IMG/VR virus record: IMGVR_UViG_3300042868_008532 | Span: 1-64,000 of that record | DNA length: 64,000 nt | Reading direction: 5' to 3' (one strand) | Source: a virus | Part shown: positions 1-64,000 of the stretch, piece after piece | How the letters are laid out: each line of letters opens with the position of its first letter | How positions within the stretch are numbered: position 1 is the stretch's first letter | Translations under genes and position numbers: made by a program | The notes under the pieces: model-generated | Database searches by the model: none | What the model was told of the DNA's origin: nothing | The model's input: only the letters and a program-made list of their open reading frames with translations

Positions 1-87
1 TACTACATTATCAACATCAGGGGTAAAGATTATATTAGCAATCTCCCCGTCGTAATTTATACTATTAATTGTTATTGATTGTGACAT
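1..87 (-). CDS. Partial virion-type hypothetical protein (N-terminus only)
   Basis: The ATG is at 85-87 on the minus strand and 29 codons stay open to the window edge, so only the N-terminus is seen (begins MSQSITINSINYDG). It lies just downstream of, and on the same strand as, the large LamG-like protein, which suggests a tail or baseplate gene. I do not recognise the family from this fragment. Confidence 0.5.
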   Translation of the reverse strand, partial: MSQSITINSINYDGEIANIIFTPDVDNVV

Positions 88-104
88 ATTAAATTACTTA
101 TTGA

Positions 105-2330
105 TTATATTATTGTTGTTGTAACAGGAATTGTCGTTGTTGTTGTGGTTGAAATATTCCCTATTGTGTATGTGAAATCATCCGGAGGACAAATTTCAGT
201 ACTACAATCAGGACAATCAGGGTTAAACATTCTAAACGTATTTTTCAATATATTAAAATTGTGTTTAACTTCCGGAGCCGATAATGGTGTTACATACATT
301 CTAAATTGAGAAATACCCCCTTCAAATGTTCCTGCGAAATTTTGTTCAATAACAATATTTGTATTCATTCCATTAAATGTAGTTCCCGTTAAATCATTAA
401 CAGGAAAACATTCAGGGTCTTGTTGATATGGTCCATAAGGTAATGTACAAGATGAAAATGTTAAATTTTCTCTCAATCCTTGAGTCCCTCCACCCCATGA
501 TATATTAAATGGAACACCAACTTGTTTTTCTTTATCCGTACTTAAAGCTCTTGGAATAATTTCTTCAAAATCTTCAATCGTGTAAAATATTTTACCATTG
601 ATATAAATTTTTAATCTTCCTCTTCTATATTTTTTTTCATCTAACCATCTTTCGTTTAAATTAACTAATTCAATTTTTGATGGTTCAATACCGTCAGGTT
701 GTGTATAAGGTACTGTAATTAATGATATTGAATTATGTGCCAATGACTCCAAATATTTCTCTTGAGTTATAATCCCCAAACCACCACGATACCATAAATC
801 GCAATCATCTAACCAAGTGTATCTTTCCCATACAGCATCTAATTGAAACCAGTGTTCTTCTTCTAACCAAGCCGGGTTATCAACTAAACAAGTTGGGTAA
901 ATTCCACCAGGAGAACAATATTCTGTTACCGTATACCCTGTAGTATATGTAATTCCACTAGTTGAACAACTTCCACTAGTTTCACACCCTCCTGTAAATC
1001 TTAAAACTTTAACACCTATCTGAGGATTTTTAGGGTCTCCACATAATTTAAACGATAATGCGTTTGACATCGCATCATATAATGGATTTGTCTCACACGT
1101 ATACTCTATTGACGTAAACCCTGTTGGTTTACAGGTTAAACAATTTCCAAAATCATAACATGTTGAACAACTATAACAAGTGTTAGTACACACAGGCGTT
1201 ACAGAGTCACAATTTGTTGGTGTTGATGTTGGACTCGGAGTAGGTGTAGGTGTAGGTTCTATAATTGAACCACAAGTATGAGTTTGACATTCCCAACCAC
1301 AAGTTTCACATGGACCTAAATTACAATCACAACCACAGGTTATTTTTTGTTGAGGGTTACCGTTACACTCATCACAACCATAATTAACGTGTGGGTCATG
1401 AATATTATCTAAAGACCTTGGCGGATATACGTAGATACATCGACTATTAGTTATTGTTCTATTACAACACGCACAAGTTTGAATACAATTATATAAATCT
1501 GAAGTTACACGAGTATATCCTGTAAAACAATTAGGGTGACCATCGGCATGATGATAAAATTTATTTTCAGCTCTTGCCCCTAAATAAAAAAATATGTTTT
1601 TATTCTGAGGATAAATCTCGTTTAATGTTGTTTCATCTGATGATGGTGCGTATTCGTTGTATAATCTTGGTTTTAATAACATTTCAACAGACCATCCTCT
1701 GTTCATTCTTTCGGGAAATATTTCATAGTCATACCCAAATAACTTATAGAAACCTTGATAAAAACCTCCATATAATTCATGGTATCTACCTTCATAAGGA
1801 CTATACTTACTTACAACTTCATATAAAACAGTTTTATTAAATCCTGAAAATCTAACATTAGGTGATTGAGTATTACCTGTAACTTGGAATAATTTTAATC
1901 TTCTATCAAAATGTAATCTATCAAATTTTAAATAATCTGAAAATATTCCTTCTGTAAAAGTTATAGTTTCTCCGGTCATTTTGGTCACTAAACCATTATC
2001 AATTCCTGTTAACCCTATATCACAAGATGTGTGAGAATTAAAACAAGTTATATCCAATTCTTTAGGGTTATAATAATTTTGAGAAACAAAAATATTGTTT
2101 TGATTATAACTTTTATAATTTAATGTTAAATCTTGAACACAAGAAGGGTTATCAATGTCAAAATAAAATGGTAATCTATTACCATAGGTCTGAGCAATCA
2201 AATATGGGGAGAACACAACCTCTTGATTGTAGTCTCTTTCATCGGATGTTATAGACATATCATAGGATTCTAAAGCAAAATTTAGACCCCAATTTGGATA
2301 GACGTATTGATTTATATTTTGTTGTGCCAT
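105..2330 (-). CDS. Large Cys-rich virion protein with LamG-like fold and TP repeats
   Basis: A 741-residue protein with no signal peptide. Residues near 560-600 (INGKIFYTIEDF) and the preceding Trp-rich stretch resemble concanavalin A/LamG-type domains of phage tail proteins. The middle holds many Cys pairs followed by a Thr-Pro linker (PTPTPTPSPTSTPT), and the C-terminus ends in Thr runs. A second virion-type protein at 39201-39884 has the same kind of TP linker. I infer a receptor-binding or baseplate-decorating role; the exact function is unknown. A TATTTAT box lies 10 nt upstream of the start. Confidence 0.6.
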   Translation of the reverse strand: MAQQNINQYVYPNWGLNFALESYDMSITSDERDYNQEVVFSPYLIAQTYGNRLPFYFDIDNPSCVQDLTLNYKSYNQNNIFVSQNYYNPKELDITCFNSHTSCDIGLTGIDNGLVTKMTGETITFTEGIFSDYLKFDRLHFDRRLKLFQVTGNTQSPNVRFSGFNKTVLYEVVSKYSPYEGRYHELYGGFYQGFYKLFGYDYEIFPERMNRGWSVEMLLKPRLYNEYAPSSDETTLNEIYPQNKNIFFYLGARAENKFYHHADGHPNCFTGYTRVTSDLYNCIQTCACCNRTITNSRCIYVYPPRSLDNIHDPHVNYGCDECNGNPQQKITCGCDCNLGPCETCGWECQTHTCGSIIEPTPTPTPSPTSTPTNCDSVTPVCTNTCYSCSTCYDFGNCLTCKPTGFTSIEYTCETNPLYDAMSNALSFKLCGDPKNPQIGVKVLRFTGGCETSGSCSTSGITYTTGYTVTEYCSPGGIYPTCLVDNPAWLEEEHWFQLDAVWERYTWLDDCDLWYRGGLGIITQEKYLESLAHNSISLITVPYTQPDGIEPSKIELVNLNERWLDEKKYRRGRLKIYINGKIFYTIEDFEEIIPRALSTDKEKQVGVPFNISWGGGTQGLRENLTFSSCTLPYGPYQQDPECFPVNDLTGTTFNGMNTNIVIEQNFAGTFEGGISQFRMYVTPLSAPEVKHNFNILKNTFRMFNPDCPDCSTEICPPDDFTYTIGNISTTTTTTIPVTTTII

Positions 2331-2340
2331 CTTTTTTATG

Positions 2341-2347
2341 ATAAATA
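2341..2347 (-). promoter_or_regulatory. TATTTAT box (putative late promoter)
   Basis: TATTTATC on the minus strand, 10 nt before the start at 2330. It is one of many copies found shortly upstream of virion genes in this window. Confidence 0.4.
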
Positions 2348-2360
2348 CATTAAAACGAAG

Positions 2361-2367
2361 TATTTAT
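2361..2367 (+). promoter_or_regulatory. TATTTAT box (putative late promoter)
   Basis: TATTTATA, 13 nt upstream of the ATG at 2381, at the head of the plus-strand run of virion-type genes 2381-5274. Confidence 0.4.
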
Positions 2368-2380
2368 ATGAAAAAGTTAT

Positions 2381-3238
2381 ATGATAAATTTTAATACAGA
2401 GTACTATAGTAATAATTATTACTTCTTTTTAAAAGAAAGAGAGGACAAAATATCCTTATATTATTCTATTGCGGATACTTTAACTGAATCTAGAAAGAAT
2501 GATGAGAGAATTGATTTCGATAAAAAAGATTCTAAAAAAATTAAAAATATTGTTGGGAATGTTTTAAAATCTAAAACAAAAGTTTCTAAAAACGCGTTAA
2601 CTAAAAAGTTAAAAAGTATTAAACCTAAAAAAGAAATTGATGAATTAGTTGATTCTGATGGCTCAATGTTAAGTTCAAAAATACCATTTCTTAATCAAAC
2701 ATTAACACCTCATAAAACTACCGACCAAACAGTTGCAATGGCAAGAATTACAAATGACCCTGTTACTAGAGGTTATAGAGTTTATTATGGTGAGAGTAAA
2801 GAAAAGTCTGATGAAGTTATTAATGAGGTAGATTATTCGGAAGCGTTTGGATATGAGGAAACAAAAGATATGGATTTTGATGATACCGTTAAAACTCTTG
2901 AAGAGATGGGTGTGGAAAACGCTATTGAACGAGCAAAACAATTTGGAAAGTTACCAAAAGAAGAAATTGAAAATGGTGAACTAAGACAGAGATTATCAGA
3001 AAAGGATAGTATTGAGGAACAACAAAAACAAAAAATGATTAAAATGGTTGAGGATATGTTAACCAAAAAATCTAAATCATCTGATGTTGTTAACAAGTCT
3101 TCAGGAAATTCTGACGTTATTAAAAATAAAGGTGTAAGTAAAATATTATTAAAAAATATTGAGTCAATTAAAAAAATTGCAGATAAAGAAGGAATTAGTA
3201 TTAATATGTTAATCAAAGCTTTGAAATCTAATGAATAA
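2381..3238 (+). CDS. Hypothetical charged protein
   Basis: 285 residues, very Lys/Glu-rich and largely predicted helical by composition, without membrane segments or a recognised domain. It is the first gene of a tight plus-strand operon (2381-5274) whose members overlap or abut by a few bases. The next gene starts inside its last codons. Its neighbours and the late-type promoter box suggest a virion or assembly role, but that is context only. Confidence 0.6.
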   Translation: MINFNTEYYSNNYYFFLKEREDKISLYYSIADTLTESRKNDERIDFDKKDSKKIKNIVGNVLKSKTKVSKNALTKKLKSIKPKKEIDELVDSDGSMLSSKIPFLNQTLTPHKTTDQTVAMARITNDPVTRGYRVYYGESKEKSDEVINEVDYSEAFGYEETKDMDFDDTVKTLEEMGVENAIERAKQFGKLPKEEIENGELRQRLSEKDSIEEQQKQKMIKMVEDMLTKKSKSSDVVNKSSGNSDVIKNKGVSKILLKNIESIKKIADKEGISINMLIKALKSNE

Positions 3239-3701
3239 AGATTTATACGGAAATACCGTTCAACTACCTGAAGATGTTGTAGAATATTTACAACAATGTT
3301 TTGATTCCGCAAATACGGATGACACAACCATTGAAGGTCACAAAAGAAATCAAGAATTAAGAGATAGTCGTGAAGTTACTTACCAACAATTAAAACGAAT
3401 GAAAAATTGGTTTGATAATTTTAATGGACTTGAGAACGATTTACCATTTATCTTAAACGGTGGTCATTATGTTAAGAATTGGGTTAACGATACTTTAGGG
3501 GGGATGAGAGACAATGTTTATCTTGGTAAGAAAGCAAAAGCAGAAGTATTACCAAATCAATTCATACAAACACACACGAAAGATAATTTAAATAATATGA
3601 ATAGGTCAAGTAAAAACCATAATTCAACTGTTGGAGATATTAATAAAAATATCACAGAAAATTTAAAAAGAATAAACGAATTAATAAAAAAAATAATTTA
3701 A
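3231..3701 (+). CDS. Hypothetical protein
   Basis: 156 residues, overlapping the preceding stop by 8 nt, which implies translational coupling. The sequence is hydrophilic, with a Trp-containing central part (KNWFDNFNGL) and an Asn/Lys-rich tail. No motif is recognised. Confidence 0.6.
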   Translation: MNKDLYGNTVQLPEDVVEYLQQCFDSANTDDTTIEGHKRNQELRDSREVTYQQLKRMKNWFDNFNGLENDLPFILNGGHYVKNWVNDTLGGMRDNVYLGKKAKAEVLPNQFIQTHTKDNLNNMNRSSKNHNSTVGDINKNITENLKRINELIKKII

Positions 3702-3702
3702 C

Positions 3703-3996
3703 ATGGCAAATTTAGAACCTTTAGATTTCGCACAACCTGAAAACGAATTATCTGCAATTGCGGATATGCAAAGAAAAATGTTATTTCCTAAAAATGACTT
3801 TAAAATTACTAATCAATACTCATCCGTTAATCCTGATGCTTTAGCAGATGGAGATACTCAAGGTAAAGGTACAGGAGGGTTTTTAGATGTTTACAATCAA
3901 AATGCGGGAGCAATTCAAGACATTATGGAAAGAAAGTCTGAACTAGTTGTTAACGAATACAAAGAAGACAAACCATACACGACACCAAGTGCATAA
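3703..3996 (+). CDS. Hypothetical small protein
   Basis: 97 residues, starting one base after the previous stop; its own stop overlaps the next ATG. Rich in Gln, Asp and Gly; no recognised domain. Its place in the operon suggests a structural or assembly role. Confidence 0.55.
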   Translation: MANLEPLDFAQPENELSAIADMQRKMLFPKNDFKITNQYSSVNPDALADGDTQGKGTGGFLDVYNQNAGAIQDIMERKSELVVNEYKEDKPYTTPSA

Positions 3997-4679
3997 TGAA
4001 ACTTTACAACACATTTAAATCACTTATTTTAGAAATAGCGTCTGTTGACTCTATAGTCGACGCTATAAAAAAACGAGATAAGATTATAATTTACTATGAT
4101 GGTGATGAACCAGGTGGTCGAGGATTACGTTTAATCGAGCCCGTTTGTTTTGGTTATTCAAAAGCGGATAACCCTGTTGTTAGAGCATGGGACTCACAAG
4201 GAGCTTCACACACTGCGTATTTAGGTGAACAACCATTACCAGGATGGAGACTTTTTAGAGCCGATAAAATATTTTCTTTCAAACCAACAGGAGAAACATT
4301 TAACGAGGCAAAACCAAACTATAATCCTAATGGGGATAAAAGTATGAATCGAGTTATTATTAACGCAGATTTTTCTGAAGTAACCCCACAAACACCGGAA
4401 ACGCCAGCCCCTGAAACAGAAACTGAAGTTGCGGTCGATGATGTAATTAACGATGTAATTATTACTACCGTTAATGATATGATTAATAGTATTATAGAAA
4501 AAGATGGTGTTGATTCGTTAGAGGGTGTTGATTTATCAAAAGCCGCTGAATCATATAAAAGAATATATTCAGGCATTGAGGGTAAAATTCGTAGAAACTT
4601 ATCCAATCAAGAAAAGAATGATTTAAGACCAAAAGTTTCAGAACTAATAAAACAATCTCAAAGTTTAATTAAAAAATAA
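3996..4679 (+). CDS. WYL-domain-like protein
   Basis: 227 residues. Residues about 20-95 look like a WYL-type small beta domain: an AIKKRDKIIIYY strand, an R-L-I-E-P motif, VVRAW, then GWRLFRADKI, matching the usual RxxxP ... FRxDRI layout of WYL ligand-sensing domains. There is no helix-turn-helix, so it is not a typical WYL transcription regulator. The rest is an acidic and Pro-rich linker plus a helical C-terminus. The N-terminus (MKLYNTFKSLILE) resembles short T4 capsid-targeting peptides with an I-L-E cleavage-like site. Function is unknown; a nucleic-acid-binding virion protein is one possibility. Confidence 0.55.
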   Translation: MKLYNTFKSLILEIASVDSIVDAIKKRDKIIIYYDGDEPGGRGLRLIEPVCFGYSKADNPVVRAWDSQGASHTAYLGEQPLPGWRLFRADKIFSFKPTGETFNEAKPNYNPNGDKSMNRVIINADFSEVTPQTPETPAPETETEVAVDDVINDVIITTVNDMINSIIEKDGVDSLEGVDLSKAAESYKRIYSGIEGKIRRNLSNQEKNDLRPKVSELIKQSQSLIKK

Positions 4680-4680
4680 T

Positions 4681-5274
4681 ATGACAAACGAAAATGATTT
4701 AATTCAAAAACTTATGATTTCCAAACAGATAATGGAAAAACATAATCAAACACCAAGAGGTGGTATGCCATCGATGGATTCGTATAACACTCCAGAAGTC
4801 GCAACTTATAACGCTCCTCCCGCAACATATAATTTACCTCAAGATATGTTACAAGAAGCTTCGGTACCTGTACAACAAGTTAATCAACCAATGACTCAAG
4901 ATAGAGTTATGGCATCAAAATTACCGGATGAAATTAAAAGATTAATGATTGAACATCCAATTTCACAACCTGCTGGTATGGGAGGTCCAACATTATCTAA
5001 TGATTTAATCGATAAAGCGGCAAGATTAATGAATACTGATGCTCGAGGTAATCAAGTTAATCAGGTAAAACAAAAAGTTCAAGAACAATCACAACCACAA
5101 CCTAGTTTTAATAATAAACAATTAAGAGACATGTTAAAAGAAGTTGTTGAGGAAGTTTTGCAAGAAAATGGTATTTTAGCCGAATCAACACAAAAATCAA
5201 ATGAAGTGTTTTCTTTTAAAGTTGGAAAACATGTGTTTGAAGGTAAAGTAACCAAAATAAAAAAAATGTCTTAA
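4681..5274 (+). CDS. Hypothetical Gln/Pro-rich protein
   Basis: 197 residues. Low-complexity Gln/Pro/Met-rich first two thirds, then a helical segment (MLKEVVEEVLQENG) and a compact beta-like tail. Last gene of the operon, followed by a terminator hairpin. Virion-associated by context; no family recognised. Confidence 0.6.
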   Translation: MTNENDLIQKLMISKQIMEKHNQTPRGGMPSMDSYNTPEVATYNAPPATYNLPQDMLQEASVPVQQVNQPMTQDRVMASKLPDEIKRLMIEHPISQPAGMGGPTLSNDLIDKAARLMNTDARGNQVNQVKQKVQEQSQPQPSFNNKQLRDMLKEVVEEVLQENGILAESTQKSNEVFSFKVGKHVFEGKVTKIKKMS

Positions 5275-5296
5275 ACTTTATTTACTTTAAAATTTA

Positions 5297-5326
5297 AACC
5301 CCCTAAGGAAACTTAAGGGGTTTTTT
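5297..5326 (+). terminator. Rho-independent terminator
   Basis: AAACCCCCTAAG / CTTAAGGGGTTT stem with one C-A mismatch and a GAAA loop, followed by T6. It ends the 2381-5274 operon. Confidence 0.8.
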
Positions 5327-5387
5327 ATTTCTTAATTCTTGATATTATGATACTATTTAATTATATTTTCTGTGATAATATTAAACT

Positions 5388-6608
5388 ATGAAAGAAAAAA
5401 TAAATGTTTTAGTTCTCGCGTCAGATAAAACAGGCGTAGGGAAATTCAGGTCTTTAGACCCACATATTAAGTTACAAAATCTATATCCTGACGATTTCCA
5501 CGTTGATATTGATTATGAACCAAGAATAAATGATATAAAGTATTGGGATAAATACCAAATAATCCATGTGCATCGAAATATTGGTAGTCACTATGACCAA
5601 ACACCATCAATTGTTAAATATTTAAAATCAATTGGTAAAGTGGTTGTTATTGATATTGATGATTATTGGTTACCAACTATTGACCATCCAATACATAGTA
5701 TTATTGTTCAAAATAAAATTCACGAGAAAATTGTCGCAAACTTAAAAGAAGCTGATTGGGTTACAACCACAACTGACATATTCGCCAATGAAATTCGTAA
5801 AATCAATAAAAATGTTTTGGTATTACCAAACGCTATTGACCCTAATGAACAACAATTTAATCAACCAACACCACCGTCAGATAAAATCAGAATTGGTTGG
5901 TTAGGAGGGTCTTCACATTTACACGATTTAAATTTATTAGGTGATTTCGTTCAAAAGAATCAAGACATTAATGATAAATTACAATATGTAATTTGTGGGT
6001 TCGACACAAGAGGTTCTGTAACTGAAATTAATCCACAAACAGGTGAACAAAAGAAAAGAGATATTCTTCCACACGAAACTGTATGGGTTAATTATGAGGG
6101 TATCTTTACAAATAATTACAAAACATTAGATGAAAATTACATTAAATTCTTAAAGGAATTTAAAGAGAATGAATATATTTCAGATAAAGAATTACCATAC
6201 GTTAGAGTTTGGACAAAACCGGTTAATTCTTACGCTATGAATTATTCAAAATTTGATATATCTTTGGCACCGATTAAAAATCACATCTTTAATAGAATGA
6301 AATCTCAATTAAAAGTAATTGAGGCAGGATTCTATAAGAAAGCATTAATTGCGTCTGAAATTGGACCATATACTATAGATTTAAAACATTGTTTAAAAAA
6401 TGGGGTATTCACCGACGAAGGAAATGCGATTTTAATCCCTGAAAGTAGGAACCATAGTGATTGGTCTAAATCAATTAAAAAATTAGTTCAGAATCCTGAA
6501 ATGATAACTGAGTTAGGAGAGAGATTATATAATACCGTAAAAGACAAATATGACCTTAATAAAGTAACGGTTACAAGAGCGGAGTTTTACAAAAGTTTAA
6601 TCAAATAA
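5388..6608 (+). CDS. GT-B (GT4-like) glycosyltransferase
   Basis: 406 residues. The N-half has a Rossmann-like start (INVLVLASDKTGVGKFR) and a VVIDIDDYW strand; the C-half has the IRIGWLGGSSHLHDL strand-turn and a donor-site-like region around MKSQLKVIEAGFYKKALIASE, as in GT4 transferases of capsule and LPS pathways. It follows a terminator and precedes the exonuclease gene by about 10 nt. The product probably glycosylates virion or host surface components together with the larger sugar cluster at 9.2-20.6 kb; acceptor and sugar donor cannot be read from sequence. Confidence 0.75.
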   Translation: MKEKINVLVLASDKTGVGKFRSLDPHIKLQNLYPDDFHVDIDYEPRINDIKYWDKYQIIHVHRNIGSHYDQTPSIVKYLKSIGKVVVIDIDDYWLPTIDHPIHSIIVQNKIHEKIVANLKEADWVTTTTDIFANEIRKINKNVLVLPNAIDPNEQQFNQPTPPSDKIRIGWLGGSSHLHDLNLLGDFVQKNQDINDKLQYVICGFDTRGSVTEINPQTGEQKKRDILPHETVWVNYEGIFTNNYKTLDENYIKFLKEFKENEYISDKELPYVRVWTKPVNSYAMNYSKFDISLAPIKNHIFNRMKSQLKVIEAGFYKKALIASEIGPYTIDLKHCLKNGVFTDEGNAILIPESRNHSDWSKSIKKLVQNPEMITELGERLYNTVKDKYDLNKVTVTRAEFYKSLIK

Positions 6609-6618
6609 AAAACAAAAA

Positions 6619-7329
6619 ATGATAAAAATACCTTTAACTAAAATATTATTTTTAGATATAGAAACTGTTGGAATTGAAAAAGATTATGACACTTGTTTAG
6701 AAAAGAGACCTGAACTCGCTAAACAATTTGACAAATATTACGATTGGTTTTTAAAACGATTTCCTGAAGATAAGGAAATTGAAGTTAACCAAAAAAATAC
6801 AGTGTTTGCAACAAGAACAGCTTTAGTTCCTGAATTTGCAAAAATTGTTTGTATGAGTGTTGCGTTTGTAATGGATAATGGAGATATAAAAAAAACAACC
6901 TTTTCCGGAGACAACGAAAAAGAGGTATTAAAAGAATGTCAAAAATTATTAGACCGTTGTGGTAAATTAGATTTTTTTCTATGTGGACATAATTTAAAAA
7001 ACTTTGACATTCCAATGACAGCTAAAAGAATGATTATTAATGGATTATTACCCCCATCAATTCTACCTTCTTACGATACAAAGCCGTGGGAAATCAAAGC
7101 TATTGATACTAGAGAAATTTGGCAATATGGTGCTTATACAGCGATTGGGTCATTAGACTTGATGTGTACTTCAATGGAAGTTCCATCACCAAAAGAGGGT
7201 GAAGTTACCGGAGATAAAGTACACGACGCATATTGGAACAAAGATATGTTAGAAGAAATATCTGCATATTGTGAACGTGACGTATTAGTCTTAATTGACA
7301 TAATAAAAAAATTAAAAGAATTAGAATAA
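6619..7329 (+). CDS. DEDDy 3'-5' exonuclease (PolB-like proofreading fold)
   Basis: 236 residues. ExoI motif FLDIETVG near residue 10, ExoII GHNLKNFDIP near 130 and ExoIII YCERDVLVL near 218 (Y-x3-D) give the DEDDy catalytic set of RNase H-fold exonucleases, closest in layout to stand-alone PolB-like exonucleases. Likely degrades or proofreads DNA during phage replication. It overlaps the split dUTPase gene start by 1 nt, so the two nucleotide-metabolism genes are coupled. Confidence 0.75.
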   Translation: MIKIPLTKILFLDIETVGIEKDYDTCLEKRPELAKQFDKYYDWFLKRFPEDKEIEVNQKNTVFATRTALVPEFAKIVCMSVAFVMDNGDIKKTTFSGDNEKEVLKECQKLLDRCGKLDFFLCGHNLKNFDIPMTAKRMIINGLLPPSILPSYDTKPWEIKAIDTREIWQYGAYTAIGSLDLMCTSMEVPSPKEGEVTGDKVHDAYWNKDMLEEISAYCERDVLVLIDIIKKLKELE

Positions 7330-8009
7330 TGTTTAACGAAGATTTAGATTTTTTAAAAAACAAAGCGGAAGAATTAAAAAAATTAGCGAATATTGATTTA
7401 GATGATTTAAGTTATGATGATATAATGAGTGAATTTGGTTTGGATTTAAAACAACTTGAAGAAGATATGTTAAATTCAAAAACAAGATTACCATTAGGAT
7501 TTGTAAAAATTCATCCCGACGCAATAACCCCGAAATATAATTATGATAGTGATTCAGGTTTTGACCTACATTCTGTTGAAGATGTTACCATAGAAGCTTT
7601 CGGTCGAGCGTTAGTTCCTAGCGGACTATCCTTTGATATTAAAGATGGATATGAGATTCAAGTTAGGACTAAAAGTGGTTTAGCCATTAATCAGGGTCTT
7701 ATGGTTTTAAACTCACCTGGAACTGTGGATTGTTTTTCAGAAGATATGAAAATACTAACAATTAAGGGTGAAAAAACGATAAATGAATTAAATCTTAATG
7801 ATGTTATCTTTTCATTTAATGAAAAGACATTAGAAATTGAAAAAGATATTATTACCAACATTTTTAACACGGAAGAACAGGAAATAATTGTTTTTGAAAC
7901 TGACAATGGAATATTAGAGGTTACACCTAATAGTGAAGTTTATACTAAAAGAGGGTTATTGTTGGCTAAAGATGTGAAAGAAAATGATGAGATTATTGTT
8001 TTTTATTAA
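7329..8009 (+). CDS. dut: dUTPase N-terminal part fused to split-intein N-half
   Basis: 226 residues. After a 55-residue helical extension, residues about 56-134 are a trimeric dUTPase with motif 1 (DSGFDLHS) and motif 2 (RTKSGLA). The sequence is cut in motif 3 right after PGTVD. Cys135 (codon 7731-7733) begins an intein N-half: block A (CFSEDMKILTIKG), then a Hint-type beta region ending with GLLLAKDVKENDEIIVFY and a stop. Block B reads VTPNS, so the usual TxxH histidine is Ser. The other half is encoded at 8917-9222; protein trans-splicing would give a 199-residue dUTPase. Confidence 0.88.
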   Translation: MFNEDLDFLKNKAEELKKLANIDLDDLSYDDIMSEFGLDLKQLEEDMLNSKTRLPLGFVKIHPDAITPKYNYDSDSGFDLHSVEDVTIEAFGRALVPSGLSFDIKDGYEIQVRTKSGLAINQGLMVLNSPGTVDCFSEDMKILTIKGEKTINELNLNDVIFSFNEKTLEIEKDIITNIFNTEEQEIIVFETDNGILEVTPNSEVYTKRGLLLAKDVKENDEIIVFY

Positions 8010-8018
8010 CCTGTGTAA

Positions 8019-8025
8019 TATTTAT
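8019..8025 (+). promoter_or_regulatory. TATTTAT box upstream of homing endonuclease
   Basis: TATTTATC, 20 nt before the ATG at 8046, inside the split dUTPase locus. A purine-rich AAGATAAAGGG stretch lies between box and start. It suggests the endonuclease has its own transcript. Confidence 0.35.
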
Positions 8026-8045
8026 CAATAAAGATAAAGGGTATA

Positions 8046-8930
8046 ATGGTAAAATGTTTAATTTGTGGGGTAGAAAAAAAATGTTCAATTGTTGAACATT
8101 TAAAATTTGTACATCAATTAAAATCTGATGAGTATAAAAAAATGTTCTTTGGTTCAAAAGTTAAATCAGATGACGAACTATTAAAAATGTCGGATAGAGC
8201 CAAAAAAAATTGGAGTAGTCCTGAGTATAAAGAATCTCAAATTAAAATTAGAAAAATTACACATCAAGACCCAATTTTTAAAGAAAAGATGTCTGAAACT
8301 TTAAAGAAAAAACATAAAGAAAATCCGGAGTTATTCACAGGATTTACTCAATGGTCTAAAACTGAGAAATATAAAGAATGGGTTATATCAAAAGAACGAA
8401 CAGATAAAATATCTAAAACTAGTAAAAAAAGATGGGAGAATGACGAATATCGAGAAAAAACCATCAATTCTATTAAGAAATCATTAAATGATGGAAGGTG
8501 TGATAAATCGTTAGAGTTTAGAGAAAAAATGTCAATAATTATTTCAAAATTATATGCAAATGGTACAATATCTAACGAATCAAATAAATATAAAACAGGT
8601 AAATATAATTCAAAAACAAATGAGGTATTTTTATATTCCTCATCATATGAATTGGAATCTATGGTATTATTTGATGATTCCAACAATATAAAAAGTTGGA
8701 CTAATAAACATGGAATTAGAATTAAATATTTTTATAATAATTTAAATAGAAATTATGTTCCCGATTTTTTAGTTGAGTTTATAAATGGAGTTACTTATAT
8801 TATTGAAATGAAAGGATGGAACACTGAAGAGGTTGATATTAAAGAATATTACACAAAAAAAACATACCCTAACTATAAAATATTCTATAGTGTTAACGAA
8901 TTAAAACAATTTATAAATGAAAACAACTAA
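8046..8930 (+). CDS. Free-standing homing endonuclease, zinc finger plus PD-(D/E)xK-like
   Basis: 294 residues. The N-terminus has a C-x2-C ... H-x4-H finger (CLICG ... HLKFVH) similar to those at the start of phage homing endonucleases. The middle is a run of Lys/Ser/Tyr-rich short repeats of NUMOD3 type (KKNWSSPEYKES, KKRWENDEYREK). The C-terminal part has a PD-(D/E)xK nuclease pattern: YELESMVLF, then VPDFLVEF and YIIEMKG. It sits between the two dUTPase/intein halves and overlaps the C-half gene by 14 nt. This fits the published fractured-gene arrangement of split inteins with an intervening endonuclease; it would home into intein-less dUTPase genes. Confidence 0.8.
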   Translation: MVKCLICGVEKKCSIVEHLKFVHQLKSDEYKKMFFGSKVKSDDELLKMSDRAKKNWSSPEYKESQIKIRKITHQDPIFKEKMSETLKKKHKENPELFTGFTQWSKTEKYKEWVISKERTDKISKTSKKRWENDEYREKTINSIKKSLNDGRCDKSLEFREKMSIIISKLYANGTISNESNKYKTGKYNSKTNEVFLYSSSYELESMVLFDDSNNIKSWTNKHGIRIKYFYNNLNRNYVPDFLVEFINGVTYIIEMKGWNTEEVDIKEYYTKKTYPNYKIFYSVNELKQFINENN

Positions 8931-9222
8931 AATACTTAAAATTTCAAAAACAAGAAAACAAACTTATGATATTACCGTTGAAAATAATCATAATTTTTTC
9001 TGTAACAATCATTTAATTCATAATTGTGGTTATACCGGAGAAGTTAAAGGAATTATATTTAACACCAATAATCATCCTGTAACAATAACTAAAGGAATGA
9101 AATTTGGTCAAGCGGTGTTGTGTCCCGTTGTAAATGGGGGTTGGGTTCATTTGGACCAAAGAGACAAAGTTACAGATAAAGAAAGAGGTGATAATGGGTT
9201 TGGCTCAACAGGATTAATATGA
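8917..9222 (+). CDS. dut: Split-intein C-half fused to dUTPase C-terminal part
   Basis: 101 residues. Residues 1-36 are the intein C-half: block F (TYDITVENNHNFF) and block G ending HLIHN. Cys37 (codon 9025-9027) is the +1 extein nucleophile. The C-extein restores dUTPase motif 3 (GTVD joined to CGYTGEV), motif 4 (GMKFGQAVLCPV) and motif 5 (ERGDNGFGSTG, the P-loop-like tail). Cys replaces the Ser often found at that motif 3 position, as expected for an intein insertion point. Its start lies within the end of the endonuclease gene in another frame. Confidence 0.88.
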   Translation: MKTTKILKISKTRKQTYDITVENNHNFFCNNHLIHNCGYTGEVKGIIFNTNNHPVTITKGMKFGQAVLCPVVNGGWVHLDQRDKVTDKERGDNGFGSTGLI

Positions 9223-10727
9223 TAACAGTAATATACTCAACACATAAAGATGAACAATATAATAACAAATTTAAACAACATTTGTTACAAACCGTTGGTT
9301 TAAAAGACGTTCAAATTTTAGAATACAAAAACAATAATGAATTTAGTTTGGCTGAGATTTACAATAAAGGTATTTCTCAATCAATTTTTGATATTGTAAT
9401 TTGTTGTCATAACGATATCAAATTAGAAAATGGTTGGGGAAAAAAATTATTAAAAGATTTTTCAAATAACCCTGATTATGGGATTATTGGAAAAGCCGGT
9501 TCTTGTTATTTTCCTGAATCAGGGGTGTACTGGGAACGTATGCAACAAACAATGGTGGGACAAGTTTATCACCATCCCGATGGTCAAAATAAATGGTTAA
9601 GTAAATATTCTTTAAAATTACCATATTTAATTCCAGTAGTAACTATTGATGGGTTATTTATATCATTTGATAAAACAAAAATTAATCATCAATTTGATGA
9701 AACAATTGGAAGATTCCATTTTTACGACCATTTATTCTGTATTCCTAATTATATAGATGGTATTAAAATTGGTGTAACATCTTCTTTTGAAATTACACAT
9801 CAGTCCGTTGGGAGACCGAATCAAGAATTTTGGGAAAGTAAAGATAAATTTATTGAAAAGTGGGGAAGTAATTTGCCATTAGATTTAAAACCTGAAAAAA
9901 TTTACATTCCTGAAATAAAAGAAAAACCAATTAAGAATATTGGTAGAGTTGCGGTTATAATCCCAACCAAAGGAAATGTTGAAATGTTAAAAGAATGTGT
10001 TGATTCATTTTACAATTATTGTAATTCTGAGTTATTTGATATTTTTATTGCGGACACCGGTTCTACGGATGATGAAAAAGAAATATTAAAAAACAATATA
10101 AAAAATTATAACAACATAAAACTAATTGAGTACGATTACTATAATTTTTCAAAAATTAATAATGATGTTGTAAAAAATCACGTAACAAATAAACACGAAT
10201 TTTTATTATTCTGTAATAATGATATTAAATTATTAAATAATGTTATTTATGGAATGTTAAATATTTTTAAAACAACACCCAAAGTTGGTACCGTTGGGTG
10301 TCGACTTCATTTTGAAGATAATACTATTCAACACAACGGTGTTATTTTAGCTATAAATTCAAATAATATTTTTAATATTGGTCATGAAAATTTTAGTTGT
10401 TACTATAATTATATAATAAATAAAACAGAGGTTATTGGAAATACTGCAGCACTGATGATGATTAAAACAAATATATTTAAAGATAATGGTATGTTTAATG
10501 AGAATTATCTTGAGTGTTTTGAAGATGTAGAATTAAATTTTAAATGTGTAATAAGTGGATATAAAAATTATATGTGTGGTGATTTAGTTGGTTATCATTA
10601 TGAAAGTAAAACTAGAAATAACGATAACAATAAATTAACAAAACAAAACGAAGATTACTTAAAAAGATTATTACCATTTTTAAATAAAAATTATCTTAAA
10701 CTATTAAAACTAATTAAAAAAAATTAA
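9219..10727 (+). CDS. Two-domain GT2-like glycosyltransferase
   Basis: 502 residues in two GT-A-like halves. The N-half starts ITVIYSTHKDEQ and has a CCHNDIKLE segment like the DxD region. The C-half starts VAVIIPTKGNVEMLKECVDS and contains ADTGSTDD and FCNNDIKLL, typical of family 2 transferases. First gene of the sugar cluster; overlaps the dUTPase stop by 4 nt and the next gene by 1 nt. It probably makes or extends a glycan on virion or cell surface; substrate unknown. Confidence 0.75.
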   Translation: MITVIYSTHKDEQYNNKFKQHLLQTVGLKDVQILEYKNNNEFSLAEIYNKGISQSIFDIVICCHNDIKLENGWGKKLLKDFSNNPDYGIIGKAGSCYFPESGVYWERMQQTMVGQVYHHPDGQNKWLSKYSLKLPYLIPVVTIDGLFISFDKTKINHQFDETIGRFHFYDHLFCIPNYIDGIKIGVTSSFEITHQSVGRPNQEFWESKDKFIEKWGSNLPLDLKPEKIYIPEIKEKPIKNIGRVAVIIPTKGNVEMLKECVDSFYNYCNSELFDIFIADTGSTDDEKEILKNNIKNYNNIKLIEYDYYNFSKINNDVVKNHVTNKHEFLLFCNNDIKLLNNVIYGMLNIFKTTPKVGTVGCRLHFEDNTIQHNGVILAINSNNIFNIGHENFSCYYNYIINKTEVIGNTAALMMIKTNIFKDNGMFNENYLECFEDVELNFKCVISGYKNYMCGDLVGYHYESKTRNNDNNKLTKQNEDYLKRLLPFLNKNYLKLLKLIKKN

Positions 10728-11287
10728 TGATAACGTTTTTAGCAACAGCATATAAAGAGACAACAGATTCTTATCAATTTATAAGTTCTTTAATATTACA
10801 ACAAAACCCAAATTGGGAGTGTATAATTCATTGTGATGAAAAAAATGAATATCTTGAAAAGTGTGTTAATTTTTTTAATTCGGATAAAATAAAAGTGATA
10901 TATAATGAAACACCAACGTCTTATTGGGGACATTTTAACCGAAAAAATACATTAGAATTAGTGAGTACTGAGTTTGTAATTCAAACGTCTATTCAGGACT
11001 ATTATACACCTAACACCGTAAGTGAATTATTGTCAAATTTGACTGATTGTGATATGGTTATGTATAATTGTATCCATAACCATTTTAATTATAATGTGTT
11101 AGACTCTACACCTATTAGATGTAGAATTGATTGGGGTTCATTTGTCATAAGAACAGACATAGCCAAAAAAGTGGGGATTAATCATCCTGAATCACCATTT
11201 TGCGATGGTATTTTTGTTGAAGAATGTTTAAAACATCCAAATATAAGAACGAAAAAAATAAATAAAATATTAACTGTACATAATTAA
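10727..11287 (+). CDS. GT-A fold glycosyltransferase-like protein
   Basis: 186 residues, short for GT2. ITFLATAYKETTDSY begins the nucleotide-sugar fold and SLILQQNPNWECIIHCDE matches the second strand; STEFVIQTSIQDYY replaces the usual DxD region, so the metal site is unclear. It lies in a tightly packed operon with overlapping starts. Confidence 0.6.
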   Translation: MITFLATAYKETTDSYQFISSLILQQNPNWECIIHCDEKNEYLEKCVNFFNSDKIKVIYNETPTSYWGHFNRKNTLELVSTEFVIQTSIQDYYTPNTVSELLSNLTDCDMVMYNCIHNHFNYNVLDSTPIRCRIDWGSFVIRTDIAKKVGINHPESPFCDGIFVEECLKHPNIRTKKINKILTVHN

Positions 11288-12277
11288 ATGAAGATATCGA
11301 TTATTGGAACAGGGTGGGTTGGATGTCATTTGTCTAATGTGTTAAAAAACGAACACGATGTCACGCTATATGAAAAAAATGACAAAATATTTAATGGCAC
11401 TTCTTACTATAATCAAAATAGATTACATTATGGTTATCATTATGCGAGAAACTACGAAACCAGAAATTTGTGTAAAACAACTTTTTATAGGTTTATAAAC
11501 GACTATGGGTTTTGCGTGACCGATATTGATAAAAACTTTTATTGCGTACCTAAAAAATTATCTTTAATTGATTTAAACACATATTTAAAAATTTTTGATG
11601 AGTATCCGTCTGAATTAACTTCCCATAATTTTAGTAATACTGAAGGATGTATTTTAACAAATGAAAAACATATTAATTTTAAAAAAGTTAAAAATTATTT
11701 TCAAAAAGAATTAGATGGGTTAATAAAATATGAAACAATAGATAATGTAAAATTAGAACAACTATCTAAAAACTCGGATTTAGTTATTGATGCGACAAAT
11801 AATTTTATGGGATTAATAAATACTGATTTTTTTTATGAGTTAACCATAACATTAATTTATGATAAAATTAAATCAACTAATTTCGATTCTGTGACATTTG
11901 TTGATGGTGAACTATTTTCTATCTACCCTTATAAAGATAATAAGTTTACATTAACCGATGTTAAATTAACACCATTAAAAAAGTTTTCATCAGTTAATGA
12001 AATCGATGAATATAAAAAATTAATAAATGATGAATTTATTTTAAATAAAATTAAAGAATTTGAAAATCGAGTTATGACATTTATGCCGGAATTCAACGAA
12101 TACTTTAAATATGACTCTTATTTTTTATCAATAAAAAGTAAAGTAAATGATGAGTCGGATAGTCGATATCCAGTAATAAAACAAACAAACAATATAATTT
12201 CATGTTTTACCGGAAAAATACAAGGAATTTATATTATTGAGGATTATATTTTAAACATAATTAATAATGACAAATGA
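11288..12277 (+). CDS. FAD-dependent oxidoreductase-like protein (DAO family)
   Basis: 329 residues. An N-terminal dinucleotide-binding fold is clear (IIGTGWVGCHLSNVL, then VTLYEKND with a ribose-binding acid), followed by a conserved NQNRLHYGYHYARN stretch like amino-acid-oxidase or glycan-modifying flavoenzymes. LVIDATNNFMG later in the protein is the second FAD-contact strand. Role in glycan-precursor chemistry is inferred from the neighbouring transferase and epimerase genes. Confidence 0.6.
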   Translation: MKISIIGTGWVGCHLSNVLKNEHDVTLYEKNDKIFNGTSYYNQNRLHYGYHYARNYETRNLCKTTFYRFINDYGFCVTDIDKNFYCVPKKLSLIDLNTYLKIFDEYPSELTSHNFSNTEGCILTNEKHINFKKVKNYFQKELDGLIKYETIDNVKLEQLSKNSDLVIDATNNFMGLINTDFFYELTITLIYDKIKSTNFDSVTFVDGELFSIYPYKDNKFTLTDVKLTPLKKFSSVNEIDEYKKLINDEFILNKIKEFENRVMTFMPEFNEYFKYDSYFLSIKSKVNDESDSRYPVIKQTNNIISCFTGKIQGIYIIEDYILNIINNDK

Positions 12278-13313
12278 AGAATTATCGTTTCTATTTAACA
12301 AATACTTGAATAGAAATTTTACAAACCATGAACTAATTGTTCATGGTAAAAAAACAGTAAGTTTTTTAGAAAATGAAATATTAAATTGTAACGAATATTT
12401 AAAATTACCCACAAGAAATACTAACATAAATGATTTGAAAGTTGCCATTTTATTAAGTGGTCATATCAGAAAAAACTCAATATTAAAAGGGATAAATCAA
12501 TTTTGTAATAATGAAAATTTTCATGTTTTTATACATACATGGGATAATATAGGATTGAAAGGTAGTGAAACCTTATTAAACGATTTATCCGCCGAAACTT
12601 CCGTGATTTCTGAAATAAACAAATTCACTAATATGAAAAACCATGAAATAGATAATAATAAATATTGGATTGAATCTCAAGAAATTAAAGATAACTATTT
12701 TAATTTTTCATCTCCAGAAATTTTTATTAAATCTCAATTATATTCTATTAATAAATCATATAAATTAATGGAACAATATTCAAAAGAAAATAATATTGAA
12801 TATGATGTGGTTTTAAAAATAAGATTTGATTGTGATATGACAGAATTTAATTTAACAGATAAAATAATCTCAGACATAAAAACTCATGATATTATTTTTA
12901 CCCCTAATATTGATAATCAACATACTCACATGGACTATGGTACATCTTGTTGGGCATGTGACAGTTTATATTATAAACATAATAGAAAAATGGTTCATAT
13001 TTTTGACCACACAAATGTTATATGTGATTTATTTGCGTATGGGAGTAAAGATTCAATGAAACAATATTGTGATTTATATAATAATTATGATGAACTAAAC
13101 AAATCTTTTTTTGATAAAAATCTAAAGCAATTTAAAAGAGTCCCTAAAAATATTGTTCATGAAGGTGGTAATTATAACTTAAAAGGTCATGAAGGTCACG
13201 TAGATTCATTATATTATTACTATTGCTCATATCCGGAAAGATTACTACAATTTCAATTAAAAGATTATATGTTAGTTCAATCAAAAGAAATTAAATTAAA
13301 CTTAGTTCGATGA
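12267..13313 (+). CDS. Probable glycosyltransferase (nucleotide-sugar fold)
   Basis: 348 residues. Contains LKVAILLSGHIRKNS and FHVFIHTWDN, followed by YDVVLKIRFDCDM, a layout seen in uncharacterised glycosyltransferase-like proteins of surface polysaccharide loci. Overlaps the upstream gene by 11 nt and the downstream gene by 4 nt. Assignment is by motif layout only. Confidence 0.5.
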   Translation: MTNEELSFLFNKYLNRNFTNHELIVHGKKTVSFLENEILNCNEYLKLPTRNTNINDLKVAILLSGHIRKNSILKGINQFCNNENFHVFIHTWDNIGLKGSETLLNDLSAETSVISEINKFTNMKNHEIDNNKYWIESQEIKDNYFNFSSPEIFIKSQLYSINKSYKLMEQYSKENNIEYDVVLKIRFDCDMTEFNLTDKIISDIKTHDIIFTPNIDNQHTHMDYGTSCWACDSLYYKHNRKMVHIFDHTNVICDLFAYGSKDSMKQYCDLYNNYDELNKSFFDKNLKQFKRVPKNIVHEGGNYNLKGHEGHVDSLYYYYCSYPERLLQFQLKDYMLVQSKEIKLNLVR

Positions 13314-14071
13314 AAATATTAATAGGAAACACCGGTTTAGTAGGGCAAACTTTAAAAGAAAGTATAAATTTTGAATTTGAATATAATTCAAAATCAATTC
13401 ATAATTATTTACCACCTGATGGATGTGACTTGTATTTATCTTGTTTACCTTCAACAAAATGGTTAATTAATAAAGATACGAAGTCAGATATTGAAACTGT
13501 GGTAGACATTATTAAATTAATAGGCGATGTTAAATATAAAAATGTATATGTAATATCTACGATTGATGTATATGGGAATTCACCTGTAGGTGTTGACGAA
13601 GATTTTGAACCAATATTCAAAGATTTTTCTTATGGGTCGAATAGATATCTTTTTGAAAAAATGGTTGTAAAACACTTAAACTATGAGAATGTAAAGATTT
13701 TTAGATTACCAGCTTTATTTAGTAAAAATATTAAAAAAAACATATTATACGATTTATTGAATAATAATAACATTCATATGATTAATAAAAATTCATCATT
13801 CCAATGGTATAATTTAAATGATTTGGTGAGTGATATAAATTTGTATGGTAAAAATTACTCTAACGAAATAGTTTTTAATTTATTTACGGAACCATTGGAA
13901 AGTGAAGAAATCATTAATTTATTCCCGTCTCATAAAGAAAAAGTTATACATTCCGAAATTAAAATACAGTACGATTATACGACCAAATATTCGTCAACCG
14001 GATACATAAAACCTAAAGAGGTAATATTAAATGAAATTAAAAAATTGGTAAACGAAATTGCTCTTAAATAA
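13310..14071 (+). CDS. NAD-dependent epimerase/dehydratase-like (extended SDR)
   Basis: 253 residues. GNTGLVGQ at the N-terminus is a GxxGxxG nucleotide site; VYVISTIDVYG and YGSNRYLFEK match the Ser and Tyr/Lys catalytic strands of extended SDRs, although the canonical YxxxK is altered to a Y-x8-K spacing. Shorter than usual family members, so the substrate domain is reduced. Likely acts on a nucleotide sugar for the cluster. Confidence 0.65.
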   Translation: MKILIGNTGLVGQTLKESINFEFEYNSKSIHNYLPPDGCDLYLSCLPSTKWLINKDTKSDIETVVDIIKLIGDVKYKNVYVISTIDVYGNSPVGVDEDFEPIFKDFSYGSNRYLFEKMVVKHLNYENVKIFRLPALFSKNIKKNILYDLLNNNNIHMINKNSSFQWYNLNDLVSDINLYGKNYSNEIVFNLFTEPLESEEIINLFPSHKEKVIHSEIKIQYDYTTKYSSTGYIKPKEVILNEIKKLVNEIALK

Positions 14072-14073
14072 TA

Positions 14074-15174
14074 TTATAAAGTCATTCTATTTGAATGATT
14101 AGATTTTATTTTTTCCATTGAGATTTCAATTGGTAAACACTTGTCACTAAAATAATTTATTTGGTTAAACAATGTTTCATGGTTTTTAATCTTGTTAACA
14201 TAATTATTTGTATCTAATAGTTCTTCAGTTAATATTTCATCAACAATTTTTGAGTATTCTATATTGGAAATACCTTCCTTATTTGGTAAAACTAAACAAC
14301 TTTCTTTTAAATCAATATCTTTAGTGAATATTTTTTGGTATAATAACAATTCTTCTTCGGATAGTATTGGTACTATATTATAAGCAAAACACTGATAAAA
14401 AGATATTCTAGTTGGGGTATCCCCTCTTAACACAAACAAATATTTTGTTTTCATTAATTCCTCTTCTATATTTAACATACTACCAATATAAACTTCTGTT
14501 TTTAATTGTAGTATAAAACTTCTAATTCTATTAAGTAATGGTCTAGACTCTGAATGTAAAGAACCAATAAATGTTAGGTCATATTTTTTTTCACAACTTA
14601 TAATTTTTTTTATAGAAGGAAGTGAAAATAAACTATTACTATTCAACACATATGGAATCGTAATTATTCTGTCGTATGTACCCATTTTAAAAGTTGTGGT
14701 AGTATTAAAAAAAGATACCTCATCCTCATAGCTTAAAATAAAAATATCCTTGTCGATTGATTCAAAAGAAGTTTCAAATAAAACATAACTATATAAAATA
14801 AAATGCGGAATTTTTAAATTTGATTCTACGTTATTTTTAATAAAATTATCCCAATAAAATTTAATAAAATTTTCTTTATACCCAACACCAAACGTAGGTG
14901 GTTGAACTTTTGGGATTAAATCAGAATACTTGTCATAACTTTTTAAATGAATAAAAAGTTTGTTATGATTACTAGGGGTTATAGACCCATAAATCAATCT
15001 AATAAAGTCTATCGGTATGAAAGCAATATCAGATTCATTGATATCATCAACCACTTCATATTTTAATTTTAGTTTATCCAAAAATATATTGTATAAATCC
15101 ATTTCAGGTGGTAAGGACTCAAAAAATGACATAATTTTTTCTAATTCTTTGATATTATAAATAAAAATCTTCAT
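14074..15174 (-). CDS. Exostosin-like glycosyltransferase (GT47-like)
   Basis: About 366 residues from the ATG at 15174. A longer frame to 15219 would overlap the divergent gene and adds a poor N-terminus, so I choose MKIFIYNIKELE as the start. ESDIAFIPID, YDLTFIGSLHSESR and LRGDTPTRISFYQCF resemble the exostosin fold. The only minus-strand gene within the sugar cluster, it converges with the epimerase gene and is divergent from a second exostosin-like gene about 20 bp away. Confidence 0.65.
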   Translation of the reverse strand: MKIFIYNIKELEKIMSFFESLPPEMDLYNIFLDKLKLKYEVVDDINESDIAFIPIDFIRLIYGSITPSNHNKLFIHLKSYDKYSDLIPKVQPPTFGVGYKENFIKFYWDNFIKNNVESNLKIPHFILYSYVLFETSFESIDKDIFILSYEDEVSFFNTTTTFKMGTYDRIITIPYVLNSNSLFSLPSIKKIISCEKKYDLTFIGSLHSESRPLLNRIRSFILQLKTEVYIGSMLNIEEELMKTKYLFVLRGDTPTRISFYQCFAYNIVPILSEEELLLYQKIFTKDIDLKESCLVLPNKEGISNIEYSKIVDEILTEELLDTNNYVNKIKNHETLFNQINYFSDKCLPIEISMEKIKSNHSNRMTL

Positions 15175-15195
15175 ACTTATTAAATATAAGTCTAT

Positions 15196-16206
15196 ATGTC
15201 TAATAATAAATGTTTTCACATATTAAATATTAATCCCGAATTTAATTCAGACTTATTACCAATACACATAAATGATAATGAAATAATTAATAATCATTTT
15301 ATTAAATTTGACGATTATAAATTTTTACGGTCACAATATTCTTTAGAGATAGTGTTACATAATATGTTTAGAGAACACAAAAATTTAATAAATAATTATG
15401 AAAATTCTGACATCGTATTCATCCCTATTTATTTATTTTGCACCGCATGGTCAAAGAAATATTTTTATGATGTTAATCAAATAATTAATAAAATAAATTT
15501 AATCTTACCGTTAATTAATAACTGTGTTAATGATGGTAAAAAAGTTATTATTACTTATTCAGATGTTATGTGGGAGGATAATAGATGTTTTTTAAATTAC
15601 TTTAATTTCCATGAAAACATTTATGTTATTTGTTATGAAGATGTGATAAGTACAAACAATCAAATCCCGGTACCATATTGTACTCATATTAAAAAAAACC
15701 CAAAAGATTATATTATACCTCAAAACATTAACAAAAAACACTTAATAAGTTATGCAGGTAGATATAGAAAAGAAATTGATTACTTTAATAATATTCAGGT
15801 ATTAAATACAAATACAGTAATCGATGATAAATGGATTAGCATTAATAATGTGGACACATACAATGAAATTGATGAGCTTTATTTAAATAGTCATTTTTCG
15901 TTACAACCACATGGGGATAAACAATCGAGAAAAGGGTTCTATCATAGTTTATTACTTGGATGTATACCCGTAATATTTGATGACAATTATGGTATATATG
16001 AAAAAGTGTTAAATGGCATTGTTAATATTGAAGATATTTCTGTAATATTAAACAAACATGAAAACAATTTTGAAGACGTATTGAATAAAGAATTAATAAA
16101 CATTAATTCAAAGATTGAAAATATTAATAAAATAAAACATTTATTATTGTACGATGAGAATGATTTATCAATTGTTGATTTTATTTTAAATAAAATTAAA
16201 TTTTAA
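15196..16206 (+). CDS. Exostosin-like glycosyltransferase (GT47-like)
   Basis: 336 residues. SDIVFIPIYLF, KKHLISYAGRYR and SLQPHGDKQSRKGFYHSL follow the exostosin layout more closely than its divergent neighbour, including the Asp/Arg/Gly donor loop and GCIPVIFDD. A paralogue of 14074-15174 by fold. It likely elongates the same glycan. Confidence 0.7.
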   Translation: MSNNKCFHILNINPEFNSDLLPIHINDNEIINNHFIKFDDYKFLRSQYSLEIVLHNMFREHKNLINNYENSDIVFIPIYLFCTAWSKKYFYDVNQIINKINLILPLINNCVNDGKKVIITYSDVMWEDNRCFLNYFNFHENIYVICYEDVISTNNQIPVPYCTHIKKNPKDYIIPQNINKKHLISYAGRYRKEIDYFNNIQVLNTNTVIDDKWISINNVDTYNEIDELYLNSHFSLQPHGDKQSRKGFYHSLLLGCIPVIFDDNYGIYEKVLNGIVNIEDISVILNKHENNFEDVLNKELININSKIENINKIKHLLLYDENDLSIVDFILNKIKF

Positions 16207-16228
16207 AATATACAAATATATTAAAAAT

Positions 16229-16987
16229 ATGAAATTATCATTAAGTAACTTAGCGTGGGATATCTCCGATAACGACCAAATCTTAACTATATTAAAGACT
16301 AAAAATATTCATAATATTGAAGGTGTTCTAACTAAAATTAATGAATGGGATAAATTATCTAACGATGTTTTAATAGAGTATAAAAAAAAGTTAGACTCTT
16401 ACAATATTAAAATGGAGTCAATTCAGTCAATATTTTATGATGTTAAATGTGATGGAATTAAAGATACGAAAATAGTTTATAAACATATTGACAGACTAAT
16501 TGAAATATGTAAAATATTAGGGGTTAAGGTTATGGTTTTTGGGTCTCCTACCATTAGAAATGGAATCGTTGATGATTCGTTATCTAAAATATTTAAAAGG
16601 ATTGATAATTCACTTAACAATACAGGTATTGCTCTAACTATTGAACCTAACTCTAAAGTTTATGGGGGGAATTATTTTTATAATATAGAAGAAATTGTTG
16701 ATTTTATTAAAAATAATAAATTTATTAATATTAAAACAATGATTGATACCCATAACTTAAAATTAGAAGGTTACGACCCAATTATTGAATTAAGTAAGTA
16801 TTATGACTATATTAATCATATACATATTTCGGAAATAAAATTGACACCAATTATAAATCCTGATATACATATAAATTTCTCAAATGAACTTAAAAAATTA
16901 GGATATAATCAAATAATCACATATGAGGTTTTAAAATGTGATAATATTGAATCTGAAATAAAAAAATTTGTTGAGATTTACAACTAA
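16229..16987 (+). CDS. TIM-barrel sugar isomerase/epimerase-like (AP endonuclease 2 family fold)
   Basis: 252 residues. KLSLSNLAWDI, VMVFGSP, LTIEPNSKVYGG, TMIDTHNL and YINHIHISE follow the strand order of xylose-isomerase-like TIM barrels, with the Glu/Asp/His metal ligands at IEP, DTHN and HIH. Probably interconverts a keto/aldo sugar or sugar acid for the adjoining transferases. Confidence 0.7.
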   Translation: MKLSLSNLAWDISDNDQILTILKTKNIHNIEGVLTKINEWDKLSNDVLIEYKKKLDSYNIKMESIQSIFYDVKCDGIKDTKIVYKHIDRLIEICKILGVKVMVFGSPTIRNGIVDDSLSKIFKRIDNSLNNTGIALTIEPNSKVYGGNYFYNIEEIVDFIKNNKFINIKTMIDTHNLKLEGYDPIIELSKYYDYINHIHISEIKLTPIINPDIHINFSNELKKLGYNQIITYEVLKCDNIESEIKKFVEIYN

Positions 16988-17004
16988 ACAATTAAAAAAA
17001 TAAA

Positions 17005-17748
17005 ATGGCTGAACAGCGAAAAAAGAAACCAACAACAACTCCGAACTCGGAAGTGACCGGTAAACCGGTAAGTAAAAAAGATTTAATTGCTCAAATTATT
17101 AAAAGAAAAACTAAAGAAAAGTTTTTAACTTTAAATCAAAAAAAATATTACGATACTTTAATTGACAGTGAAATCACAGTTTGTTCGGGACCAGCGGGTG
17201 TCGGTAAAAGTTATATAACAATGAAAGCTGCGATTGACTTACTTTCAGACCCAAAAACCCCTTACGAAAAAATAATAATTGTTAGACCAGCTGTTGAGGC
17301 TGAAGAAAAATTGGGTTCACTACCAGGTAATGTTGAAGAAAAGTTAGACCCATATATCTTCCCATCTTATTACCTATTAAATAAAATTATTGGTAAAGAA
17401 TGTCGAGAAAAACTTAAAGAGATTGAAGTTATTGAAGTGTTTGCGTTAGCGTTTATGAGAGGTATGAATATTGACAATTCAATATTAATATTTGAAGAGG
17501 GTCAAAATGCGTCCCCGAGTCAAATGAAACTTCTTTTAACAAGAATAGGTTATAATAGTAAATTTTTTATATCAGGAGATGTTGAACAGTCTGATAAATA
17601 TAAAAATAAAACATTAAGTGGGTTATGGGACGCAATTGAAAAATTTAGAGATGACGACTATGTTTCCACATTTGAGTTTAAAGATAAAAATGATATCGTT
17701 AGAAATCCATTAATAAGTAAAATATTAGAAAAATACGAAGATAAATAG
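17005..17748 (+). CDS. phoH: PhoH-like ATPase
   Basis: 247 residues. A Lys-rich N-terminus is followed by Walker A GPAGVGKS at 62-69, KIIIVRPAVEAEEKLG after it, and the Walker B-like LIFEEGQNASPSQMK, then FISGDVEQ. The PhoH order is complete; the usual DEAQN is EEGQN. PhoH-like ATPases are common in T4-like phages of aquatic hosts; the reaction is unresolved, with RNA helicase-like activity reported for relatives. Followed by a terminator. Confidence 0.85.
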   Translation: MAEQRKKKPTTTPNSEVTGKPVSKKDLIAQIIKRKTKEKFLTLNQKKYYDTLIDSEITVCSGPAGVGKSYITMKAAIDLLSDPKTPYEKIIIVRPAVEAEEKLGSLPGNVEEKLDPYIFPSYYLLNKIIGKECREKLKEIEVIEVFALAFMRGMNIDNSILIFEEGQNASPSQMKLLLTRIGYNSKFFISGDVEQSDKYKNKTLSGLWDAIEKFRDDDYVSTFEFKDKNDIVRNPLISKILEKYEDK

Positions 17749-17773
17749 AATTAAAAACATTAATTTAATAGAG

Positions 17774-17816
17774 AAGATAAGTGACTATATTTTAGTTTAC
17801 TTATCTTTTTTTTTAT
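17774..17816 (+). terminator. Rho-independent terminator after phoH
   Basis: AAGATAAGT ... ACTTATCTT stem with a run of T on the 3' side, 25 nt after the phoH stop. Confidence 0.7.
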
Positions 17817-17831
17817 ATAACTTTTATTGAT

Positions 17832-18434
17832 ATGAGAATCGGTATAGAAATTAATGGAGTATTACGAAATACTTTGGGGAAAATTGAACAAACTTATCAA
17901 AAATTTTTAATTGATAAAACAGATGGTATAGAGAATGAAGACTCTTTTGAATATAAGATGACTTATCCGATAAACAGTTTAACGTTAAATGAACATTTCT
18001 CATTTCCGGATGAAGATGAATTATTTTCATTTTTATATGAAGAATTTGCTATGGAAATTTTTGGTCACGCACAGTCTTCAGAATATAACACTTTTACTGA
18101 TTTAAACGAGGTTTACGTCTCTTTAAGAGATAATAATGATTTACTGATAGTTTCTGATGAAATAGGTAAATCAAAACCTGCATCACTATTCTTTTTATCC
18201 AAATTTGGTTGCCAATTAGAAAAAGTAAAATTTTATAGTAATTCAACAATTAATTCAATGTGGGATGAAATTGATATTTTACTTACATCAAATCCCATCT
18301 TATTATTGGAATATCCCTCAGATAAAATATTAATAAAATACGACACTGAGTATAATGAGAATATTAACACAATCCATTCTATAAAATCAATAAAAGAATT
18401 GGAGGATAAATTAAAACAAATTTTAGAATGTTAA
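17832..18434 (+). CDS. HAD-like protein lacking catalytic Asp pair
   Basis: 200 residues. The N-terminus MRIGIEINGVLRNT aligns with HAD motif I (DxDGVLR) but both catalytic aspartates are replaced, by Glu6 and Asn8. A later strand (DLLIVSDEIGKSKPASLFFL) matches motifs II and III, with Ser in place of the usual T/S start. An inactive or binding-only HAD relative is the simplest reading. It overlaps the next gene by 7 nt. Confidence 0.5.
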   Translation: MRIGIEINGVLRNTLGKIEQTYQKFLIDKTDGIENEDSFEYKMTYPINSLTLNEHFSFPDEDELFSFLYEEFAMEIFGHAQSSEYNTFTDLNEVYVSLRDNNDLLIVSDEIGKSKPASLFFLSKFGCQLEKVKFYSNSTINSMWDEIDILLTSNPILLLEYPSDKILIKYDTEYNENINTIHSIKSIKELEDKLKQILEC

Positions 18435-18706
18435 AAGTATTAGGAGAAAACTATTATGTAGATTTGGATAAAATAGATGACTATGTCCAAATAAAACCAA
18501 AAAAAAATATCACATCAGGTGATACTGAAGGTACCGCCATTAGTATAATTAAATATGAAACTATCAAGTTAATGTTAGAAATAATTATGGATGAGCCTGA
18601 AGAGATTGACGAACAATTAGGGGCTAAAGGAACTAACAATTTATCTATACCCTTTAAATTAGCGTTTAATACTCTATTATATAAAAAATTACTAAATAAA
18701 ATATAA
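18428..18706 (+). CDS. Hypothetical protein
   Basis: 92 residues, coupled to the HAD-like gene by overlap. Starts LKVLGENYYVDLDKID and is acidic in the centre; no family recognised. Confidence 0.55.
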   Translation: MLKVLGENYYVDLDKIDDYVQIKPKKNITSGDTEGTAISIIKYETIKLMLEIIMDEPEEIDEQLGAKGTNNLSIPFKLAFNTLLYKKLLNKI

Positions 18707-18711
18707 TTAAT

Positions 18712-19776
18712 ATGACACAAGAACAAATTACAAAGCTAGAACAGTCAATTCAAAACATGAAAGATAAAAAATCGAGAATTTATCTTTTAGTACAAGACAC
18801 TAAAGGTAATGCAAAAGCCTCTGTTGCTTACATATACGATTTAGGTATGACATTACTAAAAATTGGATATAATCCAATTATCTTACACGAAACACCGGAT
18901 TATACTGGTGTTGGAGAATGGTTAGGTGAAGAATACATGACATCATTACCTCATAAAACTATTGAGGGTCAAAATTTGGAAATTGCTCCTGAAGATTTAA
19001 TTGTTATTCCTGAATTATATGGGTTTGTTATGAGTCAAATTGCAAAGTTACCTTGTGGTAAAATTGTATTATCTCAAGCTCACGACCATATTTTGGAAAC
19101 TCTACAACCAGGTCAGACATGGTCGCAATTAGGGTTTTATAAATGTATAACAACATCTGAAACTCAAAAAGAATATATTGAAAATCTTATGAGAGGCATT
19201 TCAATTGATGTGTTAAAACCATTTATTTCAGATAAATTTAAACCTAATCCATTACCAGCAAAACCAATTATAGCGATTCACGCTAGAGAACAAAGAGAAG
19301 CTGTTAATATGATTAAAAGTTTTTACATTAAATTTCCACAATACAGATGGATAACTTTTAGAGATATGAGAGGATTAACTATTGACGAATTCGCAACAGC
19401 GATGAAAGATTGTTTCTTATCTGTTTGGATTGATGAGACAAGCTCTTACGGTACATTCCCATTAGAATCGATGAAATGTAAAATACCGGTAGTTGGTTTA
19501 GCACCAAATTTGGTACCTGAATGGATGAATGAAGATAACGGTATTTGGGTAAACAATAAAACTCAAATGGTTGATTATGTTGCCGACTTTTTACAAAATT
19601 GGTTAGAAGATAGTATTAATGAAAATTTAGAACAAGAAATAATTAAAACATCTGAAAATTTAAGTACTAAAGAAGATTTTGAAAAAATAGCGACAAATTT
19701 ATTTGAAGGATATCTAACAAAAAGATTAGAATCATTTGAAGAACAATTAAATAAACTACAAACAATAGAAGAATAA
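18712..19776 (+). CDS. GT-B glycosyltransferase-like protein
   Basis: 354 residues. RIYLLVQDTKGNAKASVAYIYDLG opens a GT-B N-domain, and a second Rossmann half begins KPIIAIHAREQREA and includes SYGTFPLESMKCKIPVVG, the C-domain loop that contacts donor sugars in GT4-like enzymes. Ends with a coiled acidic tail. It starts 5 nt after the previous gene and is followed one base later by a GT2-like gene. Confidence 0.65.
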   Translation: MTQEQITKLEQSIQNMKDKKSRIYLLVQDTKGNAKASVAYIYDLGMTLLKIGYNPIILHETPDYTGVGEWLGEEYMTSLPHKTIEGQNLEIAPEDLIVIPELYGFVMSQIAKLPCGKIVLSQAHDHILETLQPGQTWSQLGFYKCITTSETQKEYIENLMRGISIDVLKPFISDKFKPNPLPAKPIIAIHAREQREAVNMIKSFYIKFPQYRWITFRDMRGLTIDEFATAMKDCFLSVWIDETSSYGTFPLESMKCKIPVVGLAPNLVPEWMNEDNGIWVNNKTQMVDYVADFLQNWLEDSINENLEQEIIKTSENLSTKEDFEKIATNLFEGYLTKRLESFEEQLNKLQTIEE

Positions 19777-19777
19777 T

Positions 19778-20584
19778 ATGGAAAATTACTTTGACGTATC
19801 AGTTATATTACCGATTAAATCGGCAACCGTACCATTTTTTGAGGATTACTTTAAAAAATGTATCGAATCATTAAATAATCAAAAATTAAGAATTAATGAA
19901 TTAGTCATTGTTCATACAAATGAAACACCATTAGTAGAACTTATTAAAGATTATGATTTTGGTGATTTAAATGTTGTTAAATTAGAATGGGATAAAGACC
20001 CTAATTATGCCGCACAAGTTAATCATGGTGTTAGAAATTCTAAATCTGAATGGATTTCATTATTTGAATTTGACGATGAGTACTCAAATATATGGTTTAA
20101 AAATGTTAACGTTTATGCAAACGCATATCCTAATATCGACGCATTTTTACCAATAGTTGTTGATACAGACCAAAAAGGTAAATTTGCTGGATTTACTAAT
20201 GAAGCTACTTTCGCGGCAAACTTTACACCTGAAATGGGTATTTTAACACATGATACTTTATTAGATTATCAAAATTTCCAATCATCAGGAATGGTAATTA
20301 AAAAATCAAAATTTGTTGATTATGGATTATTTAAACCATCGTTTAAATTAACGTTTGGATATGAATTATTCTTACGATTAACACATAATTCCATTAACAT
20401 AATGTCTATACCGAGAATTGGTTATAAACATACAAATTTAAGAGATGGTTCAATCTTTTGGAATTACAAAAATGGTAGAGATATTTTAACTCCGGAAGAA
20501 GTTAAATTTTGGATTGAATCCGCAAAAAAAGAATATTTTTTCATTAATGACAGAGCAATAAAATTTGAATCTCAAGAATCTTAA
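19778..20584 (+). CDS. GT2-family glycosyltransferase
   Basis: 268 residues. FDVSVILPIKSATVPFFEDY starts the fold; YAAQVNHGVRNSKSEWISLFEFDDEYS contains the donor-site region with the acidic DxD-like FDDE. Overlaps the late sigma gene by 1 nt, so the end of the sugar cluster is coupled to late-transcription control. Confidence 0.75.
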   Translation: MENYFDVSVILPIKSATVPFFEDYFKKCIESLNNQKLRINELVIVHTNETPLVELIKDYDFGDLNVVKLEWDKDPNYAAQVNHGVRNSKSEWISLFEFDDEYSNIWFKNVNVYANAYPNIDAFLPIVVDTDQKGKFAGFTNEATFAANFTPEMGILTHDTLLDYQNFQSSGMVIKKSKFVDYGLFKPSFKLTFGYELFLRLTHNSINIMSIPRIGYKHTNLRDGSIFWNYKNGRDILTPEEVKFWIESAKKEYFFINDRAIKFESQES

Positions 20585-21333
20585 TGAATGAAAATATTAA
20601 TTTAACAGGAGATACAAATGTTGAGTTAAAAAAGAAAGGTAGAAAACCAACACAAGCAAATTATTTTGATGTTAGAGAAGAATTAGCTGTAGTCAGATTT
20701 TTAGAATCATCCTCGTATGAAGAAAAAAATAAGATTTACAACGAATTTTTAAAAAAACCTTTAGACAAGATGATATCTTCAATTATTAGAAGATACAAAT
20801 TATATAGAAAAGACATGGATTTCACTGATATACATGTAGACACTCACTCGTTTTTAATGACTAAAATAGATAAGTTTAAACCTTCTCGTGAAAAGAAGGC
20901 TTATTCTTATTTTGGTACAATATGTAAAAACTATTTAATGGGTCAAATCATTAAAGACCAAAAAGAAACCAATAGAAAAATATCGTATGAAGATATTTCA
21001 TCAAATTTAGAAAATAATGAAAACTTCGCGTATTATATTGAGAATGATAGTTTAGATTCTGAAAAAGTTATTAAACACTTTTTAATTGAATTAGAGAGAT
21101 TTATCAAGGAAGAAAATTTATCGGAAAATGAGATTAAACTAGGTCACGCTCTTTATGATATTTTTGAAAATTACGATTCAATATTTATTGGAAATGATAA
21201 TAACAAATTTAATAAAAATATTATTTTATTGTCTTTAAGAGAGATGACTAATCTTTCAACAAAAGAAATTAGAGGGTCAATGAGAAAATACAAAAATATG
21301 TATTACACATTGATTCAAAATATGGTTAATTAA
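20584..21333 (+). CDS. Late transcription sigma factor (T4 gp55-like)
   Basis: 249 residues. RRYKLYRKDMDFTDIHVDTH and KFKPSREKKAYSYFGTICKN match the region-2-like core of gp55-type late sigma factors, which direct the host polymerase to the late -10 box in T4. A helical segment follows. Presence of this factor fits the TATTTAT boxes in front of virion genes. The co-activator gp33 and sliding clamp were not recognised within this window. Confidence 0.75.
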   Translation: MNENINLTGDTNVELKKKGRKPTQANYFDVREELAVVRFLESSSYEEKNKIYNEFLKKPLDKMISSIIRRYKLYRKDMDFTDIHVDTHSFLMTKIDKFKPSREKKAYSYFGTICKNYLMGQIIKDQKETNRKISYEDISSNLENNENFAYYIENDSLDSEKVIKHFLIELERFIKEENLSENEIKLGHALYDIFENYDSIFIGNDNNKFNKNIILLSLREMTNLSTKEIRGSMRKYKNMYYTLIQNMVN

Positions 21334-21349
21334 AAAACAATAAATTAAA

Positions 21350-21356
21350 TATTTAT
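21350..21356 (+). promoter_or_regulatory. TATTTAT box (putative late promoter, near-leaderless)
   Basis: TATTTATC only 4 nt before the ATG at 21361. If this is a -10-like element, the transcript would be leaderless or nearly so. Confidence 0.35.
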
Positions 21357-21360
21357 CATT

Positions 21361-21738
21361 ATGGCAAGACCGACAAAAAAAGAAATTAATCTAAGTAAAG
21401 AATCAATGTTATCATTGATGCAAGAAATCTATAATGAACTTGTAGAACAAAGAAGCACTGCGATTAGAATTCAAAATAAAATGTTAACAATGATGAAAAA
21501 CCCTGAGGACATGACTTTAATCGGTCCCGTTATTGAAAAACAACAAAAAATAATTAACGATTGTGTTGAAAAAAAATTAACCCTTTCAAAACTACAAGCA
21601 GGAATGTGGGAAAAATCAAATACAGGTACGAGTGAAAGTTTTTCAATTTCAGATTTAGGTGTTGATGATGAGATGTTAAAAACTTTAATTGAAAAAGACG
21701 CATCCAAAACTGAAGGTTCCTATAAAATGAAAAAATAA
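21361..21738 (+). CDS. Hypothetical coiled protein
   Basis: 125 residues, mostly predicted helical (MLSLMQEIYNELVEQRSTA ... VEKKLTLSKLQAG). Size and coiled character would suit a small terminase or a baseplate chaperone, but I see no diagnostic motif. Confidence 0.55.
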   Translation: MARPTKKEINLSKESMLSLMQEIYNELVEQRSTAIRIQNKMLTMMKNPEDMTLIGPVIEKQQKIINDCVEKKLTLSKLQAGMWEKSNTGTSESFSISDLGVDDEMLKTLIEKDASKTEGSYKMKK

Positions 21739-21744
21739 TTTGTT

Positions 21745-23658
21745 ATGGCGTCATTAGATTTAGGATTTGATTATAAAAAAATACAAGACAAAATTACCGC
21801 AACTAGAAATTATAACGAGTTAAAATCTCAATATGATGATACTAGAAAACAAGCCGGAGATGCGTTTGAACAAAAAAAATCTGCAGTTACCGGTCAACTT
21901 GGAAAAATTAAAGAACAAACTAAACGTTATCAAAAAGAAATTAAAAATCAATTTGAACAACTTTTAGATATTAATAATACAACCGGTGGTAAAGGAAGTA
22001 ATTCAACTAAATACATTAAAAAATTATTAATTACCGCAATTAAGAATGTTGAACCAAGACTTTCTGAAATTGTTATGGAAGAATCACTAAACGCTGTTGG
22101 TTGTGACCAACAACAAGCTTATAATGGGGGTGCAACATATTATATAAAAGTGAAATCTATCGACCTTTTAAATATACTAACTTTAGACCCTAAAACTGAA
22201 GGTAAACCTCTATACGAAAAATCTCCAATATTAGTTCAGGATTATCCTTTTTCAATGAATAAGGAATTATATCAATTAATACAAACGGGTCAACCATACT
22301 CAACAGATAATGGACAAAATTACATTGGTCAATCTGGACAAGATTTATTTAATATTCAATATGTTGATACAAATCTTCAAGGTGAAACAGGCCCTTGGTT
22401 TAAAGTTGATTTATCAAATAGAGTTAATGGTGTTAATAAAGTTGGGACTTTTTTAGTGGACTACTATAAAACAATTAAAGTTTCGGAACCAACTAACATT
22501 ATGGCTTCAATAATGGAATCATTAAGTGGTGTTGTTTCTATGAGTGCAAGTGCTGGTGTTGGACAAGTCGAAGACCAAAGTAAATTCGACCTTTTAGTTC
22601 AAAGAATTCTTGGGTTATGTTTTGACAATAGAAGTGAAATTGATGTTAGTGGTATTGCTAAAGTACCTGAACTTGATGGTGTTGATGAAACTTTTTTTGA
22701 ATTTACTGAGATTGATTTAAGAAAAATAGAACAAAGAATAACTAACATTAAAAATAAAGTGATTGAGTTAGAAGATTGTGATGGAATATTATTACCCGTA
22801 GATTATCCGGCGGTAATTAACCAAATAAATAATTTAAATTTAATCGAGAATAATAGTGATTTTATTAATGCTGCCGATAATTTAACTCAAGTCTTAGCAG
22901 ATAATCCTCAATGGGGTGCCGGTATTCAAACCAACGCACAAGCGGCTTTAAATTTAAATTTTATAAAATTAATCGCTCAAGGTATTGCAAGTGCTTTTTT
23001 AACACCTAAAATATTGTTACCAATATATGTAATGTTAAAAGCCATCGGTCAAGAAACTACGGACTCAATAAAAGGATTAGTTGATTTTACTAAACAATTC
23101 AAAAAATTCGCAATAAATTTTATTTCCAAAATAGGGGCAATATTTGTTCAAGAATTATTTGAATTAATAAAAAAAGATATTTTAGCATTGATTCAAAGAG
23201 TTATTACAGATATTGTTAAAGAAAAAATTGATAAAAGAATATCAATGATTTTAAAACTCATTCAATTATTATTAATTGTTGCGTCTTTTATTAGTGATTG
23301 GCGAAAATGTAAAAGTGTTGTAGATGAATTATTAGCTTTATTAGATTTGATAACTAGTAGTCTCGGTTTTGGTAGTCAAATACCTTTACCATTATTATTC
23401 GCTTCACAACTATTAGATGGTTACTCAGAATCAAGAGCCTTTGTTGGAGCTATTGAAGAACTACAAAAAATTGGTATCCCAACAGGTCCTTTACCGGATG
23501 GTAGCCCTAATTTAGATATTTTAGGTAAATTTGGTCAAATGAAAGCAATGGCAAAAGAAGATTCGGATAATAATAAATTACAAATTGCTATTGGACCATT
23601 AACAATGACACCCGCAGGTTTAACAGTACCAGCAAGTGCTTTCGGTAAAAAAATATAA
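21745..23658 (+). CDS. Large tail/baseplate-type protein
   Basis: 637 residues. N-terminal coiled region (to about 75), a beta-rich middle, and a C-terminal part with long hydrophobic helices (FLTPKILLPIYVMLKAIG; IQLLLIVASFI) and a Gly/Pro-rich end. Lies in a run with a gp5-like baseplate protein and a tail-type protein, so a baseplate or tail-completion role is likely. Not assigned to a named T4 protein. Confidence 0.6.
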   Translation: MASLDLGFDYKKIQDKITATRNYNELKSQYDDTRKQAGDAFEQKKSAVTGQLGKIKEQTKRYQKEIKNQFEQLLDINNTTGGKGSNSTKYIKKLLITAIKNVEPRLSEIVMEESLNAVGCDQQQAYNGGATYYIKVKSIDLLNILTLDPKTEGKPLYEKSPILVQDYPFSMNKELYQLIQTGQPYSTDNGQNYIGQSGQDLFNIQYVDTNLQGETGPWFKVDLSNRVNGVNKVGTFLVDYYKTIKVSEPTNIMASIMESLSGVVSMSASAGVGQVEDQSKFDLLVQRILGLCFDNRSEIDVSGIAKVPELDGVDETFFEFTEIDLRKIEQRITNIKNKVIELEDCDGILLPVDYPAVINQINNLNLIENNSDFINAADNLTQVLADNPQWGAGIQTNAQAALNLNFIKLIAQGIASAFLTPKILLPIYVMLKAIGQETTDSIKGLVDFTKQFKKFAINFISKIGAIFVQELFELIKKDILALIQRVITDIVKEKIDKRISMILKLIQLLLIVASFISDWRKCKSVVDELLALLDLITSSLGFGSQIPLPLLFASQLLDGYSESRAFVGAIEELQKIGIPTGPLPDGSPNLDILGKFGQMKAMAKEDSDNNKLQIAIGPLTMTPAGLTVPASAFGKKI

Positions 23659-23660
23659 TA

Positions 23661-23882
23661 ATGAATATCCAAGAAAAATCTGAAAAAGCTAAAAATATTA
23701 TTAAAGAATATAAAAATTCATCAAATAAAGATTTATCATTTGTTATGGATTTTATTCAGGAAGATTTTGTTTTAACTAAAGAATCGTTAATTAAATTAAC
23801 GCACCATTTAGATAAATTAGAATTAACTTATAATACAATATTAAAAGAATATAACTCAAGAACAAAGAAAAATGGTAACTAA
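23661..23882 (+). CDS. Small hypothetical protein
   Basis: 73 residues, highly charged and helical; starts 2 nt after the previous stop and its last codons overlap the next ATG. Likely an assembly partner of the flanking baseplate-type proteins. Confidence 0.55.
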
Positions 23883-25443
23883 TCAAATAATTTTTCCAGG
23901 AATAGTACTTAACAATGAAGACCCTATGATGTTAGGAAGACTTCGTGTTATACCTGAAACAAAAAATTATCAAGATATTATAGCAGCAATTCCAAATTGG
24001 AATGAGGAAACGGACCCCTGGACTTCAAAAGACCCTTTAATTTGTTTATCGTTATTACCGTTTTATGTAAGTCAAGTACCTCTTAAAGATGAGTATGTTC
24101 ATATAATATACTCAAATAAAGATTTCCCATTCACAAATCAATTTTATATTCAAGGACCATTTTCATCACCAATGATTAGTCCTTTTGAAAATTTTCAAGG
24201 AGCAAAAAAATTCTTAGCATCAGGTGACAGAATTGCTCAGGGAATTTCAATTAAAAATCAAGTAGGTGCCTATAGAAATCAAGAGAGTAAAGGAGTGTTT
24301 CCTGAACCCGGTGATAATGCGTTATTAGGAAGAGGAACTGCCGATGTGATTGTTAAGGAAAATGAAGTATTAATTAGAGCGGGTAAAACTAAAAGATTGG
24401 TGAAAGACCAATTACCATTAGGAAATGTTAATAGAGCCTTCATTCAATTATCTAATTTTTCCCAACAAAAGACAACTAAAGACCCTGAGGGGATTACTCG
24501 ATTAATTGAACAAGTTAAAGTTGTGAAAAAAATGATTATTTGGAATATTGATAATTTAGAGAACTTATCAATACCGGGAGCATTTAACGGTTCTGTAGGG
24601 TTATATAATGTAGTTCCAAGTGTAGCAGTAAACTCAAAAAACTTTAAATCTGATACAATAACAACTTTATCTGTTGGGACAAATTATGGCTCTCCATTAG
24701 AAGAAATTAAATTTACTGCGAAATCATTTGATGATGCGTCCGCTATTATAAATAATTTCATACAGGGAGTGTTTAGCGGATTTATAAACATATCAGGTTA
24801 TACTGTAAACAATCCTCAAAATTTTGCACCTAACGTAACATTCCCATTAGTTATCACACCATCAAAATTAACTTATACCACCGGAAATAAATTTTCACCA
24901 AATGACCTTATAACTGAAGTCGCGGAATATGTTAATTATGTAAGATTTTATGATAAAATAACATTAAACCCTGCTAGTAAAAAATTTAAAGGATGGTTTT
25001 TAGTTTGGGAAAACAAATCGGGTAAACCAATTCTTGGTCCTCAAGCCGATTTAAAAGAAGAAGTAGTGATACCTACCGAATTTATTCCGGCAGATATTAG
25101 TTATAGTATTATGGGTTCTCAAAGAATGTATTTCTTATCTCAAGATTCTGCAGGTCCAAAAGGAAAAATTAGTTTAAGTCAAACTTTATATGGGATTCCT
25201 CAGGATAAATTTATTGGAGATGAGAATAGTATTCTTAATAAAACATACCCTGTTGTGAGGGGTGATGAATTAATGGGATTACTTAGAAAAATTTTCTCAT
25301 TTGTTACAGGACACGTTCATCCGGTTGCAACAATGGCTCCTGTTCCGGTTGCCGCGGGTAATGGGCAAACAACCTCAGAAATCAACGCAATCCTCGCAGA
25401 TGCAGAAAATACAATATTAAATCAAAATATTAGAATTAATTGA
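23872..25443 (+). CDS. Baseplate protein with gp5/VgrG-type OB fold
   Basis: 523 residues. The N-terminus ([20 protein letters not shown]) and the following [11 protein letters not shown] and EYVHIIYSN strands match the OB-fold domain of T4 gp5 and VgrG. The C-terminus has [17 protein letters not shown], like the metal-binding or tip-loading ends of phage spike proteins. Fits a hub/spike or OB-fold baseplate component that contacts the tail tube. No lysozyme domain is visible, unlike T4 gp5. Confidence 0.7.
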
Positions 25444-25450
25444 TATTTAT
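25444..25450 (+). promoter_or_regulatory. TATTTAT box (putative late promoter)
   Basis: TATTTATA, 15 nt before the ATG at 25466, just after the preceding stop. Confidence 0.4.
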
Positions 25451-25465
25451 ATATAAAACATTTAT

Positions 25466-26944
25466 ATGTCAATTATTAATTCATATTTCAGTAAGAACAA
25501 TACACTTATTTCAAATAGTTTTACCAACACAGGTAGAAATCCTGTTATGGAACTATTCTATGGTAATGTGGCAACAACTCAATACCCAAACAATTATAGC
25601 CGTTTCATTTTTGATATAGACTTAACATTATTAAAAGAGAAAATTTTTGATGGTACTATAACCACTGGATGTACAGATACTATTACACATACATTAAGAA
25701 TGACAAACACTTCAACATTTGATGTGGAATTGTTAAATACTCTAACATCTCAAATGAGGATGAGAGCAACGTCATTTGATTTAATTTTATTTAGAATCCC
25801 TTATTTAAATAATGACCCATCAACACCCCAACTTTGGGATGAAGGTGTTGGTTATGATTTTGCGGATTTAGTTTACAAATATAGTGAATCAGATAGAAGC
25901 TTTTCTGATAGACCATCAAATTGGTTTCAAACAACAACCATTGGTGTTTGGCAACAACCCGGAATTTATAATAACAAAAATTTAGGACCGGTTCCTTTTA
26001 GCGGAATCACTATAGTTGACACTCAACATTTTGAATTTGGTAATGAAAACATTGCTTTTGATATGACAAATGAAATTAATGGTATGTTAAATGGGACAAT
26101 ACCAAATGTGTCAGGATGGGGAATAGCGTATAAACCTCAAGTTGAAAATCTTACAGGTCTTACAAATAACTATGAAGTGCAATTTTTCACTCAACACACT
26201 CAAACATTCTATGAACCATATCTTGAAACAAATTATAATGACTTAATTGAAGATGATAGAAATCAATTTACGTTAGGTAGAGTTAATAAATTGTATTTAT
26301 ACTTATTTGATAATGGTAACCCAATCAATTTAGATTACCCACCTAAAGTGGATATATTAGATATGATGGGGGATGTTATTCCGGGACTATCAGGGTTAAC
26401 AACATGTCAAAGAACTCGAGGAGTTTATGAAGTTGTTATACCACCTCTTATGGGATATAAAACACCGTGTATGTTTTCTGATAGATGGTACAATATTAGT
26501 TACAATAACTTCCCATTACCTCAAGTGTTAAATGATTTCACATTACAACCATTAAAAAATGCTATTCAAATGGGTGTGGTGTCTGCAAATCCTTTATTAT
26601 ATGGATTTGATTTTTACGGTTTAAAACAAAATGAAGAAATTGTGAATACCGATACACGTAAAGTTGGTGTCATAATTAAACAAGCATATACCACCCAAAA
26701 TTTATTATTAAATGTTGATGCTTCATATAGAATATATGTTAAAGAAGGGACGACAGAAGTACAAGTTCAAGGATGGACAAAAATTAATAGAACCCCTAAC
26801 GAATACTATTTTATATTTGACACTAGAGACAAAATACCTAACGAATATTTTATTGACATACAAGTAATTAGTAGTGGTGAAATAAACACATATAAACGAC
26901 AAATTAAATTTCAAGTAGTAAATACAAAGTATTTGAAATTGTAA
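25466..26944 (+). CDS. Tail/baseplate structural protein
   Basis: 492 residues, beta-rich and without signal peptide. Aromatic-rich strands and a C-terminal Ig-like module (ending INTYKRQIKFQVVN) are typical of tail or adsorption-apparatus proteins. Co-directional with the gp5-like gene. No specific homologue recognised. Confidence 0.6.
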   Translation: MSIINSYFSKNNTLISNSFTNTGRNPVMELFYGNVATTQYPNNYSRFIFDIDLTLLKEKIFDGTITTGCTDTITHTLRMTNTSTFDVELLNTLTSQMRMRATSFDLILFRIPYLNNDPSTPQLWDEGVGYDFADLVYKYSESDRSFSDRPSNWFQTTTIGVWQQPGIYNNKNLGPVPFSGITIVDTQHFEFGNENIAFDMTNEINGMLNGTIPNVSGWGIAYKPQVENLTGLTNNYEVQFFTQHTQTFYEPYLETNYNDLIEDDRNQFTLGRVNKLYLYLFDNGNPINLDYPPKVDILDMMGDVIPGLSGLTTCQRTRGVYEVVIPPLMGYKTPCMFSDRWYNISYNNFPLPQVLNDFTLQPLKNAIQMGVVSANPLLYGFDFYGLKQNEEIVNTDTRKVGVIIKQAYTTQNLLLNVDASYRIYVKEGTTEVQVQGWTKINRTPNEYYFIFDTRDKIPNEYFIDIQVISSGEINTYKRQIKFQVVNTKYLKL

Positions 26945-26946
26945 TA

Positions 26947-26958
26947 TATTTATAAATA
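26947..26958 (+). promoter_or_regulatory. Palindromic TATTTATAAATA late-type box
   Basis: TATTTATAAATA contains both TATTTATA and the T4 late consensus TATAAATA; the ATG follows 6 nt later at 26965. Confidence 0.45.
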
Positions 26959-26964
26959 AAAAAT

Positions 26965-27345
26965 ATGGAAGAATTAAATATTATAGTAACGGCAACAACT
27001 TGTGGTGAAGAATCAATACAAGTTATTATTTTACCAATAAATGGAACTGACTTTAGTAAAGTTTATCAGTTACCAACAGGATATTGTGTAACATTAACTT
27101 CGGGTGAAACAACAACACAATTCGCTAATTCAATGTTAAGTTATGGACCATTTGATACTTGTGACGAATGTATTGTACCATTTAGTGCAAACACAGGTGG
27201 TAATAATGGTTTAATTTGTGAAGATGACTGTAATGGTGGTAATTTATTAATTAACCCACCACGTCCTGTTTATACAAATGGACAAAATAAAGCAATTGTA
27301 CAATTAAATGCGGTCACAATTGGCGGAAATGGATTAAACTCATAA
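26965..27345 (+). CDS. Small Cys-rich hypothetical protein
   Basis: 126 residues; beta-type with CDEC and CEDDC clusters. Cys-rich segments also occur in the large virion protein at 105-2330 and in the capsid protein, which suggests a shared structural style or metal binding. Four nt separate it from the next gene. Confidence 0.5.
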   Translation: MEELNIIVTATTCGEESIQVIILPINGTDFSKVYQLPTGYCVTLTSGETTTQFANSMLSYGPFDTCDECIVPFSANTGGNNGLICEDDCNGGNLLINPPRPVYTNGQNKAIVQLNAVTIGGNGLNS

Positions 27346-27349
27346 TCAT

Positions 27350-27847
27350 ATGAAAAAAGTAATTAAACTATCTGAATCAAAACTTACTGAATTAGTTAAA
27401 CGAATCATGTCTGAACAAGATAATGAAAGATATATGTTTTTCAGTAATTTAGAACAAATTCATAGACAAACAGGTTTGTTATTGGAATTAAATAAAAATA
27501 CCGTTGAAGGTGTTTTAGATGGGGGTCATGATTGGGCTCAAGACCATTTATCAACCGCAAAAGAAAATATTGACCAAGTTTTTGATTTCATGATGAATGA
27601 AACTAAAAATGAAGACAATATGAATGTTTTAGAACAGGACTACTCGACTGACGTTGAAAGACCCACAAGTGATAGAGAACGTCAAGCAAAATCTTTATTT
27701 GGTGACAAATATGGTGCATATATACCTAATGATGTTATTAGGTACATAAGAAAAAATCCTGCACAATTCTTTAAACGACTCTACCAAATGTATGGGGACA
27801 AAGCTTATGAATATTTAGATAAATCAAAAAATAAAGGGGAAAATTAA
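27350..27847 (+). CDS. Hypothetical protein with conserved SESKLTELVKRIMSEQ N-terminus
   Basis: 165 residues. The first 20 residues (KLSESKLTELVKRIMSEQ) closely match the start of the OmpA-like protein at 46354-47373 (RLTESEFYKIVKRVMSEQ). A short shared basic/helical N-terminus on unrelated proteins looks like a targeting peptide. The rest is helical and charged. Confidence 0.6.
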   Translation: MKKVIKLSESKLTELVKRIMSEQDNERYMFFSNLEQIHRQTGLLLELNKNTVEGVLDGGHDWAQDHLSTAKENIDQVFDFMMNETKNEDNMNVLEQDYSTDVERPTSDRERQAKSLFGDKYGAYIPNDVIRYIRKNPAQFFKRLYQMYGDKAYEYLDKSKNKGEN

Positions 27848-27863
27848 ATTTCTCCTTTTTTTT
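27832..27863 (+). terminator. Rho-independent terminator
   Basis: AAAGGGGAAA / TTTCTCCTTT stem with a long T run; overlaps the stop of the 27350 gene. Confidence 0.7.
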
Positions 27864-27897
27864 TATAAAAATATTTTTTATTCTCAAAAAATATAAT

Positions 27898-27905
27898 TAC
27901 ATTTG
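27898..27905 (+). promoter_or_regulatory. TAnnTTTG box (host-type -7)
   Basis: TACATTTG, about 24 nt upstream of the ATG at 27930; no clear TTG at -33. Host-type box of moderate quality. Confidence 0.35.
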
Positions 27906-27929
27906 TACTATAAATAAATCAAGTACATA

Positions 27930-28373
27930 ATGAAAAAAATATTTAAATTTTTTAAAAGATTGGTGATAAGACGTATTGTTAAATCAAGAAGTCAATTTGA
28001 TTATCAAGACTCGGGACTATTAGGCGATGTACATATCTGCAAATCAATATGTCGTAAGTTAATAACTAGTGAGGGGTCTAAATTTTTAATTGCCCCCCTT
28101 TCATCACAAAGATATATTAAACATTCCGAATTAGGAATATTTATTATTCTTGATGATAAAAAAATTAGTGTAATCAATCACGAGTACTACTACAGTAATA
28201 TTTTAATGTCTAACAGAGATTGGGAAAAATTAACTAAAATGTACGATACTAAAGTAGAACGTATTAGACAAGAACTTAAAAATGAAATGAAGTCTCAAAT
28301 CAAATATTCTTTAAAAAGTATTTTAGATAGAGTGGATAGTTCCAAAAAAATAAAAACCCCTACTGTAGAGTAA
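27930..28373 (+). CDS. Hypothetical basic protein
   Basis: 147 residues with a very basic N-terminus (FKFFKRLVIRRIVKSR) and a helical C-terminus. Single-gene unit between terminators, under a host-type promoter box, so an early or accessory protein is likely. Confidence 0.5.
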   Translation: MKKIFKFFKRLVIRRIVKSRSQFDYQDSGLLGDVHICKSICRKLITSEGSKFLIAPLSSQRYIKHSELGIFIILDDKKISVINHEYYYSNILMSNRDWEKLTKMYDTKVERIRQELKNEMKSQIKYSLKSILDRVDSSKKIKTPTVE

Positions 28374-28384
28374 GGGTTTCTTTA
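28352..28384. terminator. Bidirectional terminator
   Basis: AAACCC ... GGGTTT stem with A/T flanks at the convergence of the 27930 (+) and 28386 (-) genes. Confidence 0.6.
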
Positions 28385-28385
28385 T

Positions 28386-29375
28386 TTAAAACATATCTTC
28401 TAATTTATCTAAATGTTTTCTAACAATATCCAAATCACTTATATCAGTATAGGTCATTCCTTGTTTTTTTAACATTTTAACATGGTTATGTAATTGTGTC
28501 ATCATTTGTCTAATCATTCCGGACATTGTTGGGTAATTTTCAATCATCTTATCTAAAAAATAAACTTGTTCAGGTAAGTTTAGAACATTACCAATTTTTT
28601 TAACCCATTCTTTTCCATATTTATCAGCATCCATTTCCATATCCCAATAAATTTTGTAAAACTCCTCAAAGTCTTCAATATCTCCCATGTAAGAATCTTT
28701 CAAATTAAATTCCGACATTTGTTGTTCATGTTTCAATTCGTGAAATAAAACATATACAAATGATGCAAAATTTGAGAATGACTCAGGTGAACATATAATA
28801 ATCGCCTTACTTGTTCGAACTCCTTGAAATCCTGTGTTACAGGCATTCAATACTTTTATTGTATACCCCCTATCTTGAACATAATCTTTTATTTTACTAA
28901 CGATTAAATCAAACGCTTTATATTTGTCTTCAGGAATGTCTTTTCTAAATTTATCAATAACCCTTTCATAATTTGAGGTAGTTTTTAGACCGTTTGGGAT
29001 GATATCTTCTAAAATCGTATCTTTGGTTATCTCAAACCATTCCGTTACAATAGGGACTATCTTTTTCTTCCCACCGGGTGTTTGATTTAACACACCGCCT
29101 TCTTCATCATTGTCTTCAGGATGTTTTTTCACATATTTAGAAATTTTTCTAGACTCTTTTTCTATTTTTGCAATTTTATTCTTTGGTGTACTCATTTTAC
29201 CATCATAACTATCAAACGCTAATTCTGCACTATCATACTTTGATGTTGGAACAATAAAGGGTTGTAATTGCTCTTTATTGAAAAGCCTAACACCAGGACT
29301 CATCGGAACTCTAAATGAACCCGAACCACCAGTACCTGTAGCTTCTTTAATTTGTTTTTTGTTATTTTTATCCAT
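28386..29375 (-). CDS. Putative zinc metallopeptidase with capsid-targeting-like N-terminus
   Basis: About 329 residues from the ATG at 29375; an upstream start at 29393 is possible but lies over the promoter region of the divergent gene. HELKHE near the middle is a HExxH zinc motif, preceded by VYVLF, and DMEMDADKYG about 45 residues later may give the third ligand. The N-terminus MDKNNKKQIKEATG has an I-K-E/A site like T4 gp21 cleavage sites, and the protein is encoded amid the head genes. It may be packaged in the capsid and delivered; the target is unknown. Confidence 0.6.
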   Translation of the reverse strand: MDKNNKKQIKEATGTGGSGSFRVPMSPGVRLFNKEQLQPFIVPTSKYDSAELAFDSYDGKMSTPKNKIAKIEKESRKISKYVKKHPEDNDEEGGVLNQTPGGKKKIVPIVTEWFEITKDTILEDIIPNGLKTTSNYERVIDKFRKDIPEDKYKAFDLIVSKIKDYVQDRGYTIKVLNACNTGFQGVRTSKAIIICSPESFSNFASFVYVLFHELKHEQQMSEFNLKDSYMGDIEDFEEFYKIYWDMEMDADKYGKEWVKKIGNVLNLPEQVYFLDKMIENYPTMSGMIRQMMTQLHNHVKMLKKQGMTYTDISDLDIVRKHLDKLEDMF

Positions 29376-29380
29376 ATACT

Positions 29381-29388
29381 TATAAATA
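29381..29388 (+). promoter_or_regulatory. TATAAATA box between divergent genes
   Basis: T4-type late consensus TATAAATA, 15 nt before the ATG at 29404. On the other strand the same bases give TATTTATA, 6 nt before the start at 29375, so one box could serve both directions. Confidence 0.4.
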
Positions 29389-29403
29389 TACAAAATTTTA
29401 ATT

Positions 29404-29637
29404 ATGGAACAACAACAACAAGAACTATTCGGAAAATTATTTAATACTATCCCATTATATAATGAAGACCATTTAGACGTACTACTATCAACAATGGATA
29501 AAGAACAATCAATCTATATTCTAACTCAAGCCGTTAGTTTTGCATTTCACTCAGGCGTGTTTTCATTGGGGGAATCAGAAATTATTTCAAAATCAATAAG
29601 AACATTAAATAAAATTGAAAAAAATGTTGTGGGATAA
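29404..29637 (+). CDS. Small hypothetical protein
   Basis: 77 residues, acidic with Gln-rich start and helical remainder. Single gene, divergent from the metallopeptidase. Confidence 0.5.
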   Translation: MEQQQQELFGKLFNTIPLYNEDHLDVLLSTMDKEQSIYILTQAVSFAFHSGVFSLGESEIISKSIRTLNKIEKNVVG

Positions 29638-29657
29638 ATAATTTATATTTACATTTG
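29627..29657 (+). promoter_or_regulatory. Bacteroidota-type promoter
   Basis: TTG at 29627-29629, 20-nt spacer, TACATTTG at 29650-29657; the secreted-protein ATG follows 20 nt later. Confidence 0.6.
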
Positions 29658-29677
29658 TAAAATAAAATACAAACACT

Positions 29678-29950
29678 ATGAAAAAAATATTCTTATCACT
29701 TTTACTTATTGTAAGTCTATCCTCATTCTCTCAAGATAACCCAAAACCAAAAAACATTGATAAAGGTATCAATGTTTTGTTAGATTCGTTATCCAATGTT
29801 TATCGTGTTAAAGTAGGTGCGGTCATTGTTAATGATTACCCAAACTTAAGAACAACAACAATCGTTTATGTTAAAAATGGTGAATTAGTTAAAAAAATTA
29901 TTAAAACTGAAAAAAATCCACCAAAACGAGATATATTAAGTAAAAATTAA
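29678..29950 (+). CDS. Small secreted protein
   Basis: 90 residues. MKKIFLSLLLIVSLSSFSQ is a signal peptide of the kind common in flavobacterial secreted proteins (ending FSQ), then a short beta-type mature domain. Its own host-type promoter and isolated position suggest an accessory gene expressed independently of late genes. Confidence 0.6.
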   Translation: MKKIFLSLLLIVSLSSFSQDNPKPKNIDKGINVLLDSLSNVYRVKVGAVIVNDYPNLRTTTIVYVKNGELVKKIIKTEKNPPKRDILSKN

Positions 29951-31104
29951 ATTGTTTTATTACACAGTGCGGTAACACTATATCCGGTTTTAATTGTATC
30001 AGTACCAATTGGTGAATAAACTCTAACAATTGATTCTCCTGATGAACTATTGAAATTTATTTTAATAGGTGCCTCTCCTATTGTATAAATAACAAATTCT
30101 TTAACACCTTTATTACAAAGTTTTTGAAGGTCTTTTAAAGCATATTCTACTTCAATTCCACCTCTTTTAAATGTTTTTGATTTGGATGGGTCAACTAAAA
30201 GTTGTTCCAATAACTCTTGATAATTATTTGCTGTTATTTTTACAAGTTTATCACCACTAACTGACACATTATTTCTTGAATTTATAAGAGTTAATTGATA
30301 AACATATAATGGGACCCATTTAAAATCAACATATTTATGTGGTCTAGTCGTCACATAACCAGTGTCTTGAATCACCTCTTCCCCCTTATTAAGAACAACT
30401 AATCTATCGGGAATGGTTCCGGTATCAAAAGTTACAACACCATTACCATATAATTTTTCATTAGTTAATACATAATTAAGACTTGCATCTCCTTGACCCG
30501 CCTCAATTTTTACACCAACCCAATTACAAATATCTTTGGAATCTTTATCTTTAACTTCCCCCGTTCCTTTAATATCGAAATTAACAAACTGTTCTTGTTT
30601 GTATAATTTAATTTTTTCAGGGTTTTTATTATCACCTTTAGTCTTATCATACGGAGTTTTACCTAATGTAACTTGATTAACATCTGTTGGAACTTGGATA
30701 GTTAAAACACCATTCTTGATTAAATCAGGAAATATCTCCTGAAAATATTTTTTAACCGAATTTGCTCTTGCCAATGCCAAACTTCCCTTTGTCTCATATC
30801 CTTTAGGATTCGTCACATTTGATTCTCCAGATGTTATATTAACTATAAATGTCTTACCACCATTGTCTTTAATAAATTTTTCAATCTGAGGTTTTAATGC
30901 GATAATATCGTTTTTAACGGTTGGGGAATCAATCTGACCAAACCCAAATTTATCTCCAATACTTTGTATTGGGAATTCTGTGTTAATCAACGATTGTTTT
31001 GTAGAAACTTGTTCCAGGTTTAAATATTGTCGTTTTGTCGCGCCTTCGTGAAGATTCATTATTCTATTTCTTTCCTCACTAGATATCTCAAATAAATTAT
31101 TCAT
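29947..31104 (-). CDS. OmpA-like domain protein with head-targeting-like N-terminus
   Basis: About 385 residues from the ATG at 31104, chosen because a TATTTAT box lies 14 nt upstream; the frame extends to 31128. Residues about 85-130 (TFIVNITSGESN, then SLALARANSVKKYFQE) match the OmpA-like peptidoglycan-binding fold. The N-terminus ends in NLHE/GA, a L-x-E type site as used by T4 gp21. The C-terminal part is unrecognised. A second OmpA-like protein lies at 46354-47373. Confidence 0.6.
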   Translation of the reverse strand: MNNLFEISSEERNRIMNLHEGATKRQYLNLEQVSTKQSLINTEFPIQSIGDKFGFGQIDSPTVKNDIIALKPQIEKFIKDNGGKTFIVNITSGESNVTNPKGYETKGSLALARANSVKKYFQEIFPDLIKNGVLTIQVPTDVNQVTLGKTPYDKTKGDNKNPEKIKLYKQEQFVNFDIKGTGEVKDKDSKDICNWVGVKIEAGQGDASLNYVLTNEKLYGNGVVTFDTGTIPDRLVVLNKGEEVIQDTGYVTTRPHKYVDFKWVPLYVYQLTLINSRNNVSVSGDKLVKITANNYQELLEQLLVDPSKSKTFKRGGIEVEYALKDLQKLCNKGVKEFVIYTIGEAPIKINFNSSSGESIVRVYSPIGTDTIKTGYSVTALCNKTI

Positions 31105-31118
31105 ATTTTTCTTTTTAT

Positions 31119-31125
31119 ATAAATA
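31119..31125 (-). promoter_or_regulatory. TATTTAT box (putative late promoter)
   Basis: TATTTATA on the minus strand, 14 nt before the start at 31104. Confidence 0.4.
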
Positions 31126-31159
31126 CATTATTATTTATTTAAACTTAATATTTGTGCAT

Positions 31160-31188
31160 AAAAAAAAGGGACATATAGTCCCTTTTTA
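31160..31188. terminator. Terminator downstream of the capsid gene
   Basis: AAAAAGGGAC / GTCCCTTTTT perfect stem with ATATA loop; terminates minus-strand capsid transcripts and is symmetric enough to act both ways. Confidence 0.8.
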
Positions 31189-31209
31189 TTAAATATTTTA
31201 AGATTTTGA

Positions 31210-33066
31210 TTATCTCAATTCTCTTAAATCGAATGTTCTAACACCATCTACAGTAATTCTTCCGTAAAATCTGTTGTTCACCATTTTTTTCGCGTAACGA
31301 GTCATTATACCTTTAATCGGTGTAAAGTTGAATGGGTTGTACATTGTTGGTGTTAATTGTAATGGTACATACGGTGCGTAGATGTATCCTGTGTCTAACA
31401 ATGATGTTCCTTTGTGTCCAATTAACACTTGGTTAGCTGGGAAGTAAGGGTCACGGTAAACTTGGTAACGTCCTGCTAATGTTCCAACTCTTTCAATACC
31501 CATGTTATATTGGTCTTGTTCAGGAGAAGCATTAGATACGTGGAAGTACTCTAAATCATCAAAGATAGCAGAAACCTCAGAAGATACAACAATCCAGTTT
31601 GCTCCACCTCTTAAAGTAGATTTGTGGATTTGTGCAGACAATTGGTTAATTGCTGTAATTAATGTTTGGTTCCAATCTTTTTGAGTGTAAGAAGTTACTT
31701 GAGAAATTCTTCTCCAACCATTGTAATCCCATCTCAAGTTCCATGCAGCACCTTTACGTAAATCTCTTAAGATTTCACGGTCAATTTCTGCCGCAACTTG
31801 CTCAGATAATAAAGCTGTTAATTCAGCTTCAGCATCGATGTTGTGGAAAGCTGCAACGTCTTGAGCTAACTCAGGAGACCATTGTGCTCTTAATTTTCTT
31901 TCTGTAACTGATACAGTAACTGAATCTAAATCGAAAGAAACCTCACCGATTTTATCTTCAAATTCTAATTCTTCATAACGTCTGAAAACAGCTTTAAATG
32001 AAGTTGTTGCTAATGCTTCAGAAATAGTTGTACCTGTGTAACCATCTAACGATGAAGAATCACAATCAGCACATACTGGACAAGATAAATCAACTTCTAA
32101 CCAAATACAACCATCAACGTCACATACATTTTTGAATGAACCACCGTTACCAGTAGATGCAAATGTTGTTTGAGTTGTGTTACCATATTTCACAATACCT
32201 CTACCATAGATTTGAGTTACAACTCTAAATAATAAAGCTCCTGTAGATACAGCACATGGTGAACTAGCGTCAACTGTTAAACCAGCTCCTGTATAGATAA
32301 TTAAATCAGATAAGAATGATTCAGTATCCATTTCGTTACCATCAGGTCCGATTAATTTTCCTGCACCTGTGTCAGCAAAACCACACATTTTAATGATAAC
32401 TTTTCTTGTGTTACCTGAAGCAATTACTGCTGCTCCATCAGTTGTTCCTGAAATAACTGCATCAACTAAAACTCCACCTGTCCATTTTTGGATAGTTGTT
32501 GTTGCTGTGATAGCTGACCAACGACCTTTAGAATAATCAAATAATCCTGGTGGGTCTAAACTTGGTTCGTTACCTTCATAGAATAAATCATAAAGATTTT
32601 TTTCATATACTGGGTTGTTTGAGCCTGAACCTGCTGTGTAACCTTCACTTGGAGAACCTGGATAATTTCCTGGAGACCCGATTGGTGCGTAGTGCTCACC
32701 TGAATACTGACCGTCAATACCGTCTTTGTATCCTTGAATTTTTGGTACAAAATAGAATAATTTACCGATTGGTAAGTTCATTGCTTGTACAGAAACGATA
32801 TCATTCGCTAATAATTTAGAGAATACTCTTCTTACGATAGGAAATACAACAGTTTCAAATGAACCTGAAGACCCGTCAGAAGTTGCTTCGTTTATTAAGA
32901 AAGACGCTTGGTTCTCATATAATTGAGCTACGTTTTCTCTTAAGTGACCTTTAAGACCTTCAAGAAATCCTAATTTGTCCCATTTGTTGATTGTGTCTTC
33001 TTTAATAACTTTAAGGTGTTTTAACCCGATGTTACCAACTAGACCTGATTCTAATAATGCTCCCAT
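31210..33066 (-). CDS. Major capsid protein (T4 gp23-like)
   Basis: 618 residues. The N-terminal about 60 residues are helical and end in FLINE/ATSDG, matching the gp21 cleavage site and position in T4 gp23 (FLTE/AE). SFETVVFPIVRRVFSKLLANDIVSVQAM continues as in gp23; C-terminal parts (LGEVSF-type strands, TRYAKKMVNNRFYGRITVDG) also fit. An inserted Cys-rich loop (CPVCADC) sits near residue 330. It is the last gene of the minus-strand head cluster, right after the scaffold. The protein forms the capsid hexamers and is matured by the protease at 35044-35769. Confidence 0.88.
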   Translation of the reverse strand: MGALLESGLVGNIGLKHLKVIKEDTINKWDKLGFLEGLKGHLRENVAQLYENQASFLINEATSDGSSGSFETVVFPIVRRVFSKLLANDIVSVQAMNLPIGKLFYFVPKIQGYKDGIDGQYSGEHYAPIGSPGNYPGSPSEGYTAGSGSNNPVYEKNLYDLFYEGNEPSLDPPGLFDYSKGRWSAITATTTIQKWTGGVLVDAVISGTTDGAAVIASGNTRKVIIKMCGFADTGAGKLIGPDGNEMDTESFLSDLIIYTGAGLTVDASSPCAVSTGALLFRVVTQIYGRGIVKYGNTTQTTFASTGNGGSFKNVCDVDGCIWLEVDLSCPVCADCDSSSLDGYTGTTISEALATTSFKAVFRRYEELEFEDKIGEVSFDLDSVTVSVTERKLRAQWSPELAQDVAAFHNIDAEAELTALLSEQVAAEIDREILRDLRKGAAWNLRWDYNGWRRISQVTSYTQKDWNQTLITAINQLSAQIHKSTLRGGANWIVVSSEVSAIFDDLEYFHVSNASPEQDQYNMGIERVGTLAGRYQVYRDPYFPANQVLIGHKGTSLLDTGYIYAPYVPLQLTPTMYNPFNFTPIKGIMTRYAKKMVNNRFYGRITVDGVRTFDLRELR

Positions 33067-33098
33067 TTTTTTTGGTTTTTATTAATTTTTATTTATTT

Positions 33099-34649
33099 TT
33101 ATTTTAATTTTGACATTAAGTCTTTCATTCTTAAGAACTGTGGATTCTCATATGTTTTAGATTCAATTAGATTAATTGCTGAACCTGTTGAAGGTGCTTT
33201 AGCAATTGTTCTTTCTAATGACTCATTCATAGGTTGAGAAGAAGTCCCTGTAAGTTCATCCTTAATGACTTTGTATAAGTTTTTAGATTCTTTAATGTTT
33301 TCAACACCGTCAAATCTTCTTAAGATATTTATTTTTTCTTGTTTTGATGTTGAATGTTCTGTAAACAAACGAGTAGCGTAAGCTAAGTTTGAATTAAACA
33401 CTGCAACCTCATTCAATTTATTTCTAAATACGTTAAGAGCTTTTCTGTATTCTTCATTTTTTTCTCTAAGAACTGTTAACTCAGTTGTATTAGTATTCTC
33501 TTTAATTGCGGTATTAAAAGATGAGTGTGCTCTTGGTTTTGGCAAACCACCTTTTCTGAAATTACTTCCATTACCTAATGTGCGAGAAGCCTCTTTTGTT
33601 TCAGCTTTTTTAGTTGTGTTAGCAACTTGCTCTTTTGTTTCTGTTTTTTTAACAGTTTTCATTTTACCTTCAAGATTTTCACCATCTTTGTAATCAAATT
33701 TTGCTTTTCCTGTACCCATAGTTACATTAGCAGATTTTTTTACAGTTTTGAAACCACCATTTTGATTAGGTTTAGTATCATATTTAAATTTACTAGGATT
33801 CCCTAATCCGGTTCCTTTAGGTTTTACAGTCATTTTAGATTCTACTACTGTATCATCATCCATGTCCATATCATCTTGTTCATCTAACTCTGTGTCGTCT
33901 TCGTCATCAAAAGAAATTTCATAAACGATTTCTTCATCGTCCATATCTTCTTCTTCGTCAAATTCTGATTCAAAATCTTTGAAGTGTCCATCAACATCTC
34001 CAATTTTATGACCATTACGTCTTTTAAAATCGTGTTTGTTTCCTCCAAACGCTTCACCCATTTCTGAATCTTCGTCGTCATTATCAAATACTCTAGATAT
34101 GATATCTTCGATACCTTCAGAATCATCGTCTTCATCTTCGTCTTCAAATTCGAATTCGTCTTCGTCTTCGTCTTCGTCGTTAAATTGTTCAAACATTTCT
34201 TCATCTTCGCTCTCACCAACAATCATGTATTCTTTATTGTTCTCGTTGTCTTTTAAACTGATGTTACCAGAATCATCTTTAGTAACTACAATATTATCCT
34301 CAGGTCCCATTAATTGAAATACACGTAAGATTTCTTCATCGTCATCTACGTCAGTAAGGTCTATGGTTTCTTCGTCATCATCCATATCTACATTATCAGT
34401 ATCCATGTCGTCTTCCATATCTACATCAACATCCATGTCATCCATGTCTGTATCCATATCCATGTCATCCATGTCAACTTCAGTGTCAATCTCTTCTTCT
34501 TCTTGTTCTGTAAGAGATTCTTTTACTAGTTCTTTGATTTCTTGCGACATTGTCGAAGCAAGTATTCCTTTTGCATTTTCAGCTACCGCTTCTTCCAAAT
34601 TTTTCATTTGGATGATAGCTTCTTCAACTAAAGATTTTTCTTTTGCCAT
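33099..34649 (-). CDS. Prohead core scaffold (T4 gp22-like, acidic)
   Basis: 516 residues with extreme Asp/Glu/Met runs in the first half and a coiled C-terminal part (LREKNEEYRKALNVFRNKLNE) that matches scaffolds of T4-like phages. Located between protease and capsid genes as in T4. It fills the prohead and is degraded by gp21-type protease; several L-x-E sites are present. A TATTTAT box lies upstream. The serine-rich frames on the opposite strand are by-products of the acidic codons. Confidence 0.82.
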   Translation of the reverse strand: MAKEKSLVEEAIIQMKNLEEAVAENAKGILASTMSQEIKELVKESLTEQEEEEIDTEVDMDDMDMDTDMDDMDVDVDMEDDMDTDNVDMDDDEETIDLTDVDDDEEILRVFQLMGPEDNIVVTKDDSGNISLKDNENNKEYMIVGESEDEEMFEQFNDEDEDEDEFEFEDEDEDDDSEGIEDIISRVFDNDDEDSEMGEAFGGNKHDFKRRNGHKIGDVDGHFKDFESEFDEEEDMDDEEIVYEISFDDEDDTELDEQDDMDMDDDTVVESKMTVKPKGTGLGNPSKFKYDTKPNQNGGFKTVKKSANVTMGTGKAKFDYKDGENLEGKMKTVKKTETKEQVANTTKKAETKEASRTLGNGSNFRKGGLPKPRAHSSFNTAIKENTNTTELTVLREKNEEYRKALNVFRNKLNEVAVFNSNLAYATRLFTEHSTSKQEKINILRRFDGVENIKESKNLYKVIKDELTGTSSQPMNESLERTIAKAPSTGSAINLIESKTYENPQFLRMKDLMSKLK

Positions 34650-34763
34650 TTGTGTTTAAGTTATTTTAATATATAAATATCTCCCATTATTAAAAAATCA
34701 TTATTTTTAATAATTTGGTGTTGAGTTTTTTTATAACTATAAATATTACCAAAAAAATAAAAG

Positions 34764-34798
34764 CATAAAAAAAGGAGACATTTCTGTCTCCTTTATTA
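34764..34798. terminator. Terminator between small gene and scaffold
   Basis: AAAGGAGACA / TGTCTCCTTT stem with TTTC loop, between the 69-residue gene and the scaffold gene. Confidence 0.75.
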
Positions 34799-34816
34799 AT
34801 TATTGAATATAAATTC

Positions 34817-35026
34817 TTATTCTATCACTTCATCAATTTTGCTTTCAACAATTGCTGTGATTCTCCATTCCATTGTATAATGCTCAAAAACTTTCGTAAC
34901 TTTCGCTTCTACATCAGTTGGGTTATAACCACTAACTAATTTTTCTTCTCTTAATTTTTTAATCTTTCCTGATGCCTCATCAACTGAGTCTAAGGTAATT
35001 TTTGCAATGAAATACTTCTCGTCCAT
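34817..35026 (-). CDS. Small head-cluster protein
   Basis: 69 residues, charged, alternating strands (KYFIAKITLDSVDEASG; YTMEWRITAIVESK). Position between protease and scaffold is where T4 keeps small core proteins, but similarity to gp67/gp68 is not visible. Confidence 0.6.
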   Translation of the reverse strand: MDEKYFIAKITLDSVDEASGKIKKLREEKLVSGYNPTDVEAKVTKVFEHYTMEWRITAIVESKIDEVIE

Positions 35027-35043
35027 AATTTTTTTTATTTAGT

Positions 35044-35769
35044 TTAATGACCTAAATAATCGTTTAATTTTTTCATTAAGTCAAGTGATTTATTACCTGA
35101 ATTACCAACATGTCTTTCAACACTCATTCTTTTCTCTTCATCTAAGTTTTCATCATACAAACTTTTATCCTCTTTATTTAAAAATAGGTATGCTCCCGGT
35201 GTTGAAGGTGAAGACACTAAGTCAAAACAAATTAATTCAAAATCATCTTGTACTTCGTTTTGGTCACCAATTTTTTTAAGTGACCCAACACCCCTTGATG
35301 ATATACCTAAAGTAACTCCTTGTCTTAAGTAATTTGCAGCTAAATCTCCTTTAGTTGAACAGATACCTCTTTCATGGTAACCCGGTGATGTCAATAATTT
35401 AATCTTTCCCATTAAGACGTTACCTTCCCACCATACTTCAGTGATTGCATGAGAAACTCTATCTAAATCAATTAGTGATGATTCCGGGTGATTTAACTCT
35501 GATAGAGCAGTACCCTTTTTAATCATTTTTTTATAATTCTCAGATTCTCTTTTTAATATACGTTCAGGGTATAATCTACCATTTCTATTTGGGGTGTCAT
35601 ATTTTTGTAATACGGCATAAAATTCAAATGGTTTTGAGTGGTCCAACATCTCGCTAGATTCTCTAATTAAAGTTTCGTTACGATTATCCTTTGGGTTAAT
35701 ATAACCCGCATCGTATTCAACTAATATACCTTTTCCTGATTCATTCGGTTGTAATATTTTTAAACTCAT
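35044..35769 (-). CDS. Prohead protease (T4 gp21-like)
   Basis: 241 residues. ELNHPESS gives the catalytic His near residue 94, and TLGISSRGVG the catalytic Ser near 157-158, with a following Asp-rich strand, as in gp21-type serine proteases that cleave after L/I-x-E. It processes the scaffold, capsid protein and probably the other head-packaged proteins in this window. A TATTTAT box lies 16 nt upstream. Confidence 0.85.
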   Translation of the reverse strand: MSLKILQPNESGKGILVEYDAGYINPKDNRNETLIRESSEMLDHSKPFEFYAVLQKYDTPNRNGRLYPERILKRESENYKKMIKKGTALSELNHPESSLIDLDRVSHAITEVWWEGNVLMGKIKLLTSPGYHERGICSTKGDLAANYLRQGVTLGISSRGVGSLKKIGDQNEVQDDFELICFDLVSSPSTPGAYLFLNKEDKSLYDENLDEEKRMSVERHVGNSGNKSLDLMKKLNDYLGH

Positions 35770-35785
35770 TTTAAATGTTTTAATA

Positions 35786-35792
35786 ATAAATA
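35786..35792 (-). promoter_or_regulatory. TATTTAT box (putative late promoter)
   Basis: TATTTATT on the minus strand, 16 nt before the protease start. Confidence 0.4.
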
Positions 35793-36263
35793 TTAAACAT
35801 TTTCGGTTTGTGACGGATATTCAACGGATTTGATTTTTTTAGTTAGATAAAAGTTAAAATAATTATTTTTATAAAAGTTATCATTAAAGATTTGATTTGT
35901 TATTTTAATTAATGAATCTTTAATTTGTTTTGATTTAAAATCGAAGTTTTCCTCAATAATAAAAAAGTTAATTTCAATATTCATAAATGATTTTTTCCCC
36001 AAATTTAAACCGCTTGACCTTAAATCTAAATCAACGATAAATTTTGTATCAAAAATTTTATTATTTAAAGAGTCATAAACTGAGTGTTTTACTCCCCTAC
36101 TTAGGTTTAAAACTGTTCGATTCCAATTATCACAATCATAGAATGGTTCGACCCATGTTTGTATATTTAAGTAAAGTGATTTTAAGTTGACAGAATCAAC
36201 TGTTCCATAAACAACTTTTGCAGTTTTAAAACCGTTTAGTTGAGAGGTTTTCCCCTTTTTCAT
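35793..36263 (-). CDS. Hypothetical head-cluster protein
   Basis: 156 residues, beta-rich with aromatic residues (LYLNIQTWVEPFYDCDNW; FMNIEINFFIIEE). Lies between portal-side genes and the protease. Could be a head completion or tail-connector protein; no motif supports a name. Confidence 0.55.
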   Translation of the reverse strand: MKKGKTSQLNGFKTAKVVYGTVDSVNLKSLYLNIQTWVEPFYDCDNWNRTVLNLSRGVKHSVYDSLNNKIFDTKFIVDLDLRSSGLNLGKKSFMNIEINFFIIEENFDFKSKQIKDSLIKITNQIFNDNFYKNNYFNFYLTKKIKSVEYPSQTENV

Positions 36264-36337
36264 TAATTTTCATATTTTTCCTTTTATTTTTAAAAAAGAT
36301 AGGTAAAAATAGGTGTTAGGTCAAATTTTTTGTTAAT

Positions 36338-36550
36338 TTGGAATATATGTATAATATGTTAATAATTAAATTAGATAAAAATACATCAATAGAGAAAGCG
36401 TTAAAACTCTATAAAAGTAAAGTTATTAAGACACGTCAAAGCTCTGAACTTAATAAAAGAAAAGAATTTATTAAACCTTCCGTAAAAAAAAGAAACGTGT
36501 TAGCAAAAGCTAAACACGTTCAATTAAAATATTATTCGGATAATAATTAA
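36338..36550 (+). CDS. Small basic hypothetical protein
   Basis: 70 residues, strongly Lys-rich. A lone plus-strand gene in the minus-strand head cluster, convergent with 36547-37266 (4-nt overlap). An alternative start at the second Met is possible. Confidence 0.45.
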   Translation: MEYMYNMLIIKLDKNTSIEKALKLYKSKVIKTRQSSELNKRKEFIKPSVKKRNVLAKAKHVQLKYYSDNN

Positions 36551-37266
36551 AGATTTTCTTTTAAACTTTTAAGTTTAAAATAAGTCAACTTGTCGTATTT
36601 CTCAGATATCACTTTTGTAAGTGTTTCATCAATCCTACCTTTCACTGAATTATCTTCAGATGACTCTTTCATTGCATTTAATTTATCAACCACACTTTCT
36701 TTAAGAGTGTTAAATTTAATTGATAATTCTTTATCATCTTCAGACAACAATTTAACAATTTCTTTTTTATCAGACTCACTTAAACCATCAATATAATTTT
36801 TAATGGTTTTGTTTGCAACACTAACCATAGTTGATAATGGAAGTTCAATACCTTTAGTTTGTATAACCGGTATTTTTTTTAAATTTTCTAAAATTAAATT
36901 TTTACTTTTAAGTCTTGATTCAATAGTTAAAACATCTGTTGAAAATAGGTTGTCAATGTTTTCATATGAATTATTTGATTTCGTATTTTTAACCCATGTA
37001 TTTAATTTTTTTAAATCTGCCGGTAAAATTTTATTAACAGCATTTTCATATAGAGTAATACATTCATGGATGTATTCTCTTGAATATGAATCATTCAAAC
37101 CTTTTCTAGTGTTTAATTCATCATACATGTAGAAAATTTTACTAACATTTTTATTTTCTAATACAAGTTTTTTAAATGTTTTTAATTCGTCTTTAAATGT
37201 ATCGTTTTTATACGATTCAAGTAATACGTTTTCTATCTTCGATTTTAATATTCCAAACTTTGTCAT
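36547..37266 (-). CDS. Hypothetical helical protein near portal
   Basis: About 239 residues from the ATG at 37266; that start is preferred over 37290 because a TATTTAT box lies 13 nt upstream of it and the earlier codons overlap the portal gene. Mostly helical, with N-terminus MTKFGILKSKIENVLLESYK containing an L-L-E/S site. Possibly a core or connector protein. Confidence 0.6.
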   Translation of the reverse strand: MTKFGILKSKIENVLLESYKNDTFKDELKTFKKLVLENKNVSKIFYMYDELNTRKGLNDSYSREYIHECITLYENAVNKILPADLKKLNTWVKNTKSNNSYENIDNLFSTDVLTIESRLKSKNLILENLKKIPVIQTKGIELPLSTMVSVANKTIKNYIDGLSESDKKEIVKLLSEDDKELSIKFNTLKESVVDKLNAMKESSEDNSVKGRIDETLTKVISEKYDKLTYFKLKSLKENL

Positions 37267-37279
37267 TTTCTTTTTAATT

Positions 37280-37286
37280 ATAAATA
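37280..37286 (-). promoter_or_regulatory. TATTTAT box (putative late promoter)
   Basis: TATTTATA on the minus strand, 13 nt before the ATG at 37266; supports the downstream start. Confidence 0.4.
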
Positions 37287-39143
37287 TCAATCATTTAAGA
37301 TTTTATCCAATTCTTTCTCGATATCACCTAAAGAATTTCTTGCTCGAGATAAATCAATATACGAATCATCTTCAGTTAAACTACGGCTTTCCAATAAAAT
37401 GTTCATATTCTCCCGTGTTTTTGATTCAGGTGTTAATTCTGCTTCACCACCAGCTTCAGGCGCTCCACCCGGTTCAGGTGCTCCACCCGGTTCAGGTGCT
37501 CCACCTAATTCAGACTCAAGACCACCTAAGGCACCTCCTCCACCAGCAGGTGGTGGTGCAGGAACAGCTCCACCAACAGCGGTTGTTCCGGATTTACTTG
37601 CGTATAATTTATCAATAGTATCAAATACTCCTGTATGAGTGATAATTGTTGCGGTATTAGTTAACTCAGCACCAACGGCTTTTTCAATACGTTGTTGTTG
37701 TAAATCTAATTTAATTTCTTCATCAGAGAATCCTAACACATGTTTTTTAGCCCATGTTACCGATACCGGAGCAATACCTTCGATAGCAGCCACTGCGTCT
37801 TTATACAATAAAATTTTCTCTTTCCAAATATCGATTTTTAATAAATCGGCTTGTGAAGATGGGTTAGTTAATGCCAATGTAAAGTTTGATAATTCATCCT
37901 CAAACCCTAATAAAAATAAATGAATAATTGCGATTTTGTTTAATTCTGCAATCATCGATTTTTGTATTCTATTAATTGTTCTTGCGAAACGAATATCCAT
38001 TAATGATAGATTTTTACCATCACCAGTAACTTCTTCAAAACCTAAGAATGCTTTAGGTACACGAAGAGCGGTTAACAATTTCTTTTGGATGTATTCAATA
38101 TCCGCAATCTCAGCTAAGTTTTGTGCTCCCGGTAATGTATCAATTGGGTTTGGTGCCGCAGGGTCACGAACAGGAATAAAGTAATCTTGGTCAACAGCCA
38201 TTTGATTGAATCTCATATCAACATTACCTGTTTGAGAATCCACAACTTGACTTCTTTTAAATTTATTAGCAACACGTTGTACATACGGTTCAACATCTTT
38301 ATCATCCATGTTACCAACATAAACTTTAAAAACACGTCTTTCAGGTGCTCTTGATGTTCTATAAATTAACATCGCATCTTCAGACAATAATAATTGTTTC
38401 CATATACGTCTTGCTTTCTCTAACATAGAAGTACCATAAGGAAGTTTTCTATCATCACCTAGTAATCTAAAGTGAGCTATCTCCCATGAATTAAACTCCA
38501 TGTCTTTAACTTTCCATTTGAAACGTAAACCCCTATTTTCAAGTGGTTCATCAACATTTGCCGCCTTCGCAGCCATACCACGTTCCAAACGTTCAATTTC
38601 AATGTTTGGTAATTGCATACATCCAACAATACCTTTTTCAGCATCCAATTTTAGATACACAAAATTATCCCCATATTTACAAGTGTTTCTTGTCCACATA
38701 GGTAAGTTAGTATTTAAATCTAAAACATTGTTAAATAAATCCGTTAAGATACTTTTTATTCTTTTTGATTCAGAATAAATTTGTAACATATAACCATTTT
38801 GGTCAACAGTTGTTGATTCCTCACCATAGATATCTAATGCCGCAGAAATTTCAGGAGTGTACTCCATAGATTCATAATCATAAAATGACGCTAAACGAGT
38901 TGGTTCATAATATACCGCTTGGGTATATAAGTTACTCTCAATTTTAGTCCATTGGTTGGCTAAGTAATAAGTTTGTTGTGCCTGTAATTTTTCTCTCTCG
39001 TATTCGGCTTTAGATGTGGTTTTTAATAATTCCTTCTTATCTAACTTATATACGGGATAATCTTGGTTCAATAACGAGTTCGGTCCAAATGCTTTGGATA
39101 ATCTTTGCCAAACTGTTAAATCATTATTTTGATTGTTTTCCAT
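37287..39143 (-). CDS. Portal protein (T4 gp20-like)
   Basis: 618 residues. WEIAHFRLLGDDRKLPYGTS, then a long helix-rich stretch with RTSRAPERRVFKVYVGN, PIDTLPGAQN and LRVPKAFLGFEEVTGDGKNLS, follows the gp20 pattern. A Gly/Pro/Ala/Glu-rich repeat tail (GGAPEPGGAPEPGG) is added near the C-terminus. The portal forms the dodecameric DNA channel to which the terminase docks. Confidence 0.85.
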   Translation of the reverse strand: MENNQNNDLTVWQRLSKAFGPNSLLNQDYPVYKLDKKELLKTTSKAEYEREKLQAQQTYYLANQWTKIESNLYTQAVYYEPTRLASFYDYESMEYTPEISAALDIYGEESTTVDQNGYMLQIYSESKRIKSILTDLFNNVLDLNTNLPMWTRNTCKYGDNFVYLKLDAEKGIVGCMQLPNIEIERLERGMAAKAANVDEPLENRGLRFKWKVKDMEFNSWEIAHFRLLGDDRKLPYGTSMLEKARRIWKQLLLSEDAMLIYRTSRAPERRVFKVYVGNMDDKDVEPYVQRVANKFKRSQVVDSQTGNVDMRFNQMAVDQDYFIPVRDPAAPNPIDTLPGAQNLAEIADIEYIQKKLLTALRVPKAFLGFEEVTGDGKNLSLMDIRFARTINRIQKSMIAELNKIAIIHLFLLGFEDELSNFTLALTNPSSQADLLKIDIWKEKILLYKDAVAAIEGIAPVSVTWAKKHVLGFSDEEIKLDLQQQRIEKAVGAELTNTATIITHTGVFDTIDKLYASKSGTTAVGGAVPAPPPAGGGGALGGLESELGGAPEPGGAPEPGGAPEAGGEAELTPESKTRENMNILLESRSLTEDDSYIDLSRARNSLGDIEKELDKILND

Positions 39144-39200
39144 ATGAAAAATTTAAATATTTTTTTATTTTAATAAATAGTTGAGATTAATCAATTATTA

Positions 39201-39884
39201 TCATGGGATGGTTGGTGTGGGGGTTGGCATAGGATAATTTGCTGGTGGTGTTGGTATAGGGAATGGGTGACATTCAACAATTAAATTGTCATCATTTTCC
39301 GCAGTAATTCTAATATAATCCTCAGTTGCCAAGTAACAAATTTCAACAATTGGTGACGGAGTCATAGTAGGTGTTGGTGTAGGCGTTGGAGTACTTGTTG
39401 GTGGTGGTGTCGGTGTTGGTGTCGGTGTTGGTTCAGGAGTAGGTGTTGGAGGAAGAGCTCCACTAAACACATCAATTGTTTTAGGTTTTTTGAATTCCGG
39501 TGCAAATACTTTAACACTTAAAATGTCTTGACCCGGTACAACCATTCTAGAACCTGCAAAAATATTTCCAGATTTTTTTCTATTTTCAAAACTACCACCT
39601 TTTGTGGTACTTTTGTTCAATGCGGTATAGATAATAGATTCTGACGCAAAATTAAGTCCGCCACCACTAGGTTTAAAAATTGACTCAACTCTATAACTTA
39701 AAATGTTTTGTCCCGGAACAACCATTGTCGAACCAGCGATAGCATTACCTGATTTTTTCCTATTCTCAAATCCACCTGATTTACCAACACCAGTATTAAG
39801 TAAACCATTCGAGTACAAATCTGCATTTGCGTCAAAGGTTATACTATTATTTAATGATGAGGTCTTTCTATCGGTGGTACCCAT
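39201..39884 (-). CDS. Repeat-containing virion-type protein with TP linker
   Basis: 227 residues. Two copies of a 28-residue unit (FENRKKSGN ... MVVPGQ ... LS) are separated by about 45 residues, followed by a Thr/Pro linker and a short Cys-containing end. Lies between portal and terminase. TP linkers also occur in the large virion protein at 105-2330, so a decoration or fibre role is likely. Confidence 0.55.
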   Translation of the reverse strand: MGTTDRKTSSLNNSITFDANADLYSNGLLNTGVGKSGGFENRKKSGNAIAGSTMVVPGQNILSYRVESIFKPSGGGLNFASESIIYTALNKSTTKGGSFENRKKSGNIFAGSRMVVPGQDILSVKVFAPEFKKPKTIDVFSGALPPTPTPEPTPTPTPTPPPTSTPTPTPTPTMTPSPIVEICYLATEDYIRITAENDDNLIVECHPFPIPTPPANYPMPTPTPTIP

Positions 39885-39897
39885 TTATGTTTATTTG

Positions 39898-39904
39898 ATA
39901 AATA
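39898..39904 (-). promoter_or_regulatory. TATTTAT box (putative late promoter)
   Basis: TATTTATC on the minus strand, 13 nt before the start at 39884, overlapping the terminase gene boundary. Confidence 0.35.
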
Positions 39905-41674
39905 TTATCTATTCCCAAATAACCAGCCGTATTTTAGATAATCGTCTTTACTTATATTACCATTACTGAATTGACCAACTCTTTCATTGGTGTTAGGAAT
40001 TACAGGGTTAAACGATATGGCTTCTCTAACATTATCATTATTACTAATCGACCAAGAATCAATCATCGCTTTGGTATGTTCAGTCACTTTTGTTAATTTA
40101 CTGAATGAAGATTCTGCAACATATGTCGCCATAGCAATCGACATAATTAAATCGTCGTGATGACCCTTTTGATGGTCAGGTCGACCATTCATATAGATAA
40201 ATGTATTCATTTCGTTATATAGTCTTGAACTATATATCCTGAACCCGTGTCTCATAACTTCTTCATAAGACGCTATAATTTGTACCCTCTTATTGTTAAA
40301 GTTAATACCAGGTATTTTTTCAGCAGCTTTTGGGTCGTACTTCCATTTGTTCGCGGAATCAACACCATCAATGTATAAATCTTTGAAATTCATTTCCTGT
40401 AACTTTCTCGCTGTCGATACTCCCATTCCACCTGTAATATCAATAACGACAAAACAAGAATATAATGTTGCCCATTTGTGACAAATTTCCGCCATCGTAT
40501 CGGGGGGTAATTTTCCAACATATTCAGCAACTTGTTCCATAGTGTCAAAATCAACAATTTGAAAAGAACTAAAATCTTCTGAATCTCCACGAGAAACGTC
40601 AACACCCATGATATATTTATGTCCAACAATAGGGTCTTTCCAAATCCAAAGAGCGTTACCCATTCTTTTACTTATTGGTTCTAAAATCATGTTTTCACGA
40701 ATCTTATTCATCATAATAGAATCAAATACGTTATCACCCGAACCTAAAAAGTTACATTCTAACTCCTGAGATACTTTACGTTTATCGTATTTTAATTTTT
40801 TAACCATCGCCTCAAACCAAGAAGAACAAGGTTTAAAACCGGCATCCATAATAATTCTTAATTCTTTGTAATTTCTATCCTCATATGGTATTTTAGCCCA
40901 ATCAATAATGTCGTCCGGTTTGTAATCTTCTTTATTTAATAAATAATGAATAACATCCTCAGTTTTAACTAAATATAAATCTTTAGTATAACGTGGGTCA
41001 CGATACCAAAACATTTCTGTAATTTTGAAATCATTCATATTACGTAATGCTTGGTCATATATCTCATAATAAATCGCGTCATAACCATTAGGTGTGGAGA
41101 CAACAATTACTTTACCACCCGTAGATAGAGAAGCCATACAGGCAGCCCAAAAGTCACTATCAGCCTCAATAAAGGCTGCCTCATCAAATATAAGTATGGT
41201 TGGTGTAAATCCACGTAAGGCATCCTTAGATGTCGCAACGGCTTTAACCTCACACCCATTTGTTAATTTATAATGTTTTTGAGAATTTTTTGTTTTGTCA
41301 AAGTCAACACCTGTCCAAGAAGGCCATTGACCAACAAACGCTTTTATTTTATTAGCCATCTCTAATGAGGTGTCTAATTTATTGGCGATAATTAGAATTT
41401 TTTCAGGGGTTTCTTTTCTTGCGAATACAAGTTTTCGTGACATCCAAGCCGCAGTAACTGTTGATACTCCGGCTTGTCTATACTTCAATGCAATGTTTTC
41501 ATTGTATTCTTCGTAATCTTGGAGTAAGGATAATTGGTCAGGAAAAAGTTCCAATGGAACATATTTTTTAACTGTATTATCGTATGTTTCTAAATACGTT
41601 TTGAGTGCGTACTCAACATCTCTACTACATTTTACGTATTCTATTAATACTTGTTCTTTAGTTAAATTTGACAT
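39905..41674 (-). CDS. Terminase large subunit (T4 gp17-like)
   Basis: 589 residues. Walker A-like YRQAGVST near residue 66-72 and Walker B LIFDEAAF near 165 form the packaging ATPase; GVDVSRGDSEDFSSF and GHHDDLIMSIAMA give the RNase H-fold nuclease acids. Length and order match gp17. It cuts concatemeric DNA and pumps it into the prohead through the portal encoded next to it. No candidate small terminase is certain in this window. Confidence 0.88.
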   Translation of the reverse strand: MSNLTKEQVLIEYVKCSRDVEYALKTYLETYDNTVKKYVPLELFPDQLSLLQDYEEYNENIALKYRQAGVSTVTAAWMSRKLVFARKETPEKILIIANKLDTSLEMANKIKAFVGQWPSWTGVDFDKTKNSQKHYKLTNGCEVKAVATSKDALRGFTPTILIFDEAAFIEADSDFWAACMASLSTGGKVIVVSTPNGYDAIYYEIYDQALRNMNDFKITEMFWYRDPRYTKDLYLVKTEDVIHYLLNKEDYKPDDIIDWAKIPYEDRNYKELRIIMDAGFKPCSSWFEAMVKKLKYDKRKVSQELECNFLGSGDNVFDSIMMNKIRENMILEPISKRMGNALWIWKDPIVGHKYIMGVDVSRGDSEDFSSFQIVDFDTMEQVAEYVGKLPPDTMAEICHKWATLYSCFVVIDITGGMGVSTARKLQEMNFKDLYIDGVDSANKWKYDPKAAEKIPGINFNNKRVQIIASYEEVMRHGFRIYSSRLYNEMNTFIYMNGRPDHQKGHHDDLIMSIAMATYVAESSFSKLTKVTEHTKAMIDSWSISNNDNVREAISFNPVIPNTNERVGQFSNGNISKDDYLKYGWLFGNR

Positions 41675-41689
41675 AAGTCAACTTGGTTA

Positions 41690-43057
41690 TTAGAATCCAA
41701 GAGATGATAAGTCAATATCGTCTAAATCATCAAAATCATCATTATAGTCATCATCATCACTATCTTCATCAGACATTTTTGATTCGTACTCATGTTTTTT
41801 AAGGATTTCTACAATCTCATTAACCATTCTATCAATCATCTTTTTAGCTTCCGGTTTATCTGCCATAATAGCTTTCGCTAATGTTATAAAATCTTTTGCT
41901 TCTAATTGAGACAATTTCATAAATAAATATTGTTGAAGATGTCTTTGGTCCTCTTCATATAATTTGTCAGGCCAAACATTTCTAAATTTTTCCCAAAATA
42001 TTGGTCCTAACCTTGAATCCCATATTTCAGCTGGTAATGTATCTTCAGCACCAACAACCATACTTCTTTGAACAGGGTCGTTCGGTAAGCCTTGGTCACC
42101 ATATAATGAGTAAATACCTTTTACAATTTCGTGAACTAATAATGGAAAGGTAAAAGCTTTTGCTTTAATTGTTGGTGGGTCAGTTTCAGGGTCTGCTTCA
42201 GATTGTCCCATTTGACCACTACCACCACCTGCCATTCCTTCCATATCAGGATATAACCAATATAAGTGTTCCATTAATGATTGTGTTACACCATATAAAT
42301 TTAGTAGCTCAGGATTCAATCTATTTATTTCATCACTAACTAATGTATACATATGACCACCTTTAAATGCCGCTCCTTGAACTAATGAATTAATCATTCT
42401 TCTTTTCGCTTTTTCTAAATTAAATTTTTCCATAGAATCCATAAAGTCTTCTATTTCTTCTTGGTGTTCTTCACTTTCTTTAAATGCTTCTTCTACGTCT
42501 TCTTCATCCGGTTCTTCAGCTTTATTTTGCATTCCCTCAGAGGCTCCCATAGAACCACTAACTAATTCAACATCAAATTGTAATTGTCCTTCAGGAATAC
42601 CTAATTCTTTTTTAACTAAATTAACCGCTAAATTTTCAAGATATTCTTTATGTTGACCTTCAACTTGTTTAATTTGTTGTAAACTACGCATAACAGAACT
42701 CATTAAACCCATCATAGGGTTATTTCCTTGAATTGGTGTAGTATCACCTAAAAACCTTCTTACTTTATCAACGGAGTCTTTAAATCGTTGAGAAGAAATT
42801 AATTCAACAAAGTCGTTATCACCATCTTGTGGTAATGCAGGGTGTTCGGCGTATGGGGTTTTTCTTTGAGTAATTTGTCTTTCAATACCCGGTTCCATTC
42901 TTTCAGGTCCTTCATAACCAACAGGAGCCTCATTTAAAAGACGATTAATTTTTGTTAATCTAGTTTGTTGACTATTAGTCAATCCTTCATTAATCAATTT
43001 CCTATCTAAATCACTTTTGATTTTTAATATTTTTTCCATTTCTAAATTTACGCTCAT
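41690..43057 (-). CDS. Hypothetical acidic protein upstream of terminase
   Basis: 455 residues; helical, acidic C-terminus (Asp/Asp repeats). N-terminus has LINE/GL, a gp21-like cleavage site. Two bp separate it from the upstream gene, so it is part of the same head operon. Not recognised. Confidence 0.6.
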   Translation of the reverse strand: MSVNLEMEKILKIKSDLDRKLINEGLTNSQQTRLTKINRLLNEAPVGYEGPERMEPGIERQITQRKTPYAEHPALPQDGDNDFVELISSQRFKDSVDKVRRFLGDTTPIQGNNPMMGLMSSVMRSLQQIKQVEGQHKEYLENLAVNLVKKELGIPEGQLQFDVELVSGSMGASEGMQNKAEEPDEEDVEEAFKESEEHQEEIEDFMDSMEKFNLEKAKRRMINSLVQGAAFKGGHMYTLVSDEINRLNPELLNLYGVTQSLMEHLYWLYPDMEGMAGGGSGQMGQSEADPETDPPTIKAKAFTFPLLVHEIVKGIYSLYGDQGLPNDPVQRSMVVGAEDTLPAEIWDSRLGPIFWEKFRNVWPDKLYEEDQRHLQQYLFMKLSQLEAKDFITLAKAIMADKPEAKKMIDRMVNEIVEILKKHEYESKMSDEDSDDDDYNDDFDDLDDIDLSSLGF

Positions 43058-43059
43058 AA

Positions 43060-44052
43060 TTATTTTGTTTTTAACCCTAATTGATTAAATTTTAAAAAAC
43101 TTGGTAATTCTTTTTTTATTGCCTTAGGAGCACCTTGTTTACTAGGGTCCGGAGCAAAAGGATGTTTTGGTTTAACACCAGGGCTAACTTTTGGTTTTGC
43201 TGGTGCTGTTTTAGTGTCCTCATCCATTTCATGTTTTTTTGCTTTAGGAGCTCCTTTTTTATTAGGGTCCGGTTGAAATGGGTGTTTTGGTTTAACACCA
43301 GGACTAACTTTTGGTTTTGCGGGAGCAGTTTTAGTATCTCCTTCAATTAATTTTAAAAAATCTTGTTTAGACATTTTAGGTGTTATATGTTTTTCAACTA
43401 ATCTCATGATGTGTTTTTCTATTTTGTTTTCACCAATAGTAACACTTGGAGATATTTTTGTCAAATTTTTTTTAAATCCTCCGGAGACAGCTGCCTCTAA
43501 TTTCTTATCATAATCTTTAAAGTTAAAATCTTCTTTTGTTTCTTTTTTCTTTTCAGGTAATTTGTTAAATTTAGTGTTTTGGGCAAATTCATCAGCCATT
43601 CTACACCATTTATCTCTAACTTTTTTAGATTGAGATTTATCGTTACATCTTGCAAAAAAATATTTTTGTTGACTTTTAGATTCAAATTTTTCTTGAAGTT
43701 GACTGTCAGAATCATCATCCATACCATCAGGTCCTTGAACCTGTACAGGAGATTGACTTACCTCACCTTTATCAATATCATTATTATCTACATTACTATC
43801 TTCAGTAAATTCTACTTTACCATCAGGTAACATTTTAGCCATCGTCTTTCCTTGAGTAGATACACCTTTTTTAATTTCATCCGGTGTCGCAATAACTTTA
43901 GTTGATGTAACTGTTTGAACTTCTTTAGGTTCTTTCTTACTTTCCAATAAACGAGTAAACAATGAATTAACTTGTTTTTCTGATAAATATTGTAGTGTTG
44001 AGGCTTTAAATCCTTCTTTAATAAGTTTTAATTTTTTTTGATTAGTGTTCAT
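43060..44052 (-). CDS. Lys/Pro-rich protein with tandem repeat
   Basis: About 330 residues from the ATG at 44052, which overlaps the preceding stop (ATGA-type coupling); 44070 is a longer alternative. Contains two near-identical units, TKTAPAKPKVSPGVKPKHPF plus a DP..KGAPKA tail. The N-terminus has LIKE/GF. Could be an internal DNA-binding head protein because of its basic repeats. Confidence 0.6.
   Translation of the reverse strand: MNTNQKKLKLIKEGFKASTLQYLSEKQVNSLFTRLLESKKEPKEVQTVTSTKVIATPDEIKKGVSTQGKTMAKMLPDGKVEFTEDSNVDNNDIDKGEVSQSPVQVQGPDGMDDDSDSQLQEKFESKSQQKYFFARCNDKSQSKKVRDKWCRMADEFAQNTKFNKLPEKKKETKEDFNFKDYDKKLEAAVSGGFKKNLTKISPSVTIGENKIEKHIMRLVEKHITPKMSKQDFLKLIEGDTKTAPAKPKVSPGVKPKHPFQPDPNKKGAPKAKKHEMDEDTKTAPAKPKVSPGVKPKHPFAPDPSKQGAPKAIKKELPSFLKFNQLGLKTK
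43121..43340. repeat. Tandem direct repeat encoding Lys/Pro-rich units
   Basis: Two copies of roughly 110 bp each, highly similar in DNA, encode the repeated protein units in the 43060 gene. Confidence 0.7.
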
Positions 44053-44452
44053 ATACAACTTTTTTTTCAAATTCTAAAACGATATCTCGTTCATATAATT
44101 TATTTTTTACTGATTCTTCTGTTTCTCCAAACGAGAAAACTAGTCTAGTTTGTCTATCAAAATCAACATCATCACTTTCATTTTCATACCCTAAGGCTAT
44201 TATACCATCCATAGAATCAATCATTGAAAAATAATCAGAGTTTTGAATTACTGACATGGTTACCATATCATTCTTCAAAACTCCTACTTTTTTTATGTGT
44301 TCTAAATCAGGTGGGAGAGGATATCTATTGGACGGTTTTGAGTCCCAGTTTTCCCCCCAAATGTTTTCCGAACTATCTGAGAAAATAAATTCATATATGT
44401 TATCTCCTTTATAGTTTGGACCTAATTCATTAACATATATTAAATAACTCAT
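44042..44452 (-). CDS. Hypothetical protein
   Basis: 136 residues, acidic beta-type (LIYVNELGPNYKGDNIYEFIFSD). Overlaps both neighbours, so it is co-translated with the two internal-protein-like genes. Confidence 0.6.
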   Translation of the reverse strand: MSYLIYVNELGPNYKGDNIYEFIFSDSSENIWGENWDSKPSNRYPLPPDLEHIKKVGVLKNDMVTMSVIQNSDYFSMIDSMDGIIALGYENESDDVDFDRQTRLVFSFGETEESVKNKLYERDIVLEFEKKVVYEH

Positions 44453-45762
44453 AGTACTTCACCTTTAGTGTTTACTCTAAGTTGTTTATTATTCATTTCA
44501 AATACCAAATTATTTTTATTTGTTTTACCAACTAATTTTGCGTTTGGATATTTTATTACTAATTTAGTAGAAGCGACTTCTTGAGAAATACTTTCAGAAA
44601 TTTGTTTGATTTTAGAAATTTTATTTTTTCTTTCTTCTTTAATCAAATTAGTTTTTTGTGTTTTATTTTCTAATAATTGTTTTTCTTTTTGGTCAATTTT
44701 AAAATAACCTCTTAATACTTCATCAACTTTTGATTCTGTAAACATACCTTCAAACATATCTTCTAAATGATTTGCGTGGTCGTCTTTCATTGTGTGAGGA
44801 TTTAATCTTCTATGTCTTGGGTGAGAAGGTAATTCATCTTCTTCAAAATCAAGTTCAAAGTCATTATCCATAAACCCTTCAGCCATTTCAGGTTCTACAT
44901 CCATATCTGCTTGGATATCTTCAACTTCAGTATCATCGGTAAAATCTTCACCATCCATATCATCTTCTTGACCAAATTCATTAGCTTCATCTTCTTCAAA
45001 TTTATTCATGATTTCCTCTTTATCTTCTTCATCTAAAGATTCTAAATCTAACGCTGATAAGATTGAGTTTATAACGTATTTAACATCTTTAGATGTCATT
45101 GGTTCGTCTTCTTGAGCATCTTCAAAGGCTCTTAATTTTTGAGCCAATTTACCTGTTAGTTTTTGGATTACTTTTAAAGTAACAATTTCATCATCTTCAG
45201 GTTCCATTTCATCGTCACCTAAATCAATTTCTTCTTCGTCATCAATATCAAATTCATCTTCAGGTGCCGGAGCTGGAGCAGGTGCCGGAGCAGGTGCCGG
45301 AGCTGGAGCAGGTGCCGGAGCAGGAGCAGGTGCCGGAGCCGGTGCAGATTGTTCATCAGTTTCCCCACCTTTCATTTTTAAGATATATTTTGTTGCGTCG
45401 TTTTCGTAAAATAAATTAACATTGGTTTCTTGACCTTCGTTAACATTAACTTCTTTTGCGATTAAATTAAGTCTTTTAAAAGCTTGAGAATAAGAAGAAT
45501 AATATTTTCTATTTTTCATTGGCTCTAAATAATCTACTTCACCAGCAGATTCTGTTAAACTTCTTTTAATAACATAACCATTTTTTTCTTTGATAATTTG
45601 ATAATTTCTACCATCAGCTAATGTTTTAGTATAATCAACTGAAGTACTCTCATTTATCGGTGTAGGTTTGTTTTCATTATATTTTGCGATTTCCATGATA
45701 CGTTGAATCTTCTCCATACCTTGTAATTTTTCGCTACCAATCGGTCTTAAATTATTTCCCAT
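44449..45762 (-). CDS. Acidic scaffold-like protein with Ala-Pro repeat
   Basis: 437 residues. A long Ala-Pro run sits near residue 140-170, followed by Asp/Glu-rich stretches and a coiled C-terminus. The N-terminus contains PINE/STS, a gp21-like site. Resembles core proteins in composition, so it may be a second scaffold or a packaged protein. A TATTTATAAATA box lies about 31 nt upstream. Confidence 0.6.
   Translation of the reverse strand: MGNNLRPIGSEKLQGMEKIQRIMEIAKYNENKPTPINESTSVDYTKTLADGRNYQIIKEKNGYVIKRSLTESAGEVDYLEPMKNRKYYSSYSQAFKRLNLIAKEVNVNEGQETNVNLFYENDATKYILKMKGGETDEQSAPAPAPAPAPAPAPAPAPAPAPAPAPAPEDEFDIDDEEEIDLGDDEMEPEDDEIVTLKVIQKLTGKLAQKLRAFEDAQEDEPMTSKDVKYVINSILSALDLESLDEEDKEEIMNKFEEDEANEFGQEDDMDGEDFTDDTEVEDIQADMDVEPEMAEGFMDNDFELDFEEDELPSHPRHRRLNPHTMKDDHANHLEDMFEGMFTESKVDEVLRGYFKIDQKEKQLLENKTQKTNLIKEERKNKISKIKQISESISQEVASTKLVIKYPNAKLVGKTNKNNLVFEMNNKQLRVNTKGEVL
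45268..45346. repeat. Ala-Pro coding microsatellite
   Basis: GGAGC(A/T)/GGTGCC hexamer-type repeats encode alternating Ala-Pro in the 44449 gene; GC-rich relative to its surroundings. Confidence 0.7.
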
Positions 45763-45792
45763 TTGTTAATTTTTTATAAAATTATTTTATTT

Positions 45793-45799
45793 ATAAATA
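45793..45799 (-). promoter_or_regulatory. TATTTAT box upstream of acidic head gene
   Basis: TATTTATAAATA in the minus direction, about 31 nt before the start at 45762; contains the T4 late box. Confidence 0.35.
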
Positions 45800-45881
45800 T
45801 ATTCAGAATTAAGAATGTTAAGATTCTGGTATATTTTTATGGTTTAGTAAAAACTTTTTTAAATTATTTATCTATAAATAG

Positions 45882-45911
45882 TTGGGAATTAAAAAAAAAA
45901 TGTTATTTTTG
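45882..45911 (+). promoter_or_regulatory. Bacteroidota-type promoter
   Basis: TTG at 45882-45884, 19-nt spacer, TATTTTTG at 45904-45911; drives the secreted protein at 45938. Confidence 0.65.
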
Positions 45912-45937
45912 TATCAAACATTAAAACATTTACTGAT

Positions 45938-46321
45938 ATGAAAAAACTAATCACCATCATCCTTTTTATTTTTATCTCAAATTTATCCTTCTCCCAAATA
46001 AAAAGGGCGGGTAGTTTTTATGAATTAACTGATTTATGGAAAAAAGATTCTGTATCGGTTAAACAATTAATTACCAAGTTTGATTTAAATATTACCAAAT
46101 TAGATACGGTACAATTCTTTAAACAATTTAACTTAAATAAAGATTTACACACTAATTACTCATACGAATGTTATGTGTATAAATTAGATAAGAAGACTAA
46201 CACTATTTCAATGAAAGAATATTTTCGTCAAAGTCTAAAACCAAAATTAAACAAATATGTTATGATTTTCTGTTTTGATAATGATAATGGTGAAAAAATA
46301 ATTAACATCAAAATATTTTAA
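45938..46321 (+). CDS. Small secreted protein
   Basis: 127 residues. MKKLITIILFIFISNLSFSQ is a flavobacterial-type signal peptide ending FSQ; the mature part has KKDSVSVKQLITKFDLNITKL and no known motif. Isolated plus-strand gene with its own host-type promoter and terminator, like 29678-29950. Possibly a lysogeny-conversion-like or superinfection function, unproven. Confidence 0.6.
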   Translation: MKKLITIILFIFISNLSFSQIKRAGSFYELTDLWKKDSVSVKQLITKFDLNITKLDTVQFFKQFNLNKDLHTNYSYECYVYKLDKKTNTISMKEYFRQSLKPKLNKYVMIFCFDNDNGEKIINIKIF

Positions 46322-46357
46322 AAAAAAAGGGGTCTCGTTAAAGACCCTTTTTTTTAT
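46321..46357. terminator. Bidirectional terminator
   Basis: AAAAGGGGTCT ... AGACCCTTTTTT stem between convergent genes 45938 (+) and 46354 (-). Confidence 0.7.
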
Positions 46358-47373
46358 TTCATTATTGTTGGAAGTTTAATTATTAATCTTCGATTAGGTG
46401 CGGTTTCATTTTGATTTGTTACCTCCGGGAATTTTTTACCGGGTGCGAATTGGTCTGTTTCACCAATACCTTTAGGAATAAAATTTAACTTAATTCCTGG
46501 TAAACTAGATTTAAGAGTTGTTGCAATTTTCTGAGCTCTTTTTTTAGATAAATCCATATCATAATCTTTTCTTTTTTGACCTGATGCAACTTTACCTTCA
46601 GGGTTTCCATCTATAGATGATGAACAAATTACCTCAACATCTCCTTGAACATTAGAATAATTTGATTTAATAGATTGTACAAAATCATTAAATTCTTTTT
46701 GAGCCTCATTTGTTAGTTCAACACTATCAAAATTAAAAGGGCTTGTTATGTTTAATTCAAATGGTTTGTCTACCGGTACTTCTTCCGGTTTATTTGAATT
46801 AAATGATGTATTGTATTGACCAGGATAGAAATTTATAAGATATGCTTTTCCTCGACTTCTATAATATGTTTTAGCTGAGATTATACCATCTTTTGATTCT
46901 TGATATCTAGAGTTATTTTTAAAATAATCCCCCGGAAATTCTTGAATACTCGCACCATAAACTATTGGAACACCAATAGGTGATTTTTTAGAAGGGGCAT
47001 CTTGAGGTACTACAGCTATAAACGCAAAATCAAGATTTTTAGTTTGAATAGGTGCCGCATTAGAATTTACAATTCCTTGCCAATTTTCTGTGGTAAGTTC
47101 AATATTAGTTCTAAAATTTTCATCTACAACTTCTTGAGTTTTAACATTATATTTAAAATCGTATAAATTACCATTTAATGGTTGAGTCGGTTTAACTTCC
47201 CCATCTTCATCTACAGATACTTCATATAATTCCCCATCGATTATTTTAATATTAATTCCAGTCGCTCCAATACTATAATAAGAGTTATCATCAGAACTAT
47301 TTTGTTCACTCATAACTCTTTTAACAATTTTATAAAATTCAGACTCAGTTAGTCTAATAATTTTTTTTCCCAT
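46354..47373 (-). CDS. OmpA-like peptidoglycan-binding protein
   Basis: 339 residues. The C-terminal about 130 residues are a clear OmpA-like domain: FNFDSVELTNEAQ, then LSKKRAQKIATTL and APNRRLIIKL, with the Asp/Arg diaminopimelate-contact positions. The N-terminus (KIIRLTESEFYKIVKRVMSEQ) is nearly the same as in 27350-27847 and looks like a head- or virion-targeting peptide. Could sit in the virion and bind the cell wall at entry. Confidence 0.7.
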   Translation of the reverse strand: MGKKIIRLTESEFYKIVKRVMSEQNSSDDNSYYSIGATGINIKIIDGELYEVSVDEDGEVKPTQPLNGNLYDFKYNVKTQEVVDENFRTNIELTTENWQGIVNSNAAPIQTKNLDFAFIAVVPQDAPSKKSPIGVPIVYGASIQEFPGDYFKNNSRYQESKDGIISAKTYYRSRGKAYLINFYPGQYNTSFNSNKPEEVPVDKPFELNITSPFNFDSVELTNEAQKEFNDFVQSIKSNYSNVQGDVEVICSSSIDGNPEGKVASGQKRKDYDMDLSKKRAQKIATTLKSSLPGIKLNFIPKGIGETDQFAPGKKFPEVTNQNETAPNRRLIIKLPTIMK

Positions 47374-47378
47374 AATTT

Positions 47379-48128
47379 TTATTTTTTAAATAAACACCTT
47401 TCTTTTAAAGAAAGGGTTTTGTCGGTGTAGTTTGTTTGAAAGTCAAACAATTTTTGTATATAACCATTTCTTCTTAATGTTTTAAATACCAAATTTTCGT
47501 TTGAATACTCACCCCCATCTTCAAGACCTCTAGTTCTATATTTTTTAAGTTTATCTTTAAATTTATTAATAATATTATTTGAACTTTCTAATGAAGATTC
47601 ATCTTCCGCATCGGTAATAACATCGTCAATCATTTTCATCCATTCTTGGGACTTATTTTTGATTAATGTTGTATCAATTTCAACATCTTCTTTTTTTGGT
47701 TTGGTTATCCATTCATTCAATAACACTGAGTACTCACCACTACTAGTGTGAGGTTCAGTTGTGTTTTGAACATATAATTCAACATCATAACCAAAAATTG
47801 TAATATTATGTTTATCGTTAAATAATGTTTTTTTTAATCGAAACAATTCCTCATATAAAGGTAATTCTTTTTCAGAAAATTGTTTAAAGTCTACAAGAAT
47901 ATGTAAATCAACATCGGAATACTGTGACCAATTATAATTAGATAAAGACCCGGTCATAACAACATCGTCAACAATCATATCAACACCAATGAAATCAATA
48001 AATTCGTAAGCTATTTGCAACAAACGTTCCCTAACCTTTGGGGACATCTCATCGGATGATTTCCAAATTTTAGGGTTTAACTCATCTTGTAGATGAAAGC
48101 TAGACAATATACTTTTTAAGTTACTCAT
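47379..48128 (-). CDS. Nucleotidyltransferase-fold protein
   Basis: About 249 residues from the ATG at 48128; a TTG start two codons upstream is possible. TGSLSNYNWSQYSDVDLHIL is the GS-x10-DxD signature of Pol beta-type nucleotidyltransferases, with a third acid likely in DVELYVQ. Such enzymes add nucleotides to RNA, proteins or antibiotics; the substrate is unknown. A role in RNA 3'-end repair would suit the tmRNA and RNA ligase nearby but is speculative. Confidence 0.65.
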   Translation of the reverse strand: MSNLKSILSSFHLQDELNPKIWKSSDEMSPKVRERLLQIAYEFIDFIGVDMIVDDVVMTGSLSNYNWSQYSDVDLHILVDFKQFSEKELPLYEELFRLKKTLFNDKHNITIFGYDVELYVQNTTEPHTSSGEYSVLLNEWITKPKKEDVEIDTTLIKNKSQEWMKMIDDVITDAEDESSLESSNNIINKFKDKLKKYRTRGLEDGGEYSNENLVFKTLRRNGYIQKLFDFQTNYTDKTLSLKERCLFKK

Positions 48129-48158
48129 TATCAATAAATACTTAAAAATGTATAATTG

Positions 48159-48401
48159 TTAAACTTTTTTGTATTTGAATTTTTTAGATATATCTGTAGT
48201 AAAGTATTTCCCTTGAGAATCAGCTAATCTAAATTTGGTATAAACATTATGAGGTACATCTTCATATTCATATTTCGTCCCATTTTTAAATTCCGCAATC
48301 ATTTTTTTAGTTGATGTATCGTACTCAGTTCTTACGATGTTTGTTGACTCAATCTCATTAATGATTTTAGTCCCGTTTATTATTTCTCTTTTTACTGCCA
48401 T
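48159..48401 (-). CDS. KTSC-domain protein
   Basis: 80 residues. IRTEYD-type start, then MIAEFKNGTKYEYEDVP and GKYFTTDISKKF match the KTSC domain, found alone or next to lysyl-tRNA synthetase-like and phage proteins. Function unknown. Overlaps the next upstream gene by 35 nt in another frame. Confidence 0.7.
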   Translation of the reverse strand: MAVKREIINGTKIINEIESTNIVRTEYDTSTKKMIAEFKNGTKYEYEDVPHNVYTKFRLADSQGKYFTTDISKKFKYKKV

Positions 48402-48699
48402 TTCCTAAAGGTGTTTTTAAGTCGATTATTTTTAGTTTATCCATAAGATAATCATTAAACTCATTAAGGTCAACATCACCGAAAAAACTTCTTATTTCAG
48501 AAAATATTCTATCTTTCGACCTTGAAAATTTTTGGAAATTACCCATAATATCGGTTGGGTAATATGGGGGACTTTTTAAATCATCATCGCTCCACCCCTC
48601 TCGTTGGAATGCCTTACGTAAATTGTAGTAAGTATCAATTAGTTCATTATCAACACCTAATGTATCAATATACTTCATCCAATGTTTTTTATGTGTCAT
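48367..48699 (-). CDS. Hypothetical protein
   Basis: 110 residues, charged and helical (NLRKAFQREGWSDDDLKSPP). First gene of the small minus-strand group that reads into the KTSC gene. TATTTATA lies 4 nt upstream of the start. Confidence 0.55.
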   Translation of the reverse strand: MTHKKHWMKYIDTLGVDNELIDTYYNLRKAFQREGWSDDDLKSPPYYPTDIMGNFQKFSRSKDRIFSEIRSFFGDVDLNEFNDYLMDKLKIIDLKTPLGNGSKKRNNKRD

Positions 48700-48725
48700 G
48701 TTTATAAATATAATTCAAATTTGTT

Positions 48726-48755
48726 TTGTACACTCAATATTTTACATTACTTTTG
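48726..48755 (+). promoter_or_regulatory. Bacteroidota-type promoter of the Clp gene
   Basis: TTG at 48726-48728, 19-nt spacer, TACTTTTG at 48748-48755, about 55 nt before the ATG. Matches the TTG-N19-TAnnTTTG pattern closely. Confidence 0.7.
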
Positions 48756-48810
48756 TGGAATCATTTGAGAAAATGAATTTAATACTTATACTTAATTAAA
48801 ACAATAAATT

Positions 48811-50859
48811 ATGACAGAACCTATGGATGGTGGAAGTAACGGTGGAAATAATAAATCAGTTAAGACTGATTCATCAACACCTGTATTAGACAATTTTAGT
48901 AGAGACCTTATTAAATTAGCCGAACAAGGAAAACTTGACCCGGTAATTGGTAGAGAAAGGGAAATCACTAGAATTGCTCAGATTCTTTCACGTAGAAAGA
49001 AAAATAACCCAATCATTATTGGTGAACCTGGTTGTGGTAAAACAGCAATCGTTGAAGGTCTTGCCATTATGATTTATAATGGGGAATGTCCAAGAAACTT
49101 AATGGACAAACGTATCGTATCATTAGATATGACATCAATTGTTGCCGGAACCAAATATCGTGGACAATTTGAGGAAAGAATGAAAGTTATCATTGAAGAA
49201 CTTCAAAACGAACCTAACATTATCGTATTCATTGACGAAATCCACACAATAGTTGGTGCAGGAAATTCATCAGGTTCAATGGATGCGTCTAACATCTTTA
49301 AACCAGCACTTGCTCGTGGTGAGATTCAATGTGTTGGAGCAACAACCTTAGACGAATATCGAAAAAACTTTGAGAAAGACGGAGCGTTAGAAAGACGTTT
49401 TCAAAAAGTTGTTGTGGATTCAGCAACCAAAGAAGAAACTTTGGAAATCCTTAAAAACGTAAAAGACAAATACGAGAACTTCCATAAGGTAACTTATACG
49501 GATGAAGTATTGTCTGTATGTGTTGATTTGGCTGACCGTTATATCACTGACAGAGAATTCCCGGATAAAGGTTTTGATATCATTGATGAAGTGGGAGCAA
49601 GAAGTCAAGTTGATATTAAGATGCCGGATTCAATTGAGAAATTGAAACAACAAGCGTCTGATATCAAACAAGAAAAGATTGATGTTGTAAAACAACAACG
49701 ATATGAAGAAGCTGCGAACTTACGTGATAAAGAAAAACGTATCTTAACCAAACTTGAGACTGAAAAGAAAAAGTTTGAAGAAGAACTTCTTACTCACAAA
49801 AAAGAAATCACATTAGATTTAGTTTATGAGGTTGTGTCTAACATGACCAAAATTCCGGTAACCAAATTAAATGCTGATGAGACCAAACTATTATCTGAGA
49901 TGGAGGCAAACCTATCTGATAAAGTTATTGGACAATCTGAAGCCGTTTCAAAGATTGCTAAGTCAATCCGTAGAAACAGAATTGGTATTAAGGACCCGAA
50001 CAAACCAATCGGTTCATTTATCTTCTTAGGTTCAACAGGTGTTGGTAAAACATACTTGGCGAAACAACTAGCAAAACAAATGTTTGGTAGTGAAGATAAT
50101 ATGATTCGTGTGGATATGTCTGAATACCAAGAAAAACACACCATCTCAAGATTAATTGGAGCACCTCCGGGATACGTTGGATACGATGAAGGGGGACAAT
50201 TAACCGAACAAGTGAAAAACAAACCTTATTCTGTAATTCTATTTGATGAGATTGAGAAAGCTAACAAAGATATCTTCTCAACACTTCTTCAAGTATTAGA
50301 CGACGGTCACCTTACCGATGGTATGGGGAGAAAGATTAACTTCAAAAATTGTGTCATCATTATGACCTCTAATGTTGGAGCTAAAAAATTACAAGATTTT
50401 GGTTCAGGAGTTGGTTTTAAAACCGGAACAAGCACTTATGCTGATGAAGAATACAAACGTGATGTTCTTAAAAAAGAACTTAAGAAATTCTTCACACCGG
50501 AATTCTTAAACAGAATTGATGAGGTTGTTATCTTTAACACCCTAATTAAAGATGATGTTAAGAAAATTGTGAAATTGGAATTAGACAAACTATCTAAAAG
50601 ATTAGTTGGTTTGAAATACGATATTACATTTGATGATACCATTTTAGACCTAATCTCTGAAGTTGGATTTGATGAGACCTACGGGGCTAGACCAATCAAA
50701 AGAGCAATCCAAGATAAAATTGAGGATTTTGTGTCCGAAGAAATTATCAAAGGAAATATGGTGGAGGGTGTTCCATACACCCTTATATCCGTAGAGAAAG
50801 AAGTGGTAGTTAAACCGGAAGTTGTTAAAAAGACAAGAAAGAAAAAAGAGGACATATAG
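48811..50859 (+). CDS. ClpC/ClpA-type AAA+ unfoldase without N-domain
   Basis: 682 residues with two AAA+ modules: GEPGCGKT (71-78) with VFIDEIH, and GSTGVGKT (about 407-414) with ILFDEIEKA, plus sensor and arginine-finger-like motifs. A UVR-like coiled segment ([14 protein letters not shown]) lies between, as in ClpC. GVGFKTG near residue 534 resembles the VGF/LGF loop that docks on ClpP. The usual double Clp N-domain is missing; the first 25 residues are low complexity. It would unfold tagged proteins for host ClpP, and it lies about 2.3 kb from the tmRNA gene. Its codons look more GC-rich and host-like than the neighbouring genes. Confidence 0.8.
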
Positions 50860-50875
50860 TCCTCTTTTTTTTATT
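50846..50875. terminator. Terminator after Clp gene
   Basis: AAGAGGAC / GTCCTCTT stem with ATATA loop and T run; overlaps the Clp stop and the convergent M20 gene end. Confidence 0.8.
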
Positions 50876-51695
50876 AAAATGATTTAAAATACTTACTGTC
50901 AACTTTAAACGGGTACTTTTTATATCCCAACCCCTCAATCATCTTTTTACCTGTCTCTATTCCACTATAAACATCTTCAACAACAACATACTCATTTGGG
51001 GTGTGATAGTTGTAATAACCTATCGCAAAATTGATACAGGAGAAATCAAAGATATTCTTTAATGCGTAAACATCAGTATATGGATGTGATTGATAATCAT
51101 GTCTCCCATTAAATCCTTCATTCAATGCAACATCACAAATATTAAAGAATTCACCACCTCTTTCAAACAGTTGTGTCCCCATACAATATTCGCTTACCAT
51201 AACATTTCCCGGAGCGTCAAACTGAATACCGTATCCAACATTTAAAAAGAAATTTGGGTCGGCTTTTTTGGACCCATGACATCCGGTTTCTTCTGATACA
51301 AAGAAAGCGGCTTTTAAATTTGGTAATTCTTTCAATAGTTCCAAACAAGCAAAAACTCCACATTTATCGTCTCCCCCAATACCAGTTGGGTGTCCGAAAT
51401 GATTATAAGCCTTTAACGATGGTTTAGGTATTTTTTGTTCATTTGGTAATATTTCCTCACGAATAATAATATTGTCTAAAGAGTGAACAGTATCTGTATG
51501 TGCAATAACACAAGGAAAGTAATCAATAAATTCGTCCGTTTGTTTAACAGCGTAAATATTTTTATGTTCGTCCACATTGAAGGGAATCCCATTTTGTTCT
51601 AACCAATTGATTAGAAATTCTACCATAAGGTCTTCTTGATAAGTTTTTGTCGGGACCGACAAGACTTGTTTTAATAATTCATAATCTTTTTCCAT
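50874..51695 (-). CDS. M20-family metallopeptidase
   Basis: 273 residues. AHTDTVHS, GGDDKCGV, SEETGCHGSK, a SHPYTDVYALK strand and YYNYHTPNEY give the two-zinc ligands and catalytic acid of M20-type peptidases such as peptidase T; the dimerisation domain looks reduced. It is convergent with the Clp gene, so it might finish degradation of peptides from Clp-ClpP, though host supply is equally possible. A TATATTTG box sits 4 nt before the ATG, suggesting a leaderless host-type transcript. Confidence 0.7.
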   Translation of the reverse strand: MEKDYELLKQVLSVPTKTYQEDLMVEFLINWLEQNGIPFNVDEHKNIYAVKQTDEFIDYFPCVIAHTDTVHSLDNIIIREEILPNEQKIPKPSLKAYNHFGHPTGIGGDDKCGVFACLELLKELPNLKAAFFVSEETGCHGSKKADPNFFLNVGYGIQFDAPGNVMVSEYCMGTQLFERGGEFFNICDVALNEGFNGRHDYQSHPYTDVYALKNIFDFSCINFAIGYYNYHTPNEYVVVEDVYSGIETGKKMIEGLGYKKYPFKVDSKYFKSF

Positions 51696-51737
51696 AACGC
51701 AAATATAGGGAAAATAATTAAAAATTTAAAGATAACA

Positions 51738-53102
51738 TTAATTTATTCTAATAAATCCTTCAAATAATTCAGGAGAAACTAAAAAATTATTAAATTCTTC
51801 TTCAGTGTAACTTCTATCTTCCATACCACCATCTTTTTTAAAAACTTGAACAATTATTTTATTTGTTGCCGGGTCAATTTTTCTAATAAAAAACTCTCTA
51901 CCTGATTTAGTTTTATATCTATTATTCATTTTATAATTTTGAGCAATTCGGTTATATAATTCTGAATATCCATGAATATCGGCAAACTCATCAGAATCCT
52001 CTATTTTTTCAAATATTTTATCTAATTGTTTTTCAACGACATTATTATAATATACCTCATCAAAGTCTTCACAATATATCTCCCATCTATTTTCGTCCCA
52101 TCCACCAATATTACTATCTCTGTGTCCAATATCTTTAAGTAAATCATATAAACTTAATGTTTTATCCCCAACACTATTATATATTGATAATAATATACCT
52201 ACTGTGGTATAATATTCTCTAAAACAATTTTGTCTAATTAATCCATAATTTGAAAAATAATCACAAACATCTCCTTCTATCCATTTTTCAGCCCCTTTAT
52301 TTTTACAAGCATTTTCTTCATTAACCCAATCACTAAGTATATAATCGATTTCGTTCGGAAACATACTTTCAACCGTTTTTGATGCCGCCGATTTTACTTC
52401 ATCATTTTCCAAATTAGCCACACCTGGACTAATAAGTTTTAGTATTTGTTTAAATTTAATAAGATTTTCGTCGGAAAAAGAATGTATTAAATAACCTTCA
52501 TCCCATTCATTCGATGCGTGGTCGTAATCAACAAAATCAAACATCCCATAATCAGAATAGACTGATTCCGCAAACGAAATATCGTATTCATCAAGTTCAA
52601 ATAATTTTAAGTAATCTTCCATTTCATCAAAAGAAAGTTTAACCATACTTTTATTTGGATTTTTTTCGTTATATATAAATTTCCAAATAAGACTATCAGC
52701 CCTTTCCATTTGATTAGTAGTCACTTTTTCACCGTTTTTAACCGCTAACAATAATTTGTACACATCTGATTGTCCAACAATATTATCAATAACTGATTTA
52801 ACCTCATCCGGTAAATCTGACTCAAATTCATGACGATTCATTTCTCTATGTCTACGAACTTCACTACCATAATATTCTATTTTATTATCTTGTGTTTTAT
52901 GAATAACTGATGTTTGGATTGGCTCCTTATCTTTATCTATAATAAAGTAAGTGTCCCCCTCTCTATACTTATTCCACTCAGATTTATAGTTTTCCGGAGC
53001 GTAATATACAAAGGAATCGTAATCCAATGGGTCTACGACCATCCAATCTTCATTATCTAATAGTATGTTTTTTGTTCCGTTAAAGTCCTTCGTATCAGGC
53101 AT
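51738..53102 (-). CDS. Hypothetical acidic protein
   Basis: 454 residues, rich in Asp, Glu and aromatic residues; DYDSFVYYAPENYKSEW near the N-terminus and KTKSGREFFIRKIDP near the end. No motif identified. The start is 34 nt from the tmRNA promoter -33 element on the other strand. Confidence 0.6.
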   Translation of the reverse strand: MPDTKDFNGTKNILLDNEDWMVVDPLDYDSFVYYAPENYKSEWNKYREGDTYFIIDKDKEPIQTSVIHKTQDNKIEYYGSEVRRHREMNRHEFESDLPDEVKSVIDNIVGQSDVYKLLLAVKNGEKVTTNQMERADSLIWKFIYNEKNPNKSMVKLSFDEMEDYLKLFELDEYDISFAESVYSDYGMFDFVDYDHASNEWDEGYLIHSFSDENLIKFKQILKLISPGVANLENDEVKSAASKTVESMFPNEIDYILSDWVNEENACKNKGAEKWIEGDVCDYFSNYGLIRQNCFREYYTTVGILLSIYNSVGDKTLSLYDLLKDIGHRDSNIGGWDENRWEIYCEDFDEVYYNNVVEKQLDKIFEKIEDSDEFADIHGYSELYNRIAQNYKMNNRYKTKSGREFFIRKIDPATNKIIVQVFKKDGGMEDRSYTEEEFNNFLVSPELFEGFIRIN

Positions 53103-53135
53103 TGATATTTATTTTAATAATAAATATAATTTTAT

Positions 53136-53165
53136 TTGGATTTATCCAAAAATGTATTATCTTTG
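53136..53165 (+). promoter_or_regulatory. Bacteroidota-type promoter of tmRNA
   Basis: TTG at 53136-53138, 19-nt spacer, TATCTTTG at 53158-53165. Predicted start about 53172, 8 nt before the mature tmRNA 5' end at 53180. Confidence 0.8.
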
Positions 53166-53179
53166 TGGTATCAAAATAT

Positions 53180-53573
53180 GGGAGTGACACGGAATTGACT
53201 ATTCGTAATAGTTATTCGGGGCACGTAGTGAGATGTTCTCTATCACTTAAATCTATGGGTACAACAATTTAGACGGAAACGTTTTAAACAAAATGGCTCT
53301 AGTAGGTCTTGTACGTCAAGATGAGCTTGTGAACGTAGCGTAAGCAAACACACATTGGGGTCGGTGGACATATAACCCAGCAACAGGAGTCCTTAAAAAG
53401 GTGTGGTACCTATCCGAAAAGGTACAAGTGGAGGATTAGTTCTCAGTAAACCGAACCACTCTAAAAATAAGGGAATTGTGAAATTTTGGATTGTTAGCTT
53501 AAACAATATCCTAAACGTGTAGTCCTTAATAGGTAATACAAGTAACACCGGAGTTCGAGTCTCCGCACTTCCA
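53180..53573 (+). ncRNA. ssrA: Transfer-messenger RNA (tmRNA)
   Basis: GGGAGUG (53180-53186) pairs with CACUUCC (53566-53572) as a 7-bp acceptor stem; A73 follows and CCA is not encoded. The T-arm CGGAG-UUCGAGU-CUCCG (53549-53565) is canonical, and GGAAUUGAC near the 5' end is a tmRNA D-loop-type segment. Several compact stems between about 53390 and 53520 (for example GUACCU/AGGUAC at 53406-53425) fit pseudoknot domains. A resume region UUUAGAC then GGA (53275) resembles Bacteroidota tmRNA; the frame runs 22 codons to UAA at 53341-53343. The SmpB gene lies 0.9 kb away. Confidence 0.85.
53275..53343 (+). other. tmRNA tag reading frame
   Basis: From resume codon GGA the frame gives Gly followed by 21 residues ending QDELVNVA and UAA. 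Typical tags in this phylum start with Gly and end in ALAA. The resume point is inferred from the UAGAC-GGA context, so the exact N-terminus is less certain than the end. Confidence 0.6.
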
Positions 53574-53582
53574 CAAAAAGAA

Positions 53583-53608
53583 AAACCCATCATACGATGG
53601 GTTTTTTT
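53583..53608 (+). terminator. Terminator after tmRNA
   Basis: AAACCCATC / GATGGGTTT stem with ATAC loop and T7, about 10 nt after the tmRNA 3' end. Confidence 0.8.
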
Positions 53609-53632
53609 GTTATCAGTTCAAATGTTTATTTT

Positions 53633-53992
53633 TTAATCTTGTAATAAATCCTTTGTTACCGGATTTAATTTAGTTACTAATTTATCTAATCTTGAATCAA
53701 TAGTTCTATATACCTCATCAAGACCTTTGTTTGTATCCTCAGCTCTAGCATTTATATATCTATTGGTCTCAGCATACAATTCGTCGGTTCGTTTAATCTC
53801 ACCATCTATACGACGATGTAGGTCATCACCTGTTCTATTTATTTCTGTGAAGATGTGTCCTTGTACTTGTTCCAATTGGGAACATTTATTTTTTAATCTT
53901 TTAATCTGAATGTACATCATAACCACAACTCCAACTCCCAGTACCCCGAGAACCAAAACTATACCCATAATGAACGATGTTAAATCTACCAT
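53633..53992 (-). CDS. Membrane-anchored coiled-coil protein
   Basis: 119 residues. One N-terminal membrane helix (IMGIVLVLGVLGVGVVVMMY) then a coiled tail with heptad-like spacing. Could be a spanin-like, sensor or membrane tether; no family recognised. Confidence 0.55.
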   Translation of the reverse strand: MVDLTSFIMGIVLVLGVLGVGVVVMMYIQIKRLKNKCSQLEQVQGHIFTEINRTGDDLHRRIDGEIKRTDELYAETNRYINARAEDTNKGLDEVYRTIDSRLDKLVTKLNPVTKDLLQD

Positions 53993-54032
53993 AATTTCTT
54001 TTTTTTTATTTGTTTATTATTGAACTGATAAT

Positions 54033-54413
54033 TTATTGTTTAACTCCTCCCCACAAATAACCATCACCATATGAAGTACATATTTCTTCACCGGGTTGGA
54101 TTGTTTGTAAAGAGTAAAATTGAAATGCTCGTTTAGTTGGGTGATTTCTCCACATTGCGTTATTAGTATCTGAATGATTATATATACATCCATACCCTAA
54201 TGGTATCACATATTCAGTCCAATTTGGTCCTTGAGGATAACAAAATCTATAATCATCAAGTAATCTTGATTGTTCCCATTTTTTTGTTGGTAAAGTCACT
54301 AAATGACATTCTTCAATCAACTCATCTTTTTCAATGACATCAATTGCAAATACCCCCATTCCTTTTCCTGGAGAGGGTTTAATCTCTATTTTGGTCGGTA
54401 TTAATAAATTCAT
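54033..54413 (-). CDS. SET-domain protein (putative lysine methyltransferase)
   Basis: 126 residues. GKGMGVFAIDVIEKDELIEE, then YNHSDTNNA and IQPGEEICTSYGDGY follow the SET fold: the N-terminal strand with GxG, the NHxxxxN cofactor/substrate region and the E-x8-Y end motif. It is short but complete for a minimal SET domain. Such enzymes methylate Lys on histones, ribosomal proteins or translation factors. It lies next to smpB, about 25 nt apart, so a translation-related target is plausible but not shown. Confidence 0.7.
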   Translation of the reverse strand: MNLLIPTKIEIKPSPGKGMGVFAIDVIEKDELIEECHLVTLPTKKWEQSRLLDDYRFCYPQGPNWTEYVIPLGYGCIYNHSDTNNAMWRNHPTKRAFQFYSLQTIQPGEEICTSYGDGYLWGGVKQ

Positions 54414-54428
54414 AAGTAAATTATAATA

Positions 54429-54460
54429 AAAAAAGAGACTATTTCAAGTCTCTTTTCATA
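54429..54460. terminator. Terminator at the smpB 3' end
   Basis: AAAAGAGACT / AGTCTCTTTT stem that overlaps the last codons of smpB. Confidence 0.65.
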
Positions 54461-54876
54461 TCTCTTTCAATGTCCCGAGATTTAATACTGTCTCGTTTAT
54501 CGTATGTCTTCTTTCCTTTGGCAAGAGCAATCTCCATCTTAACTAACCCGGTATCATTTATGAATACACGATAAGGAACGATGGTGGTTCCGTTGATTAG
54601 TTCGTTCTCCAATTTATTAAGTTCTTTTCGTTTAAGTAATAGTTTTCTATCCTTTACGGTCTCGTGAAAGGACCCGAACCCATAATCAGAGATATTCATT
54701 CCCTTTATAAACAACTCACCATTGTTGAAGTAACAAAACCCCTCAGATATGGAGACCTTTCCCTGACGGATGGACTTTACCTCTGAACCAACTAGTTTGA
54801 TTCCCACGATTAGTGTCTGTAGGAATGAATACTCAAACTTGGCTTTCTTATTGACTATGTTAATTGATTTTTTCAT
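54439..54876 (-). CDS. smpB: SmpB, tmRNA-binding protein
   Basis: 145 residues covering the whole family length. KKAKFEYSFLQT, GSEVKSIRQGK, the KDRKLLLKRKEL strand, the late VKMEIALAKGKKTYDKRDSI and a basic C-terminal tail (SRDIERDMKRD) match SmpB. It carries tmRNA to stalled ribosomes and mimics an anticodon in the decoding centre with that tail. A TATCTTTG box starts 4 nt before the ATG. It pairs with the tmRNA gene at 53180-53573. Confidence 0.9.
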   Translation of the reverse strand: MKKSINIVNKKAKFEYSFLQTLIVGIKLVGSEVKSIRQGKVSISEGFCYFNNGELFIKGMNISDYGFGSFHETVKDRKLLLKRKELNKLENELINGTTIVPYRVFINDTGLVKMEIALAKGKKTYDKRDSIKSRDIERDMKRDLK

Positions 54877-54880
54877 ACGA

Positions 54881-54888
54881 CAAAGATA
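54881..54888 (-). promoter_or_regulatory. TAnnTTTG box before smpB
   Basis: TATCTTTG on the minus strand, 4 nt from the ATG; no good TTG at the -33 spacing. A start site 6-8 nt downstream of the box would fall on or next to the start codon, giving a leaderless mRNA. Confidence 0.45.
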
Positions 54889-54932
54889 ATGATTTTTTTT
54901 CTAATAATTATGACTTTTTATACTTTTTGAGA

Positions 54933-54939
54933 TATTTAT
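54933..54939 (+). promoter_or_regulatory. TATTTAT box before RHH-HNH cassette
   Basis: TATTTATA, 14 nt before the ATG at 54954. Confidence 0.4.
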
Positions 54940-54953
54940 AATAAAGAGATATT

Positions 54954-55106
54954 ATGAACCCAAGAAAAAAAGAAGAAGATAAAAAAGTAAAATTTGGAAT
55001 CTGTGTTGACCCGGTAATATACCAAAAAATGGAAGATGAGATGATTAACAAATCTCGCCTGATTGAAACACTATTGAAAGAACATTATGGAAAAAAAAGT
55101 TTGTAG
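54954..55106 (+). CDS. Small ribbon-helix-helix-like protein
   Basis: 50 residues. VKFGICVDPVIYQKMEDEM then KSRLIETLLKEHYG is a one-strand, two-helix pattern of MetJ/Arc-type ribbon-helix-helix proteins. It ends inside the HNH gene, overlapping by 20 nt in the +1 frame, so both are co-translated. A near copy in layout occurs at 58544-58696. It could repress the endonuclease. Confidence 0.6.
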   Translation: MNPRKKEEDKKVKFGICVDPVIYQKMEDEMINKSRLIETLLKEHYGKKSL

Positions 55107-55707
55107 TAAGTGTAAAGAAGAAAAAGAGGTTTGCGAGTTTGGGAAACGAAAAGATTCCAAAGATGGTCTGCGAAGTGAATGTAAAAGTTGTGCTAAAGAA
55201 TGGAGATTAAAGAATCGAGAACATTTATTAAAATATAATAAAAATTGGAAAAATTCTAATTCAGAACACGTTTATCATTATCATAAAAAATATAAAGAAG
55301 AAAATGATGAAGAATTAAAGAAATATCAAAAAGAATGGTATCTACAAAATAAAAATATTCTTAATGAAAAAATAAAACTAAAAAAATTAACAAACCCAAT
55401 ATTTTTAGTTTCGTGTTCAGTTAGAAAAAGAATGTCCGAGTATATTAAAAAAAATAATATATTGAAAAAAAATAAAACTTTTAAAGTTGTTGGATTGAAC
55501 CCTATTGAATTATCTCATTACTTGGAAACTCAATTTACAGAAGGAATGTCTTGGAATAACTATGGAAAGTATGGGTGGCATATTGACCATATAATTCCGT
55601 TATCTTCAGCAAAAAATGAAAATGAACTTTATAAGTTATGTCATTATACTAATCTCCAACCACTATGGGCAGAAGACAATCTAAAAAAATCAAATAAACT
55701 ATTATAA
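55087..55707 (+). CDS. HNH homing endonuclease
   Basis: 206 residues. The N-terminus has a CxxC...CxxC zinc region (CSKCKEEK ... CKSCAKEW); the C-terminus has WHIDHIIPLSSAKNENEL and NLQPLWAEDNLKKSNK, the HNH signature. It belongs to a cassette with an RHH-like protein and flanks the RNA locus on its left side. Confidence 0.8.
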   Translation: MEKKVCSKCKEEKEVCEFGKRKDSKDGLRSECKSCAKEWRLKNREHLLKYNKNWKNSNSEHVYHYHKKYKEENDEELKKYQKEWYLQNKNILNEKIKLKKLTNPIFLVSCSVRKRMSEYIKKNNILKKNKTFKVVGLNPIELSHYLETQFTEGMSWNNYGKYGWHIDHIIPLSSAKNENELYKLCHYTNLQPLWAEDNLKKSNKLL

Positions 55708-55712
55708 ACAAA

Positions 55713-55745
55713 AAAAGGTGTCACAAATTAATGTAACACCTTTTT
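55713..55745. terminator. Bidirectional terminator between HNH gene and the large ncRNA
   Basis: AAAAAGGTGTCACA / TGTAACACCTTTTT stem with one mismatch and A/T runs on both sides. It would stop the HNH transcript and the minus-strand RNA. Confidence 0.75.
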
Positions 55746-56628
55746 GGCTTAATACGATGAGAATACTCGTCTTATTGAGAATCTTCGGAAGGATTATTGT
55801 TTCCCTTCTTTTCCACCATCTTTTGAATGGTAATCCTCATTGCCGATTGGTTAGACCAATCACTCCTTAAGATATCATTTACTCTCTCATTATTCAACTC
55901 TCTTTAACCTTGCGAGCTAACTCCGGATTCGACTCCGTAGAGGTTTTTGGCGAGAATACATTCAGACTTGCGGTCATCCTGTGCAACGAACAGCTCGTTA
56001 CTATGTAGGCAACTTGTCAATGATACCTGACAGACACTTTTGCTTTTTTCTGTTTAGTTTTTCACCATATTGAAAATAGTTATTGTGTTGTGGATGTGTC
56101 CAAGTAGAGGTCTGTCTTAGGCTTCATCATCTTTTGGACGAAGAAATACCAACCTACTCGGTAGAGCGTCCCCACTCTCATATTTTAAGAATTCTTCGAA
56201 TCAAAATCTTGGTAGATGTTTGATAAGGATAATGACAGCACCACCTGTTACTTATCTTGTCTTTCGACTTTAAGATTTCTCTCATATTGGAACCCGTAAT
56301 AATTAAGTTGGATAACCTAACTTCTTACTTGATTCCTATCACTTATTCCTATTGGAGTTCCCCCCTCAACCGAAAGACCCACATCTCCCGGTCACCTAAC
56401 CACTTTCTCTAAAGCGTTGCCCTCAATACTGAAGGTCAGATGGTATGTGACTTGTATACTCGAGTCCCATTTCTGAGACCGCAAACCTGTTAACACAACA
56501 GATTCACTTTAGCCCGGTTTCCCGGTTTATTTAAGGATGATATACCACCCATTATCGTTTTTTACTCCACCGAAGTGGGTAAAGGATAATCTAAAATTTC
56601 TAAGAACGTCTTGAGGTTTCCCTCATTT
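55714..56628 (-). ncRNA. Large structured non-coding RNA (about 0.9 kb)
   Basis: No plausible ORF in either strand over about 0.9 kb. On the minus strand it follows a TTG-N19-TACCTTTG promoter and ends in a terminator. Folding marks favour this strand: a CCAC-UUCG-GUGG hairpin (56567-56578) and a CCGG-GAAA-CCGG hairpin (56514-56525). Other stems include a 14-bp hairpin with one mismatch at 55748-55779, GATTGGT/ACCAATC at 55845-55861 and an 11-bp bulged stem at 56222-56255. A T-arm-like then D-arm-like stretch occurs near 55910-55945. Its size, phage setting and tRNA-like neighbours recall GOLLD and ROOL RNAs; identity is not established. Confidence 0.7.
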
Positions 56629-56634
56629 GTTTTA

Positions 56635-56664
56635 CAAAGGTAAGTGATTTTTTTCATTTGTCAA
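56635..56664 (-). promoter_or_regulatory. Bacteroidota-type promoter of the large ncRNA
   Basis: On the minus strand TTGAC (TTG at 56664-56662), 19-nt spacer, TACCTTTG (56642-56635). Close to consensus. Confidence 0.75.
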
Positions 56665-56698
56665 ACACTTTTGTAATTTTTTTTTATTTTTTTTTAAT

Positions 56699-57062
56699 CT
56701 GTGATAAGACCTTAAGATTTACTCATTCGTAGGTCACCCATTCTGTACTACCTAAAACTCGCCTTTAACATCCGTTCTACCCAAACCATCGTTTATTTCT
56801 TGTTAACCTCACGGTTATCTTTGAGTACCTCCTCAACTGTAATCTGATAGGGACTCCATATTGCTCGTCATTTCTGACTCCCTATGGGGTTCTGCTGTAA
56901 TAGGTCTATCTGCTATCTTATCACAGAATAAAATTTGTAAACCCTTGAGAAGGAATCTGTGGGCGTGTATAGGATTACTTGTCTACCTTCTATCCATCCG
57001 GGTCTCTCACCCGACGAAACTTTACTACAAATAAATTCGTAGTTCCATCCCCCACCAAATTA
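56699..57062 (-). ncRNA. Second structured RNA region
   Basis: No ORF. An 11-bp perfect helix CTGTGATAAGA (56699-56709) with TCTTATCACAG (56916-56926) closes a 228-nt domain. Inside are GTCA-GAAA-TGAC (56867-56878) and AACC-GTGA-GGTT (56805-56816), GNRA-type on the minus strand only. Upstream (toward 57062) a CTACGAA/TTTGTAG hairpin (57025-57042) and a CGGGT/ACCCG hairpin occur. It probably belongs to the transcript that starts near 57280 and carries two tRNA-like elements. Confidence 0.6.
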
Positions 57063-57075
57063 TGGTTTACTTTTG

Positions 57076-57165
57076 TGGTATCAGATGGGCTCGAACCACC
57101 GGCACAGAGTCTTTCGTTACTCCTGCTCTACCAAAGGAGATAAATCTCCACTGAGCTATAATACC
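57076..57165 (-). tRNA. tRNA-like element with extra D-loop hairpin
   Basis: Acceptor GGTATTA/TGATACC with A73, D-stem GCTC/GAGC and T-arm GGTGG-TTCGAGC-CCATC are canonical. The D-loop carries an inserted GGAGA-TTTA-TCTCC hairpin between AGT and TTTGGTA. The anticodon position forms GGAGT-AA-C-GAAA-G-ACTCT, a GNRA-capped stem without U33, so no anticodon can be named. CCA not encoded. Confidence 0.55.
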
Positions 57166-57175
57166 ATATATTTTA

Positions 57176-57249
57176 GTGGACGTATGCTCTACCATCTGAG
57201 CTACGGGGTTAAGACCGGAGGGATTTGAATCCTCGACACAACGTCCACC
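57176..57249 (-). other. tRNA-like element with permuted arm order
   Basis: On the minus strand the T-arm (GAGGA-TTCAAAT-CCCTC) comes first, then a CGG/CCG hairpin in the acceptor position, then the D-arm (TAGCTCAGATGGTAGAGC). The ends pair as GTGGACGT with ACGTCCAC, which corresponds to an extended anticodon stem. Spacing follows tRNA numbering (5-nt variable region, 14 nt for the two acceptor strands). The acceptor hairpin has only 3 bp, so aminoacylation as a normal tRNA is unlikely. Confidence 0.5.
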
Positions 57250-57286
57250 TATTTTTTCAATAATTTTAAGAACTTTATTTCTTCTA

Positions 57287-57317
57287 CAAAGATAATACTT
57301 TTATTTTAATATATCAA
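57287..57317 (-). promoter_or_regulatory. Bacteroidota-type promoter of the permuted tRNA-like transcript
   Basis: On the minus strand TTG (57317-57315), 20-nt spacer, TATCTTTG (57294-57287). Predicted start near 57280. Confidence 0.65.
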
Positions 57318-57318
57318 A

Positions 57319-57477
57319 TTATTTTAAAAATAATTCTAACAATTTTGTAATACCTAAACCAAAACACATTCCGGCAACAAAATAACTGAATGCGGGATTT
57401 CTACCTTTTTCTTTTTGAATTTTTGCACCGTATAGATTTATAACCGTCAATCCGAATTGTATTAATACTATTTCCAT
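57319..57477 (-). CDS. Small membrane protein
   Basis: 52 residues: MEIVLIQFGLTVINLYGAKI, a basic loop (QKEKGRN), then a second hydrophobic helix FVAGMCFGLGITKLLELFL. Two-helix membrane protein with its own host-type promoter. Its last codons overlap the -33 region of the next promoter. Confidence 0.6.
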   Translation of the reverse strand: MEIVLIQFGLTVINLYGAKIQKEKGRNPAFSYFVAGMCFGLGITKLLELFLK

Positions 57478-57503
57478 AATTTGTTTCTTTTTTAATTAGA
57501 GTA

Positions 57504-57533
57504 CAAAGATAATACTATTTTTTAATCTACCAA
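57504..57533 (-). promoter_or_regulatory. Bacteroidota-type promoter
   Basis: On the minus strand TTG (57533-57531), 19-nt spacer, TATCTTTG (57511-57504), upstream of the small membrane protein; overlaps the 3' end of the 57522-57674 gene. Confidence 0.65.
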
Positions 57534-57674
57534 ATCTTTTTTTGAATTTTCATCAATTTTTTTTAATTCACTAATAAGTTGGTTACCGTACCACTCTAAC
57601 CATTCAATATGGGTAAACTTTGAATCCGGATTATCCGACATAAAGTTTTTGTATTGTGTTTCTAATGTTGCCAT
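57522..57674 (-). CDS. Small hypothetical protein
   Basis: 50 residues: MATLETQYKNFMSDNPDSKF ... WLEWYGNQLISELKKID. Looks like a short helical phage protein. It follows the last tRNA-like element by 15 nt and probably shares its transcript. Confidence 0.55.
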   Translation of the reverse strand: MATLETQYKNFMSDNPDSKFTHIEWLEWYGNQLISELKKIDENSKKDLVD

Positions 57675-57689
57675 ATAATTTAATTTTAG

Positions 57690-57766
57690 TAGTCAGAACA
57701 GGATTCGAACCTGTGTGTCCACATAAGGGGTTTCCTTACCGTGCATCTCCAATGTGCTACCTGACT
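57690..57766 (-). tRNA. tRNA-like element
   Basis: Acceptor AGTCAGG/TCTGACT with A73, T-arm ACAGG-TTCGAAT-CCTGT, D-loop with TTGGA but a 3-bp D-stem. The anticodon position GTAAG-GAAACCC-CTTAT lacks U33, so no decoding identity is assigned. A GTGGACAC variable hairpin follows. Its 3' half is almost identical to the two tRNA-like elements upstream. Confidence 0.5.
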
Positions 57767-58008
57767 AAATTGTGAATCAAAAAATTTCAGCCTTAGCTCA
57801 AAAATATCATCACACGATAAGACTTCTTTGTATGGTTCAGGTATCTAAACAACCTAGGTCATTCTGAATCTTCATATCATTAAAGCAATACCTTTTTTAA
57901 GGTTCAAATCCGAACTGTAACTCATTTATTCCTTAACTTACCTAAATAAGTCTCTATGTTTATTCATAGCCCCTGTAGATACTACAGGTAGTTGACATCG
58001 TCGATTTG
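57767..58008 (-). ncRNA. Structured spacer between tRNA-like elements
   Basis: No ORF over 242 nt. A perfect CCTGTAG-CTACAGG hairpin (57972-57988), a CTATG/CATAG hairpin and a GTTC/GAAC hairpin are visible. Likely part of the same minus-strand precursor that starts near 58432. Confidence 0.4.
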
Positions 58009-58153
58009 TAGTCAGGACAGGATTCGAACCTGTAAGGTATAACCACTAAAATCGTGGAGATGGAGGTCAATTCCTCTTTTACAATACCAACCTGTGAGCG
58101 TCTACCATCAGGAATTAGCTTTATCAGTGCTACCCTTGTTCCGCCACCTGACT
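58009..58153 (-). tRNA. Enlarged tRNA-like element with D-loop insertion and branched variable region
   Basis: 145 nt. Acceptor AGTCAGG/CCTGACT with A73 and T-arm ACAGG-TTCGAAT-CCTGT are perfect. The D-arm is tRNA-Leu-like (TGGCGGAAC ... TGGTAGACGC) but has about 30 nt inserted, with a TAGC/GCTA hairpin. Beyond it, GGTAT/ATACC closes a three-way junction with hairpins GAGG/CCTC and CCAC/GTGG. A possible loop GTTGGTA with TGG in the anticodon position has a poor stem, so identity is uncertain. Confidence 0.5.
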
Positions 58154-58158
58154 ATTTA

Positions 58159-58321
58159 AAAACTAATGGTGTGTTGTTACACCAAGATACGAGGTTCGTT
58201 ACCACCTACGTGTGACACCCAATAACGATTTCCCTGGATGTTGACTTTTTGTCCGTACACTCCCACAAGGGGACAACTCCTTAGAAGATGGATACTATCA
58301 ATCCCACTTCCCATTAGTTTT
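58159..58321 (-). ncRNA. Structured domain closed by 11-bp helix
   Basis: AAAACTAATGG (58159-58169) pairs perfectly with CCATTAGTTTT (58311-58321), enclosing about 140 nt with a TTGTCC/GGACAA stem and a GGTGT/ACACC hairpin. It fills exactly the space between two tRNA-like elements. No ORF. Confidence 0.55.
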
Positions 58322-58322
58322 G

Positions 58323-58424
58323 TAGTCAGGACAGGATTCGAACCTGTTCCGTCTTTGCCATAAAGAGTCGGCCTTACCGTTACTCAACCTTGGGGAGGTG
58401 ATACCAACCAATGGTCTCCTAACT
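58323..58424 (-). tRNA. tRNA-like element, class II layout
   Basis: 102 nt. Acceptor AGTTAGG/CCTGACT with A73, T-arm ACAGG-TTCGAAT-CCTGT, variable arm TCTTT-ATGGC-AAAGA. The anticodon position GAGT-AA-CGG-TAAGG-CCG-ACTC has two bulged A; if the last pair opens, the loop GTAAGGC would carry U33 and AAG (Leu), but the stem is irregular. D-arm is unusual. First element after the promoter at 58439-58468. Confidence 0.5.
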
Positions 58425-58438
58425 ATTTTATTATGGTA

Positions 58439-58468
58439 CAAAGATAATACTTTATTTTAATTTACCAA
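58439..58468 (-). promoter_or_regulatory. Bacteroidota-type promoter of the tRNA-like transcript
   Basis: On the minus strand TTG (58468-58466), 19-nt spacer, TATCTTTG (58446-58439). Predicted start about 58432, 8 nt before the first tRNA-like element. Confidence 0.7.
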
Positions 58469-58519
58469 ATTTATTTTATAAAAATCTGATAAAAATCCGT
58501 CTTTTAATATTTTTCCGGA

Positions 58520-58535
58520 TATTTATATATAAATA
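58520..58535 (+). promoter_or_regulatory. TATTTATA / TATAAATA late-type boxes
   Basis: TATTTATATATAAATA in front of the second RHH-HNH cassette, with the ATG at 58544. Confidence 0.45.
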
Positions 58536-58543
58536 ACATTATA

Positions 58544-58696
58544 ATGGGTAGACCTAAATTAAAAGAAGACGATAAAAAAGGTAAATTAGGTATAACAATA
58601 TCTAAAGAACTTATCAATAAAATAAACAAAATTACAAATAATAAATCATTATTTATTGAAGAATTAATTATTAAATATTTCAAGAATGGAGAATAA
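58544..58696 (+). CDS. Small ribbon-helix-helix-like protein
   Basis: 50 residues, the same length as the copy at 54954. MGRPKLKEDDKKGKLGITI then SKELINKINKI and KSLFIEELIIKYF fit a ribbon-helix-helix fold. It overlaps the HNH gene by 11 nt in the +1 frame. Confidence 0.6.
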   Translation: MGRPKLKEDDKKGKLGITISKELINKINKITNNKSLFIEELIIKYFKNGE

Positions 58697-59306
58697 AATA
58701 TGTTCTAAATGTAAAGTTGAAAAACTATTATGTGATTTTCATAATAATAAAAAAGAGAAGAGTGGTAAAAACTGTCAATGTAAAAGTTGTGTAAAACTTT
58801 GTTATAAATATATTAAAAAAATACCCATTATAAATTTAGAAGAATCTATTAAAAAAGAAAATTTAAGAAAATTAAAAAAAAGTGTGTATAATAAAAAGTA
58901 TCGTGAAGAAAATCGTGAAATATTAAAGAAGAAAAAAAATATTTATAAACAAATTAGGATAAATGAAAATCCTTTAGTTAAACTACGTTTTAGGATTTCC
59001 AATAACATAACTGTTTCGTTAAAACGAAATGGTGGTAAAAAATTAAGTAAAACTACTAATATTTTAGGGTGTTCTTTTGATGATTTTAAGAAACATATTG
59101 AATTATTATGGGAATCTTGGATGAGTTGGGAAAATTATGGTAACCCAAAAGATGGTATTTATCAACCAAATAAAACTTGGGATTTAGACCATATAACTCC
59201 ATCCTCAAAGGCAACATCTGAAGAAGAAATACTTAAATTAAATCATTATAGTAACTTTCAACCATTATGTTCTTATAATAACAGATTCATAAAAAAAGGT
59301 GACTAA
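58686..59306 (+). CDS. HNH homing endonuclease
   Basis: 206 residues, exactly the length of the protein at 55087-55707. CSKCKVEK and CKSCVKLC at the N-terminus, WDLDHITPSSKATSEEE and NFQPLCSYNNRFIKKGD at the C-terminus form zinc and HNH motifs; only moderately similar to the other copy, so the two cassettes are old paralogues or separate arrivals of one family. Flanks the RNA locus on the right. Confidence 0.8.
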   Translation: MENKICSKCKVEKLLCDFHNNKKEKSGKNCQCKSCVKLCYKYIKKIPIINLEESIKKENLRKLKKSVYNKKYREENREILKKKKNIYKQIRINENPLVKLRFRISNNITVSLKRNGGKKLSKTTNILGCSFDDFKKHIELLWESWMSWENYGNPKDGIYQPNKTWDLDHITPSSKATSEEEILKLNHYSNFQPLCSYNNRFIKKGD

Positions 59307-59318
59307 TGTCACCTTTTT
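59291..59318. terminator. Terminator after second HNH gene
   Basis: AAAAAAGGTGAC / GTCACCTTTTTT stem spanning the HNH stop codon. Confidence 0.75.
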
Positions 59319-59467
59319 TATAATTTTAACAAAAAACTATGTCAATCCACCAAAACTGTTAAAATCTCCTACTTACCTATATGGGCTCGGCCATCCCGTT
59401 GTCATATTGATTTACCTGAAACTTCTTTGGGTTGTTGATTGACCACTCCCACTTACTCAAGTAGTTT

Positions 59468-59722
59468 TTACATACTCATCATCCAACCCATTCGGTTTTG
59501 TTCTTGATACTGAGAATAAGTACATTTTCTCATTGTCTTATAATCCGGTCTCAACTTAACGTGAGTTGGGTATTTTTTTTCGTGTTCTTTGTGTTCTCTC
59601 ACCACTTTAGCGTAAGCCTCTCTTTTACTTGGTGCCCACACGTCATTAAATCCTCCACCTATCCAATTGAATAAATATAAATACTCCCCGTTAACACTTC
59701 TATATAATTTCTCTTTAGTCAT
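59468..59722 (-). CDS. Hypothetical protein
   Basis: 84 residues with WIGGGFNDVWAPSKREAYAK and a basic C-terminal half. No family recognised. The 160 nt between its stop and the HNH terminator carry no gene I can support, only a few G/C-rich short stems. Confidence 0.55.
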   Translation of the reverse strand: MTKEKLYRSVNGEYLYLFNWIGGGFNDVWAPSKREAYAKVVREHKEHEKKYPTHVKLRPDYKTMRKCTYSQYQEQNRMGWMMSM

Positions 59723-59725
59723 AAT

Positions 59726-59896
59726 TTATCCGTGATTTTCTTTATGTAGTAAGGTTCCAAAAGCATTTGAACCAATTGAAATTAGTAAATATCCAAACCA
59801 AATACCGTTTGTTTTAATAGTTAATCCAACAACCACAAATCCAATTATAACCAATAGACTTAATAAAGATAATGTGTGTTTTGATAATTTTGTCAT
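59726..59896 (-). CDS. Small membrane protein
   Basis: 56 residues: two hydrophobic helices (LLSLLVIIGFVVVGLTI; IWFGYLLISIGSNAFG) separated by a short loop. Lies 3 nt upstream of the previous gene's start and shares its promoter at 59920-59949. Confidence 0.6.
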   Translation of the reverse strand: MTKLSKHTLSLLSLLVIIGFVVVGLTIKTNGIWFGYLLISIGSNAFGTLLHKENHG

Positions 59897-59919
59897 AATA
59901 ATTAGTTTTAAATTCGGTA

Positions 59920-59949
59920 CAAAGATAATACTTATTTTTAATCCACCAA
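59920..59949 (-). promoter_or_regulatory. Bacteroidota-type promoter
   Basis: On the minus strand TTG (59949-59947), 19-nt spacer, TATCTTTG (59927-59920). Confidence 0.65.
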
Positions 59950-59950
59950 A

Positions 59951-60172
59951 TTATTTTTCATAAATTAAATCAGTTTTTTCACAACCATCTTTTAATTCAA
60001 GTAAACCATTTCTACATTGTCTTTTGATAATGTCTAAAATAACTGATAATTCGTCCGATTTTTTTCTATTTATTTTCCCCCAATCTAATGAACCCCATTT
60101 AAAAGTGGATTCTATCGTTTTTAGTTCTAAAATAAACTCCTTTTTTTCAGTATTAGTTTGCCAATTACTCAT
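59951..60172 (-). CDS. Hypothetical protein
   Basis: 73 residues, charged (KKEFILELKTIESTFKWGSLDW ...). Has its own host-type promoter upstream. Not recognised. Confidence 0.55.
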   Translation of the reverse strand: MSNWQTNTEKKEFILELKTIESTFKWGSLDWGKINRKKSDELSVILDIIKRQCRNGLLELKDGCEKTDLIYEK

Positions 60173-60196
60173 AATTTTATATTTTTAAATCCGGTA

Positions 60197-60226
60197 CAAA
60201 GATAAGCATTAAATCGACATCTCCAA
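60197..60226 (-). promoter_or_regulatory. Bacteroidota-type promoter
   Basis: On the minus strand TTG (60226-60224), 19-nt spacer, TATCTTTG (60204-60197), 24 nt before the start at 60172. Confidence 0.65.
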
Positions 60227-60360
60227 ATATTATTTTAATTTTTTTCAAAAAAATTTTTTACGATAACGATTACGTAAATTAATTTGGCATAAAACTTGAT
60301 ATTACGGATTTGTTAACCTATTTATTTAACGAAATTAAACATTATTTAAAACAAATTATT

Positions 60361-60525
60361 ATGAAAAAAGTATTTTTAGCCCTTGCAGTTATTGCAACGT
60401 TATCTTTAACATCTTGTAAACACGAAGTGAAACAAGACGAAGCAACTGAAGTTGTTGATGATTCAACACAAGTAGATTCCACATCAGTTGATACCACTCA
60501 AGTAGATACTACTCAAGTGAAGTAA
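60361..60525 (+). CDS. Small lipoprotein
   Basis: 54 residues from the ATG at 60361; the open frame extends to 60310 but the signal sequence starts here. MKKVFLALAVIATLSLTSC has a clear lipobox (LTSC); the mature part is acidic with repeated D-S/T-T-Q-V-D units. An exported phage lipoprotein could block superinfection or remodel the envelope. Confidence 0.6.
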   Translation: MKKVFLALAVIATLSLTSCKHEVKQDEATEVVDDSTQVDSTSVDTTQVDTTQVK

Positions 60526-60530
60526 AACAA

Positions 60531-60557
60531 AAAACCCCTCTTAACGGAGGGGTTATT
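60531..60557. terminator. Bidirectional terminator
   Basis: AACCCCTC / GAGGGGTT-type stem with TTAACG loop between convergent genes 60361 and 60558. Confidence 0.7.
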
Positions 60558-61160
60558 TTATTTAAGTAAGTTTCTAATTTTACCTATTTCTTTATTTACT
60601 CTATGTTCTTTTAATCCTAAAGCCGTCCCAAATGCTGCTCCGATTTGTGAGTTCATAATATCACTAGCAGTACTATCGGCATCACCACCAGGTGGGATTG
60701 TTGTTGTTGTTGTTGTTGAACCATCAGCCGCTGGAGCGATTTGTTCTTTATTTGAAACATGTACATGGTTATAATGGTCATCCATTTGCCATAAAACAGA
60801 TTTTGTATTACCACCTTCACTATTTCTTTTATATCCAAGTTGTTCTAACTGAATTACAAAACTATCAACATTTCTTTTGTTAGATGGGTCTTTAACGGCA
60901 ACACCATTAACTTTACTTATATCTACAGCACTTCCGGTTGAGTGTCTACTAACAGCTCCTGAATCTGTTGTTTCACTATGGTCAGACACCGCAGATGTTA
61001 TATTCACGTTAACATTAGCGTTTTTAGATGCGGTACAAATATCTTTTAATAATGCGTCGTTTACTAAATCTAATCCAATATCAGAATCCACGCTTATATA
61101 AGAACATCCTGATGAATTTAGTTTAATATTTGCTTCTAATAATTGTATTAATTTTTTCAT
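60558..61160 (-). CDS. M15-type peptidoglycan peptidase (endolysin candidate)
   Basis: 200 residues. SRHSTGSAVDIS gives the H-x6-D zinc pair and HYNHVHVS the HxH, as in M15 LD/DD-carboxypeptidases and phage endolysins. The N-terminus (MKKLIQLLEANIKLN) has an L-L-E/A site that may serve head or virion targeting, so the enzyme could act at entry rather than lysis. The Thr-rich linker and short tail follow. It overlaps no gene but is 1 nt from the next. Confidence 0.75.
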   Translation of the reverse strand: MKKLIQLLEANIKLNSSGCSYISVDSDIGLDLVNDALLKDICTASKNANVNVNITSAVSDHSETTDSGAVSRHSTGSAVDISKVNGVAVKDPSNKRNVDSFVIQLEQLGYKRNSEGGNTKSVLWQMDDHYNHVHVSNKEQIAPAADGSTTTTTTIPPGGDADSTASDIMNSQIGAAFGTALGLKEHRVNKEIGKIRNLLK

Positions 61161-61161
61161 A

Positions 61162-61767
61162 TTATTGTTGTAAATGTGTCATTAAAACACCTCCTATTGA
61201 TGCCGAATGTTGTAGTAAATGATTTATTGATTCAATGTCCAATTTAGATTTTCTTTTTGTATAATCTAACCCTAATGTCCCGATGAATTTACCTTCAATA
61301 GTTTTTATTGCAAATAAATATCCGGATTTACAACCAGTATCTTCAGCAATATATTTTAAACCAAAAGTCGCAATAGTTTCATCTTTATAATCGGAAATTT
61401 CAATCACATCGGTTTCTAATAACTGATTTATTGAACGGCTGAATAAATTAACTGGAATATTATGAAAATTTGATTGAACTGATGTTATTCCCGGACCAAC
61501 AACTTCATACATAATACTGAATTTTGCTATAGATTTTCCTGTTGGATAAAAGTTACCCCCATTATGGAATTGTGTTATCCAAACTCTATCTGATTTAAAT
61601 TCGTCTTTAATATGTTCCAATTTTGTCATCACAAGTTCACTAACTTTTAGTGTTTCCAACACCATATCAGGCTTTTCAGTTTTTTTATCCAATTTATTCT
61701 TAATGAATAATAATAGGAGAGGTCCCAATACCCCCGTGATAAACGCCACTATTATAGATACACTCAT
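61162..61767 (-). CDS. Membrane-anchored GAF-like protein
   Basis: 201 residues. An N-terminal membrane helix (VAFITGVLGPLLLLFI) is followed by a GAF-like domain (RVWITQFHNGGNFY ... CKSGYLFAIKTIEGKFIGTLGLDY). It is coupled to the M15 peptidase gene (1 nt apart), so it could take part in lysis control as a sensor or membrane component. Confidence 0.6.
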   Translation of the reverse strand: MSVSIIVAFITGVLGPLLLLFIKNKLDKKTEKPDMVLETLKVSELVMTKLEHIKDEFKSDRVWITQFHNGGNFYPTGKSIAKFSIMYEVVGPGITSVQSNFHNIPVNLFSRSINQLLETDVIEISDYKDETIATFGLKYIAEDTGCKSGYLFAIKTIEGKFIGTLGLDYTKRKSKLDIESINHLLQHSASIGGVLMTHLQQ

Positions 61768-61811
61768 AATTTTAACTTAATATTTTATAACTTATAAATA
61801 GTAAAAAAACA

Positions 61812-61842
61812 AAAAAAGTGGGATATTACTCCCACTTTTTTA
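61812..61842 (-). terminator. Terminator after RNA ligase
   Basis: AAAAGTGGGA / TCCCACTTTT stem with T-rich flanks at the RNA ligase 3' end. Confidence 0.75.
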
Positions 61843-62865
61843 CAACTTTTTAAATTCCGGTCTTATTAGATTCCATATGATTTCAGAGTAATTTTTCTTA
61901 TCAAACATTCTAAACAGAATCCCTGACATATGTTTAGGTTGAGTGAATACCCACTCAGCAAACTCTTTTCTATCTTCTATGGGTTCTTTATCGTTATATT
62001 TACCATACATCATACCATCAAACTTTTTACCAGCATCCTCAGATATTTGGAAATGACTATATCTTAAATCTCTAACATAAGATTTAATTTTATTGTAAAA
62101 TTCGTCTGGAACATCTTTTAATATTTCCATAACATCCTCACCATTTTTCAAATACTCCCAAACTCCGGTTGTGGTAACATTGGTCATAATTTTGTGAAGA
62201 CGAAGATACTCAACACCTTTAACTTTAACTCTATCCCCATTGGAGAACTTCACCACAAACCCTTCTTGGTCGTTTTTAACCATTTCTTTGAGTTGTTTGT
62301 AGTCGTTTATACCATCGTATTTTTTAACCACATCAAACCCGTATTCTCTCCACATTTCCACATCATATTCTTTACCATTCTTATCAAAGGTTCCCAATAG
62401 GACTAACCCTTCATAATCACCGTAATCTACTACCACGCGATTCTGAGGAAATAAAATTTCAAAACAAAAAGTCAGATGTCTGAACATTATATCGGTGTTG
62501 TATTTTTTAAGTAATTCTCTACCCTTAATTGCTTGGTCTGAACCAAATGACCCACGAGTCGCTAATATCCATTGTCCTTCGTACCAAAAAACTATTAAAA
62601 GTGAGCCATCCATTTTTTCATACACCTCAAAGTTTTCAGTTGGTTCAAATTTTCCTTCCTCTATGTTGAAGAATTTATCAAAAGGTTTTGCTACGATATC
62701 TCCGGTGTGGTCGGTAACTAAACCTCTACACATCAAAAGAGTTTCGTCCCACAAATTTTCATACTGGACTTTTTCGCTATAGTTCCATATAGTTAATGGG
62801 AGGTATGGATGTACTTGTTTGTAAAGTAATCCGTCTTCGTAATATTTGTTTAGTTTTTCTATCAT
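61840..62865 (-). CDS. rnlA: RNA ligase (T4 Rnl1-like)
   Basis: 341 residues. Motif I VYEKMDGS with nucleophile Lys84, ATRGSFGS after it, HLTFCFEIL motif III, EGFVVKF motif IV and DRVKVKG motif V follow the order of Rnl1-type ligases. T4 Rnl1 seals tRNA anticodon breaks made by host defence nucleases. Here tRNA-like RNAs and tmRNA encoded nearby may be repair substrates. Two bp from the next upstream gene. Confidence 0.85.
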   Translation of the reverse strand: MIEKLNKYYEDGLLYKQVHPYLPLTIWNYSEKVQYENLWDETLLMCRGLVTDHTGDIVAKPFDKFFNIEEGKFEPTENFEVYEKMDGSLLIVFWYEGQWILATRGSFGSDQAIKGRELLKKYNTDIMFRHLTFCFEILFPQNRVVVDYGDYEGLVLLGTFDKNGKEYDVEMWREYGFDVVKKYDGINDYKQLKEMVKNDQEGFVVKFSNGDRVKVKGVEYLRLHKIMTNVTTTGVWEYLKNGEDVMEILKDVPDEFYNKIKSYVRDLRYSHFQISEDAGKKFDGMMYGKYNDKEPIEDRKEFAEWVFTQPKHMSGILFRMFDKKNYSEIIWNLIRPEFKKL

Positions 62866-62866
62866 T

Positions 62867-63187
62867 TTATTCTATTTTTTTTAAATTCTCTTCTAATCTA
62901 CTTAAGAATGATTCTTCACCATCATCACCTGATAACAACCAATCCACTCGTTGAGCGTATTCTTGAGCAATTTTAAGAGCTTTAACTGCATCTTTCATCT
63001 TCTCAATAACCTCATCCGGATATTTGTAATGGAATAAGTCCTCAGGGTATTTTTTATACCAATCAGGGTCAATCCAATGTTCTTTAAGTTCTTCCGGTGT
63101 TTTTTCTAAACCATTCTTCACAATAACCTCATCTATTTGGTCTGCGATGTAACCAATCTTATATTGGTTATAATCGAAATGCCCACC
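62867..63187 (-). pseudogene. Small conserved protein gene interrupted by GIY-YIG endonuclease gene
   Basis: The frame reads ISGGHFDYNQYKIGYIADQ then continues to QRVDWLLSGDDGEESF and stops at 62867. The only conventional start left is GTG at 63121 (84 residues). Beyond the endonuclease gene a short piece MSGGTFI (63967-63944, minus) looks like the lost N-terminus, so the gene appears split near codon 6. It may still be expressed from the GTG or another start. Confidence 0.55.
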
Positions 63188-63188
63188 A

Positions 63189-63929
63189 CTAATGACTCAC
63201 TCTCCCATCTTTATTTATATTCATAGTTTTAATATAATTTTCGTTATTTATAATTTTACTAATATGTGATTGGTTAACACCATACATTTGAGCAATTTTT
63301 GTTTGACTTACCCCCTCTTTGTTCAATTTTTTTATCTCATTATAATCACATTCCTCTAACTTAACATATTGTTTTTTTCTTAAAGACAAATCTAAATCTG
63401 TTGCAATAGTTTTATATCTTTTCTCAATCAAAATCAAACCAATTGTTCTCCTACTTACAGAATATAAATCACTAATTTCTTTTTGAGTTAATTTATTTTC
63501 AATTAACAACAATTTTATCTCTCGAACTTGTTCCGGTGTTAACTTTTTTAAGGATGACTCATAATGTCCGTGAATTTTACCAACGTTAACACTTTTGTTT
63601 GAGGAGCCTATCTTATCTTTTGTGTCTTGTGACATATACACATAACCTTCCATTGATTTAGGTAAACGACAATTTAAACCTATTTTATTATCTAAACATT
63701 CATAAAATGTACCATAAAATAACTCCCGTTCTAAAAGAATTTCAATATCACATTCTTCAATAACTTCAAAAATGTGATTATCAACACCATATTTTACTAA
63801 CGAGTTATATAATTTAGTTTGACTATTACATCTTAATTTTTTATACCACTTCCAACGAGTATCAACATCTTTTGATGAACCGATATATACAAGACCTTTT
63901 GGACTTGTTATTTTATAAACTCCAATCAT
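63189..63929 (-). CDS. GIY-YIG homing endonuclease
   Basis: 246 residues. GVYKITS ... VYIGSSKDVDTRW gives the GIY-YIG core with Arg, and ERELFYGTFYECLDNKIGLN the Glu and Asn. The C-terminal half has two helix-turn-helix segments (LTQKEISDLYSVSRRTIG; SQTKIAQMYGVNQSHIS) for site recognition. A TATTTAT box lies 16 nt upstream. It sits inside the reading frame described at 62867-63187. Confidence 0.85.
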   Translation of the reverse strand: MIGVYKITSPKGLVYIGSSKDVDTRWKWYKKLRCNSQTKLYNSLVKYGVDNHIFEVIEECDIEILLERELFYGTFYECLDNKIGLNCRLPKSMEGYVYMSQDTKDKIGSSNKSVNVGKIHGHYESSLKKLTPEQVREIKLLLIENKLTQKEISDLYSVSRRTIGLILIEKRYKTIATDLDLSLRKKQYVKLEECDYNEIKKLNKEGVSQTKIAQMYGVNQSHISKIINNENYIKTMNINKDGRVSH

Positions 63930-63945
63930 ATTTTAAACTTTATTT

Positions 63946-63952
63946 ATAAATA
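63946..63952 (-). promoter_or_regulatory. TATTTAT box before GIY-YIG gene
   Basis: TATTTATAAATA on the minus strand, 16 nt before the start at 63929. Confidence 0.4.
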
Positions 63953-64000
63953 TATTAGAATCAAATAAAAGTCCCCCCACTCATATCAATTCAAATTTTG

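Follow-up and report, generated by a model that had tools for sequence, protein, structure and literature searches.

A phage-encoded tmRNA and SmpB beside a Clp unfoldase suggest a trans-translation module in large T4-like phages

Results

A complete tmRNA-SmpB pair is encoded beside a Clp unfoldase gene in a large T4-like phage of Bacteroidota-type bacteria. These genes probably form a phage trans-translation module that combines ribosome rescue with Clp clean-up, the latter being carried out partly by the phage's own Clp machinery. The window, which is the whole 64,000-nucleotide stretch of DNA analysed here, comes from a source record that is a 77.9-kb fragment, and a 318-kb virus contig matches the last 19.6 kb of the window with 100% identity. 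The genome context includes a gp23-like major head protein, a portal, a terminase, and an RNA ligase/tail-fibre attachment gene, which support the T4-like label given in the initial annotation. No match was found by megablast of the window or by blastn of the tmRNA against annotated phages. The block of tmRNA, SmpB, and GOLLD RNA recurs in dozens of large-phage contigs of up to 322 kb.

The one-piece tmRNA (ssrA) gene is located at 53180–53576 on the plus strand. In the cmscan search, this region matched RF00023 over the full length of the model (1–374) with 65.7 bits and an E value of 2.3e-23, above the gathering score of 47 bits. The acceptor stem is GGGAGUG/CACUUCC with G3:U70, and the T-arm is CGGAG-UUCGAGU-CUCCG. 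By sequence and covariation, the T-arm, the 3' acceptor strand, and the discriminator A of the tRNA-like domain occupy 53549–53573 (+), and CCA is not encoded at the 3' end. UAGAC lies just before the resume codon (53270–53274, +), and the same or a related motif (UAGAC, UAAAC, or UAAAU) is present at the resume site in the relatives. The exact motif of a Bacteroidota-type promoter, TTTG-N19-TATCTTTG, was found at 53135–53165 (+), 14 nt 5' of the tmRNA start; it has 13 matches on both strands of the whole window. A TTTG-N19/20-TAnnTTTG promoter lies 14–18 nt 5' of the tmRNA at 24 of 30 loci, and host-type promoters with the common TATCTTTG core stand before the tmRNA and, in most relatives shown, before smpB. 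The gene is followed by an intrinsic terminator (53584–53608, +), consisting of the AACCCATC..GATGGGTT hairpin and then a T run. Every part of the gene first described from the sequence, namely the acceptor stem, T-arm, tag frame, host-type promoter, and terminator, was located.

Single-sequence folding of the tmRNA was no better than that of shuffled sequences (z −0.63; pseudoknots lie outside the folding model), so covariation was used instead. In a comparison of 20 relatives, both partners of several acceptor-stem pairs are exchanged (A-U to G-C in 10 of 20, G-C to A-U in 6 of 20), the column pair 5–422 is A-U in 10 and G-C in 10, and all five pairs of the T-arm covary. The G3:U70 wobble, an alanine identity element, was invariant in 20/20. 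The tag reading frame (53275–53343, +), which encodes GNVLNKMALVGLVRQDELVNVA in 22 codons followed by a stop, is conserved in 26 distinct sequences of the phage clade, which give 16 peptides of 21–22 residues. The synonymous fraction of the tag codon differences was 0.334 in frame, compared with 0.132 and 0.077 in the shifted frames, and the in-frame value was reached by 1 of 300 column permutations. The ARAGORN call in one relative (L067) independently gave the same tag frame. These comparisons argue that the tag frame is under protein-level constraint. As the stems covary, the G:U pair is unchanging, and the tag frame is constrained, the evidence indicates that the phage tmRNA is a maintained, selected gene and no relic. 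We infer from these features that it would be charged with alanine and would enter stalled ribosomes.

In L072, L074, L077, and L091, a second T-arm/acceptor 3' end directly follows the tmRNA (e.g., CACCGGAGAGTCCCGACACCTCCA), as if duplicated by recombination or insertion. In L074, L080, L091, and L179, the 3' half of the tmRNA is of a different sequence type and the tag region is unchanged, suggesting mosaic exchange inside the gene.

The tag peptide predicted to be placed on non-stop products by the phage tmRNA is AGNVLNKMALVGLVRQDELVNVA. The commonest pattern in the clade is GN[VI]L[ND]K[ML]..hG[LF]hR..E...VA, and divergent members such as GETIAKLSAVGLIRSEEVVTA also exist. The phage tmRNA shares with the Bacteroidota one-piece tmRNA (RF00023) the tRNA-like domain and the resume signal before a G-initial tag, and its length is similar to the 370–406 nt of the sampled hosts, but it scores weaker on the model. 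Moreover, all 16 clade tag variants end in VA (VS once), whereas those of the sampled Bacteroidota hosts are 8–10 residues long with Leu/Met-Ala-Ala at the end. No tag outside this phage clade was seen to end in Val-Ala. Although the canonical Ala-Ala C terminus is absent from the clade tag, Ala-Ala is usual and not defining for tmRNA, and membership still stands because known tmRNA tags vary. The known tag length ranges from 8 to 35 residues (PMC8012679), and the long phage tags fall inside it. Long tags with an Ala-Ala end occur in some other phage lineages (GKKSVWDAINSFGTPVTEVEYAYAA, GKKSVWDVINAFGTPVAEVELAYAA), the 636-kb LR756504 has the Ala-Ala-ended tag NDNVNSFEQSILNELFAPVEMAVAA, and the Lak phage tags are shorter (NDDEI[ED]FRMAA). 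With Ala-Ala at the tag ends of other huge-phage lineages, a "private degron" in Val-Ala is no general feature.

ARAGORN missed the tmRNA at 53180–53576 in the window. It missed 36 of the 38 phage tmRNAs tested, whereas 11 of 12 Bacteroidota host tmRNAs were called. The tmRNA calls in the 2020 study of huge phages also came from ARAGORN (PMC7162821). Given this miss rate, phage tmRNAs have probably been undercounted in earlier work. The tmRNAs of Lak-C1 (L200; 182229–182625, −; tag NDDEIDFRMAA) and Lak-B5 (L201; 409798–410207, +; tag NDDEIEFRMAA), both just above the Rfam cut-off, were likewise missed by ARAGORN.

The smpB gene (54439–54876, −) encodes 145 amino acids and lies on the strand opposite to the tmRNA gene, with 0.86 kb between them. 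The protein matched PF01668 with 163.7 bits over positions 2–142 of 143, i.e., at full length (curated cut-off, 27 bits), and PDB SmpB relatives were also found. The claim of a full-length SmpB about 0.9 kb from the tmRNA therefore holds. In an alignment with Bacteroidota SmpBs, other phage SmpBs, and a sequence that we take to be E. coli SmpB, the conserved core and tail motifs are kept (GSEVKS, RKLLL, and GKKxxDKR with the following charged C-terminal helix), and the phage SmpB is predicted to bind tmRNA. The phage SmpBs of the clade cluster together (SH-aLRT 94) and are separated from the sampled bacterial SmpBs, and their nearest bacterial relatives are Bacteroidota SmpBs with up to 59% identity. 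This separate grouping argues for a long residence of SmpB in phages rather than a recent acquisition. A gene for a SET-domain protein (54033–54413, −; PF00856, 49.5 bits) lies between the tmRNA and smpB.

Full-length tmRNA was found in 35 (33 above the cut-off) and GOLLD in 36 of the 50 SmpB-bearing virus records collected by SmpB first; these are related contigs and not independent events. A converse scan with a tmRNA DNA pattern gave 49 contigs, of which 34 were outside the SmpB list. SmpB was found in 1 and GOLLD in 14 of these 34, which are fragments that may have SmpB elsewhere and were picked by their absence from the SmpB list, so that the SmpB rate is biased. Overall, SmpB was present in 16 of the 49 tmRNA-pattern contigs. 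The gene order in L269 is Clp, peptidase, orf454, tmRNA, and GOLLD, smpB being absent between tmRNA and GOLLD, and the tmRNA-Clp-GOLLD block without SmpB occurs in several relatives. By the converse scan, the view that the phage tmRNA must have a linked SmpB partner is rejected; SmpB is optional in the clade. As some relatives keep tmRNA without SmpB, the phage protein may serve just as an enhancer.

A ClpC-type double-AAA+ unfoldase that lacks the N-terminal domain is encoded at 48811–50859 (+) (phrog_4871, 803 bits), which confirms the nearby Clp unfoldase of the initial annotation. Its best PDB matches are ClpC, and the protein starts at about ClpC residue 150; as Pfam gave no match to the Clp_N domain, we named it ClpC-type and not ClpC. 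It has two AAA+ modules, a ClpC-like middle region, and VGF at the position of the putative ClpP-docking loop. In 17 of 18 records, the unfoldase gene shares the strand of the tmRNA and lies 2.4–6.2 kb 5' of it; these include G024, whose smpB is found at a distance of 194 kb on the contig. ClpP (PF00574) was found in 6/6 searched records of at least 280 kb, so that clade records of this size encode both proteins, and the catalytic Ser, His, and Asp positions of ClpP are kept, by inspection, in the five records read. The window's own 78-kb record has no ClpP; we infer ClpP in its phage from the 318-kb contig that is identical over 19.6 kb, which would give the phage the larger part of a tag-and-degrade chain. 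In a separate lineage, smpB is located directly after clpP (L049) or one gene from it (L241). The G048 lineage also has Clp and ClpP genes, yet its tag ends in Ala-Ala.

An M20-family-like peptidase gene (50874–51695, −; phrog_4191, 124.5 bits; Pfam M20 match below the cut-off) is located between Clp and the tmRNA. It is retained in the SmpB-less relatives examined, and downstream processing of peptides is a possible role. The likeness to the ClpC-ClpP protease consists of the double AAA+ architecture, the VGF at the loop position, and the catalytic residues of the phage ClpP, whereas the phage unfoldase has no N-terminal adaptor domain and is phage-encoded near the tmRNA. The neighbourhood of tmRNA and Clp in nearly all records, the ClpP of the largest records, and the smpB genes adjoining clpP make the link with proteolysis stronger than was known at the initial annotation.

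GOLLD RNA was found 5' of smpB at 55754–56161 (−), with 306.3 bits on RF02032 (gathering score, 150 bits). It is on the smpB strand in 35/35 records, and the tmRNA is on the strand opposite to smpB and GOLLD in 30 of 31. None of the 14 control genomes had GOLLD. An Endonuclease VII/HNH-like ORF (55087–55707, +; phrog_1035) is inserted between GOLLD and smpB in the window; in relatives without this ORF, GOLLD lies just 73–98 bp 5' of smpB. In most of the short-gap relatives, the gap of about 75 bp contains a terminator (hairpin plus T run) and a separate promoter (TTTG-N19-TATCTTTG), which makes one transcript of GOLLD and smpB unlikely in them. In the window, the −33 TTTG of the smpB promoter is lost beside the inserted nuclease gene. 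A general tie between GOLLD and SmpB is unsupported, as the two are separated by more than 60 kb in LR756502 and LR745206.

Discussion

A 2014 survey counted about ten phages with ssrA but none with smpB, for which a single plasmid was the only case outside bacterial chromosomes (PMC4131195). One sentence in a 2020 paper stated that huge phages encode tmRNAs and SmpB (PMC7162821). The pair in the window had been presented as new; the complete and selected pair is real, but the combination had already been stated in that paper. Both parts in one phage are the likeness to those huge phages and to the Lak megaphages, and we confirmed both in Lak-B5, Lak-C1, and LR756504. However, smpB and tmRNA are unlinked in these three, whereas here they are neighbours beside Clp and GOLLD, and their tags given above are unlike those of the clade. 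The mycobacteriophage Bxz1 group, Bacillus phage G, and Melnitz, whose two-piece tmRNA comes with a glutamine riboswitch (PMC9004378), also encode tmRNA, but without SmpB. Newly seen in this study are the conserved non-canonical tag, the linkage with Clp and ClpP, the recurring tmRNA/SmpB/GOLLD block, the tmRNAs of the Lak megaphages, and the blindness of ARAGORN to most of the phage tmRNAs tested.

In the proposed module, the tmRNA would be expressed from its host-type promoter and charged by the host alanyl-tRNA synthetase, as the kept G3:U70 suggests. The phage SmpB, or the host SmpB in relatives without the gene, would bring it to ribosomes that stall during infection on mRNAs that are broken or lack a stop codon. 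Translation would resume on the 22-codon phage tag, and the ribosome would be freed. The tagged fragments would then be degraded, most likely by Clp proteolysis; the ClpC-type unfoldase gene by the tmRNA, ClpP, and the Val-Ala end make it probable that the phage's own Clp machinery takes a part, and the protease reading the tag is proposed here from gene content and tag sequence. Damage to mRNA or tRNA in infection, including that by host defences, is the simplest reason for such a module, and it is plausible that rescue counters RNA cleavage by the host. The suggestion that the phage controls ribosome rescue itself is thus retained in part: the pair is selected and linked with Clp and ClpP, but SmpB is not obligate and was present in only one of the 34 further contigs.

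A simpler reading, to which we give a lower but still considerable probability, is that the phage tmRNA and SmpB only recycle ribosomes, that host ClpXP or Lon destroys the products, and that the phage Clp is used otherwise, with Val-Ala being drift that the host proteases accept. Since one ssrA variant with an LVA end is known to act as a degradation tag (PMC9382460), Val-Ala does not preclude a degron, and the G048 lineage combines Clp and ClpP with an Ala-Ala tag. This reading does not account well for the consistent difference in length and C terminus between all 16 clade tag variants and the sampled host tags, nor for the conserved tmRNA-Clp linkage; moreover, E. coli ClpXP recognises tags mainly by their terminal Ala-Ala (PMC7652416). 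A further extension of the proposed module, in which the Val-Ala tag would be a private channel read by the N-domainless ClpC-type unfoldase and ClpP of the phage over host ClpXP, with the GOLLD nanocage RNA in the same rescue programme, appears rather unlikely.

It is quite improbable that the phage tmRNA and/or SmpB are decoys that block host trans-translation, as was proposed for the ssrA of DS6A, which has the tRNA-like domain only. Such a molecule inhibits tmRNA (PMC4131195), and some relatives have tmRNA without SmpB. However, a decoy needs no conserved tag, whereas the frame here is under protein-level constraint, and SmpB is full-length with its C-terminal tail residues kept. The least credible reading is a passenger or relic, consisting of host ssrA and smpB acquired recently when a prophage was excised imprecisely or brought in by a contaminated assembly: prophages are known to integrate at ssrA (discussed in PMC9004378) and several database "phage" SmpB matches resemble host flanks of prophages, but the SmpB tree and the recurrence of the block in dozens of contigs rule out host contamination or a prophage edge, and the compensatory stem changes in the tmRNA also speak against it.

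The module with probable own Clp clean-up therefore remains our preferred reading. Trans-translation usually counts as a function of the host, of which phages make use; the phage clade described here keeps its own RNA, partner protein, unfoldase, and peptidase. As the clade tag is consistently unlike the host tag, the question of phage-redirected rescue and protein clean-up is directly testable, and so is whether phage rescue counters host RNA-cleaving defences.

GOLLD has been described as a phage RNA whose function is unknown; it is located near tRNA islands and assembles into a 14-mer cage, and ribosomes were reported to bind it in pull-downs (PMC12286853). No paper tying GOLLD to SmpB in phages or to a tmRNA/smpB neighbourhood was found in the literature searched. 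The GOLLD of the window is a full-length model match in a phage near tRNAs, as usual, but it differs in its constant proximity to tmRNA and smpB in this clade, and this recurring neighbourhood of tmRNA and GOLLD gives a concrete lead on the RNA. On the GOLLD side of the module, a tRNA-Thr (GGT) gene (57075–57165, −) and a second tRNA gene (57690–57766, −) are present. More homing-endonuclease-like genes were also observed near the module at 58686–59306 (+) and 63189–63929 (−).

Follow-up and report, generated by a model that had tools for sequence, protein, structure and literature searches.

Do the two nuclease cassettes that flank an RNA locus in a jumbo-phage fragment belong to that locus, and what does the small gene at the head of each of them do? 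The fragment, a 64,000-nt stretch (the window) from a virus record of 77,856 bases, carries two plus-strand cassettes, at 54954-55707 and 58544-59306, with a GOLLD RNA and a tRNA block between them. In each cassette a gene for a 50-aa ribbon-helix-helix (RHH)-like protein overlaps, in the +1 frame, an HNH gene of 206 aa (Table 1). The first-pass annotation had read these as two cassettes of equal layout that bracket the RNA locus, which may have mobilised or fixed it, and whose endonuclease is regulated by its small partner.

Two RHH-HNH cassettes flanking a GOLLD-tRNA block

The coordinates, gene sizes and +1 frame bear out the description of the layout, but the gene overlaps are not equal, measuring 20 nt in cassette 1 and 11 nt in cassette 2. 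The two cassettes belong to different lineages, with 35% identity between their HNH proteins and 37% between their RHH proteins, and because members of the HNH family range from ~180 to 294 aa, we regard the identical length of the two nucleases as a coincidence. A 318-kb relative contig, whose cassette proteins and GOLLD region are identical to those of the window, contains four RHH and four such HNH genes, all of them paired; the remaining two pairs are found at ~187 and ~262 kb. To the left of the GOLLD/tRNA block lie a tmRNA and smpB. Within the block, an element at 57160-57275 was rotated to test for a permuted tRNA and gave no ARAGORN call.

Table 1. Features of the two cassettes and of the region around them (window coordinates).
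Feature	Position	Strand	Remarks
smpB, neighbour across the cassette 1 insertion site	54439-54876	-	SmpB E 3e-48
Cassette 1 promoter box TAATTatgACTTT, candidate RHH operator	54905-54917	+	8/10 match to AAAGT-N3-ACTTT
Cassette 1 promoter motif GATATTTAT	54931-54939	+	phage promoter-type TATTTAT
Cassette 1 RHH-like gene	54954-55106	+	50 aa; RHH_3 E 0.009
Cassette 1 HNH endonuclease	55087-55707	+	206 aa; Cys4 zinc ribbon, helical linker, C-terminal HNH
Hairpin terminator common to GOLLD 3' end and cassette 1	55714-55744	.	
GOLLD RNA between the cassettes	55740-56669	-	RF02032, 306 bits; conserved 3' part 55754-56161
tRNA and tRNA-like gene cluster between the cassettes	57070-58430	-	
Cassette 2 promoter box AAAATccgTCTTT, candidate RHH operator	58492-58504	+	8/10; 15 nt upstream of TATTTAT
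Cassette 2 promoter motif GATATTTAT	58518-58526	+	TATTTAT
Cassette 2 RHH-like gene	58544-58696	+	50 aa
Cassette 2 HNH endonuclease	58686-59306	+	206 aa

An AlphaFold model of the nuclease (pLDDT 90) consists of a Cys4 zinc ribbon, a long helical linker and a C-terminal HNH domain, and structural comparison gave Z 5.0 for the zinc domain of Hpy99I and Z 2-3 for Cas9-type HNH domains. The Pfam HNH profile matched 30 of 42 family members at E up to 0.1, mostly weakly, with cassette 1 below the gathering score; the DH, N and QPL columns are near invariant across the family. In PHROGs the nuclease groups with the 'endonuclease VII' family (PHROG 1035). With dN/dS of ~0.1-0.25 in close pairs, both cassette genes are, on these sequence estimates, under purifying selection.

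Profile matches of the small partner are weak: RHH_3 matched 12 of 33 members, and the best CcdA match reached E 4e-5. A model of moderate confidence (pLDDT 68) places helices at residues 20-28 and 33-45, preceded by an extended stretch; NikR, the single PDB candidate for it, is a weak one (Z 3.8). Foldseek with the 50-aa model returned no match at E <=10, and a sequence search of the PDB returned nothing credible. Each of these lines is weak but they agree in direction, so that on moderate evidence the small partner may be of the RHH type. No RHH match was found among 50,697 phage records searched with one RHH query or in GTDB genomes, searches that cover close relatives only.

Pairing with nucleases and a box upstream of the promoter

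When viral contigs were searched with the RHH only, an HNH gene started immediately downstream at all 46 of 46 loci, a pairing far beyond chance. The +1 frame overlap is present in 45/45 distinct complete cassettes and is exactly 20 nt long in 34 of these. A second RHH subfamily has an HNH partner in 70 of 80 loci, one of the 80 being interrupted by a contig end. In this subfamily the overlapping position is taken by NUMOD3/TnsA-like (PD-(D/E)XK) nucleases in 3/80 loci and by an intein-bearing methylase in 2/80, and a third methylase begins just downstream; of the remaining loci, two have a 5'-3' exonuclease gene next and one a 109-aa ORF. In seven further contigs the RHH gene overlaps a LAGLIDADG protein by 17 nt. 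We rejected the view that the RHH is an obligate partner of HNH only, as LAGLIDADG and NUMOD3/PD-(D/E)XK nucleases also follow it, and equally the view that it goes with every HNH gene, as more distant HNH relatives lack it. At the same position in a huge phage lies a 49-aa RHH-like ORF that looks unrelated.

The two genes of a cassette also have partly separate histories. L011 and L016 have 98% of their RHH nucleotides in common, as well as the first HNH codons, after which identity falls to about half (48-78% for the HNH body); L012 and L009 have the HNH in common and differ in RHH and box. On these comparisons, RHHs and HNH bodies are exchanged between cassettes in a mosaic manner.

A TATTTAT motif precedes many phage genes in the window and nearly every cassette. 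The cassettes have, in addition, a box that ends in ACTTT 14-15 nt upstream of TATTTAT and that often forms a dyad, AAAGT-N3-ACTTT, with a variable spacer; box sequences among cassettes include AAAGTgaaACTTT, AAGTATGACTTTTCATACTT and TAATTATGACTTT. In cassette 1 the box precedes TATTTAT by 15 nt, much as in almost every other cassette, and the left half-site of this box is poorly kept, as in many members. In held-out cassette promoters we found ACTTT 14-15 nt before TATTTAT in 10/10 and 52/57 distinct upstream regions, and as a control, only 3 of the 75 TATTTAT motifs in the window, cassette 1 among them, have ACTTT at that spacing. We place weight on these held-out counts because an earlier motif score test had drawn its motif from the same sequences that it scored. 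The window has no further copies of the cassette 1 box, and matches to AAAGT-N3-ACTTT with one mismatch at most are no more frequent than chance predicts.

Divergence of the box correlates with that of the RHH (r 0.76), and does so still when the HNH (0.73) or the site (0.63) is taken into account; given the RHH, the correlation with HNH divergence is -0.04, and the site likewise adds nothing. From these sequence comparisons, box divergence appears to track the RHH rather than the HNH or the site, although close linkage and shared ancestry of box and RHH could yield such a correlation. Alternatively, a factor of the phage or the host could read the box as an ordinary promoter element.

Insertion sites and competing readings of the cassettes

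Cassette 1 has the terminator of GOLLD on one side and the promoter of smpB on the other. Eighteen contigs lack cassette 1 and have only ~64-100 nt between GOLLD and smpB, and in nine further contigs other sequence lies between the two, with neither RHH nor HNH there. The site is occupied in six distinct genomes, with HNH proteins of several lineages. Since the hairpin that serves both the GOLLD 3' end and cassette 1 is present in empty-site relatives, it is part of the site. The position of cassette 2 is empty in the relatives examined, for example L051, L056 and L057. At a site between a YibB-like gene and a gene for a 125-aa protein, 12 contigs are occupied and 61 empty; the cassette begins there after the stop codon of the neighbour and leaves the next promoter intact. 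Presence and absence at one and the same site were thus seen at both the GOLLD-smpB and the YibB-like sites. Further cassettes adjoin a DNA polymerase B gene, DUF3310 genes, DUF192 genes, a RecA-like gene, a NUDIX-like gene and a virion gene pair, the last three labels having been read from the sequences with no profile hit behind them. Cassettes are intergenic, with exact junctions, and lie outside introns and inteins.

By these comparisons of occupied and empty sites, cassettes 1 and 2 were inserted separately and are examples of a widespread two-gene cassette, probably a homing one. That both together form a composite element which mobilised or fixed the GOLLD-tRNA region is a reading that their position on either side of the block invites, and the tRNA-associated homing endonuclease SegB of T-even phages can amplify tRNA segments (PMC13096335). 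We consider it highly improbable. Many relatives have the block without either cassette; therefore the RNA block was neither moved nor fixed by them, and this claim of the first-pass annotation is largely refuted by the empty sites. The two cassettes are, moreover, co-directional and only 35-37% identical, and no contig outside a near-identical group contains both. Relatives do carry the RNA locus free of cassettes and carry cassettes elsewhere, the pattern that had been named as counting against a joint origin, except that the other sites are specific and recurrent, not random. Cassettes beside GOLLD-tRNA loci should be taken as separate passengers and not as components of an RNA system.

A similar two-gene layout, a small upstream RHH gene that overlaps the next gene, is found in type II toxin-antitoxin operons, and the RHH might neutralise a harmful HNH nuclease and repress the operon as well. 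Some RHH members match CcdA, and the available passages of a published note name such partners CcdA/HicB-like antitoxins (PMC12619734). We nevertheless regard neutralisation as unlikely, because the RHH lacks a tail and is common to unrelated nucleases: the RHH-like domain covers nearly the whole of the 50-51-aa proteins, no toxin-binding segment was found in them beyond the DNA-binding domain, and one RHH family goes with three unrelated nuclease types (HNH, LAGLIDADG and NUMOD3/PD-(D/E)XK). Together with this range of partners, the exchange of RHHs and HNH bodies makes specific neutralisation hard to envisage. It is similarly doubtful that the RHH, rather than regulating the nuclease, is a DNA-targeting subunit which guides it to its homing site. 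Homing enzymes commonly combine a nuclease with a DNA-binding module, and the near-constant RHH-nuclease pairing would suit such a role; however, near-identical RHHs accompany strongly divergent HNH bodies at a single site and are also shared across sites, and once the RHH is accounted for, box variation follows the RHH and not the site.

The account that we favour, and hold to be probable, is that the cassettes are free-standing homing elements in which the RHH acts as a separate autoregulator at the box. A cassette of ~0.75-0.8 kb would comprise the promoter box, the RHH autoregulator gene and the overlapping HNH endonuclease gene. During co-infection the nuclease would cut cassette-free relatives near the insertion site, and repair of the cut would copy the cassette in. 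An RHH dimer would bind the ACTTT box just upstream of the TATTTAT promoter and so limit or time expression of the nuclease. Cassettes 1 and 2 would have entered the GOLLD-tRNA region separately, each in an intergenic gap, and not as a composite element. The proposal that the nuclease is regulated by its small partner is thus probably correct: the RHH goes together with an upstream box specific to the cassettes and is common to unrelated nuclease families.

Comparison with known systems

The pairing of RHH-type genes with nucleases has already been published. In its available passages, a 2025 paper on moraphages describes CcdA/HicB-like antitoxin genes beside PacI-like putative homing endonucleases and proposes that the pairing serves regulation (PMC12619734). 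Like the cassettes, these pairs join an RHH-type partner to a putative homing nuclease and are multicopy in large phages with predicted Bacteroidota hosts (PMC12619734); the account is one paragraph long, and the likeness is one of description (PMC12619734). The same passages do not mention empty sites, a promoter box, RHH-HNH exchange, pairing with LAGLIDADG and NUMOD3/PD-(D/E)XK nucleases, or GOLLD-adjacent sites (PMC12619734). Relative to those passages, the empty sites, the box, the partner swapping and the range of nucleases appear to be additions.

Older precedents come from T4, with its free-standing seg and mob genes, a segB gene inside the tRNA cluster and the autorepression of I-TevI (PMC2988022). 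Seg and Mob resemble the cassettes in being intergenic, splicing-independent nuclease genes, and segB likewise lies in a tRNA cluster (PMC2988022). They are single genes, however, several of them without a promoter of their own (PMC2988022), whereas the cassettes have an RHH gene and their own promoter box. Expression of I-TevI is kept down by an operator located at a late promoter of the phage (PMC2988022), to which the candidate operator box would be the parallel; yet I-TevI represses itself through its own DNA-binding domain (PMC2988022), and cassette repression would use a separate, exchangeable RHH.

Homing endonucleases need restraint, as they otherwise harm the host genome, and the self-repressing I-TevI is the known phage solution. 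A small regulator that moves with a promoter box among HNH, LAGLIDADG and PD-(D/E)XK nucleases would, if the favoured account holds, be a second and modular one, and the ACTTT box gives it a concrete, testable DNA motif. A more speculative extension, which we think rather unlikely, is that the RHH gene and box make up a regulatory module that homing cassettes use whatever their nuclease type, and that during co-infection an RHH already resident could silence cassettes of its own type as they arrive, which would amount to repressor-type immunity between selfish homing elements. Such silencing is conceivable because box and RHH types recur among many cassettes.

On the nuclease side, relatives of the cassette HNH in cultured phages are <60% identical to it, and an annotated example in an elemo phage has no RHH gene upstream. 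The cassette HNH shares its combination of a Cys4 zinc ribbon with a C-terminal HNH domain with the PHROG 1035 'endonuclease VII' family and with beta-beta-alpha-Me nucleases of the Hpy99I type.

Small RNA genes and smpB

The phage encodes its own tmRNA and smpB, and both are kept in relatives. Among the tRNA-like genes, listed below, one element carries its T-arm half 5' of its D-arm half and is closed by a 9-bp stem, which covaries in L065, a related viral contig. In this arrangement the element resembles a circularly permuted tRNA; none of its rotations was accepted as a tRNA by ARAGORN. We also found a conserved non-coding stretch, which lies beside the tRNA cluster in most of the relatives compared and which had no match in Rfam.

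Features of the window
Feature	Position	Strand	Remark
tmRNA, phage-encoded	53180-53576	+	
smpB, the phage's own	54439-54876	-	alongside its tmRNA
tRNA-like gene, apparent insertion in D-loop or anticodon region	57075-57165	-	ARAGORN: tRNA-Thr
tRNA-like element, halves in reversed order	57166-57263	-	
tRNA-like gene, apparent insertion as above	58005-58157	-	missed by ARAGORN
tRNA-like gene, apparent insertion as above	58323-58425	-	missed by ARAGORN
Non-coding stretch	59367-59470	-	~100 nt
TATTTAT, examples	2360, 25443, 34680, 37287, 45800		

RHH genes in related loci

In three related loci (L312, L314 and L331), a C5 DNA methylase gene with a LAGLIDADG intein lies directly downstream of the RHH gene. 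The methylase frame begins METKI in L312 and L314, a start shared by many HNH genes, and these two loci look as if the HNH gene had been deleted. In another relative (L006, 5598-5990) the RHH frame is longer by ~80 aa, the extra part lying between RHH and HNH.

TATTTAT motif

Many large genes in the window have TATTTAT 10-30 nt upstream of their start codons; it is a likely phage promoter motif.

Follow-up and report, generated by a model that had tools for sequence, protein, structure and literature searches.

The natural RNA cages GOLLD and ROOL exceed the ribosome in size and, to our knowledge, have no known function. ROOL is, like GOLLD, a large phage RNA encoded near tRNAs, and it forms a hollow cage of eight copies. 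Family criteria for GOLLD are a length of more than about 800 nt, a phage or prophage genome, proximity to tRNAs, and expression that rises during lysis. The solved GOLLD RNA, env-38, is a hollow homo-14-mer with D7 symmetry (Kretsch and others, PMC12286853), in which the caps are made of 5' domains and the rings of 3' domains, and a disordered linker extends into the interior. Two contacts described in that structure are bridge B7, an intermolecular kissing contact of L20 with J13/15 of different chains, and bridge B8, a self-pairing L21a loop that joins half-shell to half-shell and for which a GC/CG switch was reported (PMC12286853). The env-38 gene sits downstream of a Met-tRNA, and binding of ribosomes to GOLLD in pull-downs is reported (PMC12286853).

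Identity and bounds of the RNA gene

We analyzed a stretch of 64,000 nucleotides (hereafter the window), taken from a virus record of 77,856 bases in IMG/VR. An element on its minus strand, known here from sequence alone, almost certainly encodes a GOLLD RNA at full length and has a promoter and a terminator of its own. The covariance models proposed for checking the original prediction gave a clear answer: the Rfam GOLLD model (RF02032) matched positions 56161-55754 (minus) from end to end (model positions 1-416 of 416) at 306.3 bits (E 1e-86), twice the curated gathering cut-off of 150 bits, and the ROOL model had no match in the window. A ROOL identity was rejected on this ground; the sequence and secondary structure of ROOL are unrelated to those of the window RNA. 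The element had been described as previously unannotatable, and as perhaps a member or a new class of GOLLD- or ROOL-like ornate RNA. Because the GOLLD model matches end to end, the first of these statements was wrong, and of the two options membership (in GOLLD) held and the new class did not.

The matched segment (55754-56161, minus) is the conserved 3' domain, and it contains a variable A-rich linker (56029-56100, minus, from the CM alignment) inside which no tRNA was called. RF02032 spans only the 3' half of GOLLD, leaving the 5' domain (approximately 56162-56628, minus) outside the Rfam model. This 5' half beyond the model, together with an identity over the whole RNA of only about 66-70% to the nearest named phage records, would suit a large structured RNA of a new class that merely resembles GOLLD. 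We consider such a class extremely improbable, since the match runs end to end at twice the cut-off, GOLLD-specific contacts are kept, and the relatives form a continuous series. GOLLD RNAs of four isolated phages from other hosts (Acinetobacter Herod, Mycobacterium Papyrus, Streptococcus Javan636, and DSS3_MAL1) also exceed the cut-off, with scores of 160-245 compared with 306 in the window.

The bounds of the gene, about 55712-56628 (minus), were set by the promoter and terminator at its ends, by full-length homologues, and by covariation. A Bacteroidota-type promoter, TTG-N19-TACCTTTG, lies at 56635-56664 (minus; TTG at 56664-56662, a 19 nt spacer, and TACCTTTG at 56642-56635). The pattern TTG-N17-21-TAnnTTTG was found upstream of GOLLD in 27 of 35 non-identical loci, with a spacing to GOLLD that is fixed in nearly all, and its chance rate in random sequences from a dinucleotide model was 0.26%. 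The TANNTTTG element is named in part of the literature on Bacteroidetes. An intrinsic terminator (55710-55745, minus, -15.9 kcal/mol) consists of the hairpin GGTGTTACA/TGTGACACC and, after it, a T-run (hairpin and T-run at 55740-55710), and a hairpin with a T-run occurred within 90 nt of the GOLLD 3' end in 23 of the 35 loci. From the positions of these two signals, the predicted transcript is about 915 nt long. No credible ORF was found on either strand of 55714-56628, the longest having 51 codons, and comparison with shuffled sequences (20 per strand) gave a folding z of -5.8 for the minus strand and -2.5 for the plus strand. A protein-coding reading was rejected, because the longest ORF is this short and because conservation falls on base pairs instead of codons. 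The original prediction of a strongly structured minus-strand RNA of about 0.9 kb, lacking an ORF and equipped with exactly this promoter and with a terminator, was correct.

The virus record carries T4-like capsid, portal, and terminase genes, and its capsid is nearest to those of the huge phage LR756508, Microcystis phage Mel-JY01, and Flavobacterium phage immuto. Judged by its genes, the carrier of this GOLLD is a large T4-like phage. The nearest GOLLD records in named phages come from two phages with genomes of 642 and 635 kb, and a near-identical GOLLD is present on a 318-kb contig (L036/G008). All five genomes larger than 634 kb in PMC7162821 were predicted to infect Bacteroidetes. Pattern scans of GTDB representative genomes for the host gave no match. 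The host is probably a member of the Bacteroidota, because of the promoter type, the two nearest huge phages, and the relation of the capsid to that of immuto. The phages of one very abundant group, large and for the most part uncultured, commonly carry GOLLD.

Covariation and cage contacts

Pattern scans of IMG/VR yielded 84 GOLLD loci, and nhmmer matched the 5' region of the window in 82 loci. With near-copies removed, we aligned 39 full-length sequences (882-951 nt), one of them from the window; the 38 other sequences were 61-90% identical to the window when aligned over both domains. Compensatory (double-sided) changes were seen at 143 of the 186 consensus pairs, and 97.2% of the cells over these pairs were paired. 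When the 3' letters were redealt (200 shuffles), the mean was 87 compensatory pairs and the maximum 98, and slid partners gave 42 to 58. The shuffle control leaves relatedness in, and the slid control keeps relatedness yet falls far below 143. Compensatory changes supported 80 of the 100 pairs in the 5' domain and 63 of the 82 pairs in the 3' domain, where 98.4% of the cells were paired, and the pairing of the 5' domain is as well supported as that of the 3' domain. The relatives thus showed base-pair covariation, and the codon-like conservation that the original prediction had named as its refuter was not borne out.

The window sequence itself forms 183 of the 186 consensus pairs. Apart from the three broken pairs, nothing positive speaks for a degenerate, non-functional copy of GOLLD. 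In addition to the intact pairing, the promoter and terminator are intact, the bridge contacts are retained, and near-identical GOLLD copies are present on other contigs, all of which makes a degenerate copy very unlikely.

With env-38 the window RNA shares a complete 3' domain, the layout of a 5' and a 3' domain, a variable linker, a length above 800 nt, a phage gene near tRNAs, the contact between L20 and J13/15, and a self-complementary L21a; the 5' domains of the two RNAs were compared by layout. The large phage, the Bacteroidota-type signals, the L21a core UCGA, and the adjoining tmRNA and SmpB genes set the window RNA apart from env-38.

We assigned L20, J13/15, and L21a to alignment columns from the text of PMC12286853 and the order of helices, and this mapping is our own reading. 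The two halves of bridge B7 are GC dinucleotides in J13/15 (56042-56043, minus; columns 760-761) and in L20 (55970-55971, minus). Columns 761 and 834 held C-G in 29 rows and G-C in 10, with no exception among the 39 rows, and they were mutual best partners by mutual information (0.82, the next value being 0.47). The adjacent pair, 760 with 835, was changed on both sides in the most distant row (L081). For bridge B8, the L21a loop of the window is GUCGAA (55928-55933, minus) with the self-complementary UCGA. Across the 39 rows the L21a loop was CGCAA in 26, UCGA in 12 (the window and 11 others), and CAUAA in one, and every one of the corresponding cores, GC, CG, and AU, is self-complementary. 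These covariations independently support the published inter-chain contacts of GOLLD.

Because the window GOLLD keeps the cage contacts, an assembly like that of env-38 is very likely. By this analogy we think it highly probable that the RNA forms a multimeric cage, and the joint claim, that the element is GOLLD and forms such a cage, appears equally probable. In each RNA, a flexible linker would join the cap domain on the 5' side to the ring domain on the 3' side, and RNA copies would assemble through loop-loop contacts into a hollow multimer resembling the solved 14-mer.

We also observed that the half-shell interface loops L21a and L21b (columns 864-900; window 55910-55933) occur mainly as UCGA with CGCAA or as CGCAA with GGCA. 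A single row, L069, is mixed, as if the loops were swapped as modules.

Linkage of GOLLD and tmRNA genes

Beyond GOLLD, the window carries in order an HNH-type endonuclease gene downstream (55087-55707, plus; phrog_1035), the gene for the tmRNA-binding protein SmpB 878 bp downstream (54439-54876, minus; PF01668 E 3e-48, PDB SmpB chains E 2e-35), a gene for a SET-domain protein, and last a phage tmRNA gene (53180-53576, plus) that lies on the other strand, convergent with GOLLD. The tmRNA, an RNA of the type that releases stalled ribosomes, scored 65.7 bits with RF00023, for which the cut-off is 47 bits; ARAGORN missed it. A tRNA-like end with a G3-U70-type acceptor pair and a resume codon are present in its sequence, and the tag, GNVLNKMALVGLVRQDELVNVA (53275-53340), has 22 residues. 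Tags were unusually long (21-22 residues) and conserved in the 26 phage tmRNAs examined, with a GNVLNKM-like start, GL-x-R in the middle, and VA or AA at the end. By these sequence features the window tmRNA is intact. The carriage of tmRNA and SmpB by huge phages is already known (PMC7162821). The SET-domain gene, at 54033-54413 (minus; PF00856 E 6e-13), adjoins that for SmpB.

A tmRNA lay within 7 kb of GOLLD in 50 of the 52 GOLLD contigs that bear a tmRNA, in at least three gene arrangements. In the first set, a tmRNA was present in 39 of the 63 GOLLD contigs searched, in one of them with a score slightly under the cut-off; it was on the opposite strand in all 39 and 173-6690 bp downstream of GOLLD in 38. 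A second set, obtained with a broader GOLLD pattern, comprised 29 further contigs, of which 13 had a tmRNA, 12 of them within about 2.5 kb, the distance in one contig (G069) being derived from printed coordinates. The main order in this set was tmRNA followed on the same strand, at 0.3-1.2 kb, by GOLLD, with a tRNA-Met in between in seven of eight cases; env-38 likewise lies downstream of a Met-tRNA. A search of the second set for alpha-type tmRNA found none. In the isolated Ruegeria phage DSS3_MAL1, GOLLD scores 160.5 bits and precedes by 58 bp a permuted tmRNA of the alphaproteobacterial type; this phage is the only one of the four isolated phages with a tmRNA adjoining GOLLD.

To sample contigs independently of GOLLD, we picked 26 by capsid similarity. 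A tmRNA was present in all six of those with GOLLD, within 2 kb in five, compared with five of the 20 without GOLLD (one-sided hypergeometric probability about 0.002, although the contigs are fragmentary and do not count as independent).

In the main group, the tmRNA is followed by genes for a 454-aa protein, a 273-aa protein, and an ATP-dependent protease (48811-50859, plus, in the window; phrog_4871 E 6e-241, and synteny), all on the strand opposite to GOLLD. Because the tmRNA belongs to this conserved block, much of the linkage in the main group is inherited. The linked state switches at least five times on the GOLLD tree, so the linkage cannot be reduced to one event and is not obligatory. 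It is absent in several related lineages; in one contig (G010) the tmRNA is 193 kb distant and SmpB still adjoins GOLLD, and some relatives of the window phage have a tmRNA and no GOLLD on the same contig. Part of the adjacency reflects inherited gene order and the fact that both genes reside in tRNA islands. A full-text literature search, over a body of texts that did not include the 2009 discovery paper, gave no apparent description of the GOLLD-tmRNA pair, and the recurrent adjacency seems to be what is new here.

Possible function and neighbouring elements

The adjacency to tmRNA is a first concrete lead on the function of the GOLLD family, and it is as a lead, not a result, that we present a link to ribosome rescue. 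Taken alone, the convergent GOLLD-tmRNA pair would look like a strong sign of a functional link; the conserved downstream block weakens that claim, and the other arrangements and DSS3_MAL1 strengthen it slightly.

GOLLD and tmRNA might both be mere passengers of tRNA arrays that share no function, the cage serving otherwise, for example in storage, packaging, or as a decoy. This explanation is quite plausible, if just short of probable. In the main group, the median distance from GOLLD to the closest called tRNA was 148 bp, and in the window tRNA genes lie within 0.5 kb upstream of it; the second group forms a single array of tmRNA, tRNA-Met, GOLLD, and many tRNAs, and residence in such islands could explain all of the linkage there. 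The tmRNA search also gave no match in the GOLLD phages of Acinetobacter, Mycobacterium, and Streptococcus. In the main group, however, the median distance of the tmRNA was 1.05 kb from GOLLD and 2.8 kb from any called tRNA (distances that rest on ARAGORN calls, which miss odd phage tRNAs), so that islands are not the full explanation in that group. In six loci (L116, L138, L144, L153, L189, and L202), moreover, the nearest called tRNA was more than 2 kb from GOLLD and the tmRNA only 112-982 bp.

Because of the company it keeps (tRNAs, tmRNA, and SmpB) and the ribosome pull-down in PMC12286853, we tentatively suggest that the function of GOLLD may lie in translation or ribosome rescue, although we hold this to be rather unlikely on present evidence. 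GOLLD would then act on the translation side of infection, within the phage set of tRNAs, tmRNA, and SmpB, and its likeliest role would be that of a cage that binds ribosomes, parts of them, or tRNA-like RNAs, or else holds or shields them, during host shutdown, as stalled ribosomes accumulate. The narrower proposal, that in several phage lineages the cage RNA stays beside tmRNA (and, in one of them, beside SmpB) because it captures, holds, or shields stalled ribosomes or tmRNA-bound complexes in the infected cell, is more doubtful still. That GOLLD belongs to a phage kit for ribosome rescue and translation is a testable idea, and a partnership with trans-translation, if true, would assign a function to a natural RNA cage for the first time.

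Several other features of the neighbourhood were observed. Two HNH/endonuclease-VII-like genes (55087-55707 and 58686-59306, both plus) with 35% mutual identity flank the island of GOLLD and tRNA genes, which is possibly mobile. HNH genes near GOLLD have been described in mycobacteria (PMC6582537), and the annotation of Acinetobacter phage Herod likewise places an HNH gene near GOLLD. The tRNA genes at 57075-58425 (minus) have odd lengths (for example, 145 nt at 58009-58153) and poor ARAGORN and Rfam scores, and possibly contain inserts or are degenerate phage tRNAs. Between them, structured-looking stretches at 57790-58008 and 58155-58322 (minus) were found only in near-identical contigs. A second strongly structured non-coding stretch lies just upstream of GOLLD at 56690-57062 (minus; mainly 56690-56931). 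It folds at -92.9 kcal/mol for 373 nt, with a long closing stem TGTGATAAGA.../...TCTTATCACA, and had no match in Rfam. Copies of it that are 86-89% similar are present in L016/L131 and L138, and shortened copies from which the middle is absent are present in L048, L062, L004, and L042; the stretch may be a further structured RNA or a miniature mobile element.
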